Below, piece after piece: positions 1-64,000 of a DNA stretch of 64,000 nucleotides. The stretch's first letter is position 1. The number at the start of each line of letters is the position of its first letter. The translations under genes and the position numbers were made by a program. The stretch is taken from the NCBI GenBank assembly GCA_031761875.1, contig CP134492.1:3534001-3598000 (forward strand), in the 5' to 3' direction. The notes beneath the pieces are model-generated. The model searched no databases. It was not told the origin of the DNA and saw only the letters and a list, made by a program, of their open reading frames with translations. The DNA comes from Bacillaceae bacterium IKA-2. Lineage in GTDB: Bacteria > Bacillota > Bacilli > Bacillales > Anaerobacillaceae.

Positions 1-475
1 CGAGAAGCTAGGCGCTGTAACTAGACAAAGAAAAGTGCAAGCGCCTCGGTAGCTTCGACAAATGTTGGAGACTTACCATAAAGAGGCGTTCTTTGCCTCT
101 GCATGGTAAGTTGAAACATTCGAGAAGCTAGGCGCTGTAACTAGACAAAGAAAAGTGCAAGCGCCTCGGTAGCTTCGACAAATGTTGGAGACTTACCATA
201 AAGAGGCGTTCTTTGCCTCTGCATGGTAAGTTGAAACATTCGAGAAGCTAGGCGCTGTAACTAGACAAAGAAAAGTGCAAGCGCCTCGGTAGCTTCGACA
301 AATGTTGGAGACTTACCATAAAGAGGCGTTCTTTGCCTCTGCATGGTAAGTTGAAACATTCGAGAAGCTAGGCGCTGCTCCTGCGGTTACTCGTCGCAAA
401 ACCTACTATGAAGTAACTCAAAGATGTGTCTTAGAACTAGACAAAGAAAAAGGCAAGCGTAAAACAAGTTGGAAT
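1..475. repeat. Tandem array of a 120-bp structured repeat
   Basis: Three identical 120-bp units lie head to tail at 1-120, 121-240 and 241-360, followed by a diverged part-unit to about 475. Each unit folds into nested stems: GCGCC/GGCGC with TAGCTTC/GAAGCTA, then AATGTT/AACATT, then ACTTACCAT/ATGGTAAGT, then AGAGGC/GCCTCT around a short loop. The same family recurs at 47.7-48.2 kb and 61.3-61.5 kb and as relics near 36.1, 55.7 and 60.5 kb. I see no convincing coding capacity. The array may continue to the left of the window. Confidence 0.9.
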
Positions 476-646
476 GTTGGAAAAGTAGAAAGTTGGAAAG
501 GTAGTTCAAAGGCTTTCTAAGTACTGTTGGTTAGGAATTCACAAAGCTTTAAGGGCTTTTGGTTTGCTTTTTGACGTTTGCTTTTACTAATCAACTAATC
601 ACTTTTGTTTTCCCTTTCCAACTTTCTACTTTCTATTATTCCAGAT

Positions 647-684
647 GAAGAAAAAGCTTAGGAGACTCCCTAAGCTTTTTCTTC
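647..684 (-). terminator. Terminator of the glg operon
   Basis: A perfect inverted repeat (AAGAAAAAGCTTAGG, 5-nt loop, CCTAAGCTTTTTCTT) sits 11 bp past the glgP stop codon. With its T-rich arm it works as an intrinsic terminator for the minus-strand operon. Confidence 0.85.
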
Positions 685-695
685 TATAAACCCTA

Positions 696-3179
696 TCATC
701 TCACCTTAAACGGTCGAATTCCCCAAATATCCGAAGCATACTCACCAATTGTTCGGTCACTTGAAAACTTCCCGGAATGAGCAATATTAATAATCGATTT
801 TTTCGTCCATTCAGCTTGATTTCGGTAGGTAAGATCAACTTTTTGATGTGCTTCTACGTACCCGTCAAAATCCTTTAAAACGAAGTATTCATCATTATTT
901 GAAAGGATTTGGTAGTAAATATCTTTAAACTCGACTTTATCATTGCCGAAAAACCCATCCATTAATTGATCAAGTACGGCACGGATGCGGTGGTCATTAT
1001 TATAAATACTCCTTGCAACGTAGCCTCCATGAGTATAGTAATTTAACACTTCCTCGGAAGTTAACCCGAAAATAAAAATGTTTTCTCTACCAACCATATC
1101 AGATATTTCCACATTCGCTCCATCTAGCGTCCCTATTGTTAAAGCTCCGTTCATCATAAACTTCATATTTCCTGTCCCAGATGCTTCTTTACTTGCAGTA
1201 GATATTTGCTCACTAACATCTGCTGCTGGAATAATTTTTTCTGCCATTGAAACACTGTAATTCTCTAGGAAAACAACTTTCAACTTCCCTTGAATATACG
1301 GATCATTGTTAACAACATTCGCAACCGTATTAATGAGCTTAATAATTTTTTTGGCAAAGAAGTAGCTTGGCGCAGCTTTTGCTCCAAAAATAAATGTACG
1401 GGATACCATGTCTAGATTAGGGTTTTCCCGAAGCTGGTTATACAGTTCCATAACATGAAAAATATTCAACAATTGACGTTTATAAGCATGAAGACGTTTT
1501 ACCTGTACATCAAAAATTGAGTGTTCGTCGACAATAATACCTGTTTGATCTTTTATAAAGCTTGCCAAAGCTAGTTTATTTTCTAGTTTCACTTCGGCAA
1601 CTTTTTCTTGAAAGCTAGCGTCAGTGGACATTTTTAATAAGCCGATTAAATCGCGGGGCTGTTTGATCCACCTAGTTCCAATTGCTTCAGTAATATAAGA
1701 GGTCAACTTTGGATTCGCATTCATAAGCCAACGGCGATGCGTAATCCCATTTGTTTTATTATTAAATTTCTCAGGATAAATCGTATAAAAGTTCAGCATC
1801 TCACGCTTTTTTAATATTTCTGTATGAAGCTTTGCGACACCATTGACACTAAAGCTGCCTACAATCGCTAAATGGGCCATACGAACTTGATCATCAGCAA
1901 TTACTGCTAAGTCGCTGATCCGTTCGCTCTTTTCTGGAGATTCTTCCCATAGTTCGCGGCAAAACCGCTCATTGATTTCTTCAACAATCATAAATATTCT
2001 TGGTAAAAGCTCTTGGAATAAACTAACCGGCCATTTTTCTAATGCCTCCACAAGAGTTGTGTGATTTGTATAAGCACAAGATTTCGTCGTAATCTCCCAA
2101 GCCACGTCCCAACTAAATCCTTCCTCATCGATCAAAATTCGCATCAACTCTGGGACGATAAGAGCAGGATGAGTATCATTAATGTGGAATACCGCATAAT
2201 CAGGTAAATCTCGAAAATCAATTTTTTGATTTTCCTTGTATCCTCTTAGAATACTTTGCAAACCAGCTGACACAAGAAAATACTGTTGTTTTAAACGGAG
2301 TTTTTTTCCTTCAAAATGTGAATCATCTGGGTATAAAAATTCAGATATTGATTCAATCGATCGTTTATAATGTAAGTAATTATAGTAATTTTCCCGATTA
2401 GAAGTATGAATGTCTCTTTCGTTCATAACAGGTTCAGCACTCCATAAACCTAACGTATTGACCGTTTTATTTTCATAACCGACAACAGGTACATCGTAAG
2501 GCACTGCCAAGACATTCTCATAATTTTTATGTTCGAAAGTAAACTCACCATTAATTTCTTCCACATCAACGTAACCACCAAAGCGAACATGGACAGCACG
2601 GTCAGAACGGCGAACTTCCCAGACATAATCTTCTTTCAACCAATAATCTGGTAATTCAACTTGGTAACCATCAACGAGCTTTTGTTCAAAAAGACCGTAT
2701 TTATATCGAATGCCACAGCCATGACCTGGTAACTCTAGCGAAGCTAGAGAATCTAGAAAACAAGCAGCTAGGCGACCTAAGCCCCCATTTCCTAGACCAG
2801 CATCATGCTCTTCTTCAGCAATGGTATCGACATCAATTTCAAGTTCGCTTAAGCCATCTTTCACTGTATTTAATATTTTTAAATTAAGCAAGTTGGATTG
2901 AAGTAATCGTCCCATTAAAAATTCCATCGAAAAATAATAAACTTGTTTCTCACCGCTTTGTATATATTGCTTATTGGTAGCCATCCAATTTTTGCTAACA
3001 TATTTCCGAACCATTGCTCCTAATGTATGATATAAGTCAATTGGCGTGGCATCTTCAATTGCTTTCGTACTATTACGTTCAAGAGTTTCGATGAATGCTT
3101 TTTTAAAGATATCTTTATCAGCAAAAACACTAATTTTTTTTGTTTCATTTTCTTCTCTCATACTTTTATCGGCTGACAT
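696..3179 (-). CDS. glgP: Glycogen phosphorylase
   Basis: Releases glucose-1-phosphate from the non-reducing ends of glycogen in the cytosol, using pyridoxal phosphate. The 827-residue protein has the usual bacterial length. The PLP-lysine motif GTGNMKF places the lysine at about residue 673, and the N-terminal half carries the conserved GNGGLGRLAACF segment and a HINDTHPAL segment. ATG at 3179 follows GAGGGG. It is the last gene of glgB-glgC-glgD-glgA-glgP and starts 2 bp after glgA ends, so the two are very likely cotranscribed. This is the degrading member of an otherwise synthetic operon, the same arrangement as in B. subtilis. Confidence 0.96.
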   Translation of the reverse strand: MSADKSMREENETKKISVFADKDIFKKAFIETLERNSTKAIEDATPIDLYHTLGAMVRKYVSKNWMATNKQYIQSGEKQVYYFSMEFLMGRLLQSNLLNLKILNTVKDGLSELEIDVDTIAEEEHDAGLGNGGLGRLAACFLDSLASLELPGHGCGIRYKYGLFEQKLVDGYQVELPDYWLKEDYVWEVRRSDRAVHVRFGGYVDVEEINGEFTFEHKNYENVLAVPYDVPVVGYENKTVNTLGLWSAEPVMNERDIHTSNRENYYNYLHYKRSIESISEFLYPDDSHFEGKKLRLKQQYFLVSAGLQSILRGYKENQKIDFRDLPDYAVFHINDTHPALIVPELMRILIDEEGFSWDVAWEITTKSCAYTNHTTLVEALEKWPVSLFQELLPRIFMIVEEINERFCRELWEESPEKSERISDLAVIADDQVRMAHLAIVGSFSVNGVAKLHTEILKKREMLNFYTIYPEKFNNKTNGITHRRWLMNANPKLTSYITEAIGTRWIKQPRDLIGLLKMSTDASFQEKVAEVKLENKLALASFIKDQTGIIVDEHSIFDVQVKRLHAYKRQLLNIFHVMELYNQLRENPNLDMVSRTFIFGAKAAPSYFFAKKIIKLINTVANVVNNDPYIQGKLKVVFLENYSVSMAEKIIPAADVSEQISTASKEASGTGNMKFMMNGALTIGTLDGANVEISDMVGRENIFIFGLTSEEVLNYYTHGGYVARSIYNNDHRIRAVLDQLMDGFFGNDKVEFKDIYYQILSNNDEYFVLKDFDGYVEAHQKVDLTYRNQAEWTKKSIINIAHSGKFSSDRTIGEYASDIWGIRPFKVR

Positions 3180-3181
3180 TT

Positions 3182-4618
3182 TTATTCATCCCCTCTTGTT
3201 AATACACCATAAAGATCAGTGTATGATCTTGCAGACTTTGTCCAACTATTATCAGACCTTATCATATTTTTTTGTAGAGATTTCCAAAGTAGCGGGTCCT
3301 TATAAGTTGATATCGCACGCTTAATCGTAAACAGCATATCATGAGCGTTATAATTGGCAAAGCTAAAGCCATTTCCTTGTAATGTTTCTTCATCAAAAGG
3401 TGTTACTGTATCTACAAGCCCCCCTGTTTCGCGGACAATTGGGGCACTAGCATAACGAAGTGCTATTAGCTGCCCAATTCCACACGGCTCAAAACGAGAT
3501 GGCATCAGAAAAATGTCACTTGCCGCGTAAATTCTTCGTGCAAATCCTTCGTTAAATGTAATATGAGTAGAAATCTTATCTGGATAACGAGCTTGAGCAT
3601 ATCTAAAAAATCTTTCATACTCGGCATCACCAGTACCTAAAACAACGAGCTGAACATCTTCTTTCATGAGTTCATCTAATATATTAGCAACAAGATCAAC
3701 CCCCTTTTGCTCTACAAAGCGGGTAATAATTGCGATCATCGGTGTTTCTTTTGTTTCTGGTAATCCCAGTTGCTTTTGTAACTCAAGTTTATTTTTATGC
3801 TTTTTCACCTGAGAACTCCGATAAGGAAAAGTTAGATTCTCATCATTCATTGAATCATATTGATGATAGTCAAGTCCATTGACAATCCCAATTAGATCAA
3901 TCGTACGCTTCTGCAGCAGTCCATTTAATTGTTCTCCGTAATAAGGGTTTTGAATTTCTTTTGCATACGTTTCACTGACAGTCGTAATAAGGTCAGCATG
4001 ATTAAGAGCACTTTTCAAAAAGTTGACGCAGCCATAAAACTCGATACTATCTGTTGTAAAATTCTCGTCGCCTAACGAGAGCAGATCAGACAATACTTCT
4101 TTCGGAAAAATTCCTTGATATTTTAAGTTATGGACTGTAAAAATAGTTTTCACATCTTGATAAAATGGATGATCACGATAATGTGTTTTCAAAAATAATG
4201 GGATCAGTGATGTTTGCCAATCATGGCAATGCAACACATCAGGTTGAAAATCAATATGTGGCAACATTTCGAGAACCGCTCGGTTAAAATAAGCGAAACG
4301 CTCCCCATCATCATAATATCCGTAAAGCCCTACTCGTTTAAAATAATACTCATTGTCGATAAAGTAAAAAGTAATCTCATTTTTTACTAGTTTTTCAACA
4401 CCGACATATTGACTTCGCCAACCTACTTGTGCAAACCCCTTGTAGATTAAGGTCATCTCATCTTTGTATTCCGATGAGATATCTTCATATTTCGGTAGAA
4501 CCACTCGAACATCGACGTCTTGTTTAAGTAACTCCTGAGGCAAAGCACCAATAACATCGGCAAGACCTCCAGTTTTAATAAACGGAGTACATTCTGTGGC
4601 AATGAATAGGACCTTCAT
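3182..4618 (-). CDS. glgA: Glycogen synthase (ADP-glucose)
   Basis: Adds glucose from ADP-glucose to the growing alpha-1,4-glucan. It is a GT5-family glycosyltransferase with the N-terminal KTGGLADV nucleotide-sugar loop and the C-terminal acceptor/nucleotide region FEPCGIGQL; at 478 residues it has the normal length. An upstream in-frame extension to 4681 exists, but I chose ATG at 4618 (MKVLFIATECTPF) because this is where the family begins and AGGAGATG lies just upstream. A gap of about 125 bp separates it from glgD upstream, while glgP follows after 2 bp. Confidence 0.95.
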   Translation of the reverse strand: MKVLFIATECTPFIKTGGLADVIGALPQELLKQDVDVRVVLPKYEDISSEYKDEMTLIYKGFAQVGWRSQYVGVEKLVKNEITFYFIDNEYYFKRVGLYGYYDDGERFAYFNRAVLEMLPHIDFQPDVLHCHDWQTSLIPLFLKTHYRDHPFYQDVKTIFTVHNLKYQGIFPKEVLSDLLSLGDENFTTDSIEFYGCVNFLKSALNHADLITTVSETYAKEIQNPYYGEQLNGLLQKRTIDLIGIVNGLDYHQYDSMNDENLTFPYRSSQVKKHKNKLELQKQLGLPETKETPMIAIITRFVEQKGVDLVANILDELMKEDVQLVVLGTGDAEYERFFRYAQARYPDKISTHITFNEGFARRIYAASDIFLMPSRFEPCGIGQLIALRYASAPIVRETGGLVDTVTPFDEETLQGNGFSFANYNAHDMLFTIKRAISTYKDPLLWKSLQKNMIRSDNSWTKSARSYTDLYGVLTRGDE

Positions 4619-4743
4619 CTTTATACATCTCCTAACTTTAAAGTTCTTACAAATGTTCTCAAAAGAAAATAAGGCAAACACCTACTGGCCTCTGAATAAA
4701 TCTCCATGCATCTAAACTAATATACTTACCTTCCTTAAACGTG

Positions 4744-5847
4744 TTAGATAACTTTCTGCTTTGGAATGACAAACGGCAATTGTTCATTTCCTATTAAGCG
4801 TTTGCCAGCGGTTAAAGTAACATCTTTATCAAGAATCGTATTTTCTAAGATAGCATCTTCGTGAATTTCACAACGTTGCATAATAATCGAGTTTTTTACG
4901 ACTGCCCCTTTATGGACCACGACTCCTCGGAACAAAATACTATTCTCTACCGTTCCTTCAATAATACAACCATTGGCCACTAATGAATTTGAAACATTAG
5001 ATCTTTGGGTGTATCTAGCGGGTGGTTCATTTTTTACTTTTGTGAAAATTGTCTGTTCGCTAAAAAATAATTGCCGATAAAAATTAGGCTCTAGAAGCTT
5101 TAAATTATTTTTATAATAGCTTTGTATCGAATTAATGACTGCGTGGGCACCTTTATACTCAAAAGCACCGACGTTCATTTTGCCAATTTGACTTTTAATA
5201 ATATCATTATAGAAATTGGTCGCCCCGTGGGCAATACCATGCTCAATAAGTTGCAGAAGTAGGCTTTTACTAATAAGGTACATATTCATGTACACATTGT
5301 TATTATATTCCTCATTAGTAACCTCTTGAACGCTACCATCAATGGATACTTCAAGCTTTTGGCATTGTTTATGCTCAGGTTCTAAAACGTCAACCTTTTT
5401 ATAAATAAGGGTTATATCTGAACCCGCCTCTAAATGTTGTTCATATACTTCTTGGTAATTAATGTTACAAACGTGCTGACTACCAGAAATTAGAACATAC
5501 TCTGCACTGCCACGACGAAAATAGTCTAAATTGTTATGAAAATGCTGTAAGTCTCCTTTAGAAATGTCAGTAGGGTCATTCCAATCTGGTGGTAAAATAA
5601 ATAATCCGCCATATTTCATATCTAAATCCCATGCTTTCCCTTTACCGAGGTGGTCCATCAGTGAACGATATTTTTTTCTCGTAAAAACAGCAATATCAAT
5701 AAACCCAGCATTAGTCATATTAGAGATAACAAAATCAATAAGTCTATATCTTCCACCGAACGGAACAGCGGCACCACAGCGAAAATATGTTAATTCATTT
5801 AAGAAATCTTGCTCGTTATCTAAATTAATAACTCCCATAACTTCCAT
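4744..5847 (-). CDS. glgD: GlgD subunit of glucose-1-phosphate adenylyltransferase
   Basis: This GlgC paralogue pairs with GlgC in Firmicutes to form the ADP-glucose pyrophosphorylase. The 367 residues show an N-terminal nucleotidyltransferase fold, without the complete GGxGxRL loop seen in GlgC, and a C-terminal left-handed beta-helix made of hexapeptide repeats (about residues 290-345). The degenerate loop fits the family view that GlgD is regulatory or weakly active. ATG at 5847 follows AAGGAGG, 14 bp after glgC ends. Confidence 0.93.
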   Translation of the reverse strand: MEVMGVINLDNEQDFLNELTYFRCGAAVPFGGRYRLIDFVISNMTNAGFIDIAVFTRKKYRSLMDHLGKGKAWDLDMKYGGLFILPPDWNDPTDISKGDLQHFHNNLDYFRRGSAEYVLISGSQHVCNINYQEVYEQHLEAGSDITLIYKKVDVLEPEHKQCQKLEVSIDGSVQEVTNEEYNNNVYMNMYLISKSLLLQLIEHGIAHGATNFYNDIIKSQIGKMNVGAFEYKGAHAVINSIQSYYKNNLKLLEPNFYRQLFFSEQTIFTKVKNEPPARYTQRSNVSNSLVANGCIIEGTVENSILFRGVVVHKGAVVKNSIIMQRCEIHEDAILENTILDKDVTLTAGKRLIGNEQLPFVIPKQKVI

Positions 5848-5861
5848 TTAATAGCCTCCTT

Positions 5862-7031
5862 TTAGATTTCAGTACTGACAGATTCGTTTGCTGTTATATG
5901 GCTACTTTCACCAATTAAGACGATCTTACTTTCCTGATCTGCACCGGCGCGAATGATCGCACCATCTTCAATAACCGTATTTTCACTAATAATCGCTTTC
6001 TCAATAACGACATTTTTGCCAATTTTCACATTTGGCATAATAACAGAATCCTTTACTACACTGTTTTTACCTACATGCACTCCATAAAATAAAATCGAGT
6101 GATCAACATTCCCTTCAACCACGCAGCCTTCATTTATAAGGGCTTGACTTACTGTTGCCTCCCTCGAGATAAATTGAGGTGGTTGGTTTGGATTCACTGA
6201 ATAGATCCGCCAGTCTGAGTCATTTAAGTTAAACTGAGGCACTTCAGCTAACAAATCCATATTTGCTTCCCAGAGACTCTCAATCGTTCCAACATCTTTC
6301 CAATAGTCCTGGAATTGATAGGCAAAAAGACGTTTTTCATCTTTCAGCATTTCTGGCAACACATTCTTTCCGAAGTCATGACTTGATGTGCTGTTCACTG
6401 CATCTTCATTTAAGTAGCTTTTTAATAGTTCCCAATTAAAAATATAAATCCCCATTGAAGCTAAGTTACTTTTTGGATTTTTAGGTTTTTCATCAAACGT
6501 ATGAATACGCAAATCTTCATCCGTATTTAAAATGCCAAAACGACTTGCTTCCTCCCACGGTACTTCAATAACCGAAACAGTGACGTCAGCATTAGTTTCT
6601 TTATGATGTTTTAACATTTTCGCATAATTCATTTTGTAAATATGGTCTCCAGATAAAATAAGGACATAGTTTGGAGTGTATTGTTCGATAAAATTTATAT
6701 TTTGATAGATAGCATCAGCCGTACCCTTAAACCAGTCTCCTCCACCTTGCGCTTGGAACGGCGGCAATACAGAAACACCGCCACTTCTCCGGTCTAAACT
6801 CCACGGTGAACCAATACCTAGATAGCTGTTTAGGACTAAAGGTTGGTATTGAGTTAGGACACCAACAGTATCTATACCTGAATTAGTGCAGTTACTTAAT
6901 GGGAAATCAATAATTCGATACTTACCACCAAAATAAACTGCTGGCTTAGCTAGGTTCTTTGTCAGAAGGCCTAGTCTTTTTCCTTCTCCCCCCGCTAGGA
7001 GCATTGCGACACACTCTTTTTTTCGTTTCAT
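5862..7031 (-). CDS. glgC: Glucose-1-phosphate adenylyltransferase
   Basis: Makes ADP-glucose and pyrophosphate from ATP and glucose-1-phosphate, the committed step of bacterial glycogen synthesis. The catalytic loop [12 protein letters not shown] is at about residues 10-21, and hexapeptide repeats form the C-terminal beta-helix. Its 389 residues match the family. The ATG at 7031 lies inside the end of glgB: the two reading frames overlap by 86 bp, which is unusual (see findings), and the product presumably pairs with GlgD. Confidence 0.96.
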
Positions 7032-8964
7032 CCTGCTTACCCCCTCTAATTTTTTTTGCGATTGGAATATTTTTTGGGCGAAACACTACAAATGATAGTG
7101 GTGGAACTGTAATGCTAATCGAGTAAGGTTGACTATGCCAATTTTCGTCGATCGCTAGTATATTGCCTGCATTGCTTTGTCCAGACCCACCAAACTCCAA
7201 ACAATCACTATTAAACTCCTCAACGTATTCACATAGAAAAGGAACACCAATTTTATAGTTATGATAAACAACAGGTGTAAAATTACAAATAATGATTAAT
7301 TTCTCTTGTTCGTCATTACCTTTTCGGATAAAAGAAATAATACTTTGCTCATAATTATTTGGATCAATCCATTGAAAGCCCTCAGGATCATGATCTAACT
7401 GCCAAAATGATGGTTCTTTACGATAAAAATAATTGAGTTTCTTTACGTATTCAGATAACTTCTGATGCATCTCATAATCAAGAAGTTCCCAATCAAGATC
7501 TTCAAGATCTTTCCATTCATCAAATTGTCCAAACTCTCCACCCATAAACAGCAATTTTTTTCCAGGATGCGCAGCCATAAACCCATAAAAAACGCGTAAA
7601 TTAGCAAACTTCTGCCAGTAATCACCTGGCATTTTATTTAATAGTGATTTTTTCCCGTGAACAACTTCATCATGGGATAAAGGCAAAATATACTTTTCAG
7701 AAAAAGCATACATAAATGAAAATGTAATTAGTTGGTGCTGAAATTTTCGATGAATTGGATCCAATTCCATATATTTAAGCATGTCGTTCATCCAACCCAT
7801 ATTCCATTTAAAATTAAACCCCAAACCACCAAGATAAGTAGGTTGACTAACATTTGGCCATGATGTTGCTTCTTCAGCAATCATTAATGCATCAGGAAAG
7901 TAGTGAAAAATTGTTTCGTTTAATTTTCGCAGTAACGCAATTGCTTCTAAATTCTCATCGCCACCAAACTGATTATAGACGATTGGCTCTTCGTCGCCTT
8001 TACCATGATTATAATAAATCATGCTAGAAACAGCATCAACGCGGAGTCCATCAATATGGTAGACATCAAGCCAAAAAATCGCATTTGAAATAAGGAATGA
8101 AATAACTTCAGGTCTTCCGAAATCAAAGGTTAATGTACCCCACTGTTTTTTTTCTGCTTTTTGTTCGTCTTTGTATTCAAACACTGGTTCACCATCGAAA
8201 AGCCGCAAGCCATTATCATCTTTACAAAAATGACCAGGAACCCAATCAAGAATGACGCCAATTCCTTTTTGATGACAATAATCAACAAAGTACTTAAAGT
8301 CTTCTGGTGATCCATATCGACTTGTTACAGAAAAGTAGCCCGTCAGTTGGTAGCCCCACGATCCATCAAATGGATGCTCCAAGATAGGAAGAATCTCAAT
8401 ATGGGTAAAGCCCTTATCAATTACGTAATCAACGAGCTCAACAGCTAATTGGCGATAATTATAAAATTCCCCTTTTTCATCTTTTTTCCATGAACCAAGG
8501 TGAACTTCATAAATAAGCAGTGGTTCTTCAATAATATTTTTTGTTGTTTTTTTTTCTTGCCAATCTGCATCGCTCCACTCAAAACTAGTAAGGTTAATGA
8601 CCTTGGAGGCTTTATTTGGCCTAACTTCGGAGTAAAAAGCATAAGGATCTGATTTTTGCAAAACAGTTCCAGAAGGACTTTCTATTTCATACTTATACAA
8701 ATCCCCTTCGTTTAGACCTGCAATAAACGTTGTCCAAATTCCATTATCAGTAACCTTACTCATGGAGTGATGTTGACCATGCCAATTGTTAAAATTCCCA
8801 ACTACATTTACTTGTCTAGCATTTGGCGCCCAAACAGTAAAACGAACACCTTTTTCACCATTTACTTTTGTAACGTGTGCCCCCATGCTGTTATAACTAT
8901 GAAATAAGTTTCCTTGATGAAATAAATAAAGGTCATGCTCGCTTAGCTTTGCAATAGTCATCAT
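6946..8964 (-). CDS. glgB: 1,4-alpha-glucan branching enzyme
   Basis: Introduces alpha-1,6 branches into glycogen. It has an N-terminal CBM48 domain ([18 protein letters not shown]), a GH13 barrel with the nucleophile region [11 protein letters not shown], the acid/base region MIAEEATSW and the [10 protein letters not shown] region, and a C-terminal beta domain. The family hallmarks end near [11 protein letters not shown]; about 35 basic residues follow that look like read-through into glgC in another frame, giving 672 residues against about 627 in B. subtilis. First gene of the operon. The roughly 200-bp gap to metK should hold the promoter, but I could not pick one out. Confidence 0.95.
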
Positions 8965-9122
8965 TTTCTCCCCTATATTTTTGTTGAATTAGGTATTTCG
9001 AGAATCGATTGAAGTAGTAAAAACATTTGATATATACTATTTCGACAGTAATTACCCAGATTCCTTCTAAATAAATGTTAAGAAAATGGAAAAATCATAT
9101 TTCATTGTAAGATAAACTAGCA

Positions 9123-9153
9123 GAAAAAAAGAGCATCGCAAACACGATACTCC
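9123..9153 (-). terminator. Terminator of metK
   Basis: On the minus strand a stem GAGTATCG/CGATGCTC with a 6-nt loop is followed by a run of T (plus-strand A run at 9123-9130). It lies just past the metK stop codon. Confidence 0.75.
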
Positions 9154-9161
9154 CTCAATCT

Positions 9162-10367
9162 TTATTTTAACGCTTGTGCTTTTAAAATTTCTGCTTTATC
9201 TGTCAGTTCCCAAGGAAGTTCAATATCTGTACGACCAAAGTGCCCGTACGCCGCTGTTTGCTTGTAGATTGGACGACGAAGATTAAGCATTTTAATAATC
9301 CCGGCTGGACGAAGATCGAAGTTAGCTCGAACAACATCTTCTAATACTTCCTCCGACACTTTTCCAGTTCCAAACGTATCAATTGCGATTGATACAGGCT
9401 GTGCTACACCAATTGCATAAGCAAGCTGGACTTCACAACGATCAGCAAGACCTGCTGCAACAATATTTTTAGCAACATAACGAGCTGCATAAGCAGCCGA
9501 ACGGTCAACCTTTGTTGCGTCTTTACCTGAAAAAGCGCCGCCACCATGACGAGCATATCCACCGTAAGTATCAACAATGATTTTACGCCCAGTTAAACCA
9601 GCATCCCCCTGTGGTCCGCCAATAACAAAGCGACCTGTTGGGTTAATAAAGTATTTTGTTTCTTCATCTATTAAACGAGCTGGAACAACTGGTTTAATAA
9701 CATGTTCTTTTAAATCACGTTGAATTTGCTCGAGAGACACTTCTGAGTGATGTTGGGTTGAAATAACAATTGTATCAATACGAACAGGCTTGTCATTTTC
9801 ATCATATTCAACAGTTACCTGGGTTTTTCCATCAGGGCGCAAATAAGGGATGACATTCTCCTTACGAACTTTTGCCAGCTGGAAGGCCAGCTTGTGAGCT
9901 AGGGATATTGGTAGTGGCATTAATTCAGCAGTCTCATTGTTTGCATATCCAAACATTAAGCCTTGGTCACCCGCGCCAATTGCTTCAATTTCTGAATCAG
10001 TCATACGTCCTTCACGAGCTTCAAGCGCTTGGTCAACACCTTGAGCAATATCAGCCGATTGTTCATCAATAGATGTCAATACTGCACAAGTTTCATAGTC
10101 GAAACCGTATTTTGCACGTGTATAGCCAATATCACGAATAGTTTCACGAACAATTTTTGGAATGTCAACATATGTAGATGTTGTTATCTCTCCCGCTACA
10201 AGTACTAGCCCAGTTGTTACTGACGTTTCGCAAGCAACACGAGCATTAGGATCATTAGTTAAAATTGCATCAAGAATTGCATCAGAAATTTGGTCACAAA
10301 TTTTATCTGGATGACCTTCTGTTACACTTTCAGATGTAAATAAACGGTGTCTTTTCTTTACTACCAA
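9162..10367 (-). CDS. metK: S-adenosylmethionine synthetase
   Basis: Forms S-adenosylmethionine from methionine and ATP in the cytosol. Family motifs are clear: GHPDK near the N terminus, GAGDQG in the middle, and the glycine-rich GGGAFSGKD loop. An ATG lies further upstream at 10424, but the chosen start is TTG at 10367: AAGGAGG sits 8 nt upstream, and the resulting 401 residues match B. subtilis MetK (400), beginning [20 protein letters not shown]. It is a single gene preceded by a SAM-I riboswitch, so it should be shut down by its own product. The upstream neighbour pckA is divergent. Confidence 0.95.
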
Positions 10368-10549
10368 TTGTTGTTCCTCCTTAATCCTACTTAGGATATA
10401 CACTTTTTTTGATACGGTACTCATCTTCCTTATGACCCATGAGTCAAAAAGAATTTCTTTGAAAGAACAAATAAAAAAAACAGTCGGGATGGATAGAACT
10501 TTATCCAGCCGGGCTGGATTGCAGTTTCTGACTGCATATTTTTAATCTA

Positions 10550-10745
10550 ATACAAAAAAACCTTTCCCAAGTGAGGAAAAGGTTTTGATTATCTGCCTTT
10601 CGCCTCTTATCGACCAAGACCTAAGTCCTGCAGGTTAGCACCTTTTCACTCATTATAAACTGCAAGCACATAAGGCTTAGCATATAAGTGTTGGTTGCTG
10701 GGTTTCTTCGGGCCTGTCCCTCCACCGACTCGGAATAAGAGTATC
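10550..10745 (-). promoter_or_regulatory. SAM-I (S-box) riboswitch with terminator, metK leader
   Basis: Reading the minus strand from 10741, the S-box landmarks appear in order: CTCTTATTCCGAG, GGTGGAGGGACAGGCCC, GAAACCCAGCAACC, a variable P3/P4 region, then GATAAGAGGCG closing P1 near 10600. An intrinsic terminator follows at 10550-10585 (AAACCTTTTCCTC, then GGGAAAGGTTT and a T run). Bound SAM should favour termination and reduce metK expression. Confidence 0.95.
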
Positions 10746-10757
10746 CGTTCGGGACAT

Positions 10758-10786
10758 ATCATAACGTATGTGTCTGACTATGTCAA
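10758..10786 (-). promoter_or_regulatory. Sigma-A promoter of metK
   Basis: On the minus strand a perfect -35 TTGACA (10786-10781) and a -10 TATGAT (10763-10758) are separated by exactly 17 bp. Transcription would start a few bases before the S-box aptamer. Confidence 0.8.
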
Positions 10787-10839
10787 TATTTGAAATTTTT
10801 TGTGTCACATTTTGTTGCAAAAAAATTGTTTTATTAGTA

Positions 10840-10867
10840 TAGACTATTCATTTTAATGTGTTATACT
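10840..10867 (+). promoter_or_regulatory. pckA promoter with a CcpN-type operator
   Basis: A -10 hexamer TATACT (10862-10867) is preceded by a weak -35-like TAGACT. The stretch TGTGTTATACT (10857-10867) matches every position of the CcpN consensus TRTGHYATAYW as I recall it from B. subtilis pckA/gapB. An operator over the -10 box fits repression in the presence of glucose. This is a motif match only; ccpN is not in the window. Confidence 0.5.
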
Positions 10868-10963
10868 ATTTAATATCAAACAAGAAATAGTTTACATATT
10901 TTAGGCAATTTAATAATAATTATAAAGATAAATTAATTTAATTATGGAAGGGTTTTGGTGCAG

Positions 10964-12544
10964 ATGAGTACACTTAGCTATCAAACAGAATTAGACAACG
11001 TTTTAAAAGGGAGTAATGTTTATCACGACTTGCCGGTGTCAATATTAATTGAAAGATCTCTTGATAGAAAAGAAGGCATTTTAACTTCTACTGGAGCGCT
11101 CTTGGCAACAACTGGTAAGTATACTGGAAGATCTCCTAAAGACAAGTATTTTGTTGATGAATCATCTGTAAAAGAAAAAATTAATTGGGGTCCTGTAAAC
11201 CAACCCATTAGTCAAGAAATATTTGAAAGCCTCTATAAAAAGGTTCTTATTTATTTAGAAACAAAAGATGAAGTTTATGTCTCTAAAAACTTTGCTGGTG
11301 CTGACAAGGCTTATCAATTACCTATCCAGGTAGTTAATGAATATGCGTGGCATAACTTATTTGCCCGTCAACTTTTCATTCAACCTTCTGTAGCAGAATT
11401 AGCAGCACATGAACCCGCGTTTACAGTGATATCAGCACCTGGCTTCAAGGCTGATCCTGCTATTGATGGCACAAAATCAGAAACATTTATTATCATTTCA
11501 TTTGAAAAACGAATTGTTCTCATTGGCGGCACTGAATATGCTGGTGAAATTAAAAAATCTATCTTTACAATCATGAATTACTTATTACCTGAACAAAATG
11601 TTTTATCTATGCATTGTTCAGCAAACGTTGGTGATGAAGGTGATGTAGCCTTATTTTTTGGACTATCAGGTACCGGTAAGACAACATTATCTGCTGACGT
11701 TCAACGTCATTTAATTGGTGATGATGAGCACGGCTGGTCAAATACAGGTGTGTTTAACATTGAAGGCGGTTGTTATGCAAAATGTATCAACCTATCTAAA
11801 GAAAAAGAACCACAAATTTACAATGCGATTCGATTCGGTTCTGTATTGGAAAACGTATACTTAAATGAAGACCGTATACCAGATTACGATAATACTTCAT
11901 TAACAGAAAATACACGAGCTGCTTATCCACTTGATTTGATTCCAAATTCAGTTATTCCAAGTGTTGCAGGTCACCCAAATACAATAATTTTCTTAACTGC
12001 TGATGCCTTTGGCGTATTACCACCAATCAGCAAGTTATCAAAGGAACAAGCAATGTACCATTTCCTTTCAGGTTATACTAGTAAACTTGCAGGAACTGAG
12101 CGTGGCATTACAAGTCCAGAAGCTACATTCTCTACTTGTTTCGGATCTCCATTCTTGCCTCTTCATGCCTACCGTTATGCGGAAATGCTAGGTTCAAAAA
12201 TAAATCAGCAGGATGCACAAGTATTTTTAGTAAATACAGGTTGGTCTGGTGGCGAGTACGGTGTCGGTAAACGAATGAATTTAGCATACACTCGTGCAAT
12301 GGTGCAGGCCGCTCTTCAAGGCGAGTTAAACTCTGTTGAAACAATTGTAGATCCATTTTTCGGCTTAAACATTCCGGTACATTGTCCTGGAGTTCCTGAT
12401 GAAGTTTTGCAACCAAAGGAAACTTGGGCTGACAAAGCTGCCTATGATGTTAAAGCGGCCGACCTAGCAAGATCATTCCAAGAAAATTTCAAGAAATTTG
12501 ATATAGTTTCTGATGAAATTCGAAACGCTGGTCCAAAATTTTAA
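10964..12544 (+). CDS. pckA: Phosphoenolpyruvate carboxykinase (ATP)
   Basis: Converts oxaloacetate and ATP to phosphoenolpyruvate, CO2 and ADP, the entry step of gluconeogenesis. The P-loop [13 protein letters not shown] and the metal-binding IGDDEHGW are present, with TGRSPKDKY near the N terminus. About 526 residues, normal for the ATP-dependent family. I chose ATG at 10964; GGAAGGG at 10946-10952 could also serve GTG at 10958. Divergent from metK, as in B. subtilis. A terminator follows at about 12.7 kb, beyond a MITE-like insertion. Confidence 0.96.
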
Positions 12545-12559
12545 TCATTCTTTATTATA

Positions 12560-12672
12560 ATGAATTTCATAACACCAATAAATTAGCCACATCAAGCAAC
12601 ATCTAGTTGAAAGTGTTTTAATTCAACCAGATGTTGCATCCAGTGGCGCAGAATCTACATTATGAAATTCAT
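12560..12672. repeat. MITE-like element, copy 1
   Basis: About 113 bp bounded by AATGAATTTCATAA and TTATGAAATTCAT. Inside is a second inverted repeat, GCAACATCTAGTTGAA with TTCAACCAGATGTTGC. It lies between the pckA stop codon and its terminator. Related copies are at 13.8, 27.9, 28.9 and 31.7 kb. Confidence 0.8.
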
Positions 12673-12692
12673 CCATTAACAACTATAATTTA

Positions 12693-12727
12693 CCAAAGAG
12701 GTTGACTCCCAAGTCAACCTCTTTTTT
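12693..12727 (+). terminator. Terminator of pckA
   Basis: AAAGAGGTTGACT, a 4-nt loop, AGTCAACCTCTTTTTT: a strong GC-containing stem with a T run, downstream of pckA and the MITE copy. Confidence 0.85.
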
Positions 12728-12809
12728 ATTTACAGGTTAATTAAACACACTTTTGGGCGTCTTGACATAAACTATCACATCATAATCACTATTTTTAGGA
12801 GGAATTTAC

Positions 12810-13808
12810 ATGAAAGGCTTACGCAACTTTATTTTTTTTAGTTTAATTGCTTCACTGCTAGCTATTTTAACTTTTGGATGTTCGTCAAATGCTGAAGGAG
12901 ATACTGTCCGTATAGCAGAAGTAACTCGTTCCATTTTTTATGCACCGCAGTACGTTGCTATTTCTGAAGGTTTCTTTGAAGAAGAAGACATTGTCATTGA
13001 TTTAACAACAACTTGGGGTGGCGATACAACGATGACGACACTGCTTGCTAATGGGGCAGATGTTGCTCTAGTCGGGGCTGAAACATCTATTTATGTATAT
13101 GCTCAAGGAGCCAATGATCCGCCAATTAACTTTGCGGCACTTACCCAAACAGATGGAACATTCCTTGTTTCTCGTGAAAAAATTGAAAATTTCAATTGGG
13201 AAATGTTAAAAGGAAGTCAATTCCTTGGGCAACGCAAAGGTGGTATGCCACAAATGGTTGGTGAGCATGTTTTAAAGAAACATGGAATTGATCCACATCA
13301 AGACTTAGACTTAATACAAAATATTGATTTCGGAAACATTCCTAGCGCCTTTGCCTCTGGTACTAGTGACTACGTGCAATTATTTGAACCAACTGCCACT
13401 CAATTTGAAATAGATGGAATTGGCCATATCGTTGCTTCATTTGGCGCTGAATCAGGTTTGGTACCTTACACGGGCTATATGGCAAAACAAAGCTATATTG
13501 ATAAGAATGGCGATGTCCTAGAGCGCTTTACAAAAGCGTTATACAAGGCACAACAATGGGTAGAGTCTAGTTCAACAACAGAAATTGCACGTTCAATTCA
13601 GCCATTCTTTAACGATACACCGATAGAAATGATTGAAAGTGTCGTAGATCGATACAAATCTCAAGGCTCCTATGCAACGTCGCCAAAAATTCAAGCCGAA
13701 GCCTGGGAAAATCTTCATATTATTATGGATCAAGCCGGTGAGCTCCCAATGTCAGTTGATTACAACACATTAGTTAATACTGAAATTGCCGAAAAAGTAT
13801 CAAAGTAG
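12810..13808 (+). CDS. ytlA: ABC transporter substrate-binding lipoprotein (NMT1/SsuA type), YtlA-like
   Basis: Extracytoplasmic binding lipoprotein of an importer of the nitrate/sulfonate/taurine/thiamine-precursor class; the substrate cannot be read from the sequence. The 332 residues begin with a lipoprotein signal peptide with lipobox LTFGC (Cys at about 24), followed by an NMT1-like periplasmic-binding domain (YAPQYVAISEGFFEEEDI near the start). AGGAGG precedes the ATG. Permease and ATPase genes follow, but a MITE-like element separates them from this gene. The set next to a YtkD homologue and pckA matches B. subtilis ytlA-ytlC-ytlD, hence the symbol. Confidence 0.85.
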   Translation: MKGLRNFIFFSLIASLLAILTFGCSSNAEGDTVRIAEVTRSIFYAPQYVAISEGFFEEEDIVIDLTTTWGGDTTMTTLLANGADVALVGAETSIYVYAQGANDPPINFAALTQTDGTFLVSREKIENFNWEMLKGSQFLGQRKGGMPQMVGEHVLKKHGIDPHQDLDLIQNIDFGNIPSAFASGTSDYVQLFEPTATQFEIDGIGHIVASFGAESGLVPYTGYMAKQSYIDKNGDVLERFTKALYKAQQWVESSSTTEIARSIQPFFNDTPIEMIESVVDRYKSQGSYATSPKIQAEAWENLHIIMDQAGELPMSVDYNTLVNTEIAEKVSK

Positions 13809-13829
13809 CGTTAGATTTTAAAAGTTATT

Positions 13830-13943
13830 GAGAATTTCATCATGCAGATTCTGCGCCACTAGGGACCTACATCTAGTTTAATTAAAACAATTTAAACTAG
13901 ATGTAGGTAGATGTGGCTAGTTTATTGGCATGATGAAATTCAC
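13830..13943. repeat. MITE-like element, copy 2
   Basis: About 114 bp from AGAATTTCATCATG to CATGATGAAATTCACT, in the opposite orientation to copy 1. A perfect internal hairpin is formed by CCTACATCTAGTTTAA and TTAAACTAGATGTAGG. It lies inside the ytlA-ytlC-ytlD transport operon and could act as a stem in the transcript. Confidence 0.8.
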
Positions 13944-13984
13944 TCGAGTAAATTTCTTAATTATGATTGGAAGGTGGTTTTGCT

Positions 13985-14761
13985 GTGTCTATTATAAACA
14001 TCAAAAATGTTGATAAAACATTTTTTTCCCAAGAAACTGCAACAACCGCCCTCAAAGATATTTCTCTCTCTATTGAAAATGGAGAATTCATTTCATTAAT
14101 TGGCCCCAGTGGCTGTGGTAAAACAACATTACTTTCGTTAATAGCTGGCCTTATTCAACCGACAAATGGAGAGATTACCATTGAGGGGCAACAAATCTTA
14201 CGTCCATCACCAAAGACAGGTTATATGCTTCAACAAGACTATTTATTCCCATGGTTAACCATTGAACAAAACACTACTATCGGTTTGAAAACAATGGGAA
14301 AGTTAACAGAACAAACAAGAAGTGATGCTCAATCTTTACTAGATAAAATGGGTCTCTTAGATAAAAGGAATGATTATCCAAATCAATTATCTGGGGGGAT
14401 GCGCCAACGTGTAGCTCTTGTTCGTATGTTAGCAACTGAACCCTCATTACTGTTGCTTGACGAGCCCTTTTCCTCCTTAGATTATCAGACAAGGCTAAGA
14501 TTAGAAGATCTTGTCTCATTAACAATTAAAGAGCAAGAGAAAACTGCTATCTTAGTAACACATGATATCGGTGAAGCAATTGCCATGTCGGATAGAATTA
14601 TTTTATTATCAGCTCGACCTGGTAGAGTCCATAAACAGTTTCAAGTACCCAGGTCAATACGTTTATCGGTTCCGTTTCATGCCCGAAATCAAAGTGAGTA
14701 TAATGAGCTCTTTCAACAAATATGGGAGGAGTTGGAGAGCCTTGAAGAGAAACTTAGCTAA
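13985..14761 (+). CDS. ytlC: ABC transporter ATP-binding protein, YtlC-like
   Basis: Cytoplasmic ATPase that powers import for the preceding binding protein. The Walker A motif is GPSGCGKTT, the signature is [11 protein letters not shown], and Walker B is [12 protein letters not shown] followed by the H-loop VTHDIGEA: a complete SsuB/TauB-type nucleotide-binding domain. I set the start at GTG 13985 because GGAAGGTGG lies 7 nt upstream; an in-frame TTG at 13967 has no such signal. About 258 residues. The end overlaps the permease gene, suggesting translational coupling. Confidence 0.9.
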
Positions 14762-15545
14762 GCTTCATGAACAATATAAGCAAAAAAAACAACTCGAAAA
14801 AATCCAAATACGAATTAGCCAATTAAGCATCCTTATTTTTTCATTTGCAACATGGGAAATAGCATCACGAATGCGTTGGATTGACCCCCTACTATTCTCC
14901 AGGCCATCAAGGGTGTGGGATTTATTTTTAGAAAAAATTCAAGATGGTACTCTTTTAACTCACGCCTCAGTAACTTTATTTGAAACGATAGCAGGGTTCA
15001 TATTAGGGACAGTGATTGGAACTATCTTTGCAGCGATCCTTTGGTGGTCACCGTTTTTATCTCGAGTACTGGACCCCTATCTTGTTGTCTTAAATTCGAT
15101 GCCAAAAATTGCTTTAGGTCCAATTTTAATCGTTGGACTTGGACCAGGATATGGTTCTATCATTGCAATGGGTGCGTTGATTTCAGTAATCATCACAACA
15201 ATCGTTGTCTATAACGCATTCATAAATGTTGATGAAAATTATTTAAAGGTTGTCCATACATTTGGGGCAACTAAATCACAATCTTTTAAAACCGTCATTT
15301 TACCTGCAACTATTCCAACAATCATTTCAACCTTAAAGGTAAATGTAGGACTGTCATGGGTTGGAGTTATTATTGGTGAATTCCTCGTTTCTAAACAAGG
15401 CTTAGGTTATATGATCATTTATGGTTTCCAGGTTTTTAACTTCAATCTTGTTATTTTAAGTCTTTTAGTCATTGCTGTATTAGCAACACTTATGTACCAA
15501 GGTGTCGAATTTCTCGAGAAAAAATTGATGAGACAACTTCAGTGA
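14742..15545 (+). CDS. ytlD: ABC transporter permease, YtlD-like
   Basis: Inner-membrane permease of the YtlACD-type importer. It belongs to the BPD_transp_1/SsuC class: about six hydrophobic segments and an EAA-like loop ([21 protein letters not shown]) that contacts the ATPase. The start is uncertain. TTG at 14742 ([11 protein letters not shown]) gives 267 residues and a 20-bp overlap with the ATPase gene; ATG at 14703 is possible but has a weak ribosome site. A bidirectional terminator follows at 15.6 kb. Confidence 0.85.
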
Positions 15546-15621
15546 CCTCCAGCCAATATTGAAATTATGAGTGTTCTGCTCTCATTTCATAAAAACAGGG
15601 CTAAAATTATACAATCATCAA

Positions 15622-15662
15622 AAAAAACTCAGTGTTCTACTAACTAGACACTGAGTTTTTAG
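15622..15662. terminator. Bidirectional terminator between ytlD and ytkD
   Basis: AAAAAACTCAGTGTT, an 11-nt loop, ACACTGAGTTTTTAG: a stem with an A run on one side and a T run on the other, between two convergent genes. Confidence 0.8.
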
Positions 15663-15671
15663 CCTTTTTTA

Positions 15672-16169
15672 TTATTGAGCTTTTATTCTTTCAATGCTAT
15701 ATAAAAGAACATCATCCTTCATAATAAAACTAAAGTTTCTGTTTGTTTTAATATCATTTGGCAGTTCTTTCATCAAAATTGGACCTTTAGTTTCAAAATA
15801 ATGATCTTTTGTATCTAATTCGTTAATCTCAGCAAAATACACATTTTTTACAACAACTTCATCTGCAGCCATCACTTTGTATTGACCAATATATGAAAGG
15901 GTGTTTATACGTCCACCTGTTTCTTCATAAACCTCACGAAACGCTGCTTGTTCTGGAGTCTCACCTTCTTCAACTTTTCCACCTGGAAATTCAATACCTC
16001 GGTCCGAGTGACGAGTCATTAACCACATATCATGATATTTACAGATAATCCAAACGTGTCTTGGATTGTCTGAATAAGGATTTTTCTTGAAAGAAATTTC
16101 TACTGTATGATGATAATAATCGACAAATTTATATGTTTCAGTATTCAATGTAATTACTAACACTCCCAT
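15672..16169 (-). CDS. ytkD: Nudix hydrolase, YtkD family
   Basis: Hydrolyses nucleoside diphosphate-linked substrates. B. subtilis YtkD (also called RppHb) acts on 8-oxo-dGTP and on RNA 5' ends. The Nudix box GGKVEEGETPEQAAFREVYE continues to EETGG (about residues 62-85) and has all the metal-binding glutamates. Other stretches resemble YtkD as I recall it: NPRHVWIICKY, IGQYKVMAADEVVVKN, YFETKGP, NFSFIMKD. At 165 residues it is slightly longer than YtkD at the N terminus. Its position next to the ytl transporter supports orthology. Confidence 0.88.
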   Translation of the reverse strand: MGVLVITLNTETYKFVDYYHHTVEISFKKNPYSDNPRHVWIICKYHDMWLMTRHSDRGIEFPGGKVEEGETPEQAAFREVYEETGGRINTLSYIGQYKVMAADEVVVKNVYFAEINELDTKDHYFETKGPILMKELPNDIKTNRNFSFIMKDDVLLYSIERIKAQ

Positions 16170-16296
16170 TTTGAGTTTTTCGAAGCTACCTTATTATACA
16201 CAAAAATTGAGCTAACTACAGTTAGCTCAACCGTGTTTATTTAATTACAGGTCACAAAATTTTTCATACGTCTAATGTTCATGAATGATTTCCATT

Positions 16297-17493
16297 CTAA
16301 TCATCCTCTGAAGGTTTAATAAATAACATGGTTATGATTACAGCAACTATACAAACTAAGGTTACAACTGCAAAAAGGGTAAAGTGCGAGGCTTTCATTA
16401 GTAACGCAAAGATAGGCGGCCCCAAAGCTACACCTACAAAGCGCATGCTACTATAGACGGAAGTAATTGTGCCACGTTGTTGTTTTTCTATTCCTTCAGT
16501 GACAAGAGCGTCTAGACTAGGTAACGCTAATCCGATTCCAAGTCCTGAAGCAAACATCGCTGTTAATAAAACGTAGATATCTTGTGAAAAAGCAACAGAA
16601 AAATTTGCTATTGTTAAAATAACTAGCCCAACTGCCGTTACTACTTTCATTCGCTTTTTTTCTTGGCCAATCCCTTTTCCAGTTATATACGCCGATAAAC
16701 AAAGAGCAGCTAAAGGGATTGCAAGAACAATCCCCTTCTTAATGCCAACAATGTTATGTTGCTCTTCTAGCATTGTCGATAAATAAAATAACACCCCGAA
16801 AAGAACAAACATACATATACAACCAATCGCAAAAACTGCATAAAGCCACTTGCCCTCATTTTTAAATATATATTTAATTGATCTTATAAAAGCATCAAGC
16901 TTTGCTGGCTTTGTTGATATGGCCGGTGATTTAACGAGAAAGGCCATCATTAAGATTGATATCAAGCAAAAAACTGGAAAAGCAAAAAATGGCATATACC
17001 AAACAATAGAAGCCAGAACCGCACCTAAAATTGGGCTAAGCACTTTTCCAAATGTATTTGAAGTTTCTATAACCCCTAAACCATTGCTGACATCACTTTC
17101 ATTTTGGAAAATGTCACCCACTAGTGGCATTACAATTGGAGCAGCACCAGCAGCACCTATACCTTGAAGAAGTCTACCCATTATAATTAATTGGTATGGA
17201 TCTTCTACTTGCCAAGACACCCATCCTGCTAGTAACCCTCCTAAAGCAGCAATGACCAAACTTGGAATAATAATTCTTTTCCTGCCATATTGATCTGATA
17301 AGTACCCGGCAATTGGAATTAGAAAAATTGCCACTACAGAATAAACCGTTATAATCATACTTACTTGAAATGAACTTATTTGTAATTCTTTTTCTATTGT
17401 AGGAAGGACAGGTATTAGCATTGAATTCCCAAGCGTCATTACTAAAGGGATAGATGCAAGGGATATAAGTTCCCATGTTTTTTTCTCTTCCAT
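16297..17493 (-). CDS. MFS transporter, drug:H+ antiporter (DHA1) type
   Basis: Probable multidrug efflux protein of the plasma membrane. The 398 residues contain about 12 hydrophobic helices, with the family loop GYLSDQYGRKRII between helices 2 and 3 and the motif-C-like GPPIFALL in the second half. The start is preceded by a GGTGGGCGAGG-type ribosome site. The substrate cannot be predicted. The nearest named relatives would be YfmO/YitG-type exporters, but I cannot tell which. Confidence 0.8.
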   Translation of the reverse strand: MEEKKTWELISLASIPLVMTLGNSMLIPVLPTIEKELQISSFQVSMIITVYSVVAIFLIPIAGYLSDQYGRKRIIIPSLVIAALGGLLAGWVSWQVEDPYQLIIMGRLLQGIGAAGAAPIVMPLVGDIFQNESDVSNGLGVIETSNTFGKVLSPILGAVLASIVWYMPFFAFPVFCLISILMMAFLVKSPAISTKPAKLDAFIRSIKYIFKNEGKWLYAVFAIGCICMFVLFGVLFYLSTMLEEQHNIVGIKKGIVLAIPLAALCLSAYITGKGIGQEKKRMKVVTAVGLVILTIANFSVAFSQDIYVLLTAMFASGLGIGLALPSLDALVTEGIEKQQRGTITSVYSSMRFVGVALGPPIFALLMKASHFTLFAVVTLVCIVAVIITMLFIKPSEDD

Positions 17494-17849
17494 TAACCTC
17501 GCCCACCTTAAAATCAGATCCTCTGAGTATGCGTTTGTTTTCCCAAATAAACGGAAAAATCAACTCAAGTCTCTCTTAGTATTTAAGATACACAAAAAAC
17601 TATTCAAATAGGTCGATTAAGTCACTAAATATATCCGGCTGTAAATATTTTAGTTAATCCAGAGAACAATAAGTAAAGTTCATTAGCGAAAAACTATAAA
17701 TTATGCTAGTTACGACCGAATTGCTTCTTTTTGGGAGATAAATGCATCGTTTCCGACGATAATTGAATCCTCTGTGAAAATAGCCTTCAACTTATCAATT
17801 CTGAAACTAAAAAAAACTTGGCTTATCGCCAAGTTTTTTTATCATATAA
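17494..17849. other. Intergenic gap of about 356 bp
   Basis: It holds the presumed promoter of the MFS gene and, at its end, the tatA terminator. I found no further ORF with a ribosome site and no member of the dispersed repeat families. Confidence 0.5.
17812..17840 (-). terminator. Terminator of the moeA-tatA cluster
   Basis: AAAAACTTGGC, loop TTATC, GCCAAGTTTTTTT: an intrinsic terminator directly after tatA. Confidence 0.85.
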
Positions 17850-18053
17850 TTATTTTTCCGCTTCTTTTTTTTCAGTAGCTTTAGACTCTTTATCATCATC
17901 AAGATCGTTAGTTAATTCCTTCGTTGACTTTTTGAATTCTTTTAAAGTCTGACCCAACGCTCTGCCCATTTCTGGTAGCTTCTTTGGACCAAAAATAATT
18001 AGTACGATAATTAAGATTAAAATTAAACCTGGAATACCGATATTACCTAGCAT
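17850..18053 (-). CDS. tatA: Twin-arginine translocase subunit TatA
   Basis: Pore-forming subunit of the Tat pathway, which exports folded proteins. The 67-residue protein has one N-terminal membrane helix (about 6-22), the [14 protein letters not shown] amphipathic helix and a charged tail, all as in TatA. It is the last gene of a molybdopterin cluster. A Tat substrate is nearby: formate dehydrogenase FdnG has a SRRQFLK signal, so a dedicated exporter is a reasonable inference. No tatC is in the window. Confidence 0.92.
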
Positions 18054-18071
18054 ATTATCTCCTCTTTCAAA

Positions 18072-19997
18072 TTAATTTTTTAGCAATTTAGAGCTTAGAT
18101 CAACGACAACTTTATAACCACCTAATTGTTCAACCGTCTTTTTAAACTCTGCTGAATCAATTACTTTTAAAAATAACTTTCCACCATCACTGTTATAAAA
18201 TTCCTTCGAGATAACTAAATCATAATTTTCGTCAGCCACATAAACAAAATCGAGATCGATTGCTTTAGCTGCCGAATATACGCCTAAACCAACACTATTA
18301 TCTTTTTCTTTTATTTCAGCTGCAACACTTAAATGTGAAAACATTTCACGTTCATAGCCTTGAATTTGTTCACTAGTATATGAGTGTTTTTTCATTAAAG
18401 AGTCAAATAAGATTCTCGTACCTGCTCCTCGTTGCCGATTTACGTATGATAATCCTTTTTCAACAATGTCCGTTAATGTTTTTATATTGTAGGGATTCCC
18501 CTTAGGGACAATCCAACCCTGCTCCCGCTTTAAAAATGGAATAACGACAACGTCTTCGGAATTCAAATACTTTTTTACATATGGTAAATTATACGTTTCT
18601 GTTTCAGGATCTAGAAGGTGGATCGCCGTTACATGAGCCTCACCCTTACGAATCGCCATGATACCAGCTAAACTACCGACATGTGATGAAATAACTTGTC
18701 TATGAATATCGTGTTTTTTTAATAAAGACGAGACGATATCAATTGATAAATCATGACTACCTGTAAATAAAACTGCTTTATTGATCGACTCGATTGGCTT
18801 ATAAAGCTCAATTGTAACTTCCTCACCTTGTTCTAGTCCCTGACTATCAGGAGGAACTACTAAAATGCCGTCTGCACGAACCATCGACATGGTTACACCT
18901 GCAGCTCTTGTTAAGGGATTTGCGACATATTCGCCATTTACAAACCCTATATTCATGCGCACGAAATCTTCTGCTCCCATGTTTGAAACGATTCGGCGAC
19001 CGAGACGAACTTTCAACGTATCTCGTTTGGGTTCTTGGATACCTTGGTAATGATAAATTAACGGTCGTAAAAACCACTCTAATGCTAAACAAGCCGAAAC
19101 AGGATAGCCTGGTACACCGATAATTGGTTTTCCTTTGACCTCACCAAGTATAACCGGTTTTCCTGGCCGAGTTGCAACACCATGCGTGAACACTTCACCA
19201 AGTTGATTAATAACGTGAACAGAGTAATCTTTAGAACCAGCTGATGTCCCAGCGTTAATAATAATCATATCTGCTTCTTGGGCCGCTTTTTCAATCGCTT
19301 CCATGATTTGTTTTGGGTTATCAACAACGATATCAAAAAGAAGCGGTTCCCCGCCCCATTCTTCAATAAAGCTAGCAAAAATTGTTCCATTGAATTCGAT
19401 AATATCACCAGGCTTCATTGTTATACCGGGTTGAACAAGTTCGTTACCCGTTGGTAAAATCGCTACCTTAGGCTTTTTAACGACTGGAAGTTCTAATACA
19501 CCTCCAGCTAACAATGCTCCTAAGTCGACTGGTCTTACTACATGCCCTTGAGGTAAGATCATTTCACCACAAACAACATCTTCTCCAACTGGACGAATAT
19601 TTTGCCACGGAGTTGCTGGGACAATTATTTCAACAGTAGCTTCATCAATTTCTTGGAGATCCTCGACCATAATCACTGCATTAAATTCATAAGGTATCGG
19701 GTTGCCTGTATCAACGTAACAAAACTGTTGACCTTGCTTCAAATGTAATGGTCGCTGTTCATGGGCTTCGTACGTCTCTTCTGCCCTAACGGCAATTCCG
19801 TCCATAGCCGATGCATGGTAGTGAGGCATCGATAAATTAGCGTAAATAGGTAAAGCCGTCACTCTTCTTAACGCCTTCTGTGTTGGAATCGTTTCTATTT
19901 CTGTTCGTAACTTTGTTTTTTCAATAAATTCTTCCCTAGCTTTTTTTCGAGGTTTATCTTCTAAGTAGACTTTCCGCTTAAATTCTTTATTGCTCAC
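18072..19997 (-). CDS. MoeA-type molybdopterin molybdenumtransferase with C-terminal substrate-binding-like domain
   Basis: The N-terminal 400 or so residues are a MoeA domain (MPHYHASAMDGIAVRAEE, GDIIEFNGT, INAGTSAGSKD, RPGKPVILG, GVPGYPVSACLALE), which inserts molybdenum into molybdopterin. The remaining roughly 230 residues (from about AVLFTGSHDLSIDIV) resemble a LysR-type substrate-binding / PBP fold, an arrangement known in clostridia and archaea whose role is unclear. I chose GTG at 19997, 8 nt after AAGGAGG; the frame opens further into the upstream moeA. It starts 13 bp after that gene and is followed by tatA. Confidence 0.85.
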   Translation of the reverse strand: MSNKEFKRKVYLEDKPRKKAREEFIEKTKLRTEIETIPTQKALRRVTALPIYANLSMPHYHASAMDGIAVRAEETYEAHEQRPLHLKQGQQFCYVDTGNPIPYEFNAVIMVEDLQEIDEATVEIIVPATPWQNIRPVGEDVVCGEMILPQGHVVRPVDLGALLAGGVLELPVVKKPKVAILPTGNELVQPGITMKPGDIIEFNGTIFASFIEEWGGEPLLFDIVVDNPKQIMEAIEKAAQEADMIIINAGTSAGSKDYSVHVINQLGEVFTHGVATRPGKPVILGEVKGKPIIGVPGYPVSACLALEWFLRPLIYHYQGIQEPKRDTLKVRLGRRIVSNMGAEDFVRMNIGFVNGEYVANPLTRAAGVTMSMVRADGILVVPPDSQGLEQGEEVTIELYKPIESINKAVLFTGSHDLSIDIVSSLLKKHDIHRQVISSHVGSLAGIMAIRKGEAHVTAIHLLDPETETYNLPYVKKYLNSEDVVVIPFLKREQGWIVPKGNPYNIKTLTDIVEKGLSYVNRQRGAGTRILFDSLMKKHSYTSEQIQGYEREMFSHLSVAAEIKEKDNSVGLGVYSAAKAIDLDFVYVADENYDLVISKEFYNSDGGKLFLKVIDSAEFKKTVEQLGGYKVVVDLSSKLLKN

Positions 19998-20010
19998 TTT
20001 AGCGACCTCC

Positions 20011-21243
20011 TTAACGAAACAATATAGCTGACACAAGCTCACCTTGACTAACACCTTCATTTTCAGCTTTAATTTCTATGATTGCATCACTCTGTACTAG
20101 AGTTGAGATTAATCCTGATTTCCCTATAATCGGTTCGGCCCACCATTCACCATCTATCTCTTCTAACTTCACACGAATATAATCTGTTCGTCCCATAGCA
20201 GAGTGAATATTTTTTGTCACCCTTACTTGGACTCGATCTAATTTATGATTTGAAACTTCACCGCTAAGTTTCTTTAAAATTTGTTGACCAAATAAAGAAA
20301 ATACGATCATTGCCGCTGCTGGATGACCGGGCAGGCCGATAATTGGCTTTCCTGATGCGATTGCCAAAATGGTTGGCTTCCCTGGTTTGACGGAAACGCC
20401 GTGAACAAATACCCCTGGCTCACCAAGAGATTCGATGACCTGTGTCGTATAATCTTTTGCACCAACCGAGCTTCCTCCCGAAAGAACAAGACAATCTACG
20501 TTGTCAAATAACTCTTTTGCCTTTTGTTGATATTCGGTAAAATCGTCTGTAACAATTCCTGCATAGATTGACTTTGCTCCCCATTCTCGGACTAAACTTG
20601 TAATCGTTAGTGCATTAACATCTCTAACCTGTCCTATTTGGAGGGTTTCAGTCTGATACGGAACAATTTCATCGCCACTAGATAAATAGCCAATTGTTAA
20701 CTGCTTAAATACTGTAACATGGCTCAAACCAATTGCAGCTATTGCCCCAAGCTCTTGAGGACGCAGTCTTGTACCTTTTCCAACCAGAACTTCCCCTTCA
20801 CGAACATCCTCGCCAATTTGAATAATATTTTCTGCTGGAGCCACTTGTTTATAGGTGTTCAATAACCCGGCTAAATCTTCGCAATGTTCAATCATAATAA
20901 CGCTATCGCTACCAGGTGGCACCATCCCACCTGTCGGGATATATACTGCTTCTCCCTCATGAAGTCGTGTTATCACTTCTTCACCCATTTTAACTTGACC
21001 GGCAACATTTAAAAAGCCAGGCATTGTTTCAGAAGAACCAAATGTTTCCTTTGCACGAACTGCATATCCGTCGACTGTCGATCTAGGAAAGCTTGGGACT
21101 GAATCCGTTGCAACAACTTCTTTTGCTGTCACACGATAAAGCGCTTCTTCAAGTGGTATCGTCTCAGTATCTTTTATTGCATGAATTAGTTCTTCAATCT
21201 GAGCATGAGTTTCTTCGACTGTTTTCACGTTAAAAAATTGCAT
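20011..21243 (-). CDS. moeA: Molybdopterin molybdenumtransferase
   Basis: Catalyses molybdate insertion into adenylylated molybdopterin. The 410 residues carry the family signatures SFPRSTVDGYAVRAKE, GDEIVPYQ, SGGSSVGAKDYT, KPGKPTILA and GLPGHPAAAMIVF, and have the normal length. This is the second, plain MoeA beside the fused one; possibly one handles molybdenum and the other tungsten, but that is a guess. It lies between mobA (38 bp upstream) and the fused moeA. Confidence 0.93.
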   Translation of the reverse strand: MQFFNVKTVEETHAQIEELIHAIKDTETIPLEEALYRVTAKEVVATDSVPSFPRSTVDGYAVRAKETFGSSETMPGFLNVAGQVKMGEEVITRLHEGEAVYIPTGGMVPPGSDSVIMIEHCEDLAGLLNTYKQVAPAENIIQIGEDVREGEVLVGKGTRLRPQELGAIAAIGLSHVTVFKQLTIGYLSSGDEIVPYQTETLQIGQVRDVNALTITSLVREWGAKSIYAGIVTDDFTEYQQKAKELFDNVDCLVLSGGSSVGAKDYTTQVIESLGEPGVFVHGVSVKPGKPTILAIASGKPIIGLPGHPAAAMIVFSLFGQQILKKLSGEVSNHKLDRVQVRVTKNIHSAMGRTDYIRVKLEEIDGEWWAEPIIGKSGLISTLVQSDAIIEIKAENEGVSQGELVSAILFR

Positions 21244-21281
21244 TTATTCATCCCTTCCTATTTTCAATGAGCGACATCGGA

Positions 21282-21872
21282 TTATTTTCCCATCTTTTTT
21301 GCTTCTTCATATTCCGAAGGACGATTCATATTATAGAAGGATTGTTCAAGATTAACAATGCCTTCATTTAAAAAGTCTTTTTCTGTAATATAATTAACTT
21401 TAACACAATCAAGCAAATCTTTGATACGCAATTCATCTTTTTTAAACAATTCATCAATTGCTTTTAAAACAGTTTTTTTATAAACTGCAAACAATGGATG
21501 TCGCTGCCCATCTATGATCGGAACAACTGCGTCGAATCCCTCACTTCGGGCTACCAAAAATTTGGCCAATTCAACAGAAATAAAAGGCATATCACAAGCT
21601 ATAAGTACGTTAGTATTATTTTTTGCTGCCAATAAACCTGCTTGAATTCCAGCTAACGGTCCCTTATTTTTTACTTTGTCTTCAGTTATCGGGAGCTCTA
21701 GAAATTCATATAATTCCGGTTCATTGGCGACTATTAAAATATCTTCAAAATCTTCACTTACAATAGTCTTTATTCGTTCAATAGTAGTAAGCCCATCAAT
21801 TGGTAATAGTGCTTTATTTTTCCCCATCCGACTAGACTTTCCGCCAGCTAAGATAATAACTCCTGCTTTCAT
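21282..21872 (-). CDS. mobA: Molybdenum cofactor guanylyltransferase
   Basis: Transfers GMP to molybdopterin to make the guanine dinucleotide cofactor used by formate dehydrogenases. The nucleotidyltransferase loop LAGGKSSRMGKNKALL is at residues 8-23 and the ACDMPF metal site is near residue 95; length 196 as expected. It is the first gene of mobA-moeA-moeA-tatA. Formate dehydrogenase needs the bis-MGD form of the cofactor, which explains the neighbourhood. Confidence 0.92.
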   Translation of the reverse strand: MKAGVIILAGGKSSRMGKNKALLPIDGLTTIERIKTIVSEDFEDILIVANEPELYEFLELPITEDKVKNKGPLAGIQAGLLAAKNNTNVLIACDMPFISVELAKFLVARSEGFDAVVPIIDGQRHPLFAVYKKTVLKAIDELFKKDELRIKDLLDCVKVNYITEKDFLNEGIVNLEQSFYNMNRPSEYEEAKKMGK

Positions 21873-21949
21873 CCATTCACCCCGATTTTATAGAGAATTT
21901 AGCGAAACAAATTTTAAGATGACAGCTTTAATAGAACGTTTTTGCATTT

Positions 21950-22081
21950 TAAAGTGAAGTCCCCCACCTTTATGCGATGGGCGAGGCTTCTAATCAAGTG
22001 GAGTTGAGACTCCATCTGCTGATCTGATGTTCTAACAAAGCTAGAATGAGTAAACTAGAGTAAAGTAGTTTGCATGCTAGA
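21950..22081 (-). mobile_element. Relic of an IS200/IS605-family end (omega-RNA-like)
   Basis: The minus strand shows GGAGTCTCAACTCC, then ACTTGATTAGAAGCC, and a GC-rich hairpin ending GGTGGGGGACTTCAC. From memory, similar sequences form the right end of IS200/IS605-group (TnpB) elements in Bacillaceae, where they encode the guide-RNA scaffold. No tnpA or tnpB is nearby, so this is a solo end or a PATE-like relic. It fills the gap between fdhE and mobA. Confidence 0.5.
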
Positions 22082-22090
22082 TTTTAATAA

Positions 22091-22894
22091 TTAGCTTTTT
22101 ATTTCATCTTCTTTCTTCGTACCAAAATCATTTTCTTGAGCAATGAAATCTAAGTGAATTGAGATAACATCTAATAAAAATGCTGATTGTTTTTTAAATA
22201 GTTTTCGAGTATCGATGATCTTAATATAGCCATTACATTGTCCACAAACTTCTAGTTTTGAACTTTTGTCATTTTCAACATTAAAGTACGTTAATTTTTC
22301 ATGATTGTCATTTCCGCAATTAGAGCAGTGAAGTCGCATTTGCCCCCACTTGGCTTCGCAACGAGGACATATAATCATCTTCTTCCCTTTTTCTTCAAGG
22401 ACAGCAAGACGAATCGGCTCTCCACAACACGGGCAGATTCCCTTTGTATCTTGGTTGGGAAAATCTTCACTATACGCTTTTGAAACTACACGCAAAAATG
22501 GTCTAAGACCGTGCTCTGCAATAAAATACGGCAACCATTCTGGTAGTTTTTCTTCTTCTGCAAATGACTGAAAATAAAATTGATTAAATGCTAACACTTC
22601 ACTTGCCCAACGCTCGACAATATCTTCATTTAATAGTTCTTTAATCTTATTAATATCGTTTCGTAAATTTTCATCATTCTCAACTAAAAGATCTGATAGT
22701 TCAATCATCCACTCTTGATAATGTTTCAAATCGACATTGACATTAACTTGAGCGATAATTGGTACCTGTTTATGCTGTATTGGTTGTTTTTCAACAACGG
22801 TTGTCTTAACTAATATATTTGTCCAGTCTAGTTGTTTGTTAGCAATGCTTGTTTGCAGAGCTAAATACTCGTTAGAAATTACTGTTGGTTTCAT
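22091..22894 (-). CDS. fdhE: Formate dehydrogenase accessory protein FdhE
   Basis: Zinc/iron-binding cytoplasmic protein needed for maturation of respiratory formate dehydrogenase. Four CxxC pairs are visible in the C-terminal half (CPCC, CPRC, CSNC, CGQC), typical of FdhE. I start it at ATG 22894 (MKPTVISNEY) with GAGGTGG just upstream, giving 267 residues; the open frame continues 28 codons further. It lies immediately downstream of fdnI in the same direction. Confidence 0.88.
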   Translation of the reverse strand: MKPTVISNEYLALQTSIANKQLDWTNILVKTTVVEKQPIQHKQVPIIAQVNVNVDLKHYQEWMIELSDLLVENDENLRNDINKIKELLNEDIVERWASEVLAFNQFYFQSFAEEEKLPEWLPYFIAEHGLRPFLRVVSKAYSEDFPNQDTKGICPCCGEPIRLAVLEEKGKKMIICPRCEAKWGQMRLHCSNCGNDNHEKLTYFNVENDKSSKLEVCGQCNGYIKIIDTRKLFKKQSAFLLDVISIHLDFIAQENDFGTKKEDEIKS

Positions 22895-23144
22895 GTATGC
22901 CACCTCAAGTTTTAATTTTATTTCAATAGTTTTAAATGTTGGGTTATGAGTTTCTACCAACAGTCGATAGAAATTCATAAACCAAAATTCAACATTTTAT
23001 CTTATAAACAGTATATCAAACAAATGCACTTCCATTATCCGAAAAATTATAGATTATAGTATTAAAAATATGAAAAGGAATAGCTTTCCACGAAGGACAG
23101 CATTCCTTTTCAAGATACACATATTTGCTTACTAAAAAGGTTTA

Positions 23145-23843
23145 TTATGCTCCTTTATTTTTCTTTTCAGGTTTTTCTTCTTTAATTTCACCTTTTGCTA
23201 CTAACTCATCATACCAAACCTCGTGGTGTTCCTTCACATACTTAACAGGAACATCTCCCTTGATCATTCCTTGCATAGAAGCTTTAGAATTTGGGTGTCC
23301 AAGACTAAGGTAAATATGGCCGACTACAACTGCTATTGAAAGTCCGAAAGCAATGTTATGGATTGGGTATGCCCATTGAACAAGTCCAATAGGGAATGCA
23401 CTTGCAAACCACATAACGACACCAGAACCTATTAGTAAAGCCGCACAAACGATTGTTAATAACGAATTTAACTTTTCACCGGCATTAAAGAAATCTTGCT
23501 TTGGCATATCTTTGACATGTCCACCGAAAAATTCTTTCGGAAATTTCGTAAAAAACAAAAAATCTTGTTTTCTCCAAGTTAATGTTTGCTTAAGCCAATG
23601 GAATAAACTTTTCGGATCAACAATTAACATGACAATTGGTGGTAGGATAAATATCACTGCAAAGATGCGGTGAAGTAATCGTAAATTTTCAGGACCACCA
23701 AAAATTGGGTACATCCAACTAAAGAAATCTGTATACAACGGTAATGCGGTCAGATATAAGGCGAAGAAAGCTAAGGCGTTCGTCCAATGAGCAATGATTA
23801 CCCATTTACTAAAACGTTTGACTGTCTTTTGGTTACTACTCAT
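23145..23843 (-). CDS. fdnI: Formate dehydrogenase cytochrome b556 (gamma) subunit
   Basis: Membrane subunit that carries electrons from the FdnH iron-sulfur centres to menaquinone. Four hydrophobic helices are visible, with histidines suited to haem ligation (AHWTNALAFF, LHRIFAVIF, YPIHNIAF, VVGHIYLSLGH). The start is ATG 23843 (MSSNQKTVKRFSKW), which has AAGGAGGAG upstream and overlaps the fdnH stop codon by 8 bp. About 232 residues; the C-terminal tail is lysine/glutamate-rich. A neighbour-coupled fdnG-fdnH-fdnI unit. Confidence 0.9.
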   Translation of the reverse strand: MSSNQKTVKRFSKWVIIAHWTNALAFFALYLTALPLYTDFFSWMYPIFGGPENLRLLHRIFAVIFILPPIVMLIVDPKSLFHWLKQTLTWRKQDFLFFTKFPKEFFGGHVKDMPKQDFFNAGEKLNSLLTIVCAALLIGSGVVMWFASAFPIGLVQWAYPIHNIAFGLSIAVVVGHIYLSLGHPNSKASMQGMIKGDVPVKYVKEHHEVWYDELVAKGEIKEEKPEKKNKGA

Positions 23844-24654
23844 CACGCTCTCCTCCTTCTTCACCTTCCTTGTTAAATAGCTTATTGGAGATAAAGCCAC
23901 CAATAACAGCCATTGTTGTTACACCAAGCATTGCTTTTCCAAGAGGTTGCGCATAATCTTTCCAAACTGTCGCTGACATAGGAACTTTTGGATTTTCTGG
24001 TAACCCATACACGCTTGGATCTTCTGCTAATAAGTAGAATGTTTGTGTGCCATCAACGCCAATTGGGTTGTAAATATTAGCATTTGGATAACGGTCTTTT
24101 ACAAGTGCCAGACGTTCCTTGGCTAGTGCTTCCATTTCACTCTTTTCACCATAAACAAGTGCGTCCATGTGGCAAACCTCTACACAAGAAGGCATTAAAC
24201 CTTCACTTAATCTATCAATACACATTGTACATTTTTGTGCTTGTTCGTACTCTTTTCCTTTTTCGTCAACAAGGGTTGCCAATTGGACAATTCCAAATGG
24301 GCAGTTTTGGACACAATAGCCACAGCCTACACACTTATCGTAGTTCGTATTTACTGTTCCAAACTCAGTGTAGTGCATTGCATCTTCAGGGCACACTTTT
24401 ACACACGCTGCGTCGGTACAGTGCATACACGCTGAGTGACGAAATAACCATTCAAACCTACCATCTTCTGCTACATGCTCATCGAATGTAAGCACATTCC
24501 ATGTATTCGCTCCACACTTATCATGAGATTGATAGCTTCCTTTAAATTCTTCTGGTTCAACCGGAAGATCATTCCAGTTTTTACAAGCGACCATACATGC
24601 ACGACAACCGTCACAACGAGTTACGTCAACAAGTTTTGAGTATTTAGTTGTCAT
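23836..24654 (-). CDS. fdnH: Formate dehydrogenase iron-sulfur (beta) subunit
   Basis: Carries four [4Fe-4S] clusters that conduct electrons from FdnG to FdnI. The cysteine clusters are CDGCRACMVACKNW, CMHCTDAACVKVCPEDAM, CVGCGYCVQNCPFGI and CTMCIDRL with SCVEVC. A C-terminal membrane anchor (MLGVTTMAVIGGFISNKLF) agrees with the membrane-bound enzyme. 272 residues. The start overlaps the fdnG stop codon by one base and the end overlaps fdnI by 8, indicating tight coupling. Confidence 0.94.
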   Translation of the reverse strand: MTTKYSKLVDVTRCDGCRACMVACKNWNDLPVEPEEFKGSYQSHDKCGANTWNVLTFDEHVAEDGRFEWLFRHSACMHCTDAACVKVCPEDAMHYTEFGTVNTNYDKCVGCGYCVQNCPFGIVQLATLVDEKGKEYEQAQKCTMCIDRLSEGLMPSCVEVCHMDALVYGEKSEMEALAKERLALVKDRYPNANIYNPIGVDGTQTFYLLAEDPSVYGLPENPKVPMSATVWKDYAQPLGKAMLGVTTMAVIGGFISNKLFNKEGEEGGERDE

Positions 24655-27641
24655 TAGTCAGCCCTCCTTACATCACCGAGGAATGCTTTGTACTCTGGAA
24701 TCATTGTGTTTGCATCGCCGATATGTGGTGTTAACGTATTTGCTATTCCTCCGGTTGTAATACCCATGTAACCCCAATGCCAAGGCATACCGATATGATG
24801 GACTTTTTTACCACGAATTGTATATGGTTTGAAGCGCTTTGTTACCATTGCATATGCTTCAATCTCACCTCGAGCAGAACTAAGGAGAACTTTATCTTTG
24901 TTTTTAATACCTTTTTCTTTGGCTAAATCTTCACTCATTTCGACGAACATGTGACCAGATAGCTCTGAAAGCCACTCTAGATTACGGGTCATTGAACCTG
25001 ATTGCCAATGTTCTGTTAAACGATATGTGGTGACAACGATCGGGAAATCAGCTCTGTTCCCTTTTTTGTTTCCTTCACCCGCCCATATTTTAACAGCTGG
25101 ATTCAGTTCTACGCTAGAGAATGCATTTGGTACAGGGCTTTCGAAAGGCTCGTAATGTTCAGGTAACGGCCCATCATTCATACCAGTAAATAACTCACCT
25201 TTTCCAGCAGGCCTCATAATAAATGGATTGTCTCCACCAGGATCGGTCGGTGAAATTGTTGCGCCAAAGTCAGGCACATCAATCCCATTTGCCCACGTCG
25301 TACCATCCCATTCAATACCAGGTCTACTAGCATCCCAAGCTTTACCGTTTAAATCGGCACCAGCACGGTTATAAAGAATACGTCGGTTTACTGGCCATGC
25401 AAACGACCAATTCAAGTAATTTTCCATTCCTGTATCTTTGTCATCTCGACGTTTTGCTAAGTTTTTATCCTCGCCTGGTGCTGCATCAGGGAATACGCCA
25501 CTGTAAATCCAGTTACCACTTGACGTCGTCCCATCATCCATTAACTTTGTGAAGTTAAGAACCGTTTTACCCGTTGTAAGATCATATCCATTAATTTCGC
25601 GGTTAATGAGATCGTTACTTGGATAGTCAGAATCACCAAAATTCCAATCTAATGCGTTAATGATTTTTCCTTTAGTAGAAGAATCACCTTTATATAGCTC
25701 TTTGACACGACGGGCTAAATTATGACAAATCCAAACGTCTGATTTAGAGTCATGCTTTGGCTCAATAGCTTTCCAGCGGAATTGCTTCCAACGTCCCGAG
25801 TTTGTAACTGCACCTTCTTTTTCATAAGGTCCACAAGCTGGTAACATAAATACTTCTGTATTAATTTTTGCAGGGTCACTTCCGGCTTCCGGCTTCCAGA
25901 ACGCGGCTGTTTCAGTTTCCCATAGGTCGATCGCTACCATCCAATCAAGGTTTTCTAAAGCCTTTTTTTCTTTGTTCGTGTTTGGACCTCCAACAACAGG
26001 ATTTTGTCCCCAAATAAGCATTCCCTTAATGTCACCTTCATACATCGCTTCGAATAAGGAAATATGCGAACTGTTTCGCGAATATTTTGGTAGGTAGTCA
26101 TATAAAAAGTCATTTTCTGGTGTAGCACTTTTTCCATAAAAAGCCTTTAGTAAACTCGCCATGAATTTTGGACGATTACTCCAGTAGCCAGATGCAGGTG
26201 TCGTTGCATTGTATGCTTGAAGATCTTTATGCGCTTGACCAGCTTCAGGTGCCGGTAAGTAACCAGGAAGAATATGGAACAATAAGGCCATATCTGTTGA
26301 ACCTTGTACGTTACATTCACCACGCATCGCATTAATTCCGCCACCTTGTTTACCAACATTACCTAATAATAACTGTAGCATTGCATATGAACGGACATTT
26401 TGTGATCCAACTGTATGCTGAGTTGTACCCATAGCATACATAATTGTTCCAACTTTATCAGCTGCACCCGTTGCACAGAATGTTTCAGCGACTTGTAAGT
26501 AATCTTCCTTTGCTGTTCCAGTTACTGAACAAACTGTTTCAACATCATAACGAGAGTAGTGTTTCTTCATCGCTTGGAATACACAGCGCGGATGTTGTAA
26601 TGTTAAATCTTTTAACGTATTTCCTTTCTCATCTGTTTCAAAATTCCAAGTGCTTCTATCATAGCTTCGATTATCTTCGTCATATCCAGAGAAAAGACCA
26701 TCACTAAAATCAAAATCTTCACTCAATATAAATGCAGCATTTGTGTAATTAGCTACGTATTCTTTATGAAAAAGATTATTTTCAATTGTATAGTTGAATA
26801 ATCCACCAATAAAAGCAATATCAGTACCTGAGCGCATCGGTGCATAAACATCAGCGATCTGTGATGTACGTGTATAACGTGGGTCAACTGAAACGACCTT
26901 TCCACCACGGTCTTTTGCCTTTTGGATAAATTTCATACTTATTGGGTGATTTTCAGCAGGATTTGCTCCAATAATTAATGCACAATCTGTATGCTGAATA
27001 TCGTTCCAGTGATTTGTCATTGCGCCACGACCAAAACTAGGTGCCAGACCGGCAACCGTAGAACTGTGTCATATCCGAGCCTGATGCTCGATAAATGTAG
27101 TTCCTAAACCTCTCATAAACTTAGAGATTAGATAGCACTCTTCGTTTTCAAGAGCAGCTCCACCTAATGACGCAATCGCATCTGAGCGGTTAACGGTAAT
27201 ACCGTTTTCACTCTCAGTAAAGTTATTATCACGAGTGTTTTTAATTTTTTCAGCAATTTTATCTAATGTCCAATCCCATTCTTTCACTTCCCACTTATCA
27301 CTTCCAGGAGCACGGTACATAGGCTTCTCTAAACGTCTATCAGAAGTGTAAAGTTGACGAATCGACGTACCCTTACTACATAATGATCCTCTGTTAATTG
27401 GGTGATCTGGATCACCTTCTGTGAAAAGTACATCATTTCCTTCTTGATTGACATGAACTAAAATCCCGCAACCAACTGAGCAATACGGACAAATTGTTGG
27501 TGTCGTTTTCGCACCGACAATTTTAAGTTGTTTCGCTTGTGCAGAAGCTTCTTTCGGACTGAAGCCTAGTTCAACGACTGCAAGTGTAGCCGCTGTCGCG
27601 CCGGACATTTTCAAAAACTGTCTACGTGATAAATCCAACAT
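24654..27641 (-). CDS. fdnG: Selenocysteine-containing formate dehydrogenase catalytic (alpha) subunit
   Basis: Oxidises formate to CO2 outside the cytoplasm with bis-MGD, a [4Fe-4S] cluster and selenocysteine. A single in-frame TGA (27071-27069) stands exactly where E. coli FdnG and FdhF have Sec: ARI-Sec-HSSTVAGLAPSFGRG. Both sides are in the same frame with no shift, and a SECIS-like hairpin follows. The Tat signal is SRRQFLKM near the N terminus, and the cluster motif is CPYCSVGC with a later CSKG. Start ATG 27641; about 995 residues counting Sec. Ordinary gene callers will split this gene into two ORFs of 201 and 788 codons. It needs SelA, SelB, SelC and SelD, none of which is in this window. 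Confidence 0.94.
27036..27071 (-). promoter_or_regulatory. Bacterial SECIS element at the fdnG UGA codon
   Basis: From the UGA, 11 nt lead to GGUUGCC-GGUCU-GGCACC. It folds as CUA(c)GGU(u)GCC / GGC-ACC-UAG with loop GGUCU and a bulged U in the stem. E. coli fdhF, from memory, has GGUUGC-AGGUCU-GCACC at the same 11-nt spacing, so both the bulged U and the loop GU agree. Confidence 0.88.
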
Positions 27642-28016
27642 CGTTGATTCCCCCATTTTTGTTAAATTCAACATTTTGATTAAAATGCTTGTTCAAAGAA
27701 AGTCGATATTCAGAGCTGTTGAAACTATTCGAGTGCAATGATTACCTGACCTTTTTGAACTTCCCCTTAAAAATTCTTACAAACTAAGATTAATTCTCTG
27801 TTTCTTTCAATCTAGCGATGAAATATAGTGTGAATAAGAGCCTGATTGAGTGAATTTCATAATATCAATAAACTAGTCACATCAAGCTACCTCTAGTTGA
27901 ACATGTTTTAATTGAACTAGAAGTAGTATCAAGCGTCGTAGAAACTCAATTATGAAATTAATTCGTTTGAAAATTTTAAAAACCTGTTCTATAAATTGTT
28001 ATTCTTTAAAGCTTTT
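27642..28016. other. Intergenic gap between fdnG and fdhD
   Basis: A 375-bp gap holding MITE copy 3 (27850-27963) plus AT-rich sequence. I found no obvious promoter, FNR box or terminator that I would defend. Confidence 0.5.
27850..27963. repeat. MITE-like element, copy 3
   Basis: About 114 bp from GTGAATTTCATAAT to ATTATGAAATTAATT, with the internal arms CTCTAGTTGAACATG and TTGAACTAGAAG. Same orientation as copy 1. Lies between fdhD and fdnG. Confidence 0.75.
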
Positions 28017-28778
28017 TTAAAGGCATTCCCCAGCAACCTTTGATACATCATCTAACACTTTTCCTTGGGACGTGTAGACGGTAACCATTCTCCCCCGTAA
28101 GTAACCAACAATTTCAATTTGCAAAAAGTTCGCAAGCTGAACTGCTTGTTTTGTGGCCGCTGTTCTCGTACCGATTACGCTAATCCCAAATCTAGCTGCT
28201 TTTGAAAGCATTTCATAAGAAACCCTTCCAGTTGTTAGTAAGATTAAGCTCGCCGGATCAAGTCCTTTCCGAACCGCAAACCCCAACACTTTGTCAACTG
28301 CATTATGACGACCGATGTCCTCTCGAACCGTAATGCTCCCATCAATTTCAACAATACAAGCACCATGCATACCACCTGTCTCCAGGTAAAATGGTGAGTT
28401 CATCGAAAATTCATGCCTTTTTTTGAGCATATAGGATAAGCTGATGGTTCTGTTTGCTGTTATTTTCGGAAATTTTTTTACGTCAGTCATTGAAAAGAAT
28501 GTCACACCTTTTCCGCAACCCGCTGTAAAAAATTTTTGTTTTTTTGAAAATTCTTCAGCATCAAACTCATCATAGAGCTCAACAAGCACTTTACCTTGAT
28601 CTTCATCTATAGTTAACTTTTTCAAGTCACTGGGCTTATTAATAATTCCTTCTGAATATAGATACCCAACAGCCCAATCTTCTAAATCAGCTTTTGTCAG
28701 TTGAAATGTAGCTAATTCATGACCATTTAAATAAAGCGTTATTGGAAATTCCTCTGGACAATATTTTTGAGACATCAA
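28017..28778 (-). CDS. fdhD: Formate dehydrogenase accessory sulfurtransferase FdhD
   Basis: Passes sulfur from IscS to the molybdopterin guanine dinucleotide of formate dehydrogenase. The family features are AVGYLYSEGII, the GGMHGACIVE stretch, the REDIGRHNAVDKVLG block and STGR-like TTGRVSYEMLSKA. The usual CXXC is reduced to one cysteine in TAGCGKG (Cys88), which may be the catalytic one. 253 residues. Transcribed towards fdnG on the minus strand, upstream of it, but separated by about 375 bp. Confidence 0.92.
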   Translation of the reverse strand: MMSQKYCPEEFPITLYLNGHELATFQLTKADLEDWAVGYLYSEGIINKPSDLKKLTIDEDQGKVLVELYDEFDAEEFSKKQKFFTAGCGKGVTFFSMTDVKKFPKITANRTISLSYMLKKRHEFSMNSPFYLETGGMHGACIVEIDGSITVREDIGRHNAVDKVLGFAVRKGLDPASLILLTTGRVSYEMLSKAARFGISVIGTRTAATKQAVQLANFLQIEIVGYLRGRMVTVYTSQGKVLDDVSKVAGECL

Positions 28779-28872
28779 TATCCCCCCTTAAGTTCGTTAG
28801 AATTCGTTCATAATGTAACCGCTTTCTTTATTCGAAAACCACTTTAATTACTTAAAATTAGCAATCTATTTG

Positions 28873-28988
28873 AATGAATTTCATAACACTAAAAATTAGC
28901 CATTATCAAGCTACATCTAGTTAAAAATATTTTAATACAACTAGATACAGTGTCCTAGTGGTGCTTAATCTGTATTATGAAATTCATT
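28873..28988. repeat. MITE-like element, copy 4
   Basis: About 116 bp from AATGAATTTCATAA to TTATGAAATTCATT, internal arms ATCTAGTTAAA and TACAACTAGAT. Upstream of fdhD. Confidence 0.75.
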
Positions 28989-29160
28989 CATGTAAGTTTC
29001 AATTTAAAAAATCACAAACATTTTTTTTATTAGTTTTCAGGAAAAATAATATTATGCTATTTATGGGAATGTTTTATTCTTTTCAAAAGAATGAATTCAC
29101 GAAAAACTAAAATTATTCTTCTATCCTATTGTAGGATACCACTTATATTCGATTGATTTC

Positions 29161-29176
29161 TGTGACTTACATCACT
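29161..29176. promoter_or_regulatory. Possible FNR/CRP-type operator
   Basis: TGTGACTTACATCACT fits the TGTGA-N6-TCAC(A) half-site pattern of anaerobic regulator FNR. It lies about 380 bp upstream of fdhD, which is rather far. A motif match only; no regulator is in the window. Confidence 0.3.
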
Positions 29177-29460
29177 ATTTCGAGTGCTTCATTACACTTA
29201 CAAAATCAAGGTCAGTTCAATTGTTTTCAATGAAAAGTACTTTCATATCTGCTATTTACAAAAAAAGTTGAGAAACGTTGCTATAGTTATTAGGAATAAA
29301 CATTCACAAATAGGGGTAAATCACAAAAAATTATATTAAGATATCATTCTAGCCTTTATTTTCACAAAGACTTTTTTTAAAAAAGAAAAATCCCTTTATA
29401 AAGGTCCTTGCTTATATTATGTAGCTTTTCATTACACATTAAGTGGAAGGAAATTTTTCT

Positions 29461-29522
29461 ATATAAAAAGAGAGTTTATAAAAATTACCTCAATGGCAAG
29501 TTTTATAAACTCTCTTTTTATA
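29461..29522 (-). terminator. Long hairpin terminator after the CoA transferase
   Basis: A 23-bp perfect stem, ATATAAAAAGAGAGTTTATAAAA with its complement TTTTATAAACTCTC..., enclosing a loop of about 17 nt, about 67 bp past the gene's stop. AT-rich but very long; it may also serve as a boundary for plus-strand transcripts. Confidence 0.7.
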
Positions 29523-29588
29523 TGAATGAAATTCATAAATATATAATAAATGAATTTCATTCAATCAGTTATGTTTTCAAATAAATCC

Positions 29589-30761
29589 TTAACAACTGCT
29601 TTTAGGACTTTCATCTTCACACTTTAAAATTTTTTCTTGAGATAATCGCTCAATTTCAGCTGCCGAATAGCCTAATAAAGATTGTAAAATTGTTTCTGTA
29701 TTTCCCGCAAACTGCGGCGGTACATTTACCTTCTTTAAATCTTGTGAAAAATATGTAGCAACACTAGCAGTTGGTGTTTTTTCTCTAGAAATTAGCTGAC
29801 GATCCTTTAAAAAAGGAAACTGATCGAGTTCACCAACTTCTAAAATCGGTGTTAAACAGCAATCTGTTTTACCCGCCAATAACGCCCACTCATGTAATGG
29901 CTTCGATTTGAATAATAGAGTAATTTCCTCCAAAAAAGCAGCAGACTCTTTTTTTGTAACTCCATGCATCGGTAGCCAATCTAGCTTGCCAATTGCTGCA
30001 CAGAAATTCCTCCAAAATTTTACCTCTAATGCTGCTAAGGCAACGTAACGGCCATCTTTCGTTTCATAAATTGAATAGCAAAAAAGTCCACCTGTAAGCT
30101 GAGGCACACCACAACTCTGATTGGCCTCATGATAATGAACATAGTTTGTTCCCATAATTGAAACTAGCGGATCGACAAGTGATAAATCTATGTATGAACC
30201 TGTTTTTGTGTTGCTCCGCTTTAGTAATGCCGCCAAAATTTCCTCTGTGCAATTGAACGCACCTATATGATCGGCAAGCTGAACCGAAGGAAGAATTGGT
30301 TTTCCTTGATCATCTTTTAATTGAGCTAAGACACCACTAATCGCTAAATAATTTAAATCATGGCTTCCTAAGTTGCTCATTTCACCTTGTTGTCCATATC
30401 CTGAAATCGAACAATAAATAATATCTTCTTTTACTTTTTTGACAGTTTCATAATCTAATCCTAGTCGCTTCATTACACCAGGCCGAAAGCTTTCGACAAC
30501 AACATCAGCGATTTTAATTAACTCGAGGGCAAGCTTTTGTCCTTCTGCCTCTTTTAAATTGATGGCAATACTTTTCTTGTTACGATTGTTCGCTAAATAA
30601 AGTAAGCTGGTATCACCTTGTTTTATCCCTAAATGACGACTTGGTTCCCCCTCCATTGGCTCAATGACAATTACCTCTGCTCCTTTATCGGCAAGGCGCA
30701 TTGTTGCATATGGGCCTGGAAGATATTTACTAAAATCAATGATACGAATTCCTGTTAGCAA
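29589..30761 (-). CDS. Family III CoA-transferase (CaiB/BaiF type)
   Basis: Moves coenzyme A between carboxylic acids; the acids are unknown. The protein of 390 residues starts with GIRIIDFSKYLPGPYATM, the typical beginning of this family, and has SISGYGQQG and the LGSHDLNYLAISG stretch carrying the likely catalytic aspartate (about residue 140). Relatives include formyl-CoA:oxalate transferase, carnitine CoA-transferase and alpha-methylacyl-CoA racemase. Proximity to the formate dehydrogenase might suggest formate/oxalate use, but no formyl-CoA decarboxylase is visible, so I would not assign it. Confidence 0.85.
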   Translation of the reverse strand: MLTGIRIIDFSKYLPGPYATMRLADKGAEVIVIEPMEGEPSRHLGIKQGDTSLLYLANNRNKKSIAINLKEAEGQKLALELIKIADVVVESFRPGVMKRLGLDYETVKKVKEDIIYCSISGYGQQGEMSNLGSHDLNYLAISGVLAQLKDDQGKPILPSVQLADHIGAFNCTEEILAALLKRSNTKTGSYIDLSLVDPLVSIMGTNYVHYHEANQSCGVPQLTGGLFCYSIYETKDGRYVALAALEVKFWRNFCAAIGKLDWLPMHGVTKKESAAFLEEITLLFKSKPLHEWALLAGKTDCCLTPILEVGELDQFPFLKDRQLISREKTPTASVATYFSQDLKKVNVPPQFAGNTETILQSLLGYSAAEIERLSQEKILKCEDESPKSSC

Positions 30762-30931
30762 AGTCGGTCACATCCTTTTATATTTTATGTTCAAAAATGA
30801 CGTTATCGTCGTGTTAGAAAGAAGGCTAATCAGAGCGACAAAGAGATTCGATAACTATAGGTTACCTGATTTTTTGAATGTCTTCTTACATTGTACTTCT
30901 GCAATTTTAAGTGTTTCTTTCCGAGAAAGTT

Positions 30932-31528
30932 TTAGTTATGTAGTTGTTCGACCCTTTTTTTCTTCCGCTTAATCCAATTAACAACGAATGAACCAAAACT
31001 AATTGTTACGATAGCCGAAACTGTTATGTAGATTGAAATATCTCCATTTATACCTGAAACGGAACCTAGCGTAAAAAAAAGGCTAAACCAAACAAACGCC
31101 GTTGAATAAGAAAGTAACGCAAAGCGAAGATAGGGAAGGCGCATCATCCCATACAAAAATGGCACAAAATTTCGTACCCCCGGAATGAAGTAACTAATTA
31201 CTAACGAGTAAACGTGAAACTTTTTAATCAAATGGATTCCTTTTCGGATCGATTCCTTCGTACTTTTTCTTTTTGAGAAGAACCTGACTAACGGTTTTCC
31301 AACAATCCGGCCCAACAAATAACTTGTCGTTAAACTCGCGACAATCCCTAAATATCCAGCAATGAAAACAATCTCAAACTGTAAAATATGTGTCGTTGCT
31401 AAATAGCCAATTGCGGTTACAATAATTTCATTTGGTATAGGAATACCTAACATTCCCAGCCAGAGCCACAGAAAAATCCCTAGATAGCCAAGCTCTTTTA
31501 CCACATTTACTAGTATATCTATCTCCAT
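30932..31528 (-). CDS. DedA family membrane protein
   Basis: A 198-residue polytopic membrane protein of the DedA (SNARE-associated/VTT) group, implicated in phospholipid flipping and membrane homeostasis. The signature is seen as GMLGIPIPNEIIV near residues 25-37 and YFIPGVRNFVPFLYGMMRL in the middle. About five hydrophobic segments; the C-terminal tail is lysine/arginine-rich. I see no operon partners: the CoA transferase lies 170 bp downstream in the same direction. Confidence 0.85.
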   Translation of the reverse strand: MEIDILVNVVKELGYLGIFLWLWLGMLGIPIPNEIIVTAIGYLATTHILQFEIVFIAGYLGIVASLTTSYLLGRIVGKPLVRFFSKRKSTKESIRKGIHLIKKFHVYSLVISYFIPGVRNFVPFLYGMMRLPYLRFALLSYSTAFVWFSLFFTLGSVSGINGDISIYITVSAIVTISFGSFVVNWIKRKKKRVEQLHN

Positions 31529-31716
31529 CTCATATCACCTACTTCTCTTTTGACTTGATCATGACTCAGTGCTTGGTGTCGCCCAAAACATCTCGATTCT
31601 TATCGAGCGAGCGTTCTTTTTTTTTGGTGTAAAAACTTTAGTTTTAAGCAGTTTCTCTACTGCTATTTTAATCGTTGAATTAGCTCTGAGTAAACAAATA
31701 AGTTTTATTTGATTCT

Positions 31717-31808
31717 AATGAATTTCATAATACCATTATATTAGCCACATCAAGCTACAACTAGTTGTAGTATCTTAGTGGCGCGGAATCCGCTTTATGA
31801 AATTCGTT
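31717..31808. repeat. MITE-like element, copy 5 (shortened)
   Basis: About 92 bp from AATGAATTTCATAATACC to TTATGAAATTCGTT. It has lost most of the central hairpin (only CTACAACTAGTTGTAG remains) but keeps both ends and the TTAGCCACATCAAGC block. In the gap between the DedA gene and the next operon. Confidence 0.75.
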
Positions 31809-31837
31809 CATTCAAGTAACATTTGCAAAAAAATAAA

Positions 31838-31892
31838 AAAAGGGTTTGATCATCGGCAAATTAACGCTTTACCGTAAAAATGATCAAGCCCA
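31838..31892 (-). terminator. Terminator of the YtrAB-like operon
   Basis: Arms GGGTTTGATCAT and ATGATCAAGCCC enclose a loop of about 25 nt, with a plus-strand A run before it (T run on the minus strand). 10 bp past the last gene. Confidence 0.7.
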
Positions 31893-31901
31893 ATGATCTG
31901 T

Positions 31902-32597
31902 TTAATCATTTATATAATGCACACCATCCTGTTGATTTGTAACAATTTCAACATTCACTGGAACTCGAATTACGATTACATCTCTGCCCATAACCGGGTT
32001 ACGATCGTTAAACATACTTTCACCTGTAAATTGAGTAATCGTGAACTCCTTATGAAATTGGGCTACTCTAATGTTAACTAGAGGTGGTTCTGTTATTGTT
32101 AGCTGATTATCCGACAACTCTACTGTTGGAGGTTCGATCTCATCGGTAAAATCAAGTCCACTATTAACAATATATTTTGTCGAATAACGAATGACATCAA
32201 TTTTACGATCACTTCCAGATTTTTTTTCATATATAATCCAATTTCCCCCATTTTCAAGCACAGTAAGCTGCTCTTCATCGTACCCAAAGCTCCACTTATC
32301 AGTTTCATAGATACCTGCAGTTTCGGCTAGCTTACCGCTATCAGCAATATTATAGAAATTATCATCTACATATTGTAATTCCCCTACATCTATATCAGGC
32401 TCATTTGCTAAATTAGGATTCGGCAATAAATAAGCGATTAACACACCGACTGAAAGTAGGACGACGTACGAAACTATGATTAGCTTTGATGTTCGAGCAG
32501 TTTTAAAGAATACCTTATTACTAGTTCCCTTAATAACGACTATTATGAAGATAAAAATAATCAAAAACGGAATTAGAGTTGCAAAAACCATATTCAT
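31902..32597 (-). CDS. Membrane protein of unknown function in YtrAB-like operon
   Basis: The 231-residue protein has two N-terminal hydrophobic segments (residues about 5-25 and 38-58) and then about 170 hydrophilic residues likely outside the cell. I do not recognise a family. It overlaps the preceding permease gene by one base and ends the operon. The position suggests a role with the ABC transporter, perhaps as a sensor or adaptor. Confidence 0.55.
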   Translation of the reverse strand: MNMVFATLIPFLIIFIFIIVVIKGTSNKVFFKTARTSKLIIVSYVVLLSVGVLIAYLLPNPNLANEPDIDVGELQYVDDNFYNIADSGKLAETAGIYETDKWSFGYDEEQLTVLENGGNWIIYEKKSGSDRKIDVIRYSTKYIVNSGLDFTDEIEPPTVELSDNQLTITEPPLVNIRVAQFHKEFTITQFTGESMFNDRNPVMGRDVIVIRVPVNVEIVTNQQDGVHYIND

Positions 32598-33349
32598 TAG
32601 CGCCTAACCTCCAATCTATTTGAGATGAGAGTTCCACTATAAAAAAGTACTGCTGCCGTTACGAATACTTTTAACGTCAATAAAAATAACGACGATTCCA
32701 TTACAAAAATTTTACCAACAGCGAACAATATCCCACCGCCATTTAATCGACCTTCAAGAAATAGAAAACCAATAACTGTAGCTGGTAAAATGACAACAAA
32801 AAGCTTATTTATTTGTACCAAAGTTCCGGCAAGATAGCCTAACCCGGATATGAGTAACGCATATAAAAATGTTGCAGTTAAACCGATAACTAATTCTAAA
32901 GGAGGAACGATGTACGTCTGACTGACAATTTTTTCAGTACTCTTGAAGAAATAAATGATTACTTTCAACAACGTTCCTGATAGCATCGCTGTAACAGCAC
33001 CAACCAAAGCTGCAGTTACTAAAAAGGCAATATTAGCCAAATTACTTGAAAGTCGATTTGAAACAAATGCAAAATCACCATCGCGATTTTGTTTTGTCGT
33101 CACCGTAACTCCAGTAATAAACATCCATATTAATGTCAGGGCAATAATCGTATTTCCTGTGTAATAGGTGATATTAAAGGATATTGAATTTGAGCCTCCT
33201 CCTGAAGAACCACTGCCTGCTAACGAAAACAAAATCCCAAAGAATTGTGTAAACATAAGTGAAGTGAAAGCACCAATATAGGCATTTAACTTAAATATAA
33301 ATTGCTTTTTCGTCGTTTCAAAAAGATTAGTTTCTGTTAAATACATCAT
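32597..33349 (-). CDS. Probable ABC-2-type permease
   Basis: A 250-residue protein with about six hydrophobic segments and a GSGSSGGGS loop after the first. Not recognisable by motif, but it immediately follows a cognate ATPase and overlaps it by 23 bp, so it is the likely membrane partner. It would be comparable to YtrC/YtrD of B. subtilis. Substrate unknown; in that operon cell-wall antibiotics induce expression. Confidence 0.6.
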   Translation of the reverse strand: MMYLTETNLFETTKKQFIFKLNAYIGAFTSLMFTQFFGILFSLAGSGSSGGGSNSISFNITYYTGNTIIALTLIWMFITGVTVTTKQNRDGDFAFVSNRLSSNLANIAFLVTAALVGAVTAMLSGTLLKVIIYFFKSTEKIVSQTYIVPPLELVIGLTATFLYALLISGLGYLAGTLVQINKLFVVILPATVIGFLFLEGRLNGGGILFAVGKIFVMESSLFLLTLKVFVTAAVLFYSGTLISNRLEVRR

Positions 33350-34229
33350 CTATGCCCCCCTTCGTTTTATTTGTTAAATAAACACAAATATCTTCAGAAT
33401 CAACTGCGGTAATTTCAATGCCTTTGGCGCGGATTTCCTCAAGATCAGCTTCATTGTAATCATTTTTTACGACTACATAGCAACTATTTGTACCAACTAT
33501 TTTTTTGTATAAAATTTCTTTTCCAGTAGTCGAATGATTAATATGTTCCTCTGTTCCACTTAAACCAAGCGCATATTGCTTCAGTTCGTTAACACTAGTA
33601 TGAAGGAATTTTTCACCATTTTTAATTAGTAAAATATCTTCTAGTAGATCATCAATTTCATTTAACAGATGACTAGACAAAATTATTGTCCGTGGATAGG
33701 CGAGATAATCTTTCAATAGTGCTCGGTAAAAATCTTTTCGTACTGCTGCATCCATTCCAGTCGTCGGTTCATCAAAAATCGTCAACGGACAACGAGCCGC
33801 TAAGCCAATGATCATATTAAACGTACTTTTCATTCCTTTTGAGAGATTTAGGTGGCGCTGTTTTGGATCAAGAGAAAAATAGTTAAAAAGACGCTCAGCA
33901 AATTGCTGATCCCAATTCGGATAAAAAGTACTAGCTGAGGCTAAAATTTCCTTGAGATTTAATGTCGTTGGCATGACCATATTGTCATCAATAAAAATCA
34001 TATTTTGCGAAACTCGTAAGTTATTAAATGGATTTCCAGAAAAAACTAGCAGACTTCCAGATGTTTGCCGATAAAAACCAGCGATCATTTTTAGTAGTGT
34101 CGTTTTTCCGGCACCGTTACGACCAATCAAACCGGTGATTTTATTTTCTTCAATCGTAAAAGAGATGTTATTTAAAGCTCTTATTCCGCTGTATACTTTT
34201 GTTAGATTGTTGCACTCGATCACTTTCAT
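33327..34229 (-). CDS. ABC transporter ATP-binding protein, YtrB-like
   Basis: ATPase of the transporter. Walker A is GRNGAGKTTLLKM, the signature is LSKGMKST and Walker B is LTIFDEPTTGMD; the C-terminal 80 residues form the regulatory-type tail seen in YtrB/BcrA-like proteins. 300 residues. The gene overlaps the repressor gene by 4 bp and the permease by 23 bp, so the three are translationally coupled. Confidence 0.88.
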   Translation of the reverse strand: MKVIECNNLTKVYSGIRALNNISFTIEENKITGLIGRNGAGKTTLLKMIAGFYRQTSGSLLVFSGNPFNNLRVSQNMIFIDDNMVMPTTLNLKEILASASTFYPNWDQQFAERLFNYFSLDPKQRHLNLSKGMKSTFNMIIGLAARCPLTIFDEPTTGMDAAVRKDFYRALLKDYLAYPRTIILSSHLLNEIDDLLEDILLIKNGEKFLHTSVNELKQYALGLSGTEEHINHSTTGKEILYKKIVGTNSCYVVVKNDYNEADLEEIRAKGIEITAVDSEDICVYLTNKTKGGIDDVFNRN

Positions 34230-34612
34230 TTCTTTGCCCCCCCACTTTTGTTACCAGCTATCTTGATCATCTCAATTATTTCGGCTTCACTTACACCCAG
34301 GCGACCTGACTCTATTACTAATTCATCTATTAATCGTTGTAACGTTTGCGTCTTTCGTTTGTTCAAAATAATTTCCAATGCATCTTTGGCGACAAACACC
34401 CCTAGTCCGCGTTTTTTATAAACGATTGTTTCATCAGCTAAAATATTCAGTCCTTTTGCTGCTGTCGCTGGGTTTATGTTAAACATCTCAGCAAGCTGAT
34501 ACTGAGAATAGACTTTTTCATCTTTGCCGATGTTTCCCGATAATATTTCCGTCTCTATCCAATCAGAGATTTGCACATAAATTGGCTTCGTACCTTCAGT
34601 ATTTAAAATCAA
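34226..34612 (-). CDS. GntR family regulator, YtrA subfamily
   Basis: DNA-binding repressor of its own operon. The 128 residues contain a winged helix (PIYVQISDWIETEILSGNIGKDEK, then QLAEMFNINPATAAKGLNIL, with a wing KRGLGVFV) and a short helical tail, the shape of YtrA rather than of full-length GntR. The ATG at 34612 has a GGGGG run upstream. B. subtilis YtrA controls ytrABCDEF and responds to cell-wall-active compounds; the same role is inferred here. Confidence 0.88.
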   Translation of the reverse strand: MILNTEGTKPIYVQISDWIETEILSGNIGKDEKVYSQYQLAEMFNINPATAAKGLNILADETIVYKKRGLGVFVAKDALEIILNKRKTQTLQRLIDELVIESGRLGVSEAEIIEMIKIAGNKSGGAKK

Positions 34613-34644
34613 CGCGACACCCCCTTTTCACATAGTGGCTCTAA

Positions 34645-34744
34645 TGGTGTCAGACACCAAGTAAATTCACACTATCATCGCATGTAAAACCCTATAGAAG
34701 CAGGATTTATAAGAAGCACATAACTCCAATCGGTGTCAGGCACC
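34645..34744. repeat. Pair of GGTGTCAGACACC palindromes
   Basis: TGGTGTCAGACACCA (34645-34659) and GGTGTCAGGCACC (34732-34744) lie 87 bp apart upstream of the YtrA-like operon. A similar pair with 85 bp spacing is at 47.25-47.35 kb, and a single diverged copy at 56.79 kb. They fill the 316-bp gap together with the promoter region of the divergent genes. Confidence 0.6.
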
Positions 34745-34929
34745 AACTAAGTTAGTACACCACTACTCTAATGTACTATATATTATTTCGAGAAATAAAT
34801 CAAGATTAATCAGCAAAACCAACACTATCGGAGCTGACTTACCCTTAATTTTTTCGACTCACTTCCACTAAAAAGTTTGGTATGGTACAGTCATTATTGA
34901 TCGCACTTAAAAATTTGAGGTGAGCCACT

Positions 34930-36036
34930 ATGACTAATAATTCAATACATATGCTTGATACACCTACTTTACTTCTTGACGTCAACAAACTCGAAAAAAA
35001 TTTATATGGCATTAGTCAAATTGCCAAAACAAACCAAATTCAATGGCGTCCCCATATTAAAACACATAAAAGTATCCGAATTGCACAGATGCAACTTGAG
35101 CTCGGTGCTTGTGGAATTACAGTAGCAAAGCTTGAAGAAGCAGAACTTATGGTTAAAGCTGGGATAAAAAATATTCTTATTGCCTATCCTCTTTCAAGTC
35201 CACAAAAACTTGAACGGTTGAGAGTCCTGCATCAAAAAGCAAAACTTACAATAGCTATTGACTCTCTCGATCAAGCTCAACTTGTCAGTCAAGCTTTCCA
35301 GGGTACCACTCCAATAACGATTTGGATCAAAGTTAACTCAGGCTTAAATCGTTGTGGTGTTGAGGAAAATGAAGTATTACCGCTTGCATCCGCGCTAGTA
35401 AAACTACCCAACTTAAATTTAAATGGTATTTTTACTCATGCTGGACACTCCTATGCAGCTACATCAAAGACAGAAATTGAACAAATCGCTCGGGAAGAGG
35501 CGAATGCTGTTCTCGATAGTGCCGAAGCTTGTAGAAATGCAGGCATTCCGATTATTCATCGTAGTATTGGCTCCACACCGACATTTAAGTACGGCGCAAC
35601 TATAAAAGGCATTACTGAAATCCGTCCAGGAAATGCAGCATTTTACGATATGTGTCAAGTTGGCTTAGGGGTTGCAACTCAATCACAATGTGCATTAACC
35701 GTCCTAGCGTCGGTAATTAGCATCAAGAAAGATCGAATTATTTTTGATACAGGTAGCAAAGCGCTGTCCCTTGACCAAGGAGCCCATGGTAATAAAAGCG
35801 TCGCGGGATATGGTTTCTTTATTGATCATCCCGAAATCATGCTAGCAAGACTTTCTGAAGAACATGGTATTGGAACAACAAATGGAGGAGCTACTTCACT
35901 AAAACTAACAGATAAAGTACAAATTATTCCCAATCATTCTTGCGTTGTTGCCAACCTTTTTGATGAATATATCATCCATCGTGATGGTGAAATCCTTGGC
36001 TCGTGGCCAGTTGATGCTAGGGGAAAGTTAAAGTGA
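34930..36036 (+). CDS. D-threonine aldolase / D-serine dehydratase-like PLP enzyme
   Basis: Fold-type III (alanine racemase-like) PLP enzyme. The PLP-lysine motif RPHIKTHK is at residues 40-47, the barrel continues through GACGITVAKLEEAE, and the C-terminal domain has the divalent-metal-binding IIPNHSCVVANLFDE (His and Cys). 368 residues, the length of the DTA/DSD1 family; both cleave or dehydrate D-hydroxy amino acids. The exact substrate cannot be decided. AGGTGAG precedes the ATG. It faces away from the YtrA-like operon. Confidence 0.85.
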   Translation: MTNNSIHMLDTPTLLLDVNKLEKNLYGISQIAKTNQIQWRPHIKTHKSIRIAQMQLELGACGITVAKLEEAELMVKAGIKNILIAYPLSSPQKLERLRVLHQKAKLTIAIDSLDQAQLVSQAFQGTTPITIWIKVNSGLNRCGVEENEVLPLASALVKLPNLNLNGIFTHAGHSYAATSKTEIEQIAREEANAVLDSAEACRNAGIPIIHRSIGSTPTFKYGATIKGITEIRPGNAAFYDMCQVGLGVATQSQCALTVLASVISIKKDRIIFDTGSKALSLDQGAHGNKSVAGYGFFIDHPEIMLARLSEEHGIGTTNGGATSLKLTDKVQIIPNHSCVVANLFDEYIIHRDGEILGSWPVDARGKLK

Positions 36037-36065
36037 AAGACCTGTTTTTGCATGTTGAAACGTAA

Positions 36066-36210
36066 AAATTCATCACAAGAAAAGCGCAAGCTCCTTGGTC
36101 AGCACGCACGAGCACTGGAGCGGCTAGGCGTTACTCCTACGGTTAGTTGTCGCAAAACCAGCTATGAAGTAATTCAAGACTATGTCTAAAACTAGACAGA
36201 CACGAAAATT
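36066..36210. repeat. Relic of the 120-bp cruciform repeat
   Basis: Sequence AAGAAAAGCGCAAGCTCCTTGGTCAGC... GGCTAGGCGTTACTCC... AAACTAGACAGAC, a diverged relative of the repeat at 1-475 without the inner stems. It follows the D-threonine aldolase-like gene. Confidence 0.6.
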
Positions 36211-36223
36211 TTATCTTATCTTT

Positions 36224-36268
36224 TAAAAAAAACCGTTTCACCAAATCATTTGGTGAAACGGTTTTTAA
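36224..36268. terminator. Bidirectional terminator
   Basis: AAAAACCGTTTCACCAAATCATTTGGTGAAACGGTTTTT is a perfect 16-bp stem with A and T runs on the two sides, between convergent genes. Confidence 0.88.
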
Positions 36269-36270
36269 AA

Positions 36271-36921
36271 TTATGTAAATAACAAAATCGCAAAAAAATG
36301 AACTATTGTTCCTGCTAACACAAAAATATGCCAGACCATATGGTGAAACCGAAACCAACGGAACATATAAAACAACGCTCCAACTGTATATAATAACCCG
36401 CCAATTATTAATAAATTTAAACCCACACTATCGAAATTTGTTACCAGCGGCCGCCAAGCCAGTACGATAAGCCAACCCATAACAATATAAAGCATTGTTG
36501 AAGCGTAAAGAAATCGTTTCACAAAAAACACTTTAAATAAAATTCCAAACCCCGCAATTGCCCACAAGATCGCAAGTAACGTCATCCCCAACCTTCCGCC
36601 GATAACAATTACTAGTATAGGAGTGTATGACCCAGCAATAAATAAGTAAATCGACGAATGATCAAAAAATTCAAATAAATTTTTTGCTTTTCCATTTGGA
36701 AGTGCGTGAAGCAGTGTTGAGGATACATATAGCAGTAACATTGTTACTCCATAAACTGTATAGCTAACAATAGTAGCCACAGAACCTTCCAAAGAAGCGA
36801 ACACAATTAACAACGTTAATGCCGTAATACTAAAAATAACTCCGACACCATGACTAATTGAGTTAGCAATTTCTTCTCCCTTTGAATACGTATGTGTAAT
36901 TGCCATATTTAGATCATTCAC
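36271..36921 (-). CDS. Hemolysin III / YplQ family membrane protein
   Basis: A 216-residue protein with about seven hydrophobic segments, in the HlyIII/PAQR-like group. Family marks are EEIANSISHGVGVIFS at the start, LLHALP with FDHSSIYLFIAGSYTPI, and the C-terminal HHMVWHIFVLAGTIVHFFA. The conserved histidines suit a metal hydrolase-like site. The actual role in bacteria is not settled, and the hemolysin name is historical. Confidence 0.85.
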   Translation of the reverse strand: MNDLNMAITHTYSKGEEIANSISHGVGVIFSITALTLLIVFASLEGSVATIVSYTVYGVTMLLLYVSSTLLHALPNGKAKNLFEFFDHSSIYLFIAGSYTPILVIVIGGRLGMTLLAILWAIAGFGILFKVFFVKRFLYASTMLYIVMGWLIVLAWRPLVTNFDSVGLNLLIIGGLLYTVGALFYMFRWFRFHHMVWHIFVLAGTIVHFFAILLFT

Positions 36922-37187
36922 TCCCCATTTCAGTTTAAAAGACGATTAGTTTAAATTTCATCATTGACAAGTTTAAACCAATATTGTTACCACACGCCCG
37001 ACGAATAGATAAATAATAAAATTATTGTACCATTAATACCCCACAACTTACTATGAAAAACAAGCCACTTTAAAAAGCCTTAATTTAGCTTATAATGATT
37101 TTCAGGCTTTATTTAGTGCATATGATTTGCTTCTCTTTGACCATACTGGTACTGTAATACTTATGAAAAATTAAAGGAGGACTAGTC

Positions 37188-37589
37188 ATGTCATTATTAA
37201 TTCATCAAGTTATTTCACTGCTATTTATTTTAATTTTACCACTTCCGATTATTGCTTTTGTAAAAAGTCGCAATGGTGGAGAACTTCAGTATGCTCATAT
37301 ATGGAAGAAATTAGTGATGGTAGCTAACATAGGTTTGTTTGGGTCACTTATTACAGGTTTTGTATTATACCCTAATTTCACTTCTGTTCTGGTTTGGATT
37401 TCAGTCGCCCTCGTCTTAGCCCTTGGTGCCTTCCTTGGAATTTTCTCTAAACAATTAAAGCTATATTCATTAGAAAAAGATCAAAACGTAAAACAAAAAC
37501 ACTTACAAAAAATTGCGAAAATCGGTTTTATTTACATTGCTACTGTGATTATTACATTTGTACTTATGTCTAATTGGTATATGTTTTAA
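37188..37589 (+). CDS. Small integral membrane protein of unknown function
   Basis: 133 residues with four hydrophobic segments (about 5-25, 45-62, 66-86, 108-130) joined by lysine-rich loops. AAAGGAGG lies 8 nt before the ATG, so it is likely expressed. No recognised family. Flanked by convergent or divergent neighbours and ended by a terminator at 37.65 kb. Confidence 0.6.
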   Translation: MSLLIHQVISLLFILILPLPIIAFVKSRNGGELQYAHIWKKLVMVANIGLFGSLITGFVLYPNFTSVLVWISVALVLALGAFLGIFSKQLKLYSLEKDQNVKQKHLQKIAKIGFIYIATVIITFVLMSNWYMF

Positions 37590-37652
37590 AAGTAATTGAT
37601 CATTTTAGAAATTTTTTATTCGGATAATAAAAGGTTTAGCGAACATAACTAA

Positions 37653-37695
37653 AAGAAGCTCCTTGATCATTAAAATGATTACAAGGAGCTTCTTA
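37653..37695. terminator. Bidirectional terminator
   Basis: AAGAAGCTCCTTG with a ~16-nt loop and CAAGGAGCTTCTT, between convergent genes. Confidence 0.8.
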
Positions 37696-38964
37696 TTGAA
37701 TTAAGATTTTTTCTTGATCTTGCCCGCTTGGGAAAATTAACGTAAACGTTGTTCCTTTGCCTTCCTCACTTTCAACTTTCACCCTGCCATCCATAGCCTT
37801 AACAACTGTAAAAATCACTGTTGTACCTAGGCCAGTGCCTTTTTCTTTTGTAGAAAAATATGGTGATCCTAGCTTCGTTAATTGCTTGGCCGACATTCCT
37901 ACTCCAGAATCTTTGATGGAAATGGTTACTTTATCTTCATTGCTATGAGTAAAAATCGCTATCTCACCACCGTTAACTGTTGCTTCAATACTATTCTTCA
38001 TTATGTTGATCAAACATTGACGGAGCTTTATTTTATCTCCACTTATAAATAACTCCTCAATCCCCTCATCTATTAGAGTAATCTTTTCTATTTCTGCAAG
38101 TGGGGTCATCACTTGAATGATATAGGATAATTCATCTTTTAGATTAAGTAATGTAAAGTTAATTTTTTCTGGCGGTTTTGCAAACATTAAATACTCTGAA
38201 ATAATTGCTTGCGCACGGTCTAATTCTTGTAAGGAAAGATTCAAAAACTCTACTCTTTTCTGCTTATCAATATTAAAATCATAAAGAAGTTGTATAAAGC
38301 CTCTTGTCACTGTTAATGGATTCCGAACTTCATGGGAAACACTCGCTGCAAGCTCACTAACAACACGAAGTTTTTGGGTCTTAATAATCTCTTCTTCAAT
38401 TCGCTTATTTTGTAGAACAAACTCAATTATAAAGACAATTATTGCAGCTGCGATAATTAATATCATGGAATAACCTAATAAAGCTGTAAAATCAGATCTG
38501 TCTAATACATCTGGTAAAAAAACTAAATAAACTATTCCCGTTGCAGTAGCTAACGTTATCATTATCCCCACAGTAGCAAATACTTTTTTCCTTGGCGCTA
38601 AATTAAGGACATTAGGATTAATATATAGTGTTAATAAAAGTAACATAAAGGTTTGTAGCAGCGGTAGATTAAAACCTGGACCTCCCATCATAAAATGATA
38701 TAGCAAAGTGACCAAAAAAAGAAAAGTAGCTACCTTTCTACCACCGTATAATGCTCCAATCATAAATGGAATTATCCGCAAGTCATAAATATGTCCATTC
38801 ACATCATAATAAGGTAATGCCATACAAGTAATAATACCAACTGCACAAATTGAAAAGATCGCTAGTTTTTGATATTTTCGCTCAAATTTTCTATCGAAAA
38901 GAAGCAGAAAGTATAGAAATAGGCACATTAATAAGATAAGGACATTCAAAAGTAAATAATCCAT
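37693..38964 (-). CDS. Sensor histidine kinase with 5TM-LYT-type membrane sensor
   Basis: A 423-residue kinase: five or six N-terminal membrane helices with DLRIIPFMIGALYGGRKVA, as in the 5TMR_LYT sensor, then a HisKA dimerisation domain with phospho-acceptor SHEVRNPLT (His near 215), and an ATPase domain (N-box IMKNSIEA, G1 IKDSGVGMS, G2 GTGLGTT). It is very like the ruined kinase just upstream (38967-39681 plus 45573-46135): the two are tandem duplicates. No response regulator is adjacent; the domain order resembles the sporulation kinases of Bacillus, so Spo0F might be its partner (inference). Confidence 0.85.
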   Translation of the reverse strand: MDYLLLNVLILLMCLFLYFLLLFDRKFERKYQKLAIFSICAVGIITCMALPYYDVNGHIYDLRIIPFMIGALYGGRKVATFLFLVTLLYHFMMGGPGFNLPLLQTFMLLLLTLYINPNVLNLAPRKKVFATVGIMITLATATGIVYLVFLPDVLDRSDFTALLGYSMILIIAAAIIVFIIEFVLQNKRIEEEIIKTQKLRVVSELAASVSHEVRNPLTVTRGFIQLLYDFNIDKQKRVEFLNLSLQELDRAQAIISEYLMFAKPPEKINFTLLNLKDELSYIIQVMTPLAEIEKITLIDEGIEELFISGDKIKLRQCLINIMKNSIEATVNGGEIAIFTHSNEDKVTISIKDSGVGMSAKQLTKLGSPYFSTKEKGTGLGTTVIFTVVKAMDGRVKVESEEGKGTTFTLIFPSGQDQEKILIQ

Positions 38965-38966
38965 TT

Positions 38967-39681
38967 CTACTCCCCCAAAGCTAACTGATTTATTTTAGGA
39001 TAGGTTATAAAAAACGTTGTTCCTCGATCAATTTCACTTTCCACATCAATCGTCGCGTCCATTGACTTAATAATACTAAAAGCAACCATTGTCCCTAGAC
39101 CTGTGCCTTGAATTTTTTTTGAAAAAATAGGTAATCCCAGCTGAGCAATTTTTTGGCTTGACATACCGACACCATAATCTGTGATCGAAACGACAATTTT
39201 TTTGCTTGTATTTTCAGCACGTAAAACAAGTATTCCGCCTACTGGCATTGCTTCAATCCCATTTTTTATAATATTAATGATACTCTGCCGAAACTTTTGA
39301 CGATCACCAACTATAAACCCTTCTTCCTTGGCATCAGCAATTATTTCCACACCTCTCATTAACGCATAAGGGGTCATTACTTTAATTAAATAGTTTATTT
39401 CTTCTAGGATAGCTAATTTTTCCTTATTATTTTGAGGACTAGGCTTCGCATAAATTAAGTAATTATTAATAATTTCCTGAGCGCGATCTAACTCTAAAAG
39501 TGACAGATCTAAATATTCTTTTTGTTTTTTTTCACTAATATCATCATCTCGCAACAGCTGTAGAAATCCTTTCGTCACAGTTAACGGATTTCGTACCTCA
39601 TGGGAAACACTTGCTGCCAGCTCACTAATTACCCTAAGCTTCTCTGCCTCATTAGCTTGATTTTGGATTTTAAAAGTATTC
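38967..39681 (-). pseudogene. Sensor histidine kinase paralogue, C-terminal part (cut by IS21)
   Basis: Kinase core of a second 5TM-LYT kinase: EKLRVISELAASVSHEVRNPLTV, the N-box and G boxes are intact. The coding frame runs upstream to 39681 and is then broken by the IS21-like element. Joined on paper to the fragment at 45579-46135 with one copy of GTATTC, the frame is continuous (YLIEYILNTFKIQNQANEAEKLRV) and gives 1272 bp, 423 codons, exactly the length of the neighbour at 37693-38964. The fragment lacks its sensor half, so the kinase is presumed inactive; an internal start at 39578 would give a soluble remnant. Confidence 0.93.
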
Positions 39682-39768
39682 TGTTTATGATACTCTAAAA
39701 GTGGCCCATTAATAGAATAATATCAATTGAAAAACGGTCCAGTACTTTAACACTAATCTCTTACTGTT

Positions 39769-40593
39769 ATGATGGCAGTAAAGGGGTGGGATGGAGTGAT
39801 TGAGATAATGGACAAACATGCAATAATAAAACTAAAGCAGCAAGGTGTATCCAATAGAAAAGCTGCCAAGCTTTTAAACATCAATCGGAAAACAGTCGCA
39901 ATCTATTGGAATGAGTACCAGAAGAACAATACTCTGTTGAATGCCTTAGACGTTAATAAAAAAGAAGTACAAGAAGTACAAGAAAAAATATGCGAGGCAC
40001 CAAAGTATAATGCTCAAAATAGAAAGCCAAGAAAGTACACAGCAGAAATCGATACCAGATTAGACGAAATCCTAGAGAGTGAATCTGAAAAGTGTAAAGA
40101 GTTAGGTCGACATAAACAACAGCTGACTAATTTGCAAATTCACCAAATGCTAGTCAATGAAAAGTTTGATATTGGATATACAACTATTACAAATAAAATC
40201 AGAGAAAAAAGAAACAAACCTAAGGAATGCTTTATTAAACAATCATATGATTTAGGGCAAAGACTTGAATATGATTTTGGCGAAGTGAAGTTAGAAATAA
40301 ACGGGGAGATCAATACCTATCATCTAGCTGTACTATCTTCACCAGCTGCTGATTTCAGATGGGCGTATTTATATAAGAATCAAAAGCAAGACGTCTTTAT
40401 GGATTCTCATGTGCGTTTCTTCGATATGTTAGGTGGCGTTTATTCAGAGATTGTGTACGACAATATGAGAAATGTAGTATCAAAATTCATAGGTAAAACT
40501 GAAAAAGTCCTCAATGAGAATTTGCTAAAATTGTCACTCTACTACGGATTCGATATCAACGTCACTAATTGTTTCAGTGGAAACGAGAAGGGT
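39769..40593 (+). pseudogene. istA: IS21 transposase IstA, N-terminal part
   Basis: 275 codons of the IstA transposase: an N-terminal helix-turn-helix region (LKQQGVSNRKAAKLLNINRKTVAIYW) and the start of the DDE core (RLEYDFGEV with the first Asp, VYDNMRNVV with the second Asp, then CFSGNEKG). The reading frame continues after 40593 into the inserted element for eight codons (NEKYMIM) and stops at 40617. Joined to 44094-44774 it gives 501 codons, normal for IstA. Taken alone it lacks the catalytic glutamate and should be inactive. Confidence 0.93.
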
Positions 40594-40673
40594 AATGAAA
40601 AGTATATGATAATGTAAAGTAAGGCTGTTAGATAACTATAAACAAAGTGATTCTAGTTGTTTTACTTTACATT
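40586..40673. repeat. Left end of the RIT element
   Basis: The outer 45-bp inverted repeat contains AATGTAAAGTAAGGCTGTTA (40611-40630), and an inner inverted copy GTTTTACTTTACATT lies at 40659-40673. The outer and inner motifs together span 63 bp (40611-40673), the same distance as at the right end. They are likely recombinase-binding sites. Confidence 0.8.
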
Positions 40674-40682
40674 TTCAATGGC

Positions 40683-40720
40683 TATATTTAATATAGGCGA
40701 GGTCGCCTACGTTAAATATA
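40683..40720. repeat. Inverted repeat before the first recombinase
   Basis: TATATTTAA...TAGGCGA, then TCGCCTA...TTAAATATA, forming stems of 9 and 7 bp. It abuts the ribosome-binding site GGAGG (40721-40725) of the first recombinase gene. It may regulate expression or bind a protein. Confidence 0.6.
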
Positions 40721-40733
40721 GGAGGTTATGATT

Positions 40734-41981
40734 ATGGAACAAAAATATCAAACATTTGAACAACTGTCCTCAGAAGTAGTTAAATCCCTTCGGGATATGT
40801 CCTATTCCGAATCAAGGATAAGCCAATATCGTTCCGCGTGGCAAAAACTGGCTACTTTTATGGAAAACAATCAGATTGAGTATTATTCAGCGTCAGTAGG
40901 TGGAGCATTTATAGCTGACTTTATTGGTACTGGGAAATACGAGGAATTTAGCCATTGGGAAAAGAGCATAATCCGGTGTGTGGATGTTCTAACTGAATTT
41001 CAGTCTACAGGAACGTTCCAATACAGAAGGGCAAAGAAATCCTACCAATTTTATGGTTGCATCGGTAATCCTATGGTGGATTTCCTTAATCACCGAAAAT
41101 CTTTGGGTATTACAGAAAATACGCTTGGTCATTACCGATTAAATCTTCATCGCTTTCTTAGTTTTTTTAATGAAGAAGGAGTCATGGAAACCGAAGCAAT
41201 TAAAAAACAACACATTTTAGGATTTGTGAATCAGCTTGGTTTTTATACACCTGCAACGCGCCACAGCATGCTTACCACTTTACGTGGGTTTATGAGATAT
41301 CTACATGACAATGGGTATACAGGGATTGACTTTTCATACCTAATTCCAAAAGACAATTACAAGAAGCAATGTAAACTACCCACGACATATACGAAAAATG
41401 AAGTTGAATCATTAATCAATACTGTTGACAGAAGTAGCCCAAAAGGGAAGCGTGATGCTGCTATGATACTATTGGCTGCACGATTGGGATTGAGGGCTTC
41501 TGACATCTGTCTGTTGAAGTTTGAAAACATACACTGGGAAAAGAATACAATTACACTTGTTCAACAAAAGACTAAAAATAAGATTGAGCATCCACTTTTA
41601 ATAGAAATAGGAGAGGCTATTATCGATTATCTGAAGTATGGACGGCCTAAATCTGATCTTCCTTATGTCTTCCTACATGCAATCCCGCCATATAACTGCC
41701 TAAATAGATCGACTTTGCATAGCATTGTTACTTTTTATCTCCGTCGTGCTGGCATTAAAAACATAACAGAAAAGAAACATGGTCCTCATGCTTTGAGGCA
41801 CAGTCTTGCTGGGCAACTACTGGAACAAAAAATACCCATCCATGTTATATCAGAAGTGCTAGGTCACAAGAATACCGAAAGCACAAAAACTTATTTACGA
41901 ATAGACTTAACATCTTTGAGCCAATGCGCATTAGATGTTCCACTCTTAAAAACGCCATTTTATGCCAAGGAGGTGGAATGA
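40734..41981 (+). CDS. RIT tyrosine recombinase 1
   Basis: Site-specific recombinase of the integrase family, 415 residues. The catalytic set is present: Arg in ARLGLRASDI, HALRHS for the HxxR pair, LGHKNTESTKTYLRI for the last His and nucleophilic Tyr. The N-terminal part is a long SAM-like DNA-binding region. The start is ATG 40734, 8 nt after GGAGG; ATG 40728 is too close. Followed by recombinase 2 with an ATGA-type overlap. Confidence 0.88.
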   Translation: MEQKYQTFEQLSSEVVKSLRDMSYSESRISQYRSAWQKLATFMENNQIEYYSASVGGAFIADFIGTGKYEEFSHWEKSIIRCVDVLTEFQSTGTFQYRRAKKSYQFYGCIGNPMVDFLNHRKSLGITENTLGHYRLNLHRFLSFFNEEGVMETEAIKKQHILGFVNQLGFYTPATRHSMLTTLRGFMRYLHDNGYTGIDFSYLIPKDNYKKQCKLPTTYTKNEVESLINTVDRSSPKGKRDAAMILLAARLGLRASDICLLKFENIHWEKNTITLVQQKTKNKIEHPLLIEIGEAIIDYLKYGRPKSDLPYVFLHAIPPYNCLNRSTLHSIVTFYLRRAGIKNITEKKHGPHALRHSLAGQLLEQKIPIHVISEVLGHKNTESTKTYLRIDLTSLSQCALDVPLLKTPFYAKEVE

Positions 41982-42952
41982 TGCCGAACTATTGTGGTAT
42001 TTATGCTGGTTTAATCGAACAGTACATTGATTTCAAAAGAAACCTCGGTTACAAGTTTGTTGATGCCACTTACACACTTTCGTTATTTGACAGATTTACA
42101 ATAGATAATGCCGTATTAAAACTCGGTCTATCAAAGGAGATTGTTGATAAATGGAGTGAGAAGCGTCCAAATGAATCAGACAAGACACGTTATGCGAGGA
42201 TTCATTATATTGCAAAATTTTCCGCCTATTTAAATGATATGGGATATCCATCACATATACCGAGATTGCCTAAAAAGTACAGCAGTACGTTTGTACCACA
42301 TATTTTCTCGAAAAAGGAAGTGAATGCATTCTTCGATGCATGTGATACGCTTAAAGTTAATAGACGATTTGAAACAACTGTGTATGTACTCCCCGCTTTA
42401 TTTAGAATGCTATATGGCTGTGGCATCCGTATCAGCGAAGCGTTATCCCTAACATGTAAGGATGTTGATCTTGATGCAAAAAATATTATTGTCAGGGAAA
42501 CGAAAAACGGCAAAGACCGAATACTCCCATTATCTGAAACACTAACTGAGGTGTGTATTCAATATAGGAATGTTCGTCCCGGCAAATATGAACCGAAAGG
42601 TTATTTTTTTATCAAGAACAATGGGCAAAAATGTAATGCCAAGGCAATATATGAATGGTTCAGAAAAATACTCTGGAATGCAGGAATTCCACATGGTGGG
42701 AAGGGTTTTGGCCCAAGAATGCATGACTTTCGTCACACTTTCAGTGTACACTCTCTTGTGAAAATGTCAGAAGCTGGGCTAGATTTATACTACTCACTCC
42801 CAATATTATCAAAATATCTTGGGCATCAGTCATTAGAGGCTACAGATAAGTATGTAAGGCTAACATCTGACATGTACCCTGATTTAATTAGAGAAGTAGA
42901 TAACGTTTGTGCCTATGTATTTCCGGAGGTTGACCATTATGAAGCCGACTGA
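41981..42952 (+). CDS. RIT tyrosine recombinase 2
   Basis: 323-residue integrase. Arg in YGCGIRISEAL, HDFRHTFSVH, and LGHQSLEATDKYVRL with the nucleophile Tyr, so all catalytic positions are intact. AAGGAGGTGG ends 7 nt before ATG 41981; an ATG at 41978 overlaps the previous stop codon. It overlaps recombinase 3 by 14 bp. The chain of overlaps suggests the three proteins are made in a fixed ratio. Confidence 0.88.
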   Translation: MPNYCGIYAGLIEQYIDFKRNLGYKFVDATYTLSLFDRFTIDNAVLKLGLSKEIVDKWSEKRPNESDKTRYARIHYIAKFSAYLNDMGYPSHIPRLPKKYSSTFVPHIFSKKEVNAFFDACDTLKVNRRFETTVYVLPALFRMLYGCGIRISEALSLTCKDVDLDAKNIIVRETKNGKDRILPLSETLTEVCIQYRNVRPGKYEPKGYFFIKNNGQKCNAKAIYEWFRKILWNAGIPHGGKGFGPRMHDFRHTFSVHSLVKMSEAGLDLYYSLPILSKYLGHQSLEATDKYVRLTSDMYPDLIREVDNVCAYVFPEVDHYEAD

Positions 42953-43958
42953 TTTCTCTCGCTATCTGACAGGATTTCTTACAAAATACCTGCCAGGAGA
43001 AATGGGGTTCAGTATAAATACGATTGCCTCTTATAGAGACACATTTGTACTTTTCCTTACATTTATCAAGGATAAAAAAGGAATAAAAACAAATTCTCTG
43101 ACGCTGGGCATGATTAATAAGGAAATGGTTATTCACTTTCTTGACTGGATAGAAACAGAGCGTGGCTGTAGTACAGCCACAAGGAACGTCCGCCTTGCGG
43201 CATTACACTCTTTCTTCCAATATCTCCAGTATCAGAGCCCCGATAATCTTTTGGAATGGCAGAGAATCCTTGGAATCCGGGTTAAGAAAACAGAAACAAA
43301 ATCAATCAGTTACCTAACGCTTAATGGGATCAGACTACTTTTGGAAATGCCTGATCAGTCAACTAAAATAGGACGAAGAGATCTTGCTCTTTTGTCAATT
43401 ATGTATGAAAGCGGTGGAAGAGTACAGGAAATCATTGACCTCACTCCGTCACAAGTACGTTTTGACAGACCATGTACTGTAAAGTTAATTGGTAAGGGGA
43501 ATAAAGCCCGGATAGTCCCTCTGATGGATGCTCCGTTAGATTTATTAAATCGATATATGGATGAGCAGGGGCTGTTAAGTTTGTCAGCAAACATGTACCC
43601 ATTGTTCTGTAACAAAAGAGGAGAAAAACTGACCCGGGCAGGGGTGAATTACATACTAGATAAATATGCACGCAAGGCTCGTATTAAAGATCAAATATTA
43701 ATCCCAGAACGATTTAGCTGTCATTGTCTGAGACATTCAAAAGCTATGCACTTACTCCAAGCAGGAGTTAATCTCATATACATCCGTGATATACTAGGTC
43801 ACCGTTCTGTCCAAACAACTGAAATTTACGCTAAGGTAGATTCAAAACAAAAAAGAGAAGCAATTGAAAAAGCATATACAGATGTTGTACCAAAAGGTGC
43901 ACCTTCTTGGCAAAAAAGTGGAGATTTATTGGAATGGCTAAAAAGATTTGATAAATAA
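42939..43958 (+). CDS. RIT tyrosine recombinase 3
   Basis: 339-residue integrase with Arg in YESGGRVQEII, HCLRHSKAMHLL, and LGHRSVQTTEIYAKV with the Tyr. ATG at 42939 follows GGAGGT by 9 nt; the frame stays open 10 codons further upstream. Closest by eye to XerC/Tn554-like integrases. Together with recombinases 1 and 2 it forms the trio that gives RIT elements their name. Confidence 0.88.
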   Translation: MKPTDFSRYLTGFLTKYLPGEMGFSINTIASYRDTFVLFLTFIKDKKGIKTNSLTLGMINKEMVIHFLDWIETERGCSTATRNVRLAALHSFFQYLQYQSPDNLLEWQRILGIRVKKTETKSISYLTLNGIRLLLEMPDQSTKIGRRDLALLSIMYESGGRVQEIIDLTPSQVRFDRPCTVKLIGKGNKARIVPLMDAPLDLLNRYMDEQGLLSLSANMYPLFCNKRGEKLTRAGVNYILDKYARKARIKDQILIPERFSCHCLRHSKAMHLLQAGVNLIYIRDILGHRSVQTTEIYAKVDSKQKREAIEKAYTDVVPKGAPSWQKSGDLLEWLKRFDK

Positions 43959-43979
43959 AATAGTGTTTGCGTTGCAGAT

Positions 43980-44093
43980 AATGTAAAGTAAAACAGCGAG
44001 GGATCCTTTACTTACGGTTATTTAACAGCCTTACTTTACATTATCATATACTTTTCATTACCCTTCTAATGTAAAGCTTTGCATTAGAAGGGT
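43980..44093. repeat. Right end of the RIT element
   Basis: Inner motif AATGTAAAGTAAAAC (43980-43994), outer TAACAGCCTTACTTTACATT (44023-44042), and the mirror of the left repeat to 44067. Then AATGTAAAGCTTTGCATT (44068-44085) and AGAAGGGT (44086-44093). The block ACCCTTCT-AATG...CATT-AGAAGGGT (44060-44093) is a 34-bp palindrome with one mismatched pair. Confidence 0.8.
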
Positions 44094-44774
44094 CATGTGG
44101 AGGGCAGCGTGAAGATAATTAGGAACAAAGCATTTGCGTTAACTTATAAGTTTAAGACATTCGATGATGCACGTGAATACTTGAATACTATATTGATAGA
44201 ACTCAATAAAGACAGCACTATTTCTGAAGAAATAAAACATCTTCAACCTACAAAACCAAAGCTTGATCTTGCAACAGTTACAGTGCAAAAACCAAATAAA
44301 TATAGTTTTGTACGAGTTGATAACAACCACTATTCAGTACCGGAGTATCTTGTAGGACGCTTAATAACAATCAAGAAATATTACGACACAATAGGCTTTT
44401 ATTCAAACAACATACTCGTTTGTGAACACAAAAAAATAGATGGTACTAACGAGATAAGTATTAAAATTAAACATTACTTAAACTCATTAAACAAAAAACC
44501 AGGTGCAATCAAGAACTCCCACGCTCTAAAAAGCATACCAAGGTTAAAAGCCATCTATGATACTAATTTTAGCAGAAACAAGAAAAAATTCATAGAGATC
44601 ATTCAAGAAAATGATGATAAACCAATCGAAGAAATACTATTGATTCTAGAAACATACAATAAATCTCATATCGATATTATTCCATCTATGCACATAGATA
44701 AAACTGCACTTAGCAACATCGCTACAAGGCAAGTATCTAGATATAACGAATTATGTTTCTCGGAGGTGGAATAA
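44094..44774 (+). pseudogene. istA: IS21 transposase IstA, C-terminal part
   Basis: Continues the istA frame with HVEGSVKIIRNKAFA, which supplies the probable catalytic glutamate (HVE), and then the C-terminal beta domain (VRVDNNHYSVPEYLVG). A GTG at 44097 could start translation of the fragment, but GGAGG is absent. The stop codon at 44772-44774 is immediately followed by the istB ATG. Confidence 0.9.
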
Positions 44775-45521
44775 ATGCAAATACAAGAAATGGCCCATAT
44801 ACTAAAATTACCCTATATAAAAACCAATTATCAAATGCTTCTTGATGAAGCAAACCATACAAACATGACCCACCGAGAGCTGATAAGTCGTCTACTCGAA
44901 AGAGAATTAGAACTAAGGCTTGAGAATGGTTTAAAACATAGACTCAGAAGGGCTAAATTCCCTCTTAACAAGTACTTAGAAGACTTCGACAAGAGTAAGT
45001 ACCATAAGAAATTTATACCGAAATTCGAAGAACTAGAAACGTTGCAGTTCATTGAAAATAAAGAAAATATAATCTTAATAGGATCTCCTGGCTGCGGGAA
45101 ATCACATTATAGTATTGGGCTTGGTATTAAGGCGTGTTTGGAAGGCAAAAGTGTATTGTTTATCTCTGTACCTAACTTAATAATAGAGTTAAAAGAAGCA
45201 ATGAGTGAAAGCAAACTATCGCAATATAAAACCAAATTTGAAAAGTACAGTCTTGTCGTTTTAGATGAACTGGGATACGTATCATTTGACAAAATTGGTT
45301 GTGAAATACTATTTAATTTATTATCAAATAGAAACGATAAAGGATCAATAATCATAACAACAAACTTGGCTTTTGATCGCTGGGAAGAGATTTTTAAAGA
45401 CCCGATGCTTACTGGTGCAATTGTAGATAGACTTGCTCACAAATCACATATCTTAGATATTTCACGAGAAGTAAGTCACCGATTTGAAGAGACAATGTCA
45501 TGGCTAAAACCAACTAAATAA
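44775..45521 (+). CDS. istB: IS21 helper ATPase IstB
   Basis: AAA+ ATPase that assists IstA in target choice and strand transfer. The 248 residues have Walker A GSPGCGKSHY and Walker B YSLVVLDELGY; LANRNDKGSIIITTN-like sensor 1 (SNRNDKGSIIITTNLAF) follows. Length and motifs are typical. Directly after istA, with GGAGGTGG as ribosome site. Intact, so it could in principle help other IS21 copies in trans. Confidence 0.92.
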   Translation: MQIQEMAHILKLPYIKTNYQMLLDEANHTNMTHRELISRLLERELELRLENGLKHRLRRAKFPLNKYLEDFDKSKYHKKFIPKFEELETLQFIENKENIILIGSPGCGKSHYSIGLGIKACLEGKSVLFISVPNLIIELKEAMSESKLSQYKTKFEKYSLVVLDELGYVSFDKIGCEILFNLLSNRNDKGSIIITTNLAFDRWEEIFKDPMLTGAIVDRLAHKSHILDISREVSHRFEETMSWLKPTK

Positions 45522-45572
45522 GTGGACCTTTTTTCAACTGATTCGTGGACCGCTTTTGAGTTGACAAATACA

Positions 45573-46135
45573 GTATTCAAAATGTACTCAATAAGGTAAA
45601 TCGTTAAAGCAAGTGTAAAAAATAAAATAAGAAAATGTGTAAGTAGGATTGTTAAAAAATAACGATTTATTAATTCAGTGAAAAACATTGCAACGATAGC
45701 GAAATTAACTATGTATATAAATACTAAAAAATTTAATGGTATTGCCAATTTTTTTGATAGTGAAAAATGAATGAAGTTAGTGCCTATTAAGATCGTGAAA
45801 ATCCAGATAATTAAGACTTGAACAATTGTTATAGATAACCCTAAATCAACGCCTACTAAAATATAGCGAAAAAATAGTATAGCAATTAACAAGGTAACCC
45901 CAACTTTTCTGCCACCATATAAAGCTCCAACTATGAAAGGAATAATTCGCAAATCATAACTATGATCACCAAGGTCAATAAAAGGGAATTTTATACATAA
46001 GTAAATCGCAACCATCGCTATCGTTGAAATTAAAAAGTAGCGATATTTCTCTTCTAGCTTTCGATTCATACTGAAAACAAAATAGCTTAAAATACATACT
46101 AAGATTATTAGGACATTTAACAATAAATTAACCAA
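45573..46135 (-). pseudogene. Sensor histidine kinase paralogue, N-terminal membrane part (cut by IS21)
   Basis: Membrane sensor half of the interrupted kinase: about five hydrophobic helices with DLRIIPFIVGALYGGRKVGV, nearly the same as its intact neighbour (DLRIIPFMIGALYGGRKVAT). The frame continues past 45573 into the IS21 end and stops at 45476. See 38967-39681 for the rest. The original start is ATG 46135. Confidence 0.93.
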
Positions 46136-46543
46136 TGAATTCCCCCCCTTAGAACAGCTATGCTTCTCTAGAAGTAAAAATATCAGAACTGAACAGCACT
46201 AATACATTTATTTCAAAGAGGTACCACTCACAATAATAGCAAGAGATACCAGAAATAATATGCTATTTACCGCAGTCCAAATGGGTTAGTCAAGTCCAGT
46301 ACCACTTTTAAGCTAAAAGAAAACCGGTTGACTTTTACTGAAAACTTTTATCTATATTAATTATAACATTTTGTGGAAATTATCTACAAAATTTTTTTGA
46401 CCATTCAATGTCGATTTTTGTGTCAACTTGTCAAATTTACAAACTTTTTATCTAAACTAATATTTAAATCTGGAATTATAAGTAAAAAAGATAATTTACA
46501 CATATGTCGACAAAATAAAAGCTTTGCAATAAGCCAAGTTTTG
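46136..46543. other. Intergenic gap of about 408 bp
   Basis: Upstream of the broken kinase and downstream of the RraA-like gene. AT-rich, no ORF with a ribosome site, no dispersed repeat. A TTGACT near 46.33 kb has no -10 box at a suitable distance. Confidence 0.5.
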
Positions 46544-47161
46544 TTAAGATAACTGCTTTTTTATAAATGCTCTAGCTGCATCAGGATTATTTAAAACCCC
46601 TTCTTCTCGTTGTTGATCTTTTTTAAGCTTTTCCTGTGCTTTTTCAAAAATTTCTATAGCAATTTCCTGAGGAACGCACACGACACCATCTTCATCACCA
46701 ATAATGATGTCCCCAGGATGGATGACGGCATCACCACAAGAAATTGGTGCATTTACTTCACCTGACCCACGTTTGTCACTAGCTGCCGTTGTCACACCTT
46801 TACAAAATACCGGAAAGTCCATCTCTTTTATTGCTCCAATATCACGGACAACTCCGTCAATAACAATGCCTGCTAAACCAAGGGTACTTGCTAAACCGAT
46901 GACAAAATCACCAGCAACAGCATTGTTCATATAGCCTTTCGCATCAACTACTAAAACATCGCCTTGCTCCGCTTCTGCAATTCCTTTTAAAACAAGTTTA
47001 TTATCAGCAGCCCTAACTTTTACAGTTACTGCTTTACCCACTAGCTTTAAATATGAAGAAACAGGTTTAATAGATGAATCTAAATTGTTCATTCCATTTA
47101 AAGCATCTGATATCGCCGTAGTTGGAATCCCTTTAAATTTTTCACTTATTGATTTTGACAT
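46544..47161 (-). CDS. RraA-like protein (HMG/CHA aldolase family)
   Basis: About 205 residues. The fold is the RraA/4-hydroxy-4-methyl-2-oxoglutarate aldolase type: TTAISDALNG, the metal-site stretch GDFVIGLASTLGLAGIVIDG followed by VVRD, and HPGDIIIGDEDGVVCVP. In enterobacteria RraA inhibits RNase E; in other species relatives are retro-aldol enzymes or decarboxylases. In Bacillaceae, which lack RNase E, an enzyme is more likely. ATG 47161 or GTG 47164 both have GAAGGGGG upstream. Confidence 0.8.
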   Translation of the reverse strand: MSKSISEKFKGIPTTAISDALNGMNNLDSSIKPVSSYLKLVGKAVTVKVRAADNKLVLKGIAEAEQGDVLVVDAKGYMNNAVAGDFVIGLASTLGLAGIVIDGVVRDIGAIKEMDFPVFCKGVTTAASDKRGSGEVNAPISCGDAVIHPGDIIIGDEDGVVCVPQEIAIEIFEKAQEKLKKDQQREEGVLNNPDAARAFIKKQLS

Positions 47162-47249
47162 CACAAAATGCCCCCTTCAAACTATTTTTTTATTTAAGAT
47201 ACTTTCGCCAAAAAATCATAAAAACCTTTAAAATTTAACTTGGTTTTAG

Positions 47250-47347
47250 GGTGTCAGACACCATTTCGCTCTATTGGGTTTAGATTGTGAAATTTAAAGG
47301 TTGTAATTACTGCATTATCATGAATAATTCACAAGGTGTCTGACACC
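47250..47347. repeat. Second pair of GGTGTCWGACACC palindromes
   Basis: GGTGTCAGACACC (47250-47262) and GGTGTCTGACACC (47335-47347), 85 bp apart, between the RraA-like and cold-shock genes. Compare the pair at 34.6-34.75 kb. Confidence 0.6.
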
Positions 47348-47357
47348 TACATAAAAT

Positions 47358-47391
47358 AAAAAAACAGACTCGAATGATTCGAGTCTGTTAA
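47358..47391 (-). terminator. Terminator of the cold-shock gene
   Basis: AAAAAAACAGACTCGAATGATTCGAGTCTG: stem of 10 bp with an A run (T run on the minus strand) just past the stop codon. Confidence 0.85.
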
Positions 47392-47402
47392 TCGCTTTTC
47401 TA

Positions 47403-47603
47403 TTATGCTTTACGAACATTTATCGCTTGCGGACCACGTTGTCCATCTTCGATATCAAAACTTACATCTTGACCTTCATCTAATGATTTATAGCCCTCAC
47501 CTTCAATTGCTGAAAAGTGGACGAATACGTCATCTCCATTCTCACGCTCGATGAATCCAAAACCTTTTTCACTGTTAAACCATTTTACTTTACCTTGTTC
47601 CAT
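47403..47603 (-). CDS. Cold-shock protein (CspB/CspD family)
   Basis: 66-residue RNA/ssDNA chaperone. RNA-binding motifs are KGFGFI (RNP1) and VFVHF (RNP2), length exact for the family. AGGAGG precedes the ATG. Downstream of a long 5' leader that ends at a tandem repeat array. Which Csp orthologue it is cannot be decided. Confidence 0.95.
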
Positions 47604-47691
47604 TTTGTTTGTTTCCTCCTAGGCATGTAGCACGTACATGAAATAGTAAATTTTATTGCTTTTAAAGTATTACCAAAAAAAAAAACTTTAT

Positions 47692-48244
47692 ACAAAGAAA
47701 AGCGCAAGCGCGTTGGTAGCCGCGAGTATGTTGGAGACTTATCATAAAGAGGCGCTTTTTGCCTCTGCATGATAAGTTGAAACATTCGAGCTGCTAGGCG
47801 CTGGAGCTAGACAAAGAAAAGCGCAAGCGCGTTGGTAGCCGCGAGTATGTTGGAGACTTATCATAAAGAGGCGCTTTTTGCCTCTGCATGATAAGTTGAA
47901 ACATTCGAGCTGCTAGGCGCTGGAGCTAGACAAAGAAAAGCGCAAGCGCGTTGGTAGCCGCGAGTATGTTGGAGACTTATCATAAAGAGGCGCTTTTTGC
48001 CTCTGCATGATAAGTTGAAACATTCGAGCTGCTAGGCGCTGGAGCTAGACAAAGAAAAGCGCAAGCGCGTTGGTAGCCGCGAGTATGTTGGAGACTTATC
48101 ATAAAGAGGCGCTTTTTGCCTCTGCATGATAAGTTGAAACATTCGAGCTGCTAGGCGCTGGAGCTAGACAAAGAAAAGCGCAAGCGCCTTGGTAGCCGCG
48201 AGTATGTTGGAGACTTATCATAAAGAGACGCTTTTTGCCTCAAT
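47692..48244. repeat. Tandem array of a 119-bp structured repeat
   Basis: Four identical 119-bp units and one truncated, slightly diverged unit. The unit is related to that at 1-360 but has ACTTATCAT/ATGATAAGT instead of ACTTACCAT/ATGGTAAGT, so the stem is kept by a paired change. The last unit ends inside the next gene's downstream region (about 48244, 6 bp before its stop codon). Confidence 0.9.
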
Positions 48245-48249
48245 TCCAC

Positions 48250-48705
48250 CTATTCGACTTTTCCATTTAAACGTCGTTGAAAATAAATAAAAATAGGCAA
48301 CGGAATGAGGATCCAACCAAAACTTTTTATCAAATTATTTTTTGCTTGTTCAATTGAGTTTTTGGTTTGCGATACGATCATCGCTTCATATTTTTTTTGC
48401 ATTTCTGCTTCTGAAAGTTGAACTTCCTCTTCCCCTTCTCGCATTGGTTTCTCCATACCACCCCATTGTTTATATTCTTCATATGATTGATGATATGGTG
48501 CTGGTGCAATTATATCCGCAACCGCCATAAATGCTGCAACACTGCCACCAATTGTCATCATTAACGTTGCAAATAAAACTAAATATACATAAACATTTTT
48601 TATCATTTCTTCTCCCCCTTTTTCTGAATTGCCTCTAGTCCCAGCAATTAATAAAACAAATAATACGATAATAATAACAGGGATAAGTACAAGAACTGAT
48701 GCCAA
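48250..48705 (-). CDS. Membrane protein, DUF5671-like
   Basis: 151 residues: one N-terminal hydrophobic segment (about 5-22), then a second part starting MIKNVYVYLVLFATLMMTIGG with MAVADIIAPAPYHQSYEEY, and a third near the C terminus. Resembles DUF5671 proteins from the stretch around AVADIIAP, as I recall it. Function unknown. The AAGGAGG ribosome site is good. Its 3' end touches the repeat array. Confidence 0.55.
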   Translation of the reverse strand: MASVLVLIPVIIIVLFVLLIAGTRGNSEKGGEEMIKNVYVYLVLFATLMMTIGGSVAAFMAVADIIAPAPYHQSYEEYKQWGGMEKPMREGEEEVQLSEAEMQKKYEAMIVSQTKNSIEQAKNNLIKSFGWILIPLPIFIYFQRRLNGKVE

Positions 48706-48779
48706 ATCAACCGCCTCCTTTTTTAAAAGTTATAAAGATTATTATTACTAATTAGACGTTTTAGTTAAAAAAAAAGTTA

Positions 48780-48812
48780 CAAAAATCTCAAGAATTTTCT
48801 TGAGATTTTTTT
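48780..48812. terminator. Terminator of the aldo/keto reductase gene
   Basis: AAAAAATCTCAAGAATTTTCTTGAGATTTTTTT, a stem of 10 bp with A/T runs, just past the reductase stop codon. Confidence 0.85.
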
Positions 48813-48836
48813 ATGTACTTTAATTCTGTGTAGTTT

Positions 48837-49820
48837 TTATGGCATTAGCTGGCCACGGGAAGCAACATAAAGGGAATACCATTCATCTCTTGTCATAAGT
48901 TTAGATTGACTGATCGCATCTTGACAATTTTTAATCCGCTCAAGATTTACTGAACCGATCACTGGTTGGATCATTGCTGGATGGCGCATTAACCAACCGA
49001 GAACTATAGCTTCTAATGTTGTATTATTTTTAGTAGCCATTTGTTCAACGAGCAGTTTCGTTTTCATGTACGCTTCTGTAGGATTTTCCATTTCCCGTCC
49101 TGAATAAATTCCTTTGGCTAATGGACTCCATGCTTGAATTTGAATATTCTCCAATAGACAATGCTCAATAATCCCTTCGGAAAAATTAAAGTTTGTTCCT
49201 TTTTCTTGGTTAACTAGCACCCCTTGTTCAAGCCAATCTAGCTTCTGTAAGTTCAACTCTAACTGATTAACAACAATTGGCACTGTACAATATTTTTGTA
49301 GTAATTTCATTTGGGGAACATTCATATTAGATACGCCGAAATGCCGAACTTTTCCTGATTTTTCTAAAATTTCAAATGTATCTGCCACTTCATCTGGCTC
49401 CATTAATGGATCTGGGCGATGTAACAATAATATATCTATATACTCAACACCCAGTCTTGCTAAAATACCGTCGACAGAGTTAAGGATATGCTCTGTAGAA
49501 AAATCATATCGATTTGGTAACTCACCCTCTGGGAATCGAATACCACATTTGGATTGGAGGACAATTTTTTCTCTAAGCTCTGGGCGACGTTTTAAAACTT
49601 CACCAAACACTTTTTCTGCTTTCCCAAACGTATAAATATCTGCATGATCAAACATCGTTATCCCACTAGCAAGAGCTGCATCAACGACACGCTCTCCTTG
49701 TAAAATATCTTCTTCAGTAATCGGATTATTATTCCAACCACCACCTAATCCCATACAACCCATGATGAGACGACTCGTTGTAATCTTTCGTTGCTCTAAC
49801 GCCATTTTTTTCATATTCAA
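48837..49820 (-). CDS. Aldo/keto reductase
   Basis: NADPH-dependent oxidoreductase of the AKR fold, 327 residues. The catalytic tetrad can be followed: FDHADIYTFGKAEKVFGE (Asp and Tyr), IVLQSKCGIRF (Lys), LLHRPDP (His). Similar in appearance to B. subtilis YcsN-type reductases. Its substrate is unknown. The start ATG 49820 (MNMKKMALEQ) follows GCGAGGAG. Confidence 0.85.
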   Translation of the reverse strand: MNMKKMALEQRKITTSRLIMGCMGLGGGWNNNPITEEDILQGERVVDAALASGITMFDHADIYTFGKAEKVFGEVLKRRPELREKIVLQSKCGIRFPEGELPNRYDFSTEHILNSVDGILARLGVEYIDILLLHRPDPLMEPDEVADTFEILEKSGKVRHFGVSNMNVPQMKLLQKYCTVPIVVNQLELNLQKLDWLEQGVLVNQEKGTNFNFSEGIIEHCLLENIQIQAWSPLAKGIYSGREMENPTEAYMKTKLLVEQMATKNNTTLEAIVLGWLMRHPAMIQPVIGSVNLERIKNCQDAISQSKLMTRDEWYSLYVASRGQLMP

Positions 49821-49932
49821 TCTCCTCGCTTCTTTCTATATAAAAGTATACACCGATTCGTATAGGAAATAAATTAGAAGCGGATGAATTTTTGAGAAAT
49901 CAAATTATCTAATACAGGCCCGTAAATTTTAA

Positions 49933-50103
49933 CAAGACTTTTTCAATATTTATTTTAGGGCCTTAAAAGGCGAGTCAATTGGAATTGAGATGTCTGAAAA
50001 AATTGTCCGTGGCGATTTAGATGAGGAAAGTCGTGAACTGATCGGAGAAATCTTGGACCACGATAGACAACATACTTATTTGTTGAACAGTTTTTTACAA
50101 TAA
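49933..50103 (+). pseudogene. Remnant of a helical, possibly ferritin-like gene
   Basis: An open frame that ends in a natural stop codon but has no start or ribosome site. The peptide FRALKGESIGIEMSEKIVRG DLDEESRELIGEILDHDRQH.. is an amphipathic helix pair with the E...H spacing of ferritin-like or coat-protein helical bundles. It looks like the C-terminal end of a decayed gene. The family is not certain. Confidence 0.35.
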
Positions 50104-50301
50104 TGAAGCAACAACAGATATTTGAAGTCCTAAATAGGTAAAAAAGCCGCTGATCATTGATTCGTTCCCTTATAATGAGACAAATAGTCTAGATAACAGG
50201 CCGCAGTTCACATCGCGTCGATTTTTACTTTTGTAAATATAGTTACCTTCTCCGGAATAGGATAAGTCCTTCAATCATAATTTCGTAAAGAGGTGATTGT
50301 G

Positions 50302-50385
50302 ATGCTGCGATTTTTGTTAATTATGTACGTACTGAAAAAGACAAACATTATCAAAAAGAAAATTGTTTTTTTTATTACTATATGA
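50302..50385 (+). CDS. Possible 27-residue membrane peptide
   Basis: ATG at 50302 follows AAAGAGGTGATTG, a good ribosome site. The peptide MLRFLLIMYVLKKTNIIKKK continues IVFFITI: two short hydrophobic stretches around a lysine patch. A terminator follows at 50.43 kb. It may be a small membrane protein or noise; no family recognised. Confidence 0.3.
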   Translation: MLRFLLIMYVLKKTNIIKKKIVFFITI

Positions 50386-50432
50386 TGTTTATAAGCTGCT
50401 AGTTCAATTAACTCAATAAAATTTCAACTACT

Positions 50433-50463
50433 TCCTAACCTAATCTTCGGTTTAGGTTTTTTG
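50433..50463 (+). terminator. Terminator after the small ORF
   Basis: AACCTAA-TCTTCGG-TTTAGGTT followed by TTTT, with a UUCG-type loop. Confidence 0.65.
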
Positions 50464-50598
50464 TTATTTTATTAAAGAAGTGAGAAAATATTTATAATCC
50501 AAAAAAATATAAGTGCGTGTTCAAAATGGCGAATTTGACTAAACTCGGTCTATGATTATTAGACTTTTTGAATTTCCTCTTTAAGGTAGGTTTTTATA

Positions 50599-51426
50599 AT
50601 GATATTTCGAATCACATATAATTCAAACGAGTATAAAGTTAAAGGCTACCTCGGTTTACCTAATCACGTTGCAGCGACAAGATTCAAACTAGCTCGCTTT
50701 TTTAATGAAATTAAACCAATTGAGCGAGTATCCTACTCGATTATTCCTAGCTCTGCCCATCTAGAGACGATAAAGATGCCTTGTATCATTTATTGTCGCG
50801 GCGGGATTGGCCATTTTGGACGGGTAAAACCTAATTGGGTAGAAGCGTTTGCCAATCAAGGCTATCTCATTTTTGCTCCTTGCTATCGTGGCAATGAAGG
50901 AGGAGAAGGGCGTGATGAGTTTGGCGGCGCTGACAAAGAAGATGTTGATGCCGCTGTTCGGCTACTTCAAACGCTTCCTTTTGTTGATAAAAATAAAATA
51001 TCAATTATGGGTTTTTCTCGAGGTTCGATTAACGCCACTCAAACAGCTATCACAATGCCTACCATTGATAAATTAATTCTTTGGGGCGGAGTTTCTGACT
51101 TAACTCAAACCTATGAAGAACGAGTTGATTTACGCCGAATGCTAAAGCGAGTCATCGGTGGTACACCTAGAAAATTTCCTGACGCTTATGAGGCAAGATC
51201 ACCCATTCAGCTCGCGAGCAAGATTTCATGCCCAGTTCTGATTATCCATGGTACAAAAGATGCGCAAGTAGACATTAGTCATGGAATAAATATGTACTCT
51301 GAACTAAAACATTTACAAAAAGAGGTAACACTCCACTCTTATAATGGTTATGGTCACCACCTTCCACTCCCTGTTCGCTTGTTAGCTATTAAGAGAATGT
51401 TTGACTGGATTACAAGAAAAGCGTAA
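50599..51426 (+). CDS. Alpha/beta hydrolase (S9 peptidase-like)
   Basis: Serine hydrolase of the dienelactone/prolyl-oligopeptidase group, 275 residues. Nucleophile elbow GFSRGS (Ser near residue 146), acid in HGTKDAQV and His in GYGHHL make a full catalytic triad. The GREEGR-like GNEGGEGRDEFGG stretch in front of the oxyanion region is typical of YtmA-like peptidases. The cellular substrate is unknown. The final codons lie in a relic of the cruciform repeat (ACAAGAAAAGCGTAAGCG). Confidence 0.82.
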   Translation: MIFRITYNSNEYKVKGYLGLPNHVAATRFKLARFFNEIKPIERVSYSIIPSSAHLETIKMPCIIYCRGGIGHFGRVKPNWVEAFANQGYLIFAPCYRGNEGGEGRDEFGGADKEDVDAAVRLLQTLPFVDKNKISIMGFSRGSINATQTAITMPTIDKLILWGGVSDLTQTYEERVDLRRMLKRVIGGTPRKFPDAYEARSPIQLASKISCPVLIIHGTKDAQVDISHGINMYSELKHLQKEVTLHSYNGYGHHLPLPVRLLAIKRMFDWITRKA

Positions 51427-51556
51427 GCGACCAACTTGCTGGTTAAAGTTAAAACATTCTTACGACTGGAATATTAAAAAAAAAATCATAAATTCTTCAA
51501 TCCAAACTCATACTATTACTACTAAAAAAATACTGCCACGGAATGGATTGTAGTAA

Positions 51557-52390
51557 ATGAAAAAAAAGAACCGAATCCCATTTATTATTTTAATAATTAT
51601 TCATACAACTTTACTTACCTATACGTTTTATAAAATTAAAGATCGTAAAAGGTTGTTTGTGCTTCTAATGTCAAATATCGGCTTCGCTTATCTTTTTGAA
51701 TATATTGTTCTTAATATTTTTCAAGCATATCGCTACAAGCCTAGCATCTTTAAAAATAAACATTTGGACAATACATTAGGGGCAATTTTCTCGCAAGCCA
51801 TTTACATTCCTTTTACTGGTGTCTTTATCTCTGCCTTTCAATTGGGTTGGAAGGTAAAGCTTTTCTTTGTAGCCTATTTCTTTGCTATTGAAAATCTGTT
51901 TATTAAAATAGGTGTTTTCAAAACGAACTGGTGGAAAACGGTGTATACAGCTCCGCTACTCCCCATTTTTTTTATGATTAGTAATTTTTGGTACAAGCAC
52001 CTGAAACGAGGGACGCCTATTATTTTACATATGTCACTGTTTCATATATTAATCGTCATTAATGCTAATGTCCTCTACCTATTAGCCGCATTTAGGAAGT
52101 TACGTTTCGGTCGAGGATCGATTCACTCTTGGCGAGAGCATTTTGCCCTTGCACCTTTGTATGCAATTAGTTCATCAATTATCACAACATGGTCCCTGAG
52201 AAAAGGAAATTGGTTCACTACCGTGAAGGTATTTATTTTTTTCCTAGTAAAAGATTGGATTCTAAAAAAGAGTCGCCTTTTAAAATTAAACTTTTCACTC
52301 GGTTACTTTAATATGCTCTATCATTTATTTATGCTTATCATAGCGCTATACTTTAAAAAATTACTGTCTACAATGCAAAAAAAGTCGTAA
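51557..52390 (+). CDS. Multi-spanning membrane protein, CBO0543-like
   Basis: 277 residues, about eight hydrophobic segments separated by lysine/arginine-rich loops. It resembles the CBO0543 group of bacillar membrane proteins, known mostly from genome sequences; I recognise it by overall look rather than by a motif. No function is assigned. Confidence 0.5.
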   Translation: MKKKNRIPFIILIIIHTTLLTYTFYKIKDRKRLFVLLMSNIGFAYLFEYIVLNIFQAYRYKPSIFKNKHLDNTLGAIFSQAIYIPFTGVFISAFQLGWKVKLFFVAYFFAIENLFIKIGVFKTNWWKTVYTAPLLPIFFMISNFWYKHLKRGTPIILHMSLFHILIVINANVLYLLAAFRKLRFGRGSIHSWREHFALAPLYAISSSIITTWSLRKGNWFTTVKVFIFFLVKDWILKKSRLLKLNFSLGYFNMLYHLFMLIIALYFKKLLSTMQKKS

Positions 52391-52509
52391 GTATAAGGGT
52401 TATTCTTACGAGCTGGTTTTTTAATCTAAACTATTAACTTAAACTTAACCCATAATAGGTCGAGATATTATATAATCGGTGTAAGTTAATATGCTTAGGA
52501 GGTTTTTTC

Positions 52510-52869
52510 TTGGAAAAATTAATGTTTATTCAAACGGGAATGGGGGCCGACCTTCATGGTCAAGACGTTACAAAAGCATCCATTCGTGCGGTTCAAAATG
52601 CGATTCATACGAATTCAATGCCTGGACTAAGATCGGTATTACCAGAGAACAGCTTAAAAAACATGAAAGTGCACGTAAAGCTGGCGATTCCATGCGAAAA
52701 GGAGACACTTAACGTCGAAGCAGTTAAACAAGTTCTCCCCTTCGGACAAGTATCAATTGAAGTCATGGACGGTGGTATGGCAACAACAAGTGGGGTTGTT
52801 TTGGAAGAAAAAGGTGATAAAAACGATCTTATGTATATTGTTATCGCTTCTATTGAAGTTGGCTATTAA
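52510..52869 (+). CDS. Lin0512-type conserved protein
   Basis: 119 residues: FIQTGMGADLHGQDVTKAS at the start and GGMATTSGVVLEEKGD near the end match the Lin0512 (DUF) family of small conserved proteins with a ring-forming, chorismate-mutase-like fold. TTGG... precedes the ATG and the leader has AGGAGG. Function unknown; widespread in Bacillales and Clostridia. Confidence 0.75.
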   Translation: MEKLMFIQTGMGADLHGQDVTKASIRAVQNAIHTNSMPGLRSVLPENSLKNMKVHVKLAIPCEKETLNVEAVKQVLPFGQVSIEVMDGGMATTSGVVLEEKGDKNDLMYIVIASIEVGY

Positions 52870-52884
52870 AAATTATTTTGTTGA

Positions 52885-52916
52885 AAGAGCCTGGAATACC
52901 AAGCTCTTTTTTCGTT
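52885..52916 (+). terminator. Terminator of the Lin0512-type gene
   Basis: AGAGCCTGGAATACCAAGCTCTTTTTT: a short imperfect stem with a T run. Confidence 0.5.
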
Positions 52917-52966
52917 AAAAATGGCAACTCCCTTTTGTAGAACGGTGCTTTTCTACATTGATATTG

Positions 52967-54325
52967 CTATTTTAAAAACATCTTGATTTTTTTTAATCCA
53001 CCTTTGACATTAGGATAGCGAAATGGAATATCAAATTTTGTCGTTTGCTTCAAGATGCTTTTTTGATGAGAAAAAGTATCAAAGCTACCTTTGCCATGAT
53101 AGGCACCGACTCCACTTGAGCCTACACCACCAAAAGGTAAATAAGGTGAGGTAATATGATAAATCGTATCGTTGATACAGCCACCACCAAATGAAAGATT
53201 ATCGATAATCTTTTTTTGCACTTTTTCATTATCTGAAAATATATATAGAGCTAATGGATTTGGCGTGTCTTGAATTTTATTAATGACTTCGCTTAAATTT
53301 CCAAATTCTAGGACTGGTAAAATTGGTCCGAAAATTTCGTCTTCCATTACTTTATCATCCCACGTTACATCTGTAAGTACGGTCGGTTCGATAAACAGCT
53401 TCTCCTGATCAATTTCCCCGCCAAAAAAAATTGTCCCTGAATGTAAAAAATTACTTAGACGTTGGAAGTGTCTTTCACTGACAATTCGCGTGAAATTTTC
53501 ACGTTCACTAAACATTTCAGCAATAGCTGCAGTTAATAACTTTAAAAACGGCTCTTTAATCTTTTTATGGACATACAAATAATCTGGAGCTACACATGTT
53601 TGTCCAGCATTAATAAACTTCCCCCAGGCAATTCGTTTTGCGGCTAGTGCTAAGTTTGCTTGTTCATCGACAATACATGGACTCTTCCCACCAAGTTCTA
53701 ACGTAACTGGCGTTAAATTTTTTGCCGCCGCTTCCATAATCACTTTTCCTACGGGTACGCTTCCTGTAAAAAATATGTAATCGAGTGGCTCACGAAGTAA
53801 TGCTTGACTTGTTTCAACAGCTCCTTCTTCAACAGTAATAAATTCCTCTGGAAAGGTGGCTTTAATTAACTTGGCTAGAACCGCTGAAGCATTTGGTGTT
53901 AGTTCTGATGGTTTCAAGATTGCACAGTTCCCTGCTGCAATCGCGCCGATTAAAGGAGCAACAGCAAGTTGAAATGGATAATTCCAAGGAGCAATAATTA
54001 ACGTCACACCGTACGGCTCTGAATAAATCATGCTTGTCGAGCCTAGATGAGTCATTGGTGTTTTTACTTTTTGCGGCTTCACCCACTCTTTTAAATTTTT
54101 TAATACGAAGCGGATTTCATGAAGAACAAAGCCAATTTCTGTTGCATACGCATCAAACTCTGTTTTATTAAGATCTTGATGCAGTGCTTTTACCAACTCC
54201 ACTTCATGATCTCTCACAGCTTTTCGAAGCGCTTCTAATGCCTTAATTCGATACACTATTTCCTTTGTCTTTCCTGTTCGAAAAAACATACGCTGTTTTT
54301 CAATTAACTCTTTATAATTTTGCAT
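52967..54325 (-). CDS. Aldehyde dehydrogenase (ALDH3/YwdH type)
   Basis: NAD(P)-dependent oxidation of aldehydes. 452 residues, the shorter ALDH3 length. PWNYPFQLAV binds the cofactor, VTLELGGKSPCIV has the general-base Glu, NAGQTCVAPDY the nucleophilic Cys, and FGPILPVLEF the late motif. Like B. subtilis YwdH. Single gene, convergent with the Lin0512-type gene. Confidence 0.9.
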   Translation of the reverse strand: MQNYKELIEKQRMFFRTGKTKEIVYRIKALEALRKAVRDHEVELVKALHQDLNKTEFDAYATEIGFVLHEIRFVLKNLKEWVKPQKVKTPMTHLGSTSMIYSEPYGVTLIIAPWNYPFQLAVAPLIGAIAAGNCAILKPSELTPNASAVLAKLIKATFPEEFITVEEGAVETSQALLREPLDYIFFTGSVPVGKVIMEAAAKNLTPVTLELGGKSPCIVDEQANLALAAKRIAWGKFINAGQTCVAPDYLYVHKKIKEPFLKLLTAAIAEMFSERENFTRIVSERHFQRLSNFLHSGTIFFGGEIDQEKLFIEPTVLTDVTWDDKVMEDEIFGPILPVLEFGNLSEVINKIQDTPNPLALYIFSDNEKVQKKIIDNLSFGGGCINDTIYHITSPYLPFGGVGSSGVGAYHGKGSFDTFSHQKSILKQTTKFDIPFRYPNVKGGLKKIKMFLK

Positions 54326-54505
54326 CGAATATACGCCCTCCTAATGAAAATCTATTGTTTGTTTCATCATAGCTAAATATATGATAAAATCCAACCTATG
54401 TATTATAATTTAGTAGTATCTATTCAAAACCACTATGATACTAAGAAACTTTTCTACATCAATTCTCTTTAATTTTTCATCAACTTTGTTTAAGGAGATG
54501 ATCAT

Positions 54506-55678
54506 TTGATTGCGATCGTAACCGTATTAATTATTTTTGCTGCGCTTGTAATTTTTATTCAAGCCCAGCGCTTACATAAATTAAGTAAAAAGTACAACTT
54601 ATTAGAAAAAGCCGTTAACAGAGCGGGGGCTGGCATTACAATTAGTGACCCTAATCAAGCAGATAATCCGTTAATTTATGTGAGCGATGGTTTTTATCAT
54701 ATGACGGGCTATCAAACTAGCGAAGTACTGGCTAGAAACTGCCGCTTTCTACAAGGCACAGAAACAGATCAAGAAACAGTAACTAAAATAAGGCAGGCCA
54801 TTAGTTCTGGACAATCCGTACAAGTTGAACTATTGAATTATCGAAAAGATGGAACACCTTTTTGGAATGAGTTATCGATCAATCCAATTTATGAACACAA
54901 TAGATTACGTTATTTTGTTGGTATCCAAAAAGATGTAACGATCCGAAGAAAACTTCAGCTAGAGTTAGAAAAGGACCTGCTAATCGCCAAAAACATACAA
55001 AAAAGTTTATTAAGTGCCACTATTGATAATGAAACAGTAAGGATAGAAGGCTATTTACAACCTAGCAGCCAACTTGCTGGAGACATGTACATGTGGTATC
55101 AACTTGATCATAACCGTTATGCATTATTACTCATCGATGTCATGGGACATGGAGTCGCATCTGCTATGATTGCAAATTCAATTCATATTCTTGCTAGACG
55201 GTATATGTTAAAGGATACACCACCCGCTAAAATAATTCAGCTACTTAATGAATTTATGTTTACCCTCTTTAATAACCAAAGTGATCAATTATACTTTTTT
55301 ACTGCCATTTACCTAGTTATCGATACGGAAAACAATCTTATTGATTATGTAAATGCTGGTCACCTGCCCATTCTTCATCAAACAGCGACTGGGCAAATCT
55401 TACATCTCGACTCTAATTCAACTCCTGTCGGTATCTTGCCTAATGGTACGTTCTCAGCTGGCAAAATCGATTTTAACAAAGGCGATCGGCTTTTATTATT
55501 CACAGATGGCTTTATTGAAGAAAGTAAACAAGAGTATCAAGACATCCTCAAATCAGTTAAAACTAGTTTAAGCGAATATTCAGGTTCCCCCCCTATTTTT
55601 AATTATCTATTAAATAAACATGCCGATATTCTAAATCATGATGATGATATTACACTTGTAAATATTGAACGAAAATAA
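54506..55678 (+). CDS. LOV-domain PP2C phosphatase (blue-light receptor)
   Basis: 390 residues: an N-terminal membrane helix (about 2-20), a PAS domain with the LOV signature ARNCRFLQG (Cys79, the flavin-adduct cysteine), NYRKDGTPFWNEL and FVGIQKDVT, and a PP2C/SpoIIE phosphatase domain from about 165 on (LAGDMYMWY, DVMGHGVASAM, FTDGFIEE, DDDITLV). LOV with FMN senses blue light, as YtvA does for the sigma-B pathway; here the output is a phosphatase. Start TTG 54506 with AAGGAG 8 nt upstream. Probable partner: an RsbV-type anti-anti-sigma factor (inference). Confidence 0.9.
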   Translation: MIAIVTVLIIFAALVIFIQAQRLHKLSKKYNLLEKAVNRAGAGITISDPNQADNPLIYVSDGFYHMTGYQTSEVLARNCRFLQGTETDQETVTKIRQAISSGQSVQVELLNYRKDGTPFWNELSINPIYEHNRLRYFVGIQKDVTIRRKLQLELEKDLLIAKNIQKSLLSATIDNETVRIEGYLQPSSQLAGDMYMWYQLDHNRYALLLIDVMGHGVASAMIANSIHILARRYMLKDTPPAKIIQLLNEFMFTLFNNQSDQLYFFTAIYLVIDTENNLIDYVNAGHLPILHQTATGQILHLDSNSTPVGILPNGTFSAGKIDFNKGDRLLLFTDGFIEESKQEYQDILKSVKTSLSEYSGSPPIFNYLLNKHADILNHDDDITLVNIERK

Positions 55679-55689
55679 TTGTCCCGATA

Positions 55690-55890
55690 TTAAGAAAGCA
55701 CAAGGCGCCCGCCTATCGGAGAAAAAAACTGGAAGGCCTGTAGTACGCAGCGGTCAGCTCTTAGACCTCAAGTACAGGACTGAGTTGTTCGAGCCGATGG
55801 CGCCTGGAGCTGAGCTAGACAATGAAAAGTGCAAGCGCCTCGGTAGCTGCATCGCAAGTTGAGACATTCGAGAAGCTAGGCAGATTTCTA
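55690..55890. repeat. Relic of the cruciform repeat
   Basis: Diverged pieces: GCACAAGGCGCCCGCC, GAGCTGAGCTAGACAATGAAAAGTGCAAGCGCCTCGGTAGCTGC and GAGACATTCGAGAAGCTAGGC. It ends before a terminator at 55.92 kb. Confidence 0.6.
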
Positions 55891-55923
55891 AGTTAAAATG
55901 TATATCCTTTTTTACCTTTTAAA

Positions 55924-55957
55924 TAAAACTAGGTCATGAAAGTATGATCTAGTTTTT
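55924..55957 (+). terminator. Terminator after the LOV phosphatase
   Basis: AAACTAGGTCATGAAAGTATGATCTAGTTTTTT: imperfect stem with a T run. Confidence 0.75.
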
Positions 55958-56068
55958 TATCCATTTCTATTTATAGCCCTTTTCTCCTTACTAAAGCCAT
56001 TAATCTATAACATTTTTTATTTATTTGCATACGTTAAACTGTACCGCTAATATAAGGAGGTTTTTTGA

Positions 56069-56173
56069 ATGACTGGATATGCACCAACAGCTGGAGCTGG
56101 AGCTGCAGGCTTTGCATTAATTCTAGTATTATTTATTTTACTAGTAATTATCGGCGCTGCTTGGCTTTATTAA
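56069..56173 (+). CDS. YjcZ-type sporulation protein (34 aa)
   Basis: MTGYAPTAGAGAAGFALILV followed by a single hydrophobic helix ending GAAWLY. The glycine/alanine-rich start and FALILVLFILLVIIG segment match the YjcZ/SscA small sporulation proteins. ATAAGGAGG lies 8 nt before the ATG. Too short for usual gene finders. A strong terminator follows at 56.19 kb. Confidence 0.85.
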   Translation: MTGYAPTAGAGAAGFALILVLFILLVIIGAAWLY

Positions 56174-56186
56174 TGTTCGAAACTAG

Positions 56187-56210
56187 GGTGCGTCTAAGCA
56201 GACGCACTTT
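56187..56210 (+). terminator. Terminator of the YjcZ-type gene
   Basis: GTGCGTCTAAGCAGACGCACTTTTTTT: a GC-rich stem with a T run. Confidence 0.9.
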
Positions 56211-56281
56211 TTTTACAACTTTAAAAAAAGGAACTGCCACAAGAGGACAGCTCCAAAGAGTCGACACCTATAATATATCGC

Positions 56282-56623
56282 TTACCAGAAAAATGCGGCG
56301 CCTAAAGCTAAGCCACCAACCGCCGCTAAGGCAACTGGTACAAAATAAGGGTTCCTACCACCGCCGTGGCCGTGGCCGTAACCTCCATAGTTATACCCAG
56401 GATATCCGCCCCCGTAAGCATTATATCCTTGCGTTTGATAGCCTCCATATGCTTGCCCATAACTGTAGCCGTATCCAAAACCGCGTGGACCGGTTACTAC
56501 AGGATCAATCCATACATACTCTTGATCAACTTTTACAATCCTGCCGTGATGAATCTTACCGTTTTTTTCAAAAATATGAACAACTTTACCTTGGTGCTGA
56601 CAGCAAAGATGGTAATTACTCAT
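56282..56623 (-). CDS. Glycine/tyrosine-rich small protein
   Basis: 113 residues. N-terminal 40 form a small beta-like domain (CQHQGKVVHIFEKNGKIHHG), then a YGYSYGQAYGGYQ... stretch of Gly/Tyr repeats, and a C-terminal hydrophobic segment. Gly/Tyr-rich proteins of this size are common among spore or spore-coat proteins of Bacillus, and it sits next to a YjcZ-type gene, so a spore role is possible. No family assigned. Confidence 0.6.
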   Translation of the reverse strand: MSNYHLCCQHQGKVVHIFEKNGKIHHGRIVKVDQEYVWIDPVVTGPRGFGYGYSYGQAYGGYQTQGYNAYGGGYPGYNYGGYGHGHGGGRNPYFVPVALAAVGGLALGAAFFW

Positions 56624-56735
56624 GCTATTTTCAACCTCCTTTTCCCGAGCTCTTACTATTATATTTAGGGCATTTTAACTTGATTGGACAATAACTCAAA
56701 AAGGGCGAAAAAAACAATATTGTTGGATGCTGCGG

Positions 56736-56802
56736 TGTAAGATAGAACCACTCTTACACTCGGTCTAAGATAGAACCACTCTTACACTAGGTATCTGACA
56801 CC
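56736..56802. repeat. Direct repeats and a palindrome upstream of the YppG-like gene
   Basis: TAAGATAGAACCACTCTTACACT occurs twice (56738-56760 and 56766-56788). The motif GTGTAAGA...TCTTACAC is itself inverted. GGTATCTGACACC follows (56790-56802), a variant of the GGTGTCAGACACC palindrome. Confidence 0.6.
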
Positions 56803-56936
56803 ATGTGAATGTTTGGCGGTATCTAACAAACATTACGAAATAGTTTTTTCCTGGGGATTTACCGTTCCATTTTATTTAACTATTCATAGACTAGATTATA
56901 GGTAATGAAAATTCGTTGAAGAGAGGGGGGATCGCC

Positions 56937-57356
56937 GTGTTTCCACAAAGAAACCGAGGTTTTCAACAACCTATACCATATTCACACAATTACAACCAAA
57001 TGTATCATCCACATATGATGGGTTATCCGCAACCACAACCTCCACAAGGTGGTGGACTTTTTGGTAGACCTAGACACGGAAGATATCCTGGACACCCAAG
57101 TCAGCTATCCAATCAATATTATCATCCACAACAAATGCCGCTGCATCAACAATATCAACAGCAACCACCATATCCACAATACCAGCAATATCAACAGCAA
57201 CAGCAACCACCACCTCAAACAAGCCAGTCAATTTTTCATGACCAGAATGGTAACATAGACTTCAAAAAAATTGGTGGTGGGGTTCAAAGCGCTATCGGAC
57301 TGGTTAATCAAGTGAGTCCAATGATGAAAATGCTAGGCGGATTCTTTATAAAATAG
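56937..57356 (+). CDS. YppG-like Gln/Pro/Tyr-rich protein
   Basis: 139 residues: a long low-complexity region rich in Gln, Pro, Tyr and His, then a short conserved C-terminal part, SIFHDQNGNIDFKKIGGGVQ followed by MLGGFF. The ending and composition match YppG of Bacillus. GTG 56937 has GAGGGGGG 6 nt upstream. Function is unknown; it may be a spore-associated protein. Confidence 0.7.
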   Translation: MFPQRNRGFQQPIPYSHNYNQMYHPHMMGYPQPQPPQGGGLFGRPRHGRYPGHPSQLSNQYYHPQQMPLHQQYQQQPPYPQYQQYQQQQQPPPQTSQSIFHDQNGNIDFKKIGGGVQSAIGLVNQVSPMMKMLGGFFIK

Positions 57357-57395
57357 TAGCTAAATGGGAGAGTAATTTTTTTTGTGTTTTAAAGT

Positions 57396-57440
57396 AAAAA
57401 TGACGGTCAACCCATTTCAAGCAGGTGACTGTCATTTTTT
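57396..57440 (+). terminator. Terminator of the YppG-like gene
   Basis: AAAATGACGGTCAACC with a loop and GGTGACTGTCATTTTTT. Confidence 0.75.
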
Positions 57441-57463
57441 CGTGTCTAAATTTATATTGTAAA

Positions 57464-57500
57464 AACTTCACATGGCGCTGACACCATGTGAAGTTTTCAC
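57464..57500 (-). terminator. Terminator of the cys operon
   Basis: AAAACTTCACATGG, 8-nt loop, CCATGTGAAGTTTT, just past the cysC stop codon. Confidence 0.8.
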
Positions 57501-57510
57501 AATCATTAAG

Positions 57511-58104
57511 TTAGATACTGTAATTTGCTTCTAAGAATTTAATAACTTTCATGACACTTGCTTCAATAGACAGTTGATCGGATTTGACAATTAATTCGGG
57601 ATTTATCGGTGCTTCGTATGGTGAGCTGATCCCTGTAAAGTTTGGAATAATACCTGCCCGTGCTTTTTCGTAGAGTCCCTTTGGGTCACGACTTTCACAT
57701 GTCTCTAATGATGCATCAACATAAATTTCAATAAATTCATCGGCATCAACCAATGAACGAACTAGTTCGCGGTCTTCACGAAACGGTGAAATGAATGCGG
57801 TTAATGTGATTACCCCTGCATCAATAAATAACTTTGAGACTTCACCAATGCGACGAATATTTTCCTTTCGATCTGTATCTGAAAATCCAAGCCCTTTATT
57901 CAAGCCCAGACGAACATTATCCCCATCTAAAACATACGTATGAACTTTTCGTTTAAATAACTCTTTTTCAACTGCATTCGCTAGTGTAGACTTACCAGAA
58001 CCTGACAATCCTGTGAACCAGAGAACACAGCTTTTATGACGATTATTTTGCTGTCGCTCTTTTTTGGTAACTGTCGTCTCATGCCAAACAATATTTTCAG
58101 ACAT
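57511..58104 (-). CDS. cysC: Adenylylsulfate kinase
   Basis: Phosphorylates APS to PAPS in assimilatory sulfate reduction. P-loop [14 protein letters not shown] is at about residues 34-47; 197 residues, equal to B. subtilis CysC. Start ATG 58104 has GAGGG upstream; an alternative ATG lies 4 codons further up. Last gene of the cys operon, 26 bp after cysP. Confidence 0.93.
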
Positions 58105-58130
58105 ATTATCCCTCATCTCTATGATTTTTT

Positions 58131-59210
58131 TTATATTCCGCTACCTTGATCTTGAATCGCTCTTTTTTCTCTTCTCTCTGCTTGCACCAATTTAATTGAG
58201 CCTCCAGTAGCAATAAAAACACTAACAATCACAAAACTCGTATAAAAATCAGCTTTTAAAAACAGCATAATTAATCCGTAACAAATCACAAGTGAAAATA
58301 CTGGCGATACAACCCAAACCATCACAATTTTTTTAATGATATCTTTTTGCAGGACTTTAAAACCGTTATTGACCGTACCGATTCCCACAATTGCTGACGT
58401 TGTTACTTGTGTTAACGGAACTGGTAAACCAAAAATCGAAGCGACGATTACCAACGCCCCCCCAGTAATTGAGACAGCACTTCCTTGTAACAATGAAAGT
58501 CTAGTAATCTTTTTTCCGTTTGTTTCAAGGACTTTTCCACCTAACACAACAGCACCTAACGATACAAACAAACCACCAAAAATAACCGCTTTATTAATTT
58601 CAATTAAACCTGCACCGACAAGCGGTCCAACCGCATTTGCGACATTATTCATCCCAGCTGCAAATGCTTCAAGGCCACCTGAAATGACTAATAACAAGAC
58701 AAGCCACTTATACCATTTCCCTTTTCCTTTTAAAGATGGAAACCTTTTTTCTAAAAAAACAATCAGCTTTCCTGCCAAAATTGCTAATAAAAATGCGATA
58801 ATCGGAACGATCACCCAAAAAGAAATGATCACGAAAAGACGATCCAAATAAATAGCTTGAAAGGCAATCCCTGCTCCGACAAGTGATCCTACCAAAACTT
58901 CACTAGTTGATAACGGAATTCCTAGCAAATTTGCAATAAACAATGTTAAACATGCTGCAGTTAAAATAATGACTGTCACTTCGACATTAATAATCTCGGA
59001 GGGAATAATTCCCCCACCAATCGTCCGGACAACTTCACCACCTGCAAGCGCACCTAGAAAAGCACAAACCGCAACGATCAACATTGCCTTTCGTTTCGTT
59101 TTAATCGCACCGCTTCCGTAAGCGGGTCCCATTGCAGCCGCTGTTCCACTAGCTCCAATATTCATTGCAAAAAAACCAGCAATCACAAACGCAATAACGG
59201 TTAATACCAT
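58131..59210 (-). CDS. cysP: Sulfate permease, PiT family (CysP)
   Basis: 359-residue polytopic protein of the inorganic phosphate transporter family, with the repeated GA..N/A motif ([19 protein letters not shown] and [15 protein letters not shown]). In the sulfate operon of B. subtilis the homologue CysP was shown to transport sulfate, so the location decides against phosphate. Between sat and cysC. Confidence 0.88.
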
Positions 59211-59280
59211 CGGCCTCTTCCTTTCTCCTTTACGTTAAATTCTAAAAATAAGATGTTCGAGGCGCGATAGCTTTAAGAGG

Positions 59281-60435
59281 TTATCCTGAAAATGTAGGTT
59301 CCTTCTCCTGCATACCTTTAATCAACACTTCAACAACTTCCTTGCGACTAAACTCAGGCGGTGGCACTTCTCCATTTTTTAACATCTCTCGAACTTTTGT
59401 CCCCGAAAGAATAATCCGATCTTCTTTACCGTGTGGGCATGTTTTTGTGCTCGCCATACTGCCACATTTTTGGCAATAAAAGCTGTGTTCAAAGAAAAGT
59501 AGAGTAATCCCTAACTCTTTTTCCGAAAAATTCCTAAAAATCAATTGTGCATCGTACGTTCCGTAATAATCACCGACACCAGCATGGTCACGACCGACAA
59601 TAAAATGAGTACAGCCATAATTTTTTCGGACCATTGCATGAAAAATTGCTTCTCTTGGCCCTGCATAGCGCATCGCTGCTGGAAATACCGCTAAGAATAC
59701 TCGGTTTTTCGGGTAATACTTTTCCAACAAAACTTGATAACTTTCCATACGAACATCCGCCGGGATATCATCACTCTTCGTCTCACCAACTAATGGGTTT
59801 AAAAATAATCCATCAACAATTTCTAAGGCTGACTTTTGAATATACTCATGGGCACGGTGAACAGGATTACGAGTTTGAAAGCCTACAACCGTTTTCCAAC
59901 CCAAACTAGTAAACTGTTCTCTTGTTTCTTCTGGATCAAGGTGAAATTCTTGGAAATGGTCAGCTTTAATTTTTTTCACTAACATAATTGGTCCTGCAAG
60001 ATATACATTTGGACGATCAAATAATTTTTTTACACCTGGATGGGCTAGATCTACTGTTTGATAGACATTTTTAGCCTCAAGATTTTTATCAGGTACGAAA
60101 ATTTCCTCAAGCTTTAAAATACCGTATACAGTTCCATTAAACTGCAACTTCACCTCATTACCAATTACTAACTGTTCAGCTTTTTCTTCAGTTACTGGTA
60201 AAGTAATTGGAATGCTCCAAACAGACCCATCAGCCAAGCGCATCTCTTCAACAACCCGCTCATAATCTAGCAATCCTAAAAACCCAGTTAAAGGACTGAA
60301 CGCACCATTAGCGATCAATTTTAGATCAGATAGCGCAAAATCATCCAATTCTACCTCTTCCTTTACGTGGGAAAAATCATATTTTTCCTCAAACCGATTA
60401 ATTAACGAACCACCATGTGGTTTACTTAAACTCAT
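59281..60435 (-). CDS. sat: Sulfate adenylyltransferase (ATP sulfurylase)
   Basis: Activates sulfate with ATP to APS. The catalytic [12 protein letters not shown] (HxxH) and [12 protein letters not shown] motifs are present, and a [15 protein letters not shown] zinc-like cluster follows. 384 residues. Start ATG 60435 (MSLSKPHGG), with GAGGAGGA upstream. The frame opens a few codons further. About 110 bp separates it from cysH, including a repeat relic. Confidence 0.94.
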
Positions 60436-60454
60436 TACTAACTCCTCCTCATTA

Positions 60455-60545
60455 ATTATCACAAGAAAAGCGCAAGGCGCCTCGAACTAGACAGACAACA
60501 AAACTTTCTTCTCTTTCTTCTCTATTAAACTAACATTCACGCACT
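60455..60545. repeat. Relic of the cruciform repeat between cysH and sat
   Basis: CACAAGAAAAGCGCAAGGCGCCTCGAACTAGACAGACA: a collapsed copy of the repeat family, lacking the inner stems, in the cysH-sat gap. Confidence 0.55.
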
Positions 60546-60548
60546 ATT

Positions 60549-61259
60549 TTATTGATGAAGGCCACATTCTGTCTTTCCTGAATTAGCCCACCGACCTTGA
60601 CGAGAATCTTCTCCACCAAATACTGGCTTAGTACAATTTTCGCAACCAATACTAGGGTAATTTTGATCATGAAGATCATTGTAGTCCAACTTATGCAGCT
60701 TGATATACATCCAAATTTCATCCCACGACCAATGAATCAATGGGCAGATTTTGATTGAATGAAAACGATTATCACGATTTACAAACTCAACATTTGCTCT
60801 CGTTGGCGATTGCTCTCGTCTTAATCCCGATATCCACGCTTGGTAAAGACTTAGTTCCGCTTCTAGTGGCTGCAACTTTCGAATTTCGCAACACTTGTCT
60901 GGTGCGGTTTTCCAAAGTTGATCGCCATGGACCTTATTTTGCTCTTCGACAGTTAACGGCGGCTTAATCAGCTTAATTTTCATAGTTGGATATTTCAGTT
61001 TTACTTTTTCAATTAATTGATATGTTTCTTTAAAATGAAGTCCTGTATCTAAAAAAGCAATTGTCGCATCCTGTTTAACTTTGCTAATTAGATCGATAAG
61101 AACCATGCCCTCAGCTCCAAAACTACATGCATAGACGAGGTCTTCACGATATTTATGATAAGCCCATTTCAAAATATCAATGGCATCCTTTTTTGCTAAT
61201 TGTTTATTTTGTTTCTCCAACTCAGCTTCGGTCAAAGTATGATAAGTTAGTTCCCCCAT
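60549..61259 (-). CDS. cysH: APS/PAPS reductase
   Basis: Reduces adenylylsulfate (and, in B. subtilis, PAPS) to sulfite with thioredoxin. The presence of CCEIRKLQPL and GCENC cysteines indicates a [4Fe-4S] cluster, the APS-reductase type; the C-terminal ECGLHQ has the catalytic cysteine. 236 residues. ATG 61259 follows GGGAGG. First gene of cysH-sat-cysP-cysC; sat and cysP are in the opposite order to B. subtilis. Confidence 0.93.
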   Translation of the reverse strand: MGELTYHTLTEAELEKQNKQLAKKDAIDILKWAYHKYREDLVYACSFGAEGMVLIDLISKVKQDATIAFLDTGLHFKETYQLIEKVKLKYPTMKIKLIKPPLTVEEQNKVHGDQLWKTAPDKCCEIRKLQPLEAELSLYQAWISGLRREQSPTRANVEFVNRDNRFHSIKICPLIHWSWDEIWMYIKLHKLDYNDLHDQNYPSIGCENCTKPVFGGEDSRQGRWANSGKTECGLHQ

Positions 61260-61278
61260 TAAATTTCCTCCCTTTTAA

Positions 61279-61530
61279 ATAAGAAAAGTGCAAGCGCCTT
61301 GGTAGCTGCGAGTATGTTGGAGACTTGACATAAAGAGGTGCTTTTTACCTCTGCATGGCAAGTTGAAACATTCGAGAAGCTAGGCGCTGGAGCTAGACAC
61401 AGAAAAGTGCAAGCGCCTTGGTAGCTGCGAGTATGTTGGAGACTTGACATAAAGAGGTGCTTTTTGCCTCTGCATGGCAAGTTGAAACATTCAAGAAGCT
61501 AGGCGCCGGAACTAGACAGACGCGAAAACT
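61279..61530. repeat. Two copies of the cruciform repeat upstream of cysH
   Basis: Two units of about 119 bp, in the cysH leader. Stems: AGAGGT/ACCTCT in the first copy, AGAGGT/GCCTCT in the second; ACTTGACAT/ATGGCAAGT with one mismatch. They would be transcribed as part of the cysH leader. Confidence 0.85.
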
Positions 61531-61547
61531 TTATACTTTTCTATAAA

Positions 61548-61592
61548 TGGAAAAAACGACACAAAGCTCCTTTAAGAACTTTATGTCGCCTC
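61548..61592 (-). terminator. Possible attenuator in the cysH leader
   Basis: On the minus strand CGACATAAAG, a loop region with TTCTTAAAGGAG, CTTTGTGTCG and a T run. It lies about 80 nt after the promoter and about 290 nt before cysH, so it would stop transcription early unless opened. It is not needed as the ppk2 terminator, which is at 61.77 kb. Confidence 0.6.
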
Positions 61593-61673
61593 TAGTTTTC
61601 TAGTCAGCCACGAGTTAAACATTAATTTTTATTATATCCGAGTATTTACATATGTTTTATTTGATTTAATAAT

Positions 61674-61702
61674 ATAATAATTAAAAATTGTAGTTTTGTC
61701 AA
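61674..61702 (-). promoter_or_regulatory. Sigma-A promoter of the cysH operon
   Basis: TTGACA (61702-61697), 17 bp, TATTAT (61679-61674) on the minus strand: a near-consensus promoter starting a leader of about 400 nt before cysH. Confidence 0.75.
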
Positions 61703-61771
61703 GAAGTATATAGAGAGCAAAGGTCGCGATTAGTCCTCTATTGTTACCTTGGATAATGTGGAAAAGGAAAA

Positions 61772-61803
61772 AAGGTAACGATTAGCCCTCTATCGTTACC
61801 TTC
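61772..61803 (-). terminator. Terminator of ppk2
   Basis: GGTAACGAT, 9-nt loop, ATCGTTACC and TTTTTT on the minus strand, 7 bp after the stop codon. A degenerate copy of the same sequence lies next to it (61.72-61.75 kb). Confidence 0.85.
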
Positions 61804-61809
61804 GTTATT

Positions 61810-62535
61810 TCACTTCTGAGCAAGTTCCGTTAATTTTGCTTCCATATTTGCTATTACTGTTTCAATAACATTTACTCTTGCTGTCCATTTATCATCCCCA
61901 TGAATGAGATGCCATACTGAGCAATCGGTATTCGTTTTATCAACCATTTCCTCAACGGCTAATTCATACTGATCCCACTTTTCACGATTACGCCAATCTT
62001 CATCAGTTAATTTCCAATGTTTAAATGGATCCTCCTGCCTTTCTTCAAAACGGCGGAGCTGCTCGTCCTTACTTATATGGAGCCAGAATTTCATTAAAAG
62101 ATGACCGTCATCTACAAGTATTTTCTCGATCGTATTTATTTCTTCGTATGCTCGTTTCCATTCTTCTTGCTTTGCAAAACCTTCGACACGCTCCACTAAC
62201 ACCCGTCCATACCAGGAACGATCAAAAATACTCATTTGTCCTCTTTTAGGAAATGACTTCCAAAATCTTCGCAAATAATGATATTGTTTTTCATGAATGT
62301 CAGGTGCTGCAATTGATTGGACTAAATAACCACGCGGATCAAGTGTTTCTGTTAACCTGCGAATCACCCCGCCCTTTCCAGCAGCATCCCAGCCCTCGAA
62401 GACAATGATCGTTGGTACCCCTTTTTTATGTAGCTTACGCTGCAACTCTAAGAGCTTTAACTGGTTTTTCTTCAATACTTTTTTGTACTGTTTTTTACTT
62501 TCAAACCTCAGCTTTAAATTTTCAGATCCAAACAC
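61810..62535 (-). CDS. Polyphosphate kinase 2 family protein
   Basis: Phosphorylates nucleotides using polyphosphate (PPK2 family), 241 residues. Walker A GWDAAGKGG (about 43-51), PDIHEKQYHYLRRFW, FDRSWYGRVLVERVEGF and the lid region all fit. Whether class I, II or III cannot be seen. Downstream of the response regulator in the same direction. Confidence 0.88.
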   Translation of the reverse strand: MFGSENLKLRFESKKQYKKVLKKNQLKLLELQRKLHKKGVPTIIVFEGWDAAGKGGVIRRLTETLDPRGYLVQSIAAPDIHEKQYHYLRRFWKSFPKRGQMSIFDRSWYGRVLVERVEGFAKQEEWKRAYEEINTIEKILVDDGHLLMKFWLHISKDEQLRRFEERQEDPFKHWKLTDEDWRNREKWDQYELAVEEMVDKTNTDCSVWHLIHGDDKWTARVNVIETVIANMEAKLTELAQK

Positions 62536-62606
62536 AGTAGCCCTCCTTAATATAGCTTTTTAATTCATTAACTTCATTGCTGTTAGCGTTCCTTACCTAC
62601 TAATTA

Positions 62607-63269
62607 TTAGTCTTTATCTGTTATTATTCCGTATTTGAGAGCATATCTAACGATGTTCGATTTTCTCTTTGCACCGATTTTCTCCATAATTCTTGTTTTA
62701 TACGTATCGACTGTTTTGATACTAATAAATAATTCAGCAGAAATTTCTTTTTGGGTATAGCCAAGCGCAATAAACTTTAAGACTTCTTTTTCCCTTGGAC
62801 TAAGTAATTCTTCGGCATGTACCTGGTCAATTTCAGTTTCGGAAAGTATTGTTTTACCGTAAAGACTTGGAATTAATGTTGGATAGATATAATGTTCTCC
62901 ATTTAAGACGGTTTGAATGGCGGAGACTAGTTCTGTATCTACGGCTCTTTTTAAAACATAACCTGAAGCACCTGCCTTTAAGCCGGCCTTTAAGTACGCT
63001 TCATCCGTATACATTGTTAAAATTAATACTTTTATATCTGGTAACTTTTCTTTAATTATCTTTGTTGCTTCGATACCATCTTTTTCTGGCATATTAATAT
63101 CCATAATGATAATGTCTGGTTCCATTTCCAAAGCTAGATCAACTGCTTCTTGGCCATTTTCAGCTTCACAAACAATATCAAAGCGTAGTTTTTCACTCGC
63201 TAAAAGAATACTTTTTAAACCTGACCGAAAAACTGGATGATCATCCGCTAGCATTATTCTCACTATCAA
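62607..63269 (-). CDS. NarL/DegU-type response regulator
   Basis: 220 residues: receiver domain with DDHPVFRSG at the start, the phospho-acceptor in DIIIMDINMPEKDG (about Asp55) and the K of ILTMYTDEAYLKAG region, then a LuxR helix-turn-helix (LSPREKEVLKFIALGYTQKE). Its start overlaps the kinase gene by 29 bp, so they are a two-component pair. Target genes are unknown. Confidence 0.9.
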   Translation of the reverse strand: MIVRIMLADDHPVFRSGLKSILLASEKLRFDIVCEAENGQEAVDLALEMEPDIIIMDINMPEKDGIEATKIIKEKLPDIKVLILTMYTDEAYLKAGLKAGASGYVLKRAVDTELVSAIQTVLNGEHYIYPTLIPSLYGKTILSETEIDQVHAEELLSPREKEVLKFIALGYTQKEISAELFISIKTVDTYKTRIMEKIGAKRKSNIVRYALKYGIITDKD

Positions 63270-64000
63270 GCAGTTCTCCCCCTTCGTTTTTAAATGGAAT
63301 TTTCACCATAACAGCTGTTCCTTCATCGATTTCAGACTCGATTTCTAACGTGCCACCTAATAAAGATACCCGCTCCTGCATCCCTCTAATACCTAAGTTA
63401 TATTTAGATAGATCTTTATTTAGAACTTCTTCGATCTGAAAACCAACACCATCATCCTCAATAATCACTGAAATCATTTGACTATTTTTAATAATAATCA
63501 CACTTACTGACTTCGCCTTAGCATATTTCAAGATATTCGTTAGCGACTCTTGGACAATTCTGAAAATAGCGGTTTCTACTTCTGGTCTTATCCTTTCTTT
63601 ATCGATTCCTTCTAAAATCAAATCAAATTCAACAGGATATTTTTTTTTAAATTCATCAGTGTATCGTTCAATCGCTTCTTTCAAGCCGAATTTATCTAAT
63701 ATACTTGGCCGTAACTGCCATGCCAACTCATGAACCTCTTCTAATGTATGATGAGCCAAATCTCTTAAGTAAGAAATTTGCTTTTGTCTCTGCCCTGGAT
63801 CCGTTACATCTTCCAAAACCTTTAAGCCTAATAATATAGATGATACAGAGTGACTAGTTTCGTCATGTAGTTCACGGGCGATTCTTTTTCTTTCTTCTTC
63901 TTGAACTGTGATTAATTTACCAAGCAGCATTTGACGAACTTTTTCTTTCTTTTTTATTTCTTGCCATAATTGAATGTTTTCAATTGTGACAGAGAGCTGA
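63241..64000 (-). CDS. NarX/DegS-type sensor histidine kinase (partial, runs off the window)
   Basis: Partner of the response regulator. The HisKA_3 domain has ERKRIARELHDETSHS with the phospho-acceptor His; the ATPase domain has IVQESLTNILKYAKA, DDGVGF and LGIRGMQERVSLLGG. Its N-terminal part in the window, SVTIENIQLWQEIKKKEKV, looks like the end of a GAF domain. The frame is open through base 64000, so the start lies outside; the ATG at 63930 is internal. Signal unknown. Confidence 0.9.
   Translation of the reverse strand, partial: QLSVTIENIQLWQEIKKKEKVRQMLLGKLITVQEEERKRIARELHDETSHSVSSILLGLKVLEDVTDPGQRQKQISYLRDLAHHTLEEVHELAWQLRPSILDKFGLKEAIERYTDEFKKKYPVEFDLILEGIDKERIRPEVETAIFRIVQESLTNILKYAKAKSVSVIIIKNSQMISVIIEDDGVGFQIEEVLNKDLSKYNLGIRGMQERVSLLGGTLEIESEIDEGTAVMVKIPFKNEGGELLDSENNASG

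Follow-up and report, generated by a model that had tools for sequence, protein, structure and literature searches.

A recombinase trio within an IS21-family transposase gene

In the genome of Bacillaceae bacterium IKA-2, three adjacent recombinase genes interrupt istA, the transposase gene of an insertion sequence (IS), which raises the question of whether the trio came there by chance or was aimed at this gene. A first-pass annotation of the window (the whole stretch of 64,000 nucleotides analyzed here) had placed the insertion precisely at the catalytic motif of istA and had suggested that the trio might target a conserved part of IS21 transposase genes. The features of the locus, numbered by window position, are listed below.

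39676-39681 and 45573-45578: 6-bp IS target duplication GTATTC, flanking the composite IS
39682..45572 (+): IS21-family carrier, 5891 bp with the insert and 2391 bp without it
39769..40593 (+): istA 5' part, codons to E273-K-G, up to the overlap
40586..40630 (+): left end, perfect 45-bp terminal inverted repeat
40587..40592 (+): left 6-bp overlap GAAGGG (istA junction)
40593-40602: outer arm TAATGAAAAG after the left overlap
40608..40677 (+): left subterminal region, arm-like motif GATAATGTAAAGTAA in inverted copies separated by 39 nt
40728..41981 (+): RitA, tyrosine recombinase (PF00589, E 8e-33)
41978..42952 (+): RitB, tyrosine recombinase (PF00589, E 1e-26, scanned from 41981)
42939..43958 (+): RitC, tyrosine recombinase (PF00589, E 4e-31)
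43977..44045 (+): right subterminal region, GATAATGTAAAGTAA in inverted copies separated by 39 nt
44023..44067 (-): right end, perfect 45-bp terminal inverted repeat
44061..44066 (-): inner overlap, the element's own copy, GAAGGG on the minus strand
44067..44086: near-palindromic spacer, 20 bp, TAATGTAAAG.CTTTGCATTA, two head-to-head arms
44086..44774 (+): istA 3' part, starting with the overlap; catalytic Glu is E278 of the 501-codon reading
44087..44092 (+): right 6-bp overlap GAAGGG (istA junction)
44775..45521 (+): istB, intact (231 bits with NF038214, whose cut-off is 200; PF01695, E 4e-60)

The carrier is an ordinary IS21-family IS, and the trio is no part of IS21. Its istA and istB are adjacent and encode a DDE transposase and an AAA+ ATPase, its ends are of the TG...CA type (TGTTTATG...AATACA, common to all copies in the genome comparison), and its target duplications have the 5-7 bp of the family. 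The interrupted 5' half of istA scores 130 bits with NF033546 (transpos_IS21), below the cut-off of 160, and the joined flanks give a 501-codon reading that matches IS5376 IstA in the PDB. In this reading E278 aligns to E233 of the IS5376 protein (8q4d), one of the catalytic residues D124, D187 and E233 whose mutation almost abolishes integration (PMC10122671). The overlap of the insert occupies E273-K274-G275 and its last base lies three codons 5' of the catalytic Glu, which bears out the placement at the catalytic motif.

The trio is a RIT (recombinase-in-trio) element without cargo genes. RIT elements have reportedly been known since 2009, with accounts by Van Houdt in 2009 and 2012 and by Ricker in 2013. 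As in those elements, three adjacent, overlapping genes A, B and C lie within about 3.5 kb (here 3500 bp, 5891 minus 2391) between inverted repeats, and the ends contain palindromic sequence. All three products carry PF00589, and each matches its own homologue, in the same order, in relatives. The genes ritA and ritB share an ATGA overlap at 41978, and ritB and ritC overlap by 14 bp, which we counted as short and which is somewhat above the 4-8 bp given for RIT genes in PMC3414803. Among nine aligned RitA proteins the catalytic R, HxxR, H and Y columns are invariant; in RitA a SAM-like domain at 127-194 is preceded by an additional N-terminal part. RitA with two core-binding domains and RitC with an extra C-terminal helix have been described for RIT elements (PMC8138268). 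The 45-bp inverted repeat is perfect, as first annotated, and is nested within an inverted repeat of 91 nt at 86% identity.

The core site and its spacer

The first-pass annotation had also pointed to 8 bp of host-matching sequence inside the repeat. The octamer AGAAGGGT is present at 40586-40593, in inverted form at 44060-44067, and a further time at 44086-44093, the point from which istA continues. We replaced an 8-bp overlap by one of 6 bp with 10-bp arms, since relatives differ at the outer bases; because base 8 differs between the junctions of loci L086 and L088, the match is better described as the overlap GAAGGG flanked on both sides by a single arm base. Whether the element had brought the 8 bp or had chosen a matching target had been posed as an alternative. 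Both hold in part, because the right end has its own overlap (44061-44066) and the target has the same letters.

Together with the 6-mers on either side, the near-palindrome at 44067-44086 pairs at 15 of 16 positions; a single further site of the window has 14 pairs, and the maximum in 10 Markov-shuffled windows was 13. The target codons for (H/N)-V-E resemble the arm (xxATGTGGAG versus TAATGTAAAG), and the left flank of the target does not. The arm TAATGTAAAG, AATGTGGAG and the subterminal motifs are candidate recombinase-binding sites.

Copies, orientations and empty sites in the genome

The check suggested at the outset was to collect other copies and their insertion sites. The genome holds 20 copies of the RIT, all at the same istA codons and none elsewhere, and RitA is identical in every one. 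Eleven copies lie in the orientation of the window, identical over 5891 bp, eight lie the other way and one is a chimera (11 versus 8 among the 19 simple copies, two-sided binomial p 0.65). In each of these eight inverted copies the spacer has kept its direction with respect to the element and is reversed with respect to istA, a polarity that depends on the single mismatched pair of the palindrome. Two empty IS copies equal the joined flanks letter for letter, which confirms that istA is restored in frame with 501 codons. Target duplications of 5-7 bp, judged by eye, flank 15 of the 20 RIT-bearing IS copies. The copies are not 20 independent insertions and can have been spread by IS transposition; taken alone, the count of 20 is weak, since carriage by the IS can account for the element's presence at most of these places. 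Likewise, one flip could account for both orientations in this genome.

Insertion sites of relatives

The main support for targeting comes from independent elements in other genomes, which sit at the same place of other transposases. From the 51 matches of relatives we took 40 with wide flanks; three were already in the set and eight partial matches were left out singly. From plasmids, 6 of 11 matches were taken, and no close DNA relative of the element itself was found there. L200 and L201 (28% and 21% identity) were kept outside the junction analysis. The 76 further loci comprised 58 with readable flanks and 18 that were unusable. At 48 of the 76, the element lies within a conserved motif of a gene that belongs to another mobile element or to a phage; not all of these loci are independent, 12 were read from a single junction, and for several the assignment was made by eye. 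The other 10 readable flanks have no assigned target; flanks without an assigned motif include L150, L177, L186 and L075, the last of these immediately 5' of an AbiEii-like gene, and at L180, L183 and L189 a spacer or flank is present with no nameable target. L157, with a weak R-D-K-G reading, was kept out of both the assigned loci and the overlap test described below. The stretch at L076 holds more than one trio, and the junction there is that of the second (RitA at 4112) and not of the trio found first.

The same place of istA is entered in L086, L087/L088 and L170, whose IS21 transposases score above or at the NCBIfam cut-off, and in L073, a weak match. In L085, L147, L152 and L174 the target is an IS481-like DDE transposase, entered at the same K-G/E position. 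The target classes are IstA or other DDE transposases, the Walker A motif of IstB, the PQG|G motif of group II intron reverse transcriptases, tyrosine recombinases, amidoligases and a phage connector. Different genes of one class can be entered at one motif: two different amidoligase genes in genome G485 (L167 and L168), and several different istB genes. Opposite orientations recur outside the genome of the window, in L087 versus L088 (same IS, same genome) and in L079 versus L078/L080. Genome G719 carries an empty copy of its site; an empty istB site searched for in G004 was not found. The proposed targeting of IS21 transposases is upheld by independent elements elsewhere, and was too narrow, because other lineages aim at IstB Walker A, group II intron reverse transcriptase, tyrosine recombinases and phage genes. 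IS21 transposases thus make up one of several target classes.

Target class and overlap codons

Target class follows the RitA tree. On the 44-row tree it requires 11 changes, compared with a mean of 29.8 after shuffling, and none of 200 shuffles was as low. The KGE targets require three changes on the tree, not one, and the labels DDE_D and 'other' do not cluster on these 44 rows.

We then compared the copies of the overlap within single elements, in 40 sets typed by hand that omit L080 (= L078), L194 (within L199) and unassigned loci. The copies differ in 24 of the 40 sets, and in 21 of these 24 they encode the same amino acids (null mean 3.4; none of 20000 trials reached 21), where the first base was not judged if the overlap begins with the third base of a codon. 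An amino acid is changed in the remaining three (L085, L076 and L163). Two later nested cases also kept their amino acids, which brings the count to 23 of 26. Since overlap copies differ within one element, an exact overlap match is not needed.

A model for integration, and its alternatives

We think it highly probable that this RIT parasitizes IS21-family IS elements and integrates at a composite core site, with a conserved motif targeted in a lineage-specific manner. The three tyrosine recombinases, with some division of labour among them, would work at a composite attachment site, with inferred positions of strand exchange. The joint of a putative excised circle would contain two complete core sites in head-to-head arrangement (arm-overlap-arm|arm-overlap-arm), and in both of them 10-bp inverted arms would enclose the 6-bp overlap. 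Either core would recombine with the single matching core of a target, and since either can pair with it, entry would be possible in either orientation, with one core and the palindromic spacer always left on the 3' side of the target gene. The inverted copies with their inverted spacer fit integration of such a double-core circle. Excision would be the reverse reaction and would restore the gene. Recognition of the target would depend on the overlap and, in part, on a half-site that resembles an arm. In the lineage studied here the overlap is written in the E-K-G codons just before the catalytic Glu; the conserved motifs at which other RIT lineages aim are different ones, again in genes of mobile elements or phages.

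The element could instead have entered istA once by chance, the IS having amplified the composite and homologous recombination between the inverted repeats having turned some copies around. The near identity of the sequences, the IS-type duplications at 15 of 20 copies and the available 91-nt repeat speak for this, and IS transposition very probably contributed; in our model too, the passenger would be moved by the IS, perhaps with IstA supplied in trans from the two intact copies. Recombination between the repeats, however, would leave the spacer unchanged relative to istA, and given its inversion in eight of eight copies we rejected this source of the inverted copies. Two empty IS copies are present, and unrelated IS elements of other genomes were entered at the same codons, so that we regard a single chance entry as unlikely.

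Insertion might also be wide, with host-gene insertions lost to selection and those in the numerous, dispensable mobile-element genes remaining. Survivorship of this kind agrees with the earlier reports of RITs in radC of an ICE and in two transposase genes, an IS66 tnpA and a Tn6049-like one (PMC2864759, PMC3414803). It leaves without explanation the entry at the same few codons, the use of one motif in different genes of a class (L167 and L168; the istB genes) and the tracking of target class along the RitA tree, and we hold it to be the most improbable of the alternatives. Finally, istA might be found through an IS protein or a replication or transposition intermediate, with the letters secondary and copied from element to target when mismatched overlaps are repaired. 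The differing overlap copies (24 of 40 sets) would agree with this, but empty copies that were never visibly occupied (two in the genome of the window, one in G719) have the same overlap letters, and group II intron reverse transcriptase and phage gene targets share no transposition intermediate, which makes such a route very unlikely.

Comparison with known systems

Inteins and homing introns lodge at conserved active-site codons, so that targets stay available and imprecise loss is costly to the host gene. They use different enzymes, and a gene broken by a RIT is restored only by precise DNA excision, not by splicing. Tn554 (tnpA, tnpB, tnpC) uses tyrosine recombinases, makes no target duplication, prefers a site in radC and, like RIT elements, shares a short core with its target; unlike them, it carries cargo genes and its third protein is small and not a recombinase. 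We know of no head-to-head double core in Tn554. All three RIT genes here encode full tyrosine recombinases, which sets the element apart from the Tn554 family; the two groups are compared in PMC3414803. In GInts and the strand-biased circularizing integrative elements (SE), several tyrosine recombinases likewise act jointly on one site, but these are large islands with a fourth essential gene and fixed chromosomal sites, and the available text of PMC5385486 and PMC10214605 describes no invertible double core. The ends, core site and target rule of RIT elements were unresolved and their mobility unproven in the earlier literature, to judge from the available portions of PMC3414803 and PMC2864759. 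Within those same portions there is no double core, 20-bp palindromic spacer, spacer polarity with two orientations, exact empty site or aiming at catalytic-motif codons.

Implications

Sequence comparison thus supports the targeting idea in a form wider than IS21. Many relatives lie at conserved codons of mobile-element and phage genes, so that RITs give the impression of parasites that strike other mobile DNA in its functional parts. The anatomy described here supplies a target rule and a concrete site model that accounts for the two orientations, and the RIT mechanism thereby becomes directly testable. We incline, by a little, to the view that RITs are a widespread guild parasitizing mobile DNA, each lineage on one conserved, often catalytic, codon motif of a key gene, with an overlap that tolerates synonymous changes and records the previous target and a double core that allows entry either way and precise exit. 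In this way they may switch transposases, intron reverse transcriptases and recombinases on and off, the recombinases of other RITs among them. If the target rule and site model are right, a family of small recombinases would read the codons of conserved protein motifs while tolerating synonymous changes, and would insert into, and may regulate, other mobile DNA.

Position of the trio within istA

The features concerned are:

39682-45572, composite of an IS21-family insertion sequence (IS) and the recombinase-in-trio (RIT) element inserted in its istA
44067-44086, 20-bp near-palindromic spacer between the right inverted repeat and the resumed istA
38967-39681 and 45573-46135, minus strand, histidine-kinase-like gene seemingly split by the composite (C-terminal part left, membrane N-terminal part right)

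All three trio genes encode tyrosine recombinases (PF00589 profile matches), and an ATGA overlap joins the first and second. Gene order and size are as in the RIT family (PMC3414803), and the element, judged by its genes, is an ordinary RIT. The carrier IS retains an intact istB (profile matches). The insert including one core is 3500 bp and the IS 2391 bp, giving a 5891-bp composite flanked by 6-bp target duplications, GTATTC.

The perfect 45-bp inverted repeat reported by the first-pass annotation was confirmed, embedded in a 91-nt repeat of 86%. The host-matching AGAAGGGT is indeed present at each insert end and once more where istA resumes, and the joined flanks do encode the predicted 501-codon istA; a further two IS copies of this genome are identical to these joined flanks. 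We call the 6-bp GAAGGG at both junctions, which has a further inner copy, the overlap; together with the 10-bp inverted arms flanking it, it forms the core. The overlap runs from the third base of E273 through K274 into G275, of which it takes two bases. Three codons past it, E278 aligns with E233 of the solved IS5376 IstA structure, one of its three catalytic residues (PMC10122671).

Copies in the same genome and proposed two-way entry

A whole-genome search revealed 20 trio copies with identical RitA. The first-pass annotation had proposed the sites of other copies as the check on istA targeting, and all 20 occupy the same istA site. Eleven share the arrangement seen here and are mutually identical across 5891 bp, and in eight the element is inverted. 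In the remaining copy, L024 (C1:2182375-2192875), the istA 3' part and spacer flank both sides and the istA 5' part is absent; it is the product of exchange between oppositely arranged copies. The IS 3' part occurs 23 times genome-wide (19 plus 2, and 2 empty). Inspection by eye found 5-7 bp target duplications around 15 of the 20 RIT-bearing IS copies and around one empty copy of the two; the IS has therefore moved, either carrying the element or before the element arrived. L022, L023, L024, L038, L040 and the empty L041 have mismatched flanks, a sign of exchange between copies, and the L022 5' flank matches the L041 3' flank.

The near-palindrome with its flanking 6-mers pairs at 15 of 16 positions, while ten shuffled windows reached at most 13. 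In all eight inverted copies the spacer is kept on the istA 3' side yet is itself inverted, so that its polarity relative to the element is constant (8/8), a call carried by one mismatched pair. Recombination between the inverted repeats would have kept the palindrome unchanged with respect to istA, and was rejected as the source of the inverted copies. In a putative circular intermediate, the joint would consist of two cores head to head, either of which could recombine with istA. Both observed orientations and the spacer polarity are exactly the products expected of such a joint.

Target motifs of related elements

Relatives were collected with RitA, not the target, as bait, and the sample is tied to RitA likeness. 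At the thresholds set, matches were found in 2 of 7 genomes of the same family, 1 of 397 of the order (this genome itself), 4 of 398 of the phylum, 20 of 154 in the class of genome G719 and 14 of 82 in that of G550. Five GTDB contigs, 6 of 11 plasmid matches and 16 IMG/VR contigs supplied further loci, for a total of 76 outside this genome. A palindrome-and-repeat finder recovered the same layout in many relatives: outer arm (consensus TTATGnnAAG, 22 arms), 6-bp overlap and one-sided 20-bp palindromic spacer. At L150 the spacer is present on both sides. L071 (3391 bp) and L072 (3443 bp) are short contigs that break off near the inverted repeats, the pattern that assembly collapse of a multi-copy RIT would give, and they yielded no flanks.

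At 48 of the 76 loci the RIT sits within a mobile-element or phage gene, at a conserved motif.

Targets at the 48 loci
Transposase, neighbourhood of the catalytic Glu (K-G): L073, L085, L086, L087, L088, L147, L152, L170, L174
IstA R-D-K-A: L159, L160
Other DDE positions: L153 (W-Q-G-D), L076 (Y-V-D-N-G)
IstA C-terminal domain: L175
IstB Walker A: L077, L078, L079, L080, L140, L141, L145, L149, L161, L162
Group II intron reverse transcriptase (RT), between PQG and G: L142, L144, L163-L166, L182, L185
Tyrosine recombinase H-x-x-R-H or catalytic Tyr: L154, L155, L156, L173, L181, L171, L190
Amidoligase C-G-I-H: L167, L168, L188, L195, L198
Phage tail-completion/HK97-gp10-like protein: L191, L192, L194, L199

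Target calls are backed by profile matches (weak, 21 bits, at L073), apart from those made by eye or likeness (L144, L155, L156, L159, L164, L188, L195, L181); the L181 target has no Pfam match and adjoins a fragment annotated as a site-specific integrase. Many junctions were curated by hand, and one junction only was available at L073, L144, L152, L155, L156, L162, L163, L164, L170, L174, L188 and L195. L078/L079/L080, L087/L088, L182/L185 and L188/L195 are not independent, and L194 lies within L199. Ten further loci have flanks but gave no target assignment (L075, L150, L157, L158, L172, L177, L180, L183, L186, L189). The other 18 were unusable owing to contig ends or incomplete trios, or were not run (L071, L072, L074, L143, L146, L148, L151, L169, L176, L178, L179, L184, L187, L193, L196, L197, L200, L201).

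At L145 and L161, one RIT without spacer connects two istB 5' halves that belong to different genes and each end at Walker A, in an arrangement that mirrors L024; different IS elements seem to have been fused by RITs. At L171 and L190 the RIT is nested in the ritC of another RIT, at the catalytic H-x-x-R-H. A similar nesting, apparently in a ritB, was seen by eye at L155.

Overlap variants and the RitA tree

We compared the overlap copies within each element (left junction, inner, right junction); of the 40 sets tabulated, 24 contain differing copies. In 21 of these, all variants are synonymous (null mean 3.4; 0 of 20000 reached 21), and at L154 and L155 the synonymous switches cross both Arg codon boxes. 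The amino-acid-changing sets are L085, L076 and L163. The two nested cases likewise retain Arg-His, bringing the total to 23 of 26 synonymous. Inner and right copies differ in 15 sets, with the same residues in 13. The inner copy derives from an earlier site, and thus most elements seem to have moved among copies of one motif.

Mapped onto a quick 44-row RitA tree, in which near-copies aid clustering and several branches are long, target labels required 11 changes versus a shuffled mean of 29.8 (0 of 200 as low). Each of three target classes (RT, amidoligase, phage) occupies one supported side of a branch; KGE targets need three changes and IstB two; DDE_D and "other" labels did not cluster on this tree.

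Relation to known RIT insertions

RIT insertions are known in radC (two species), IS66 tnpA and a Tn6049-like transposase, according to PMC3414803 and PMC2864759, and these sites fit mobile-element targeting. No description of motif targeting by RITs was found in the literature searched (including PMC10214605, PMC8138268, PMC5385486 and PMC10322971). Relative to that literature, three things are new here, as read from sequence comparison: the rule for RIT targets, the double core, and entry of the RIT in either orientation.
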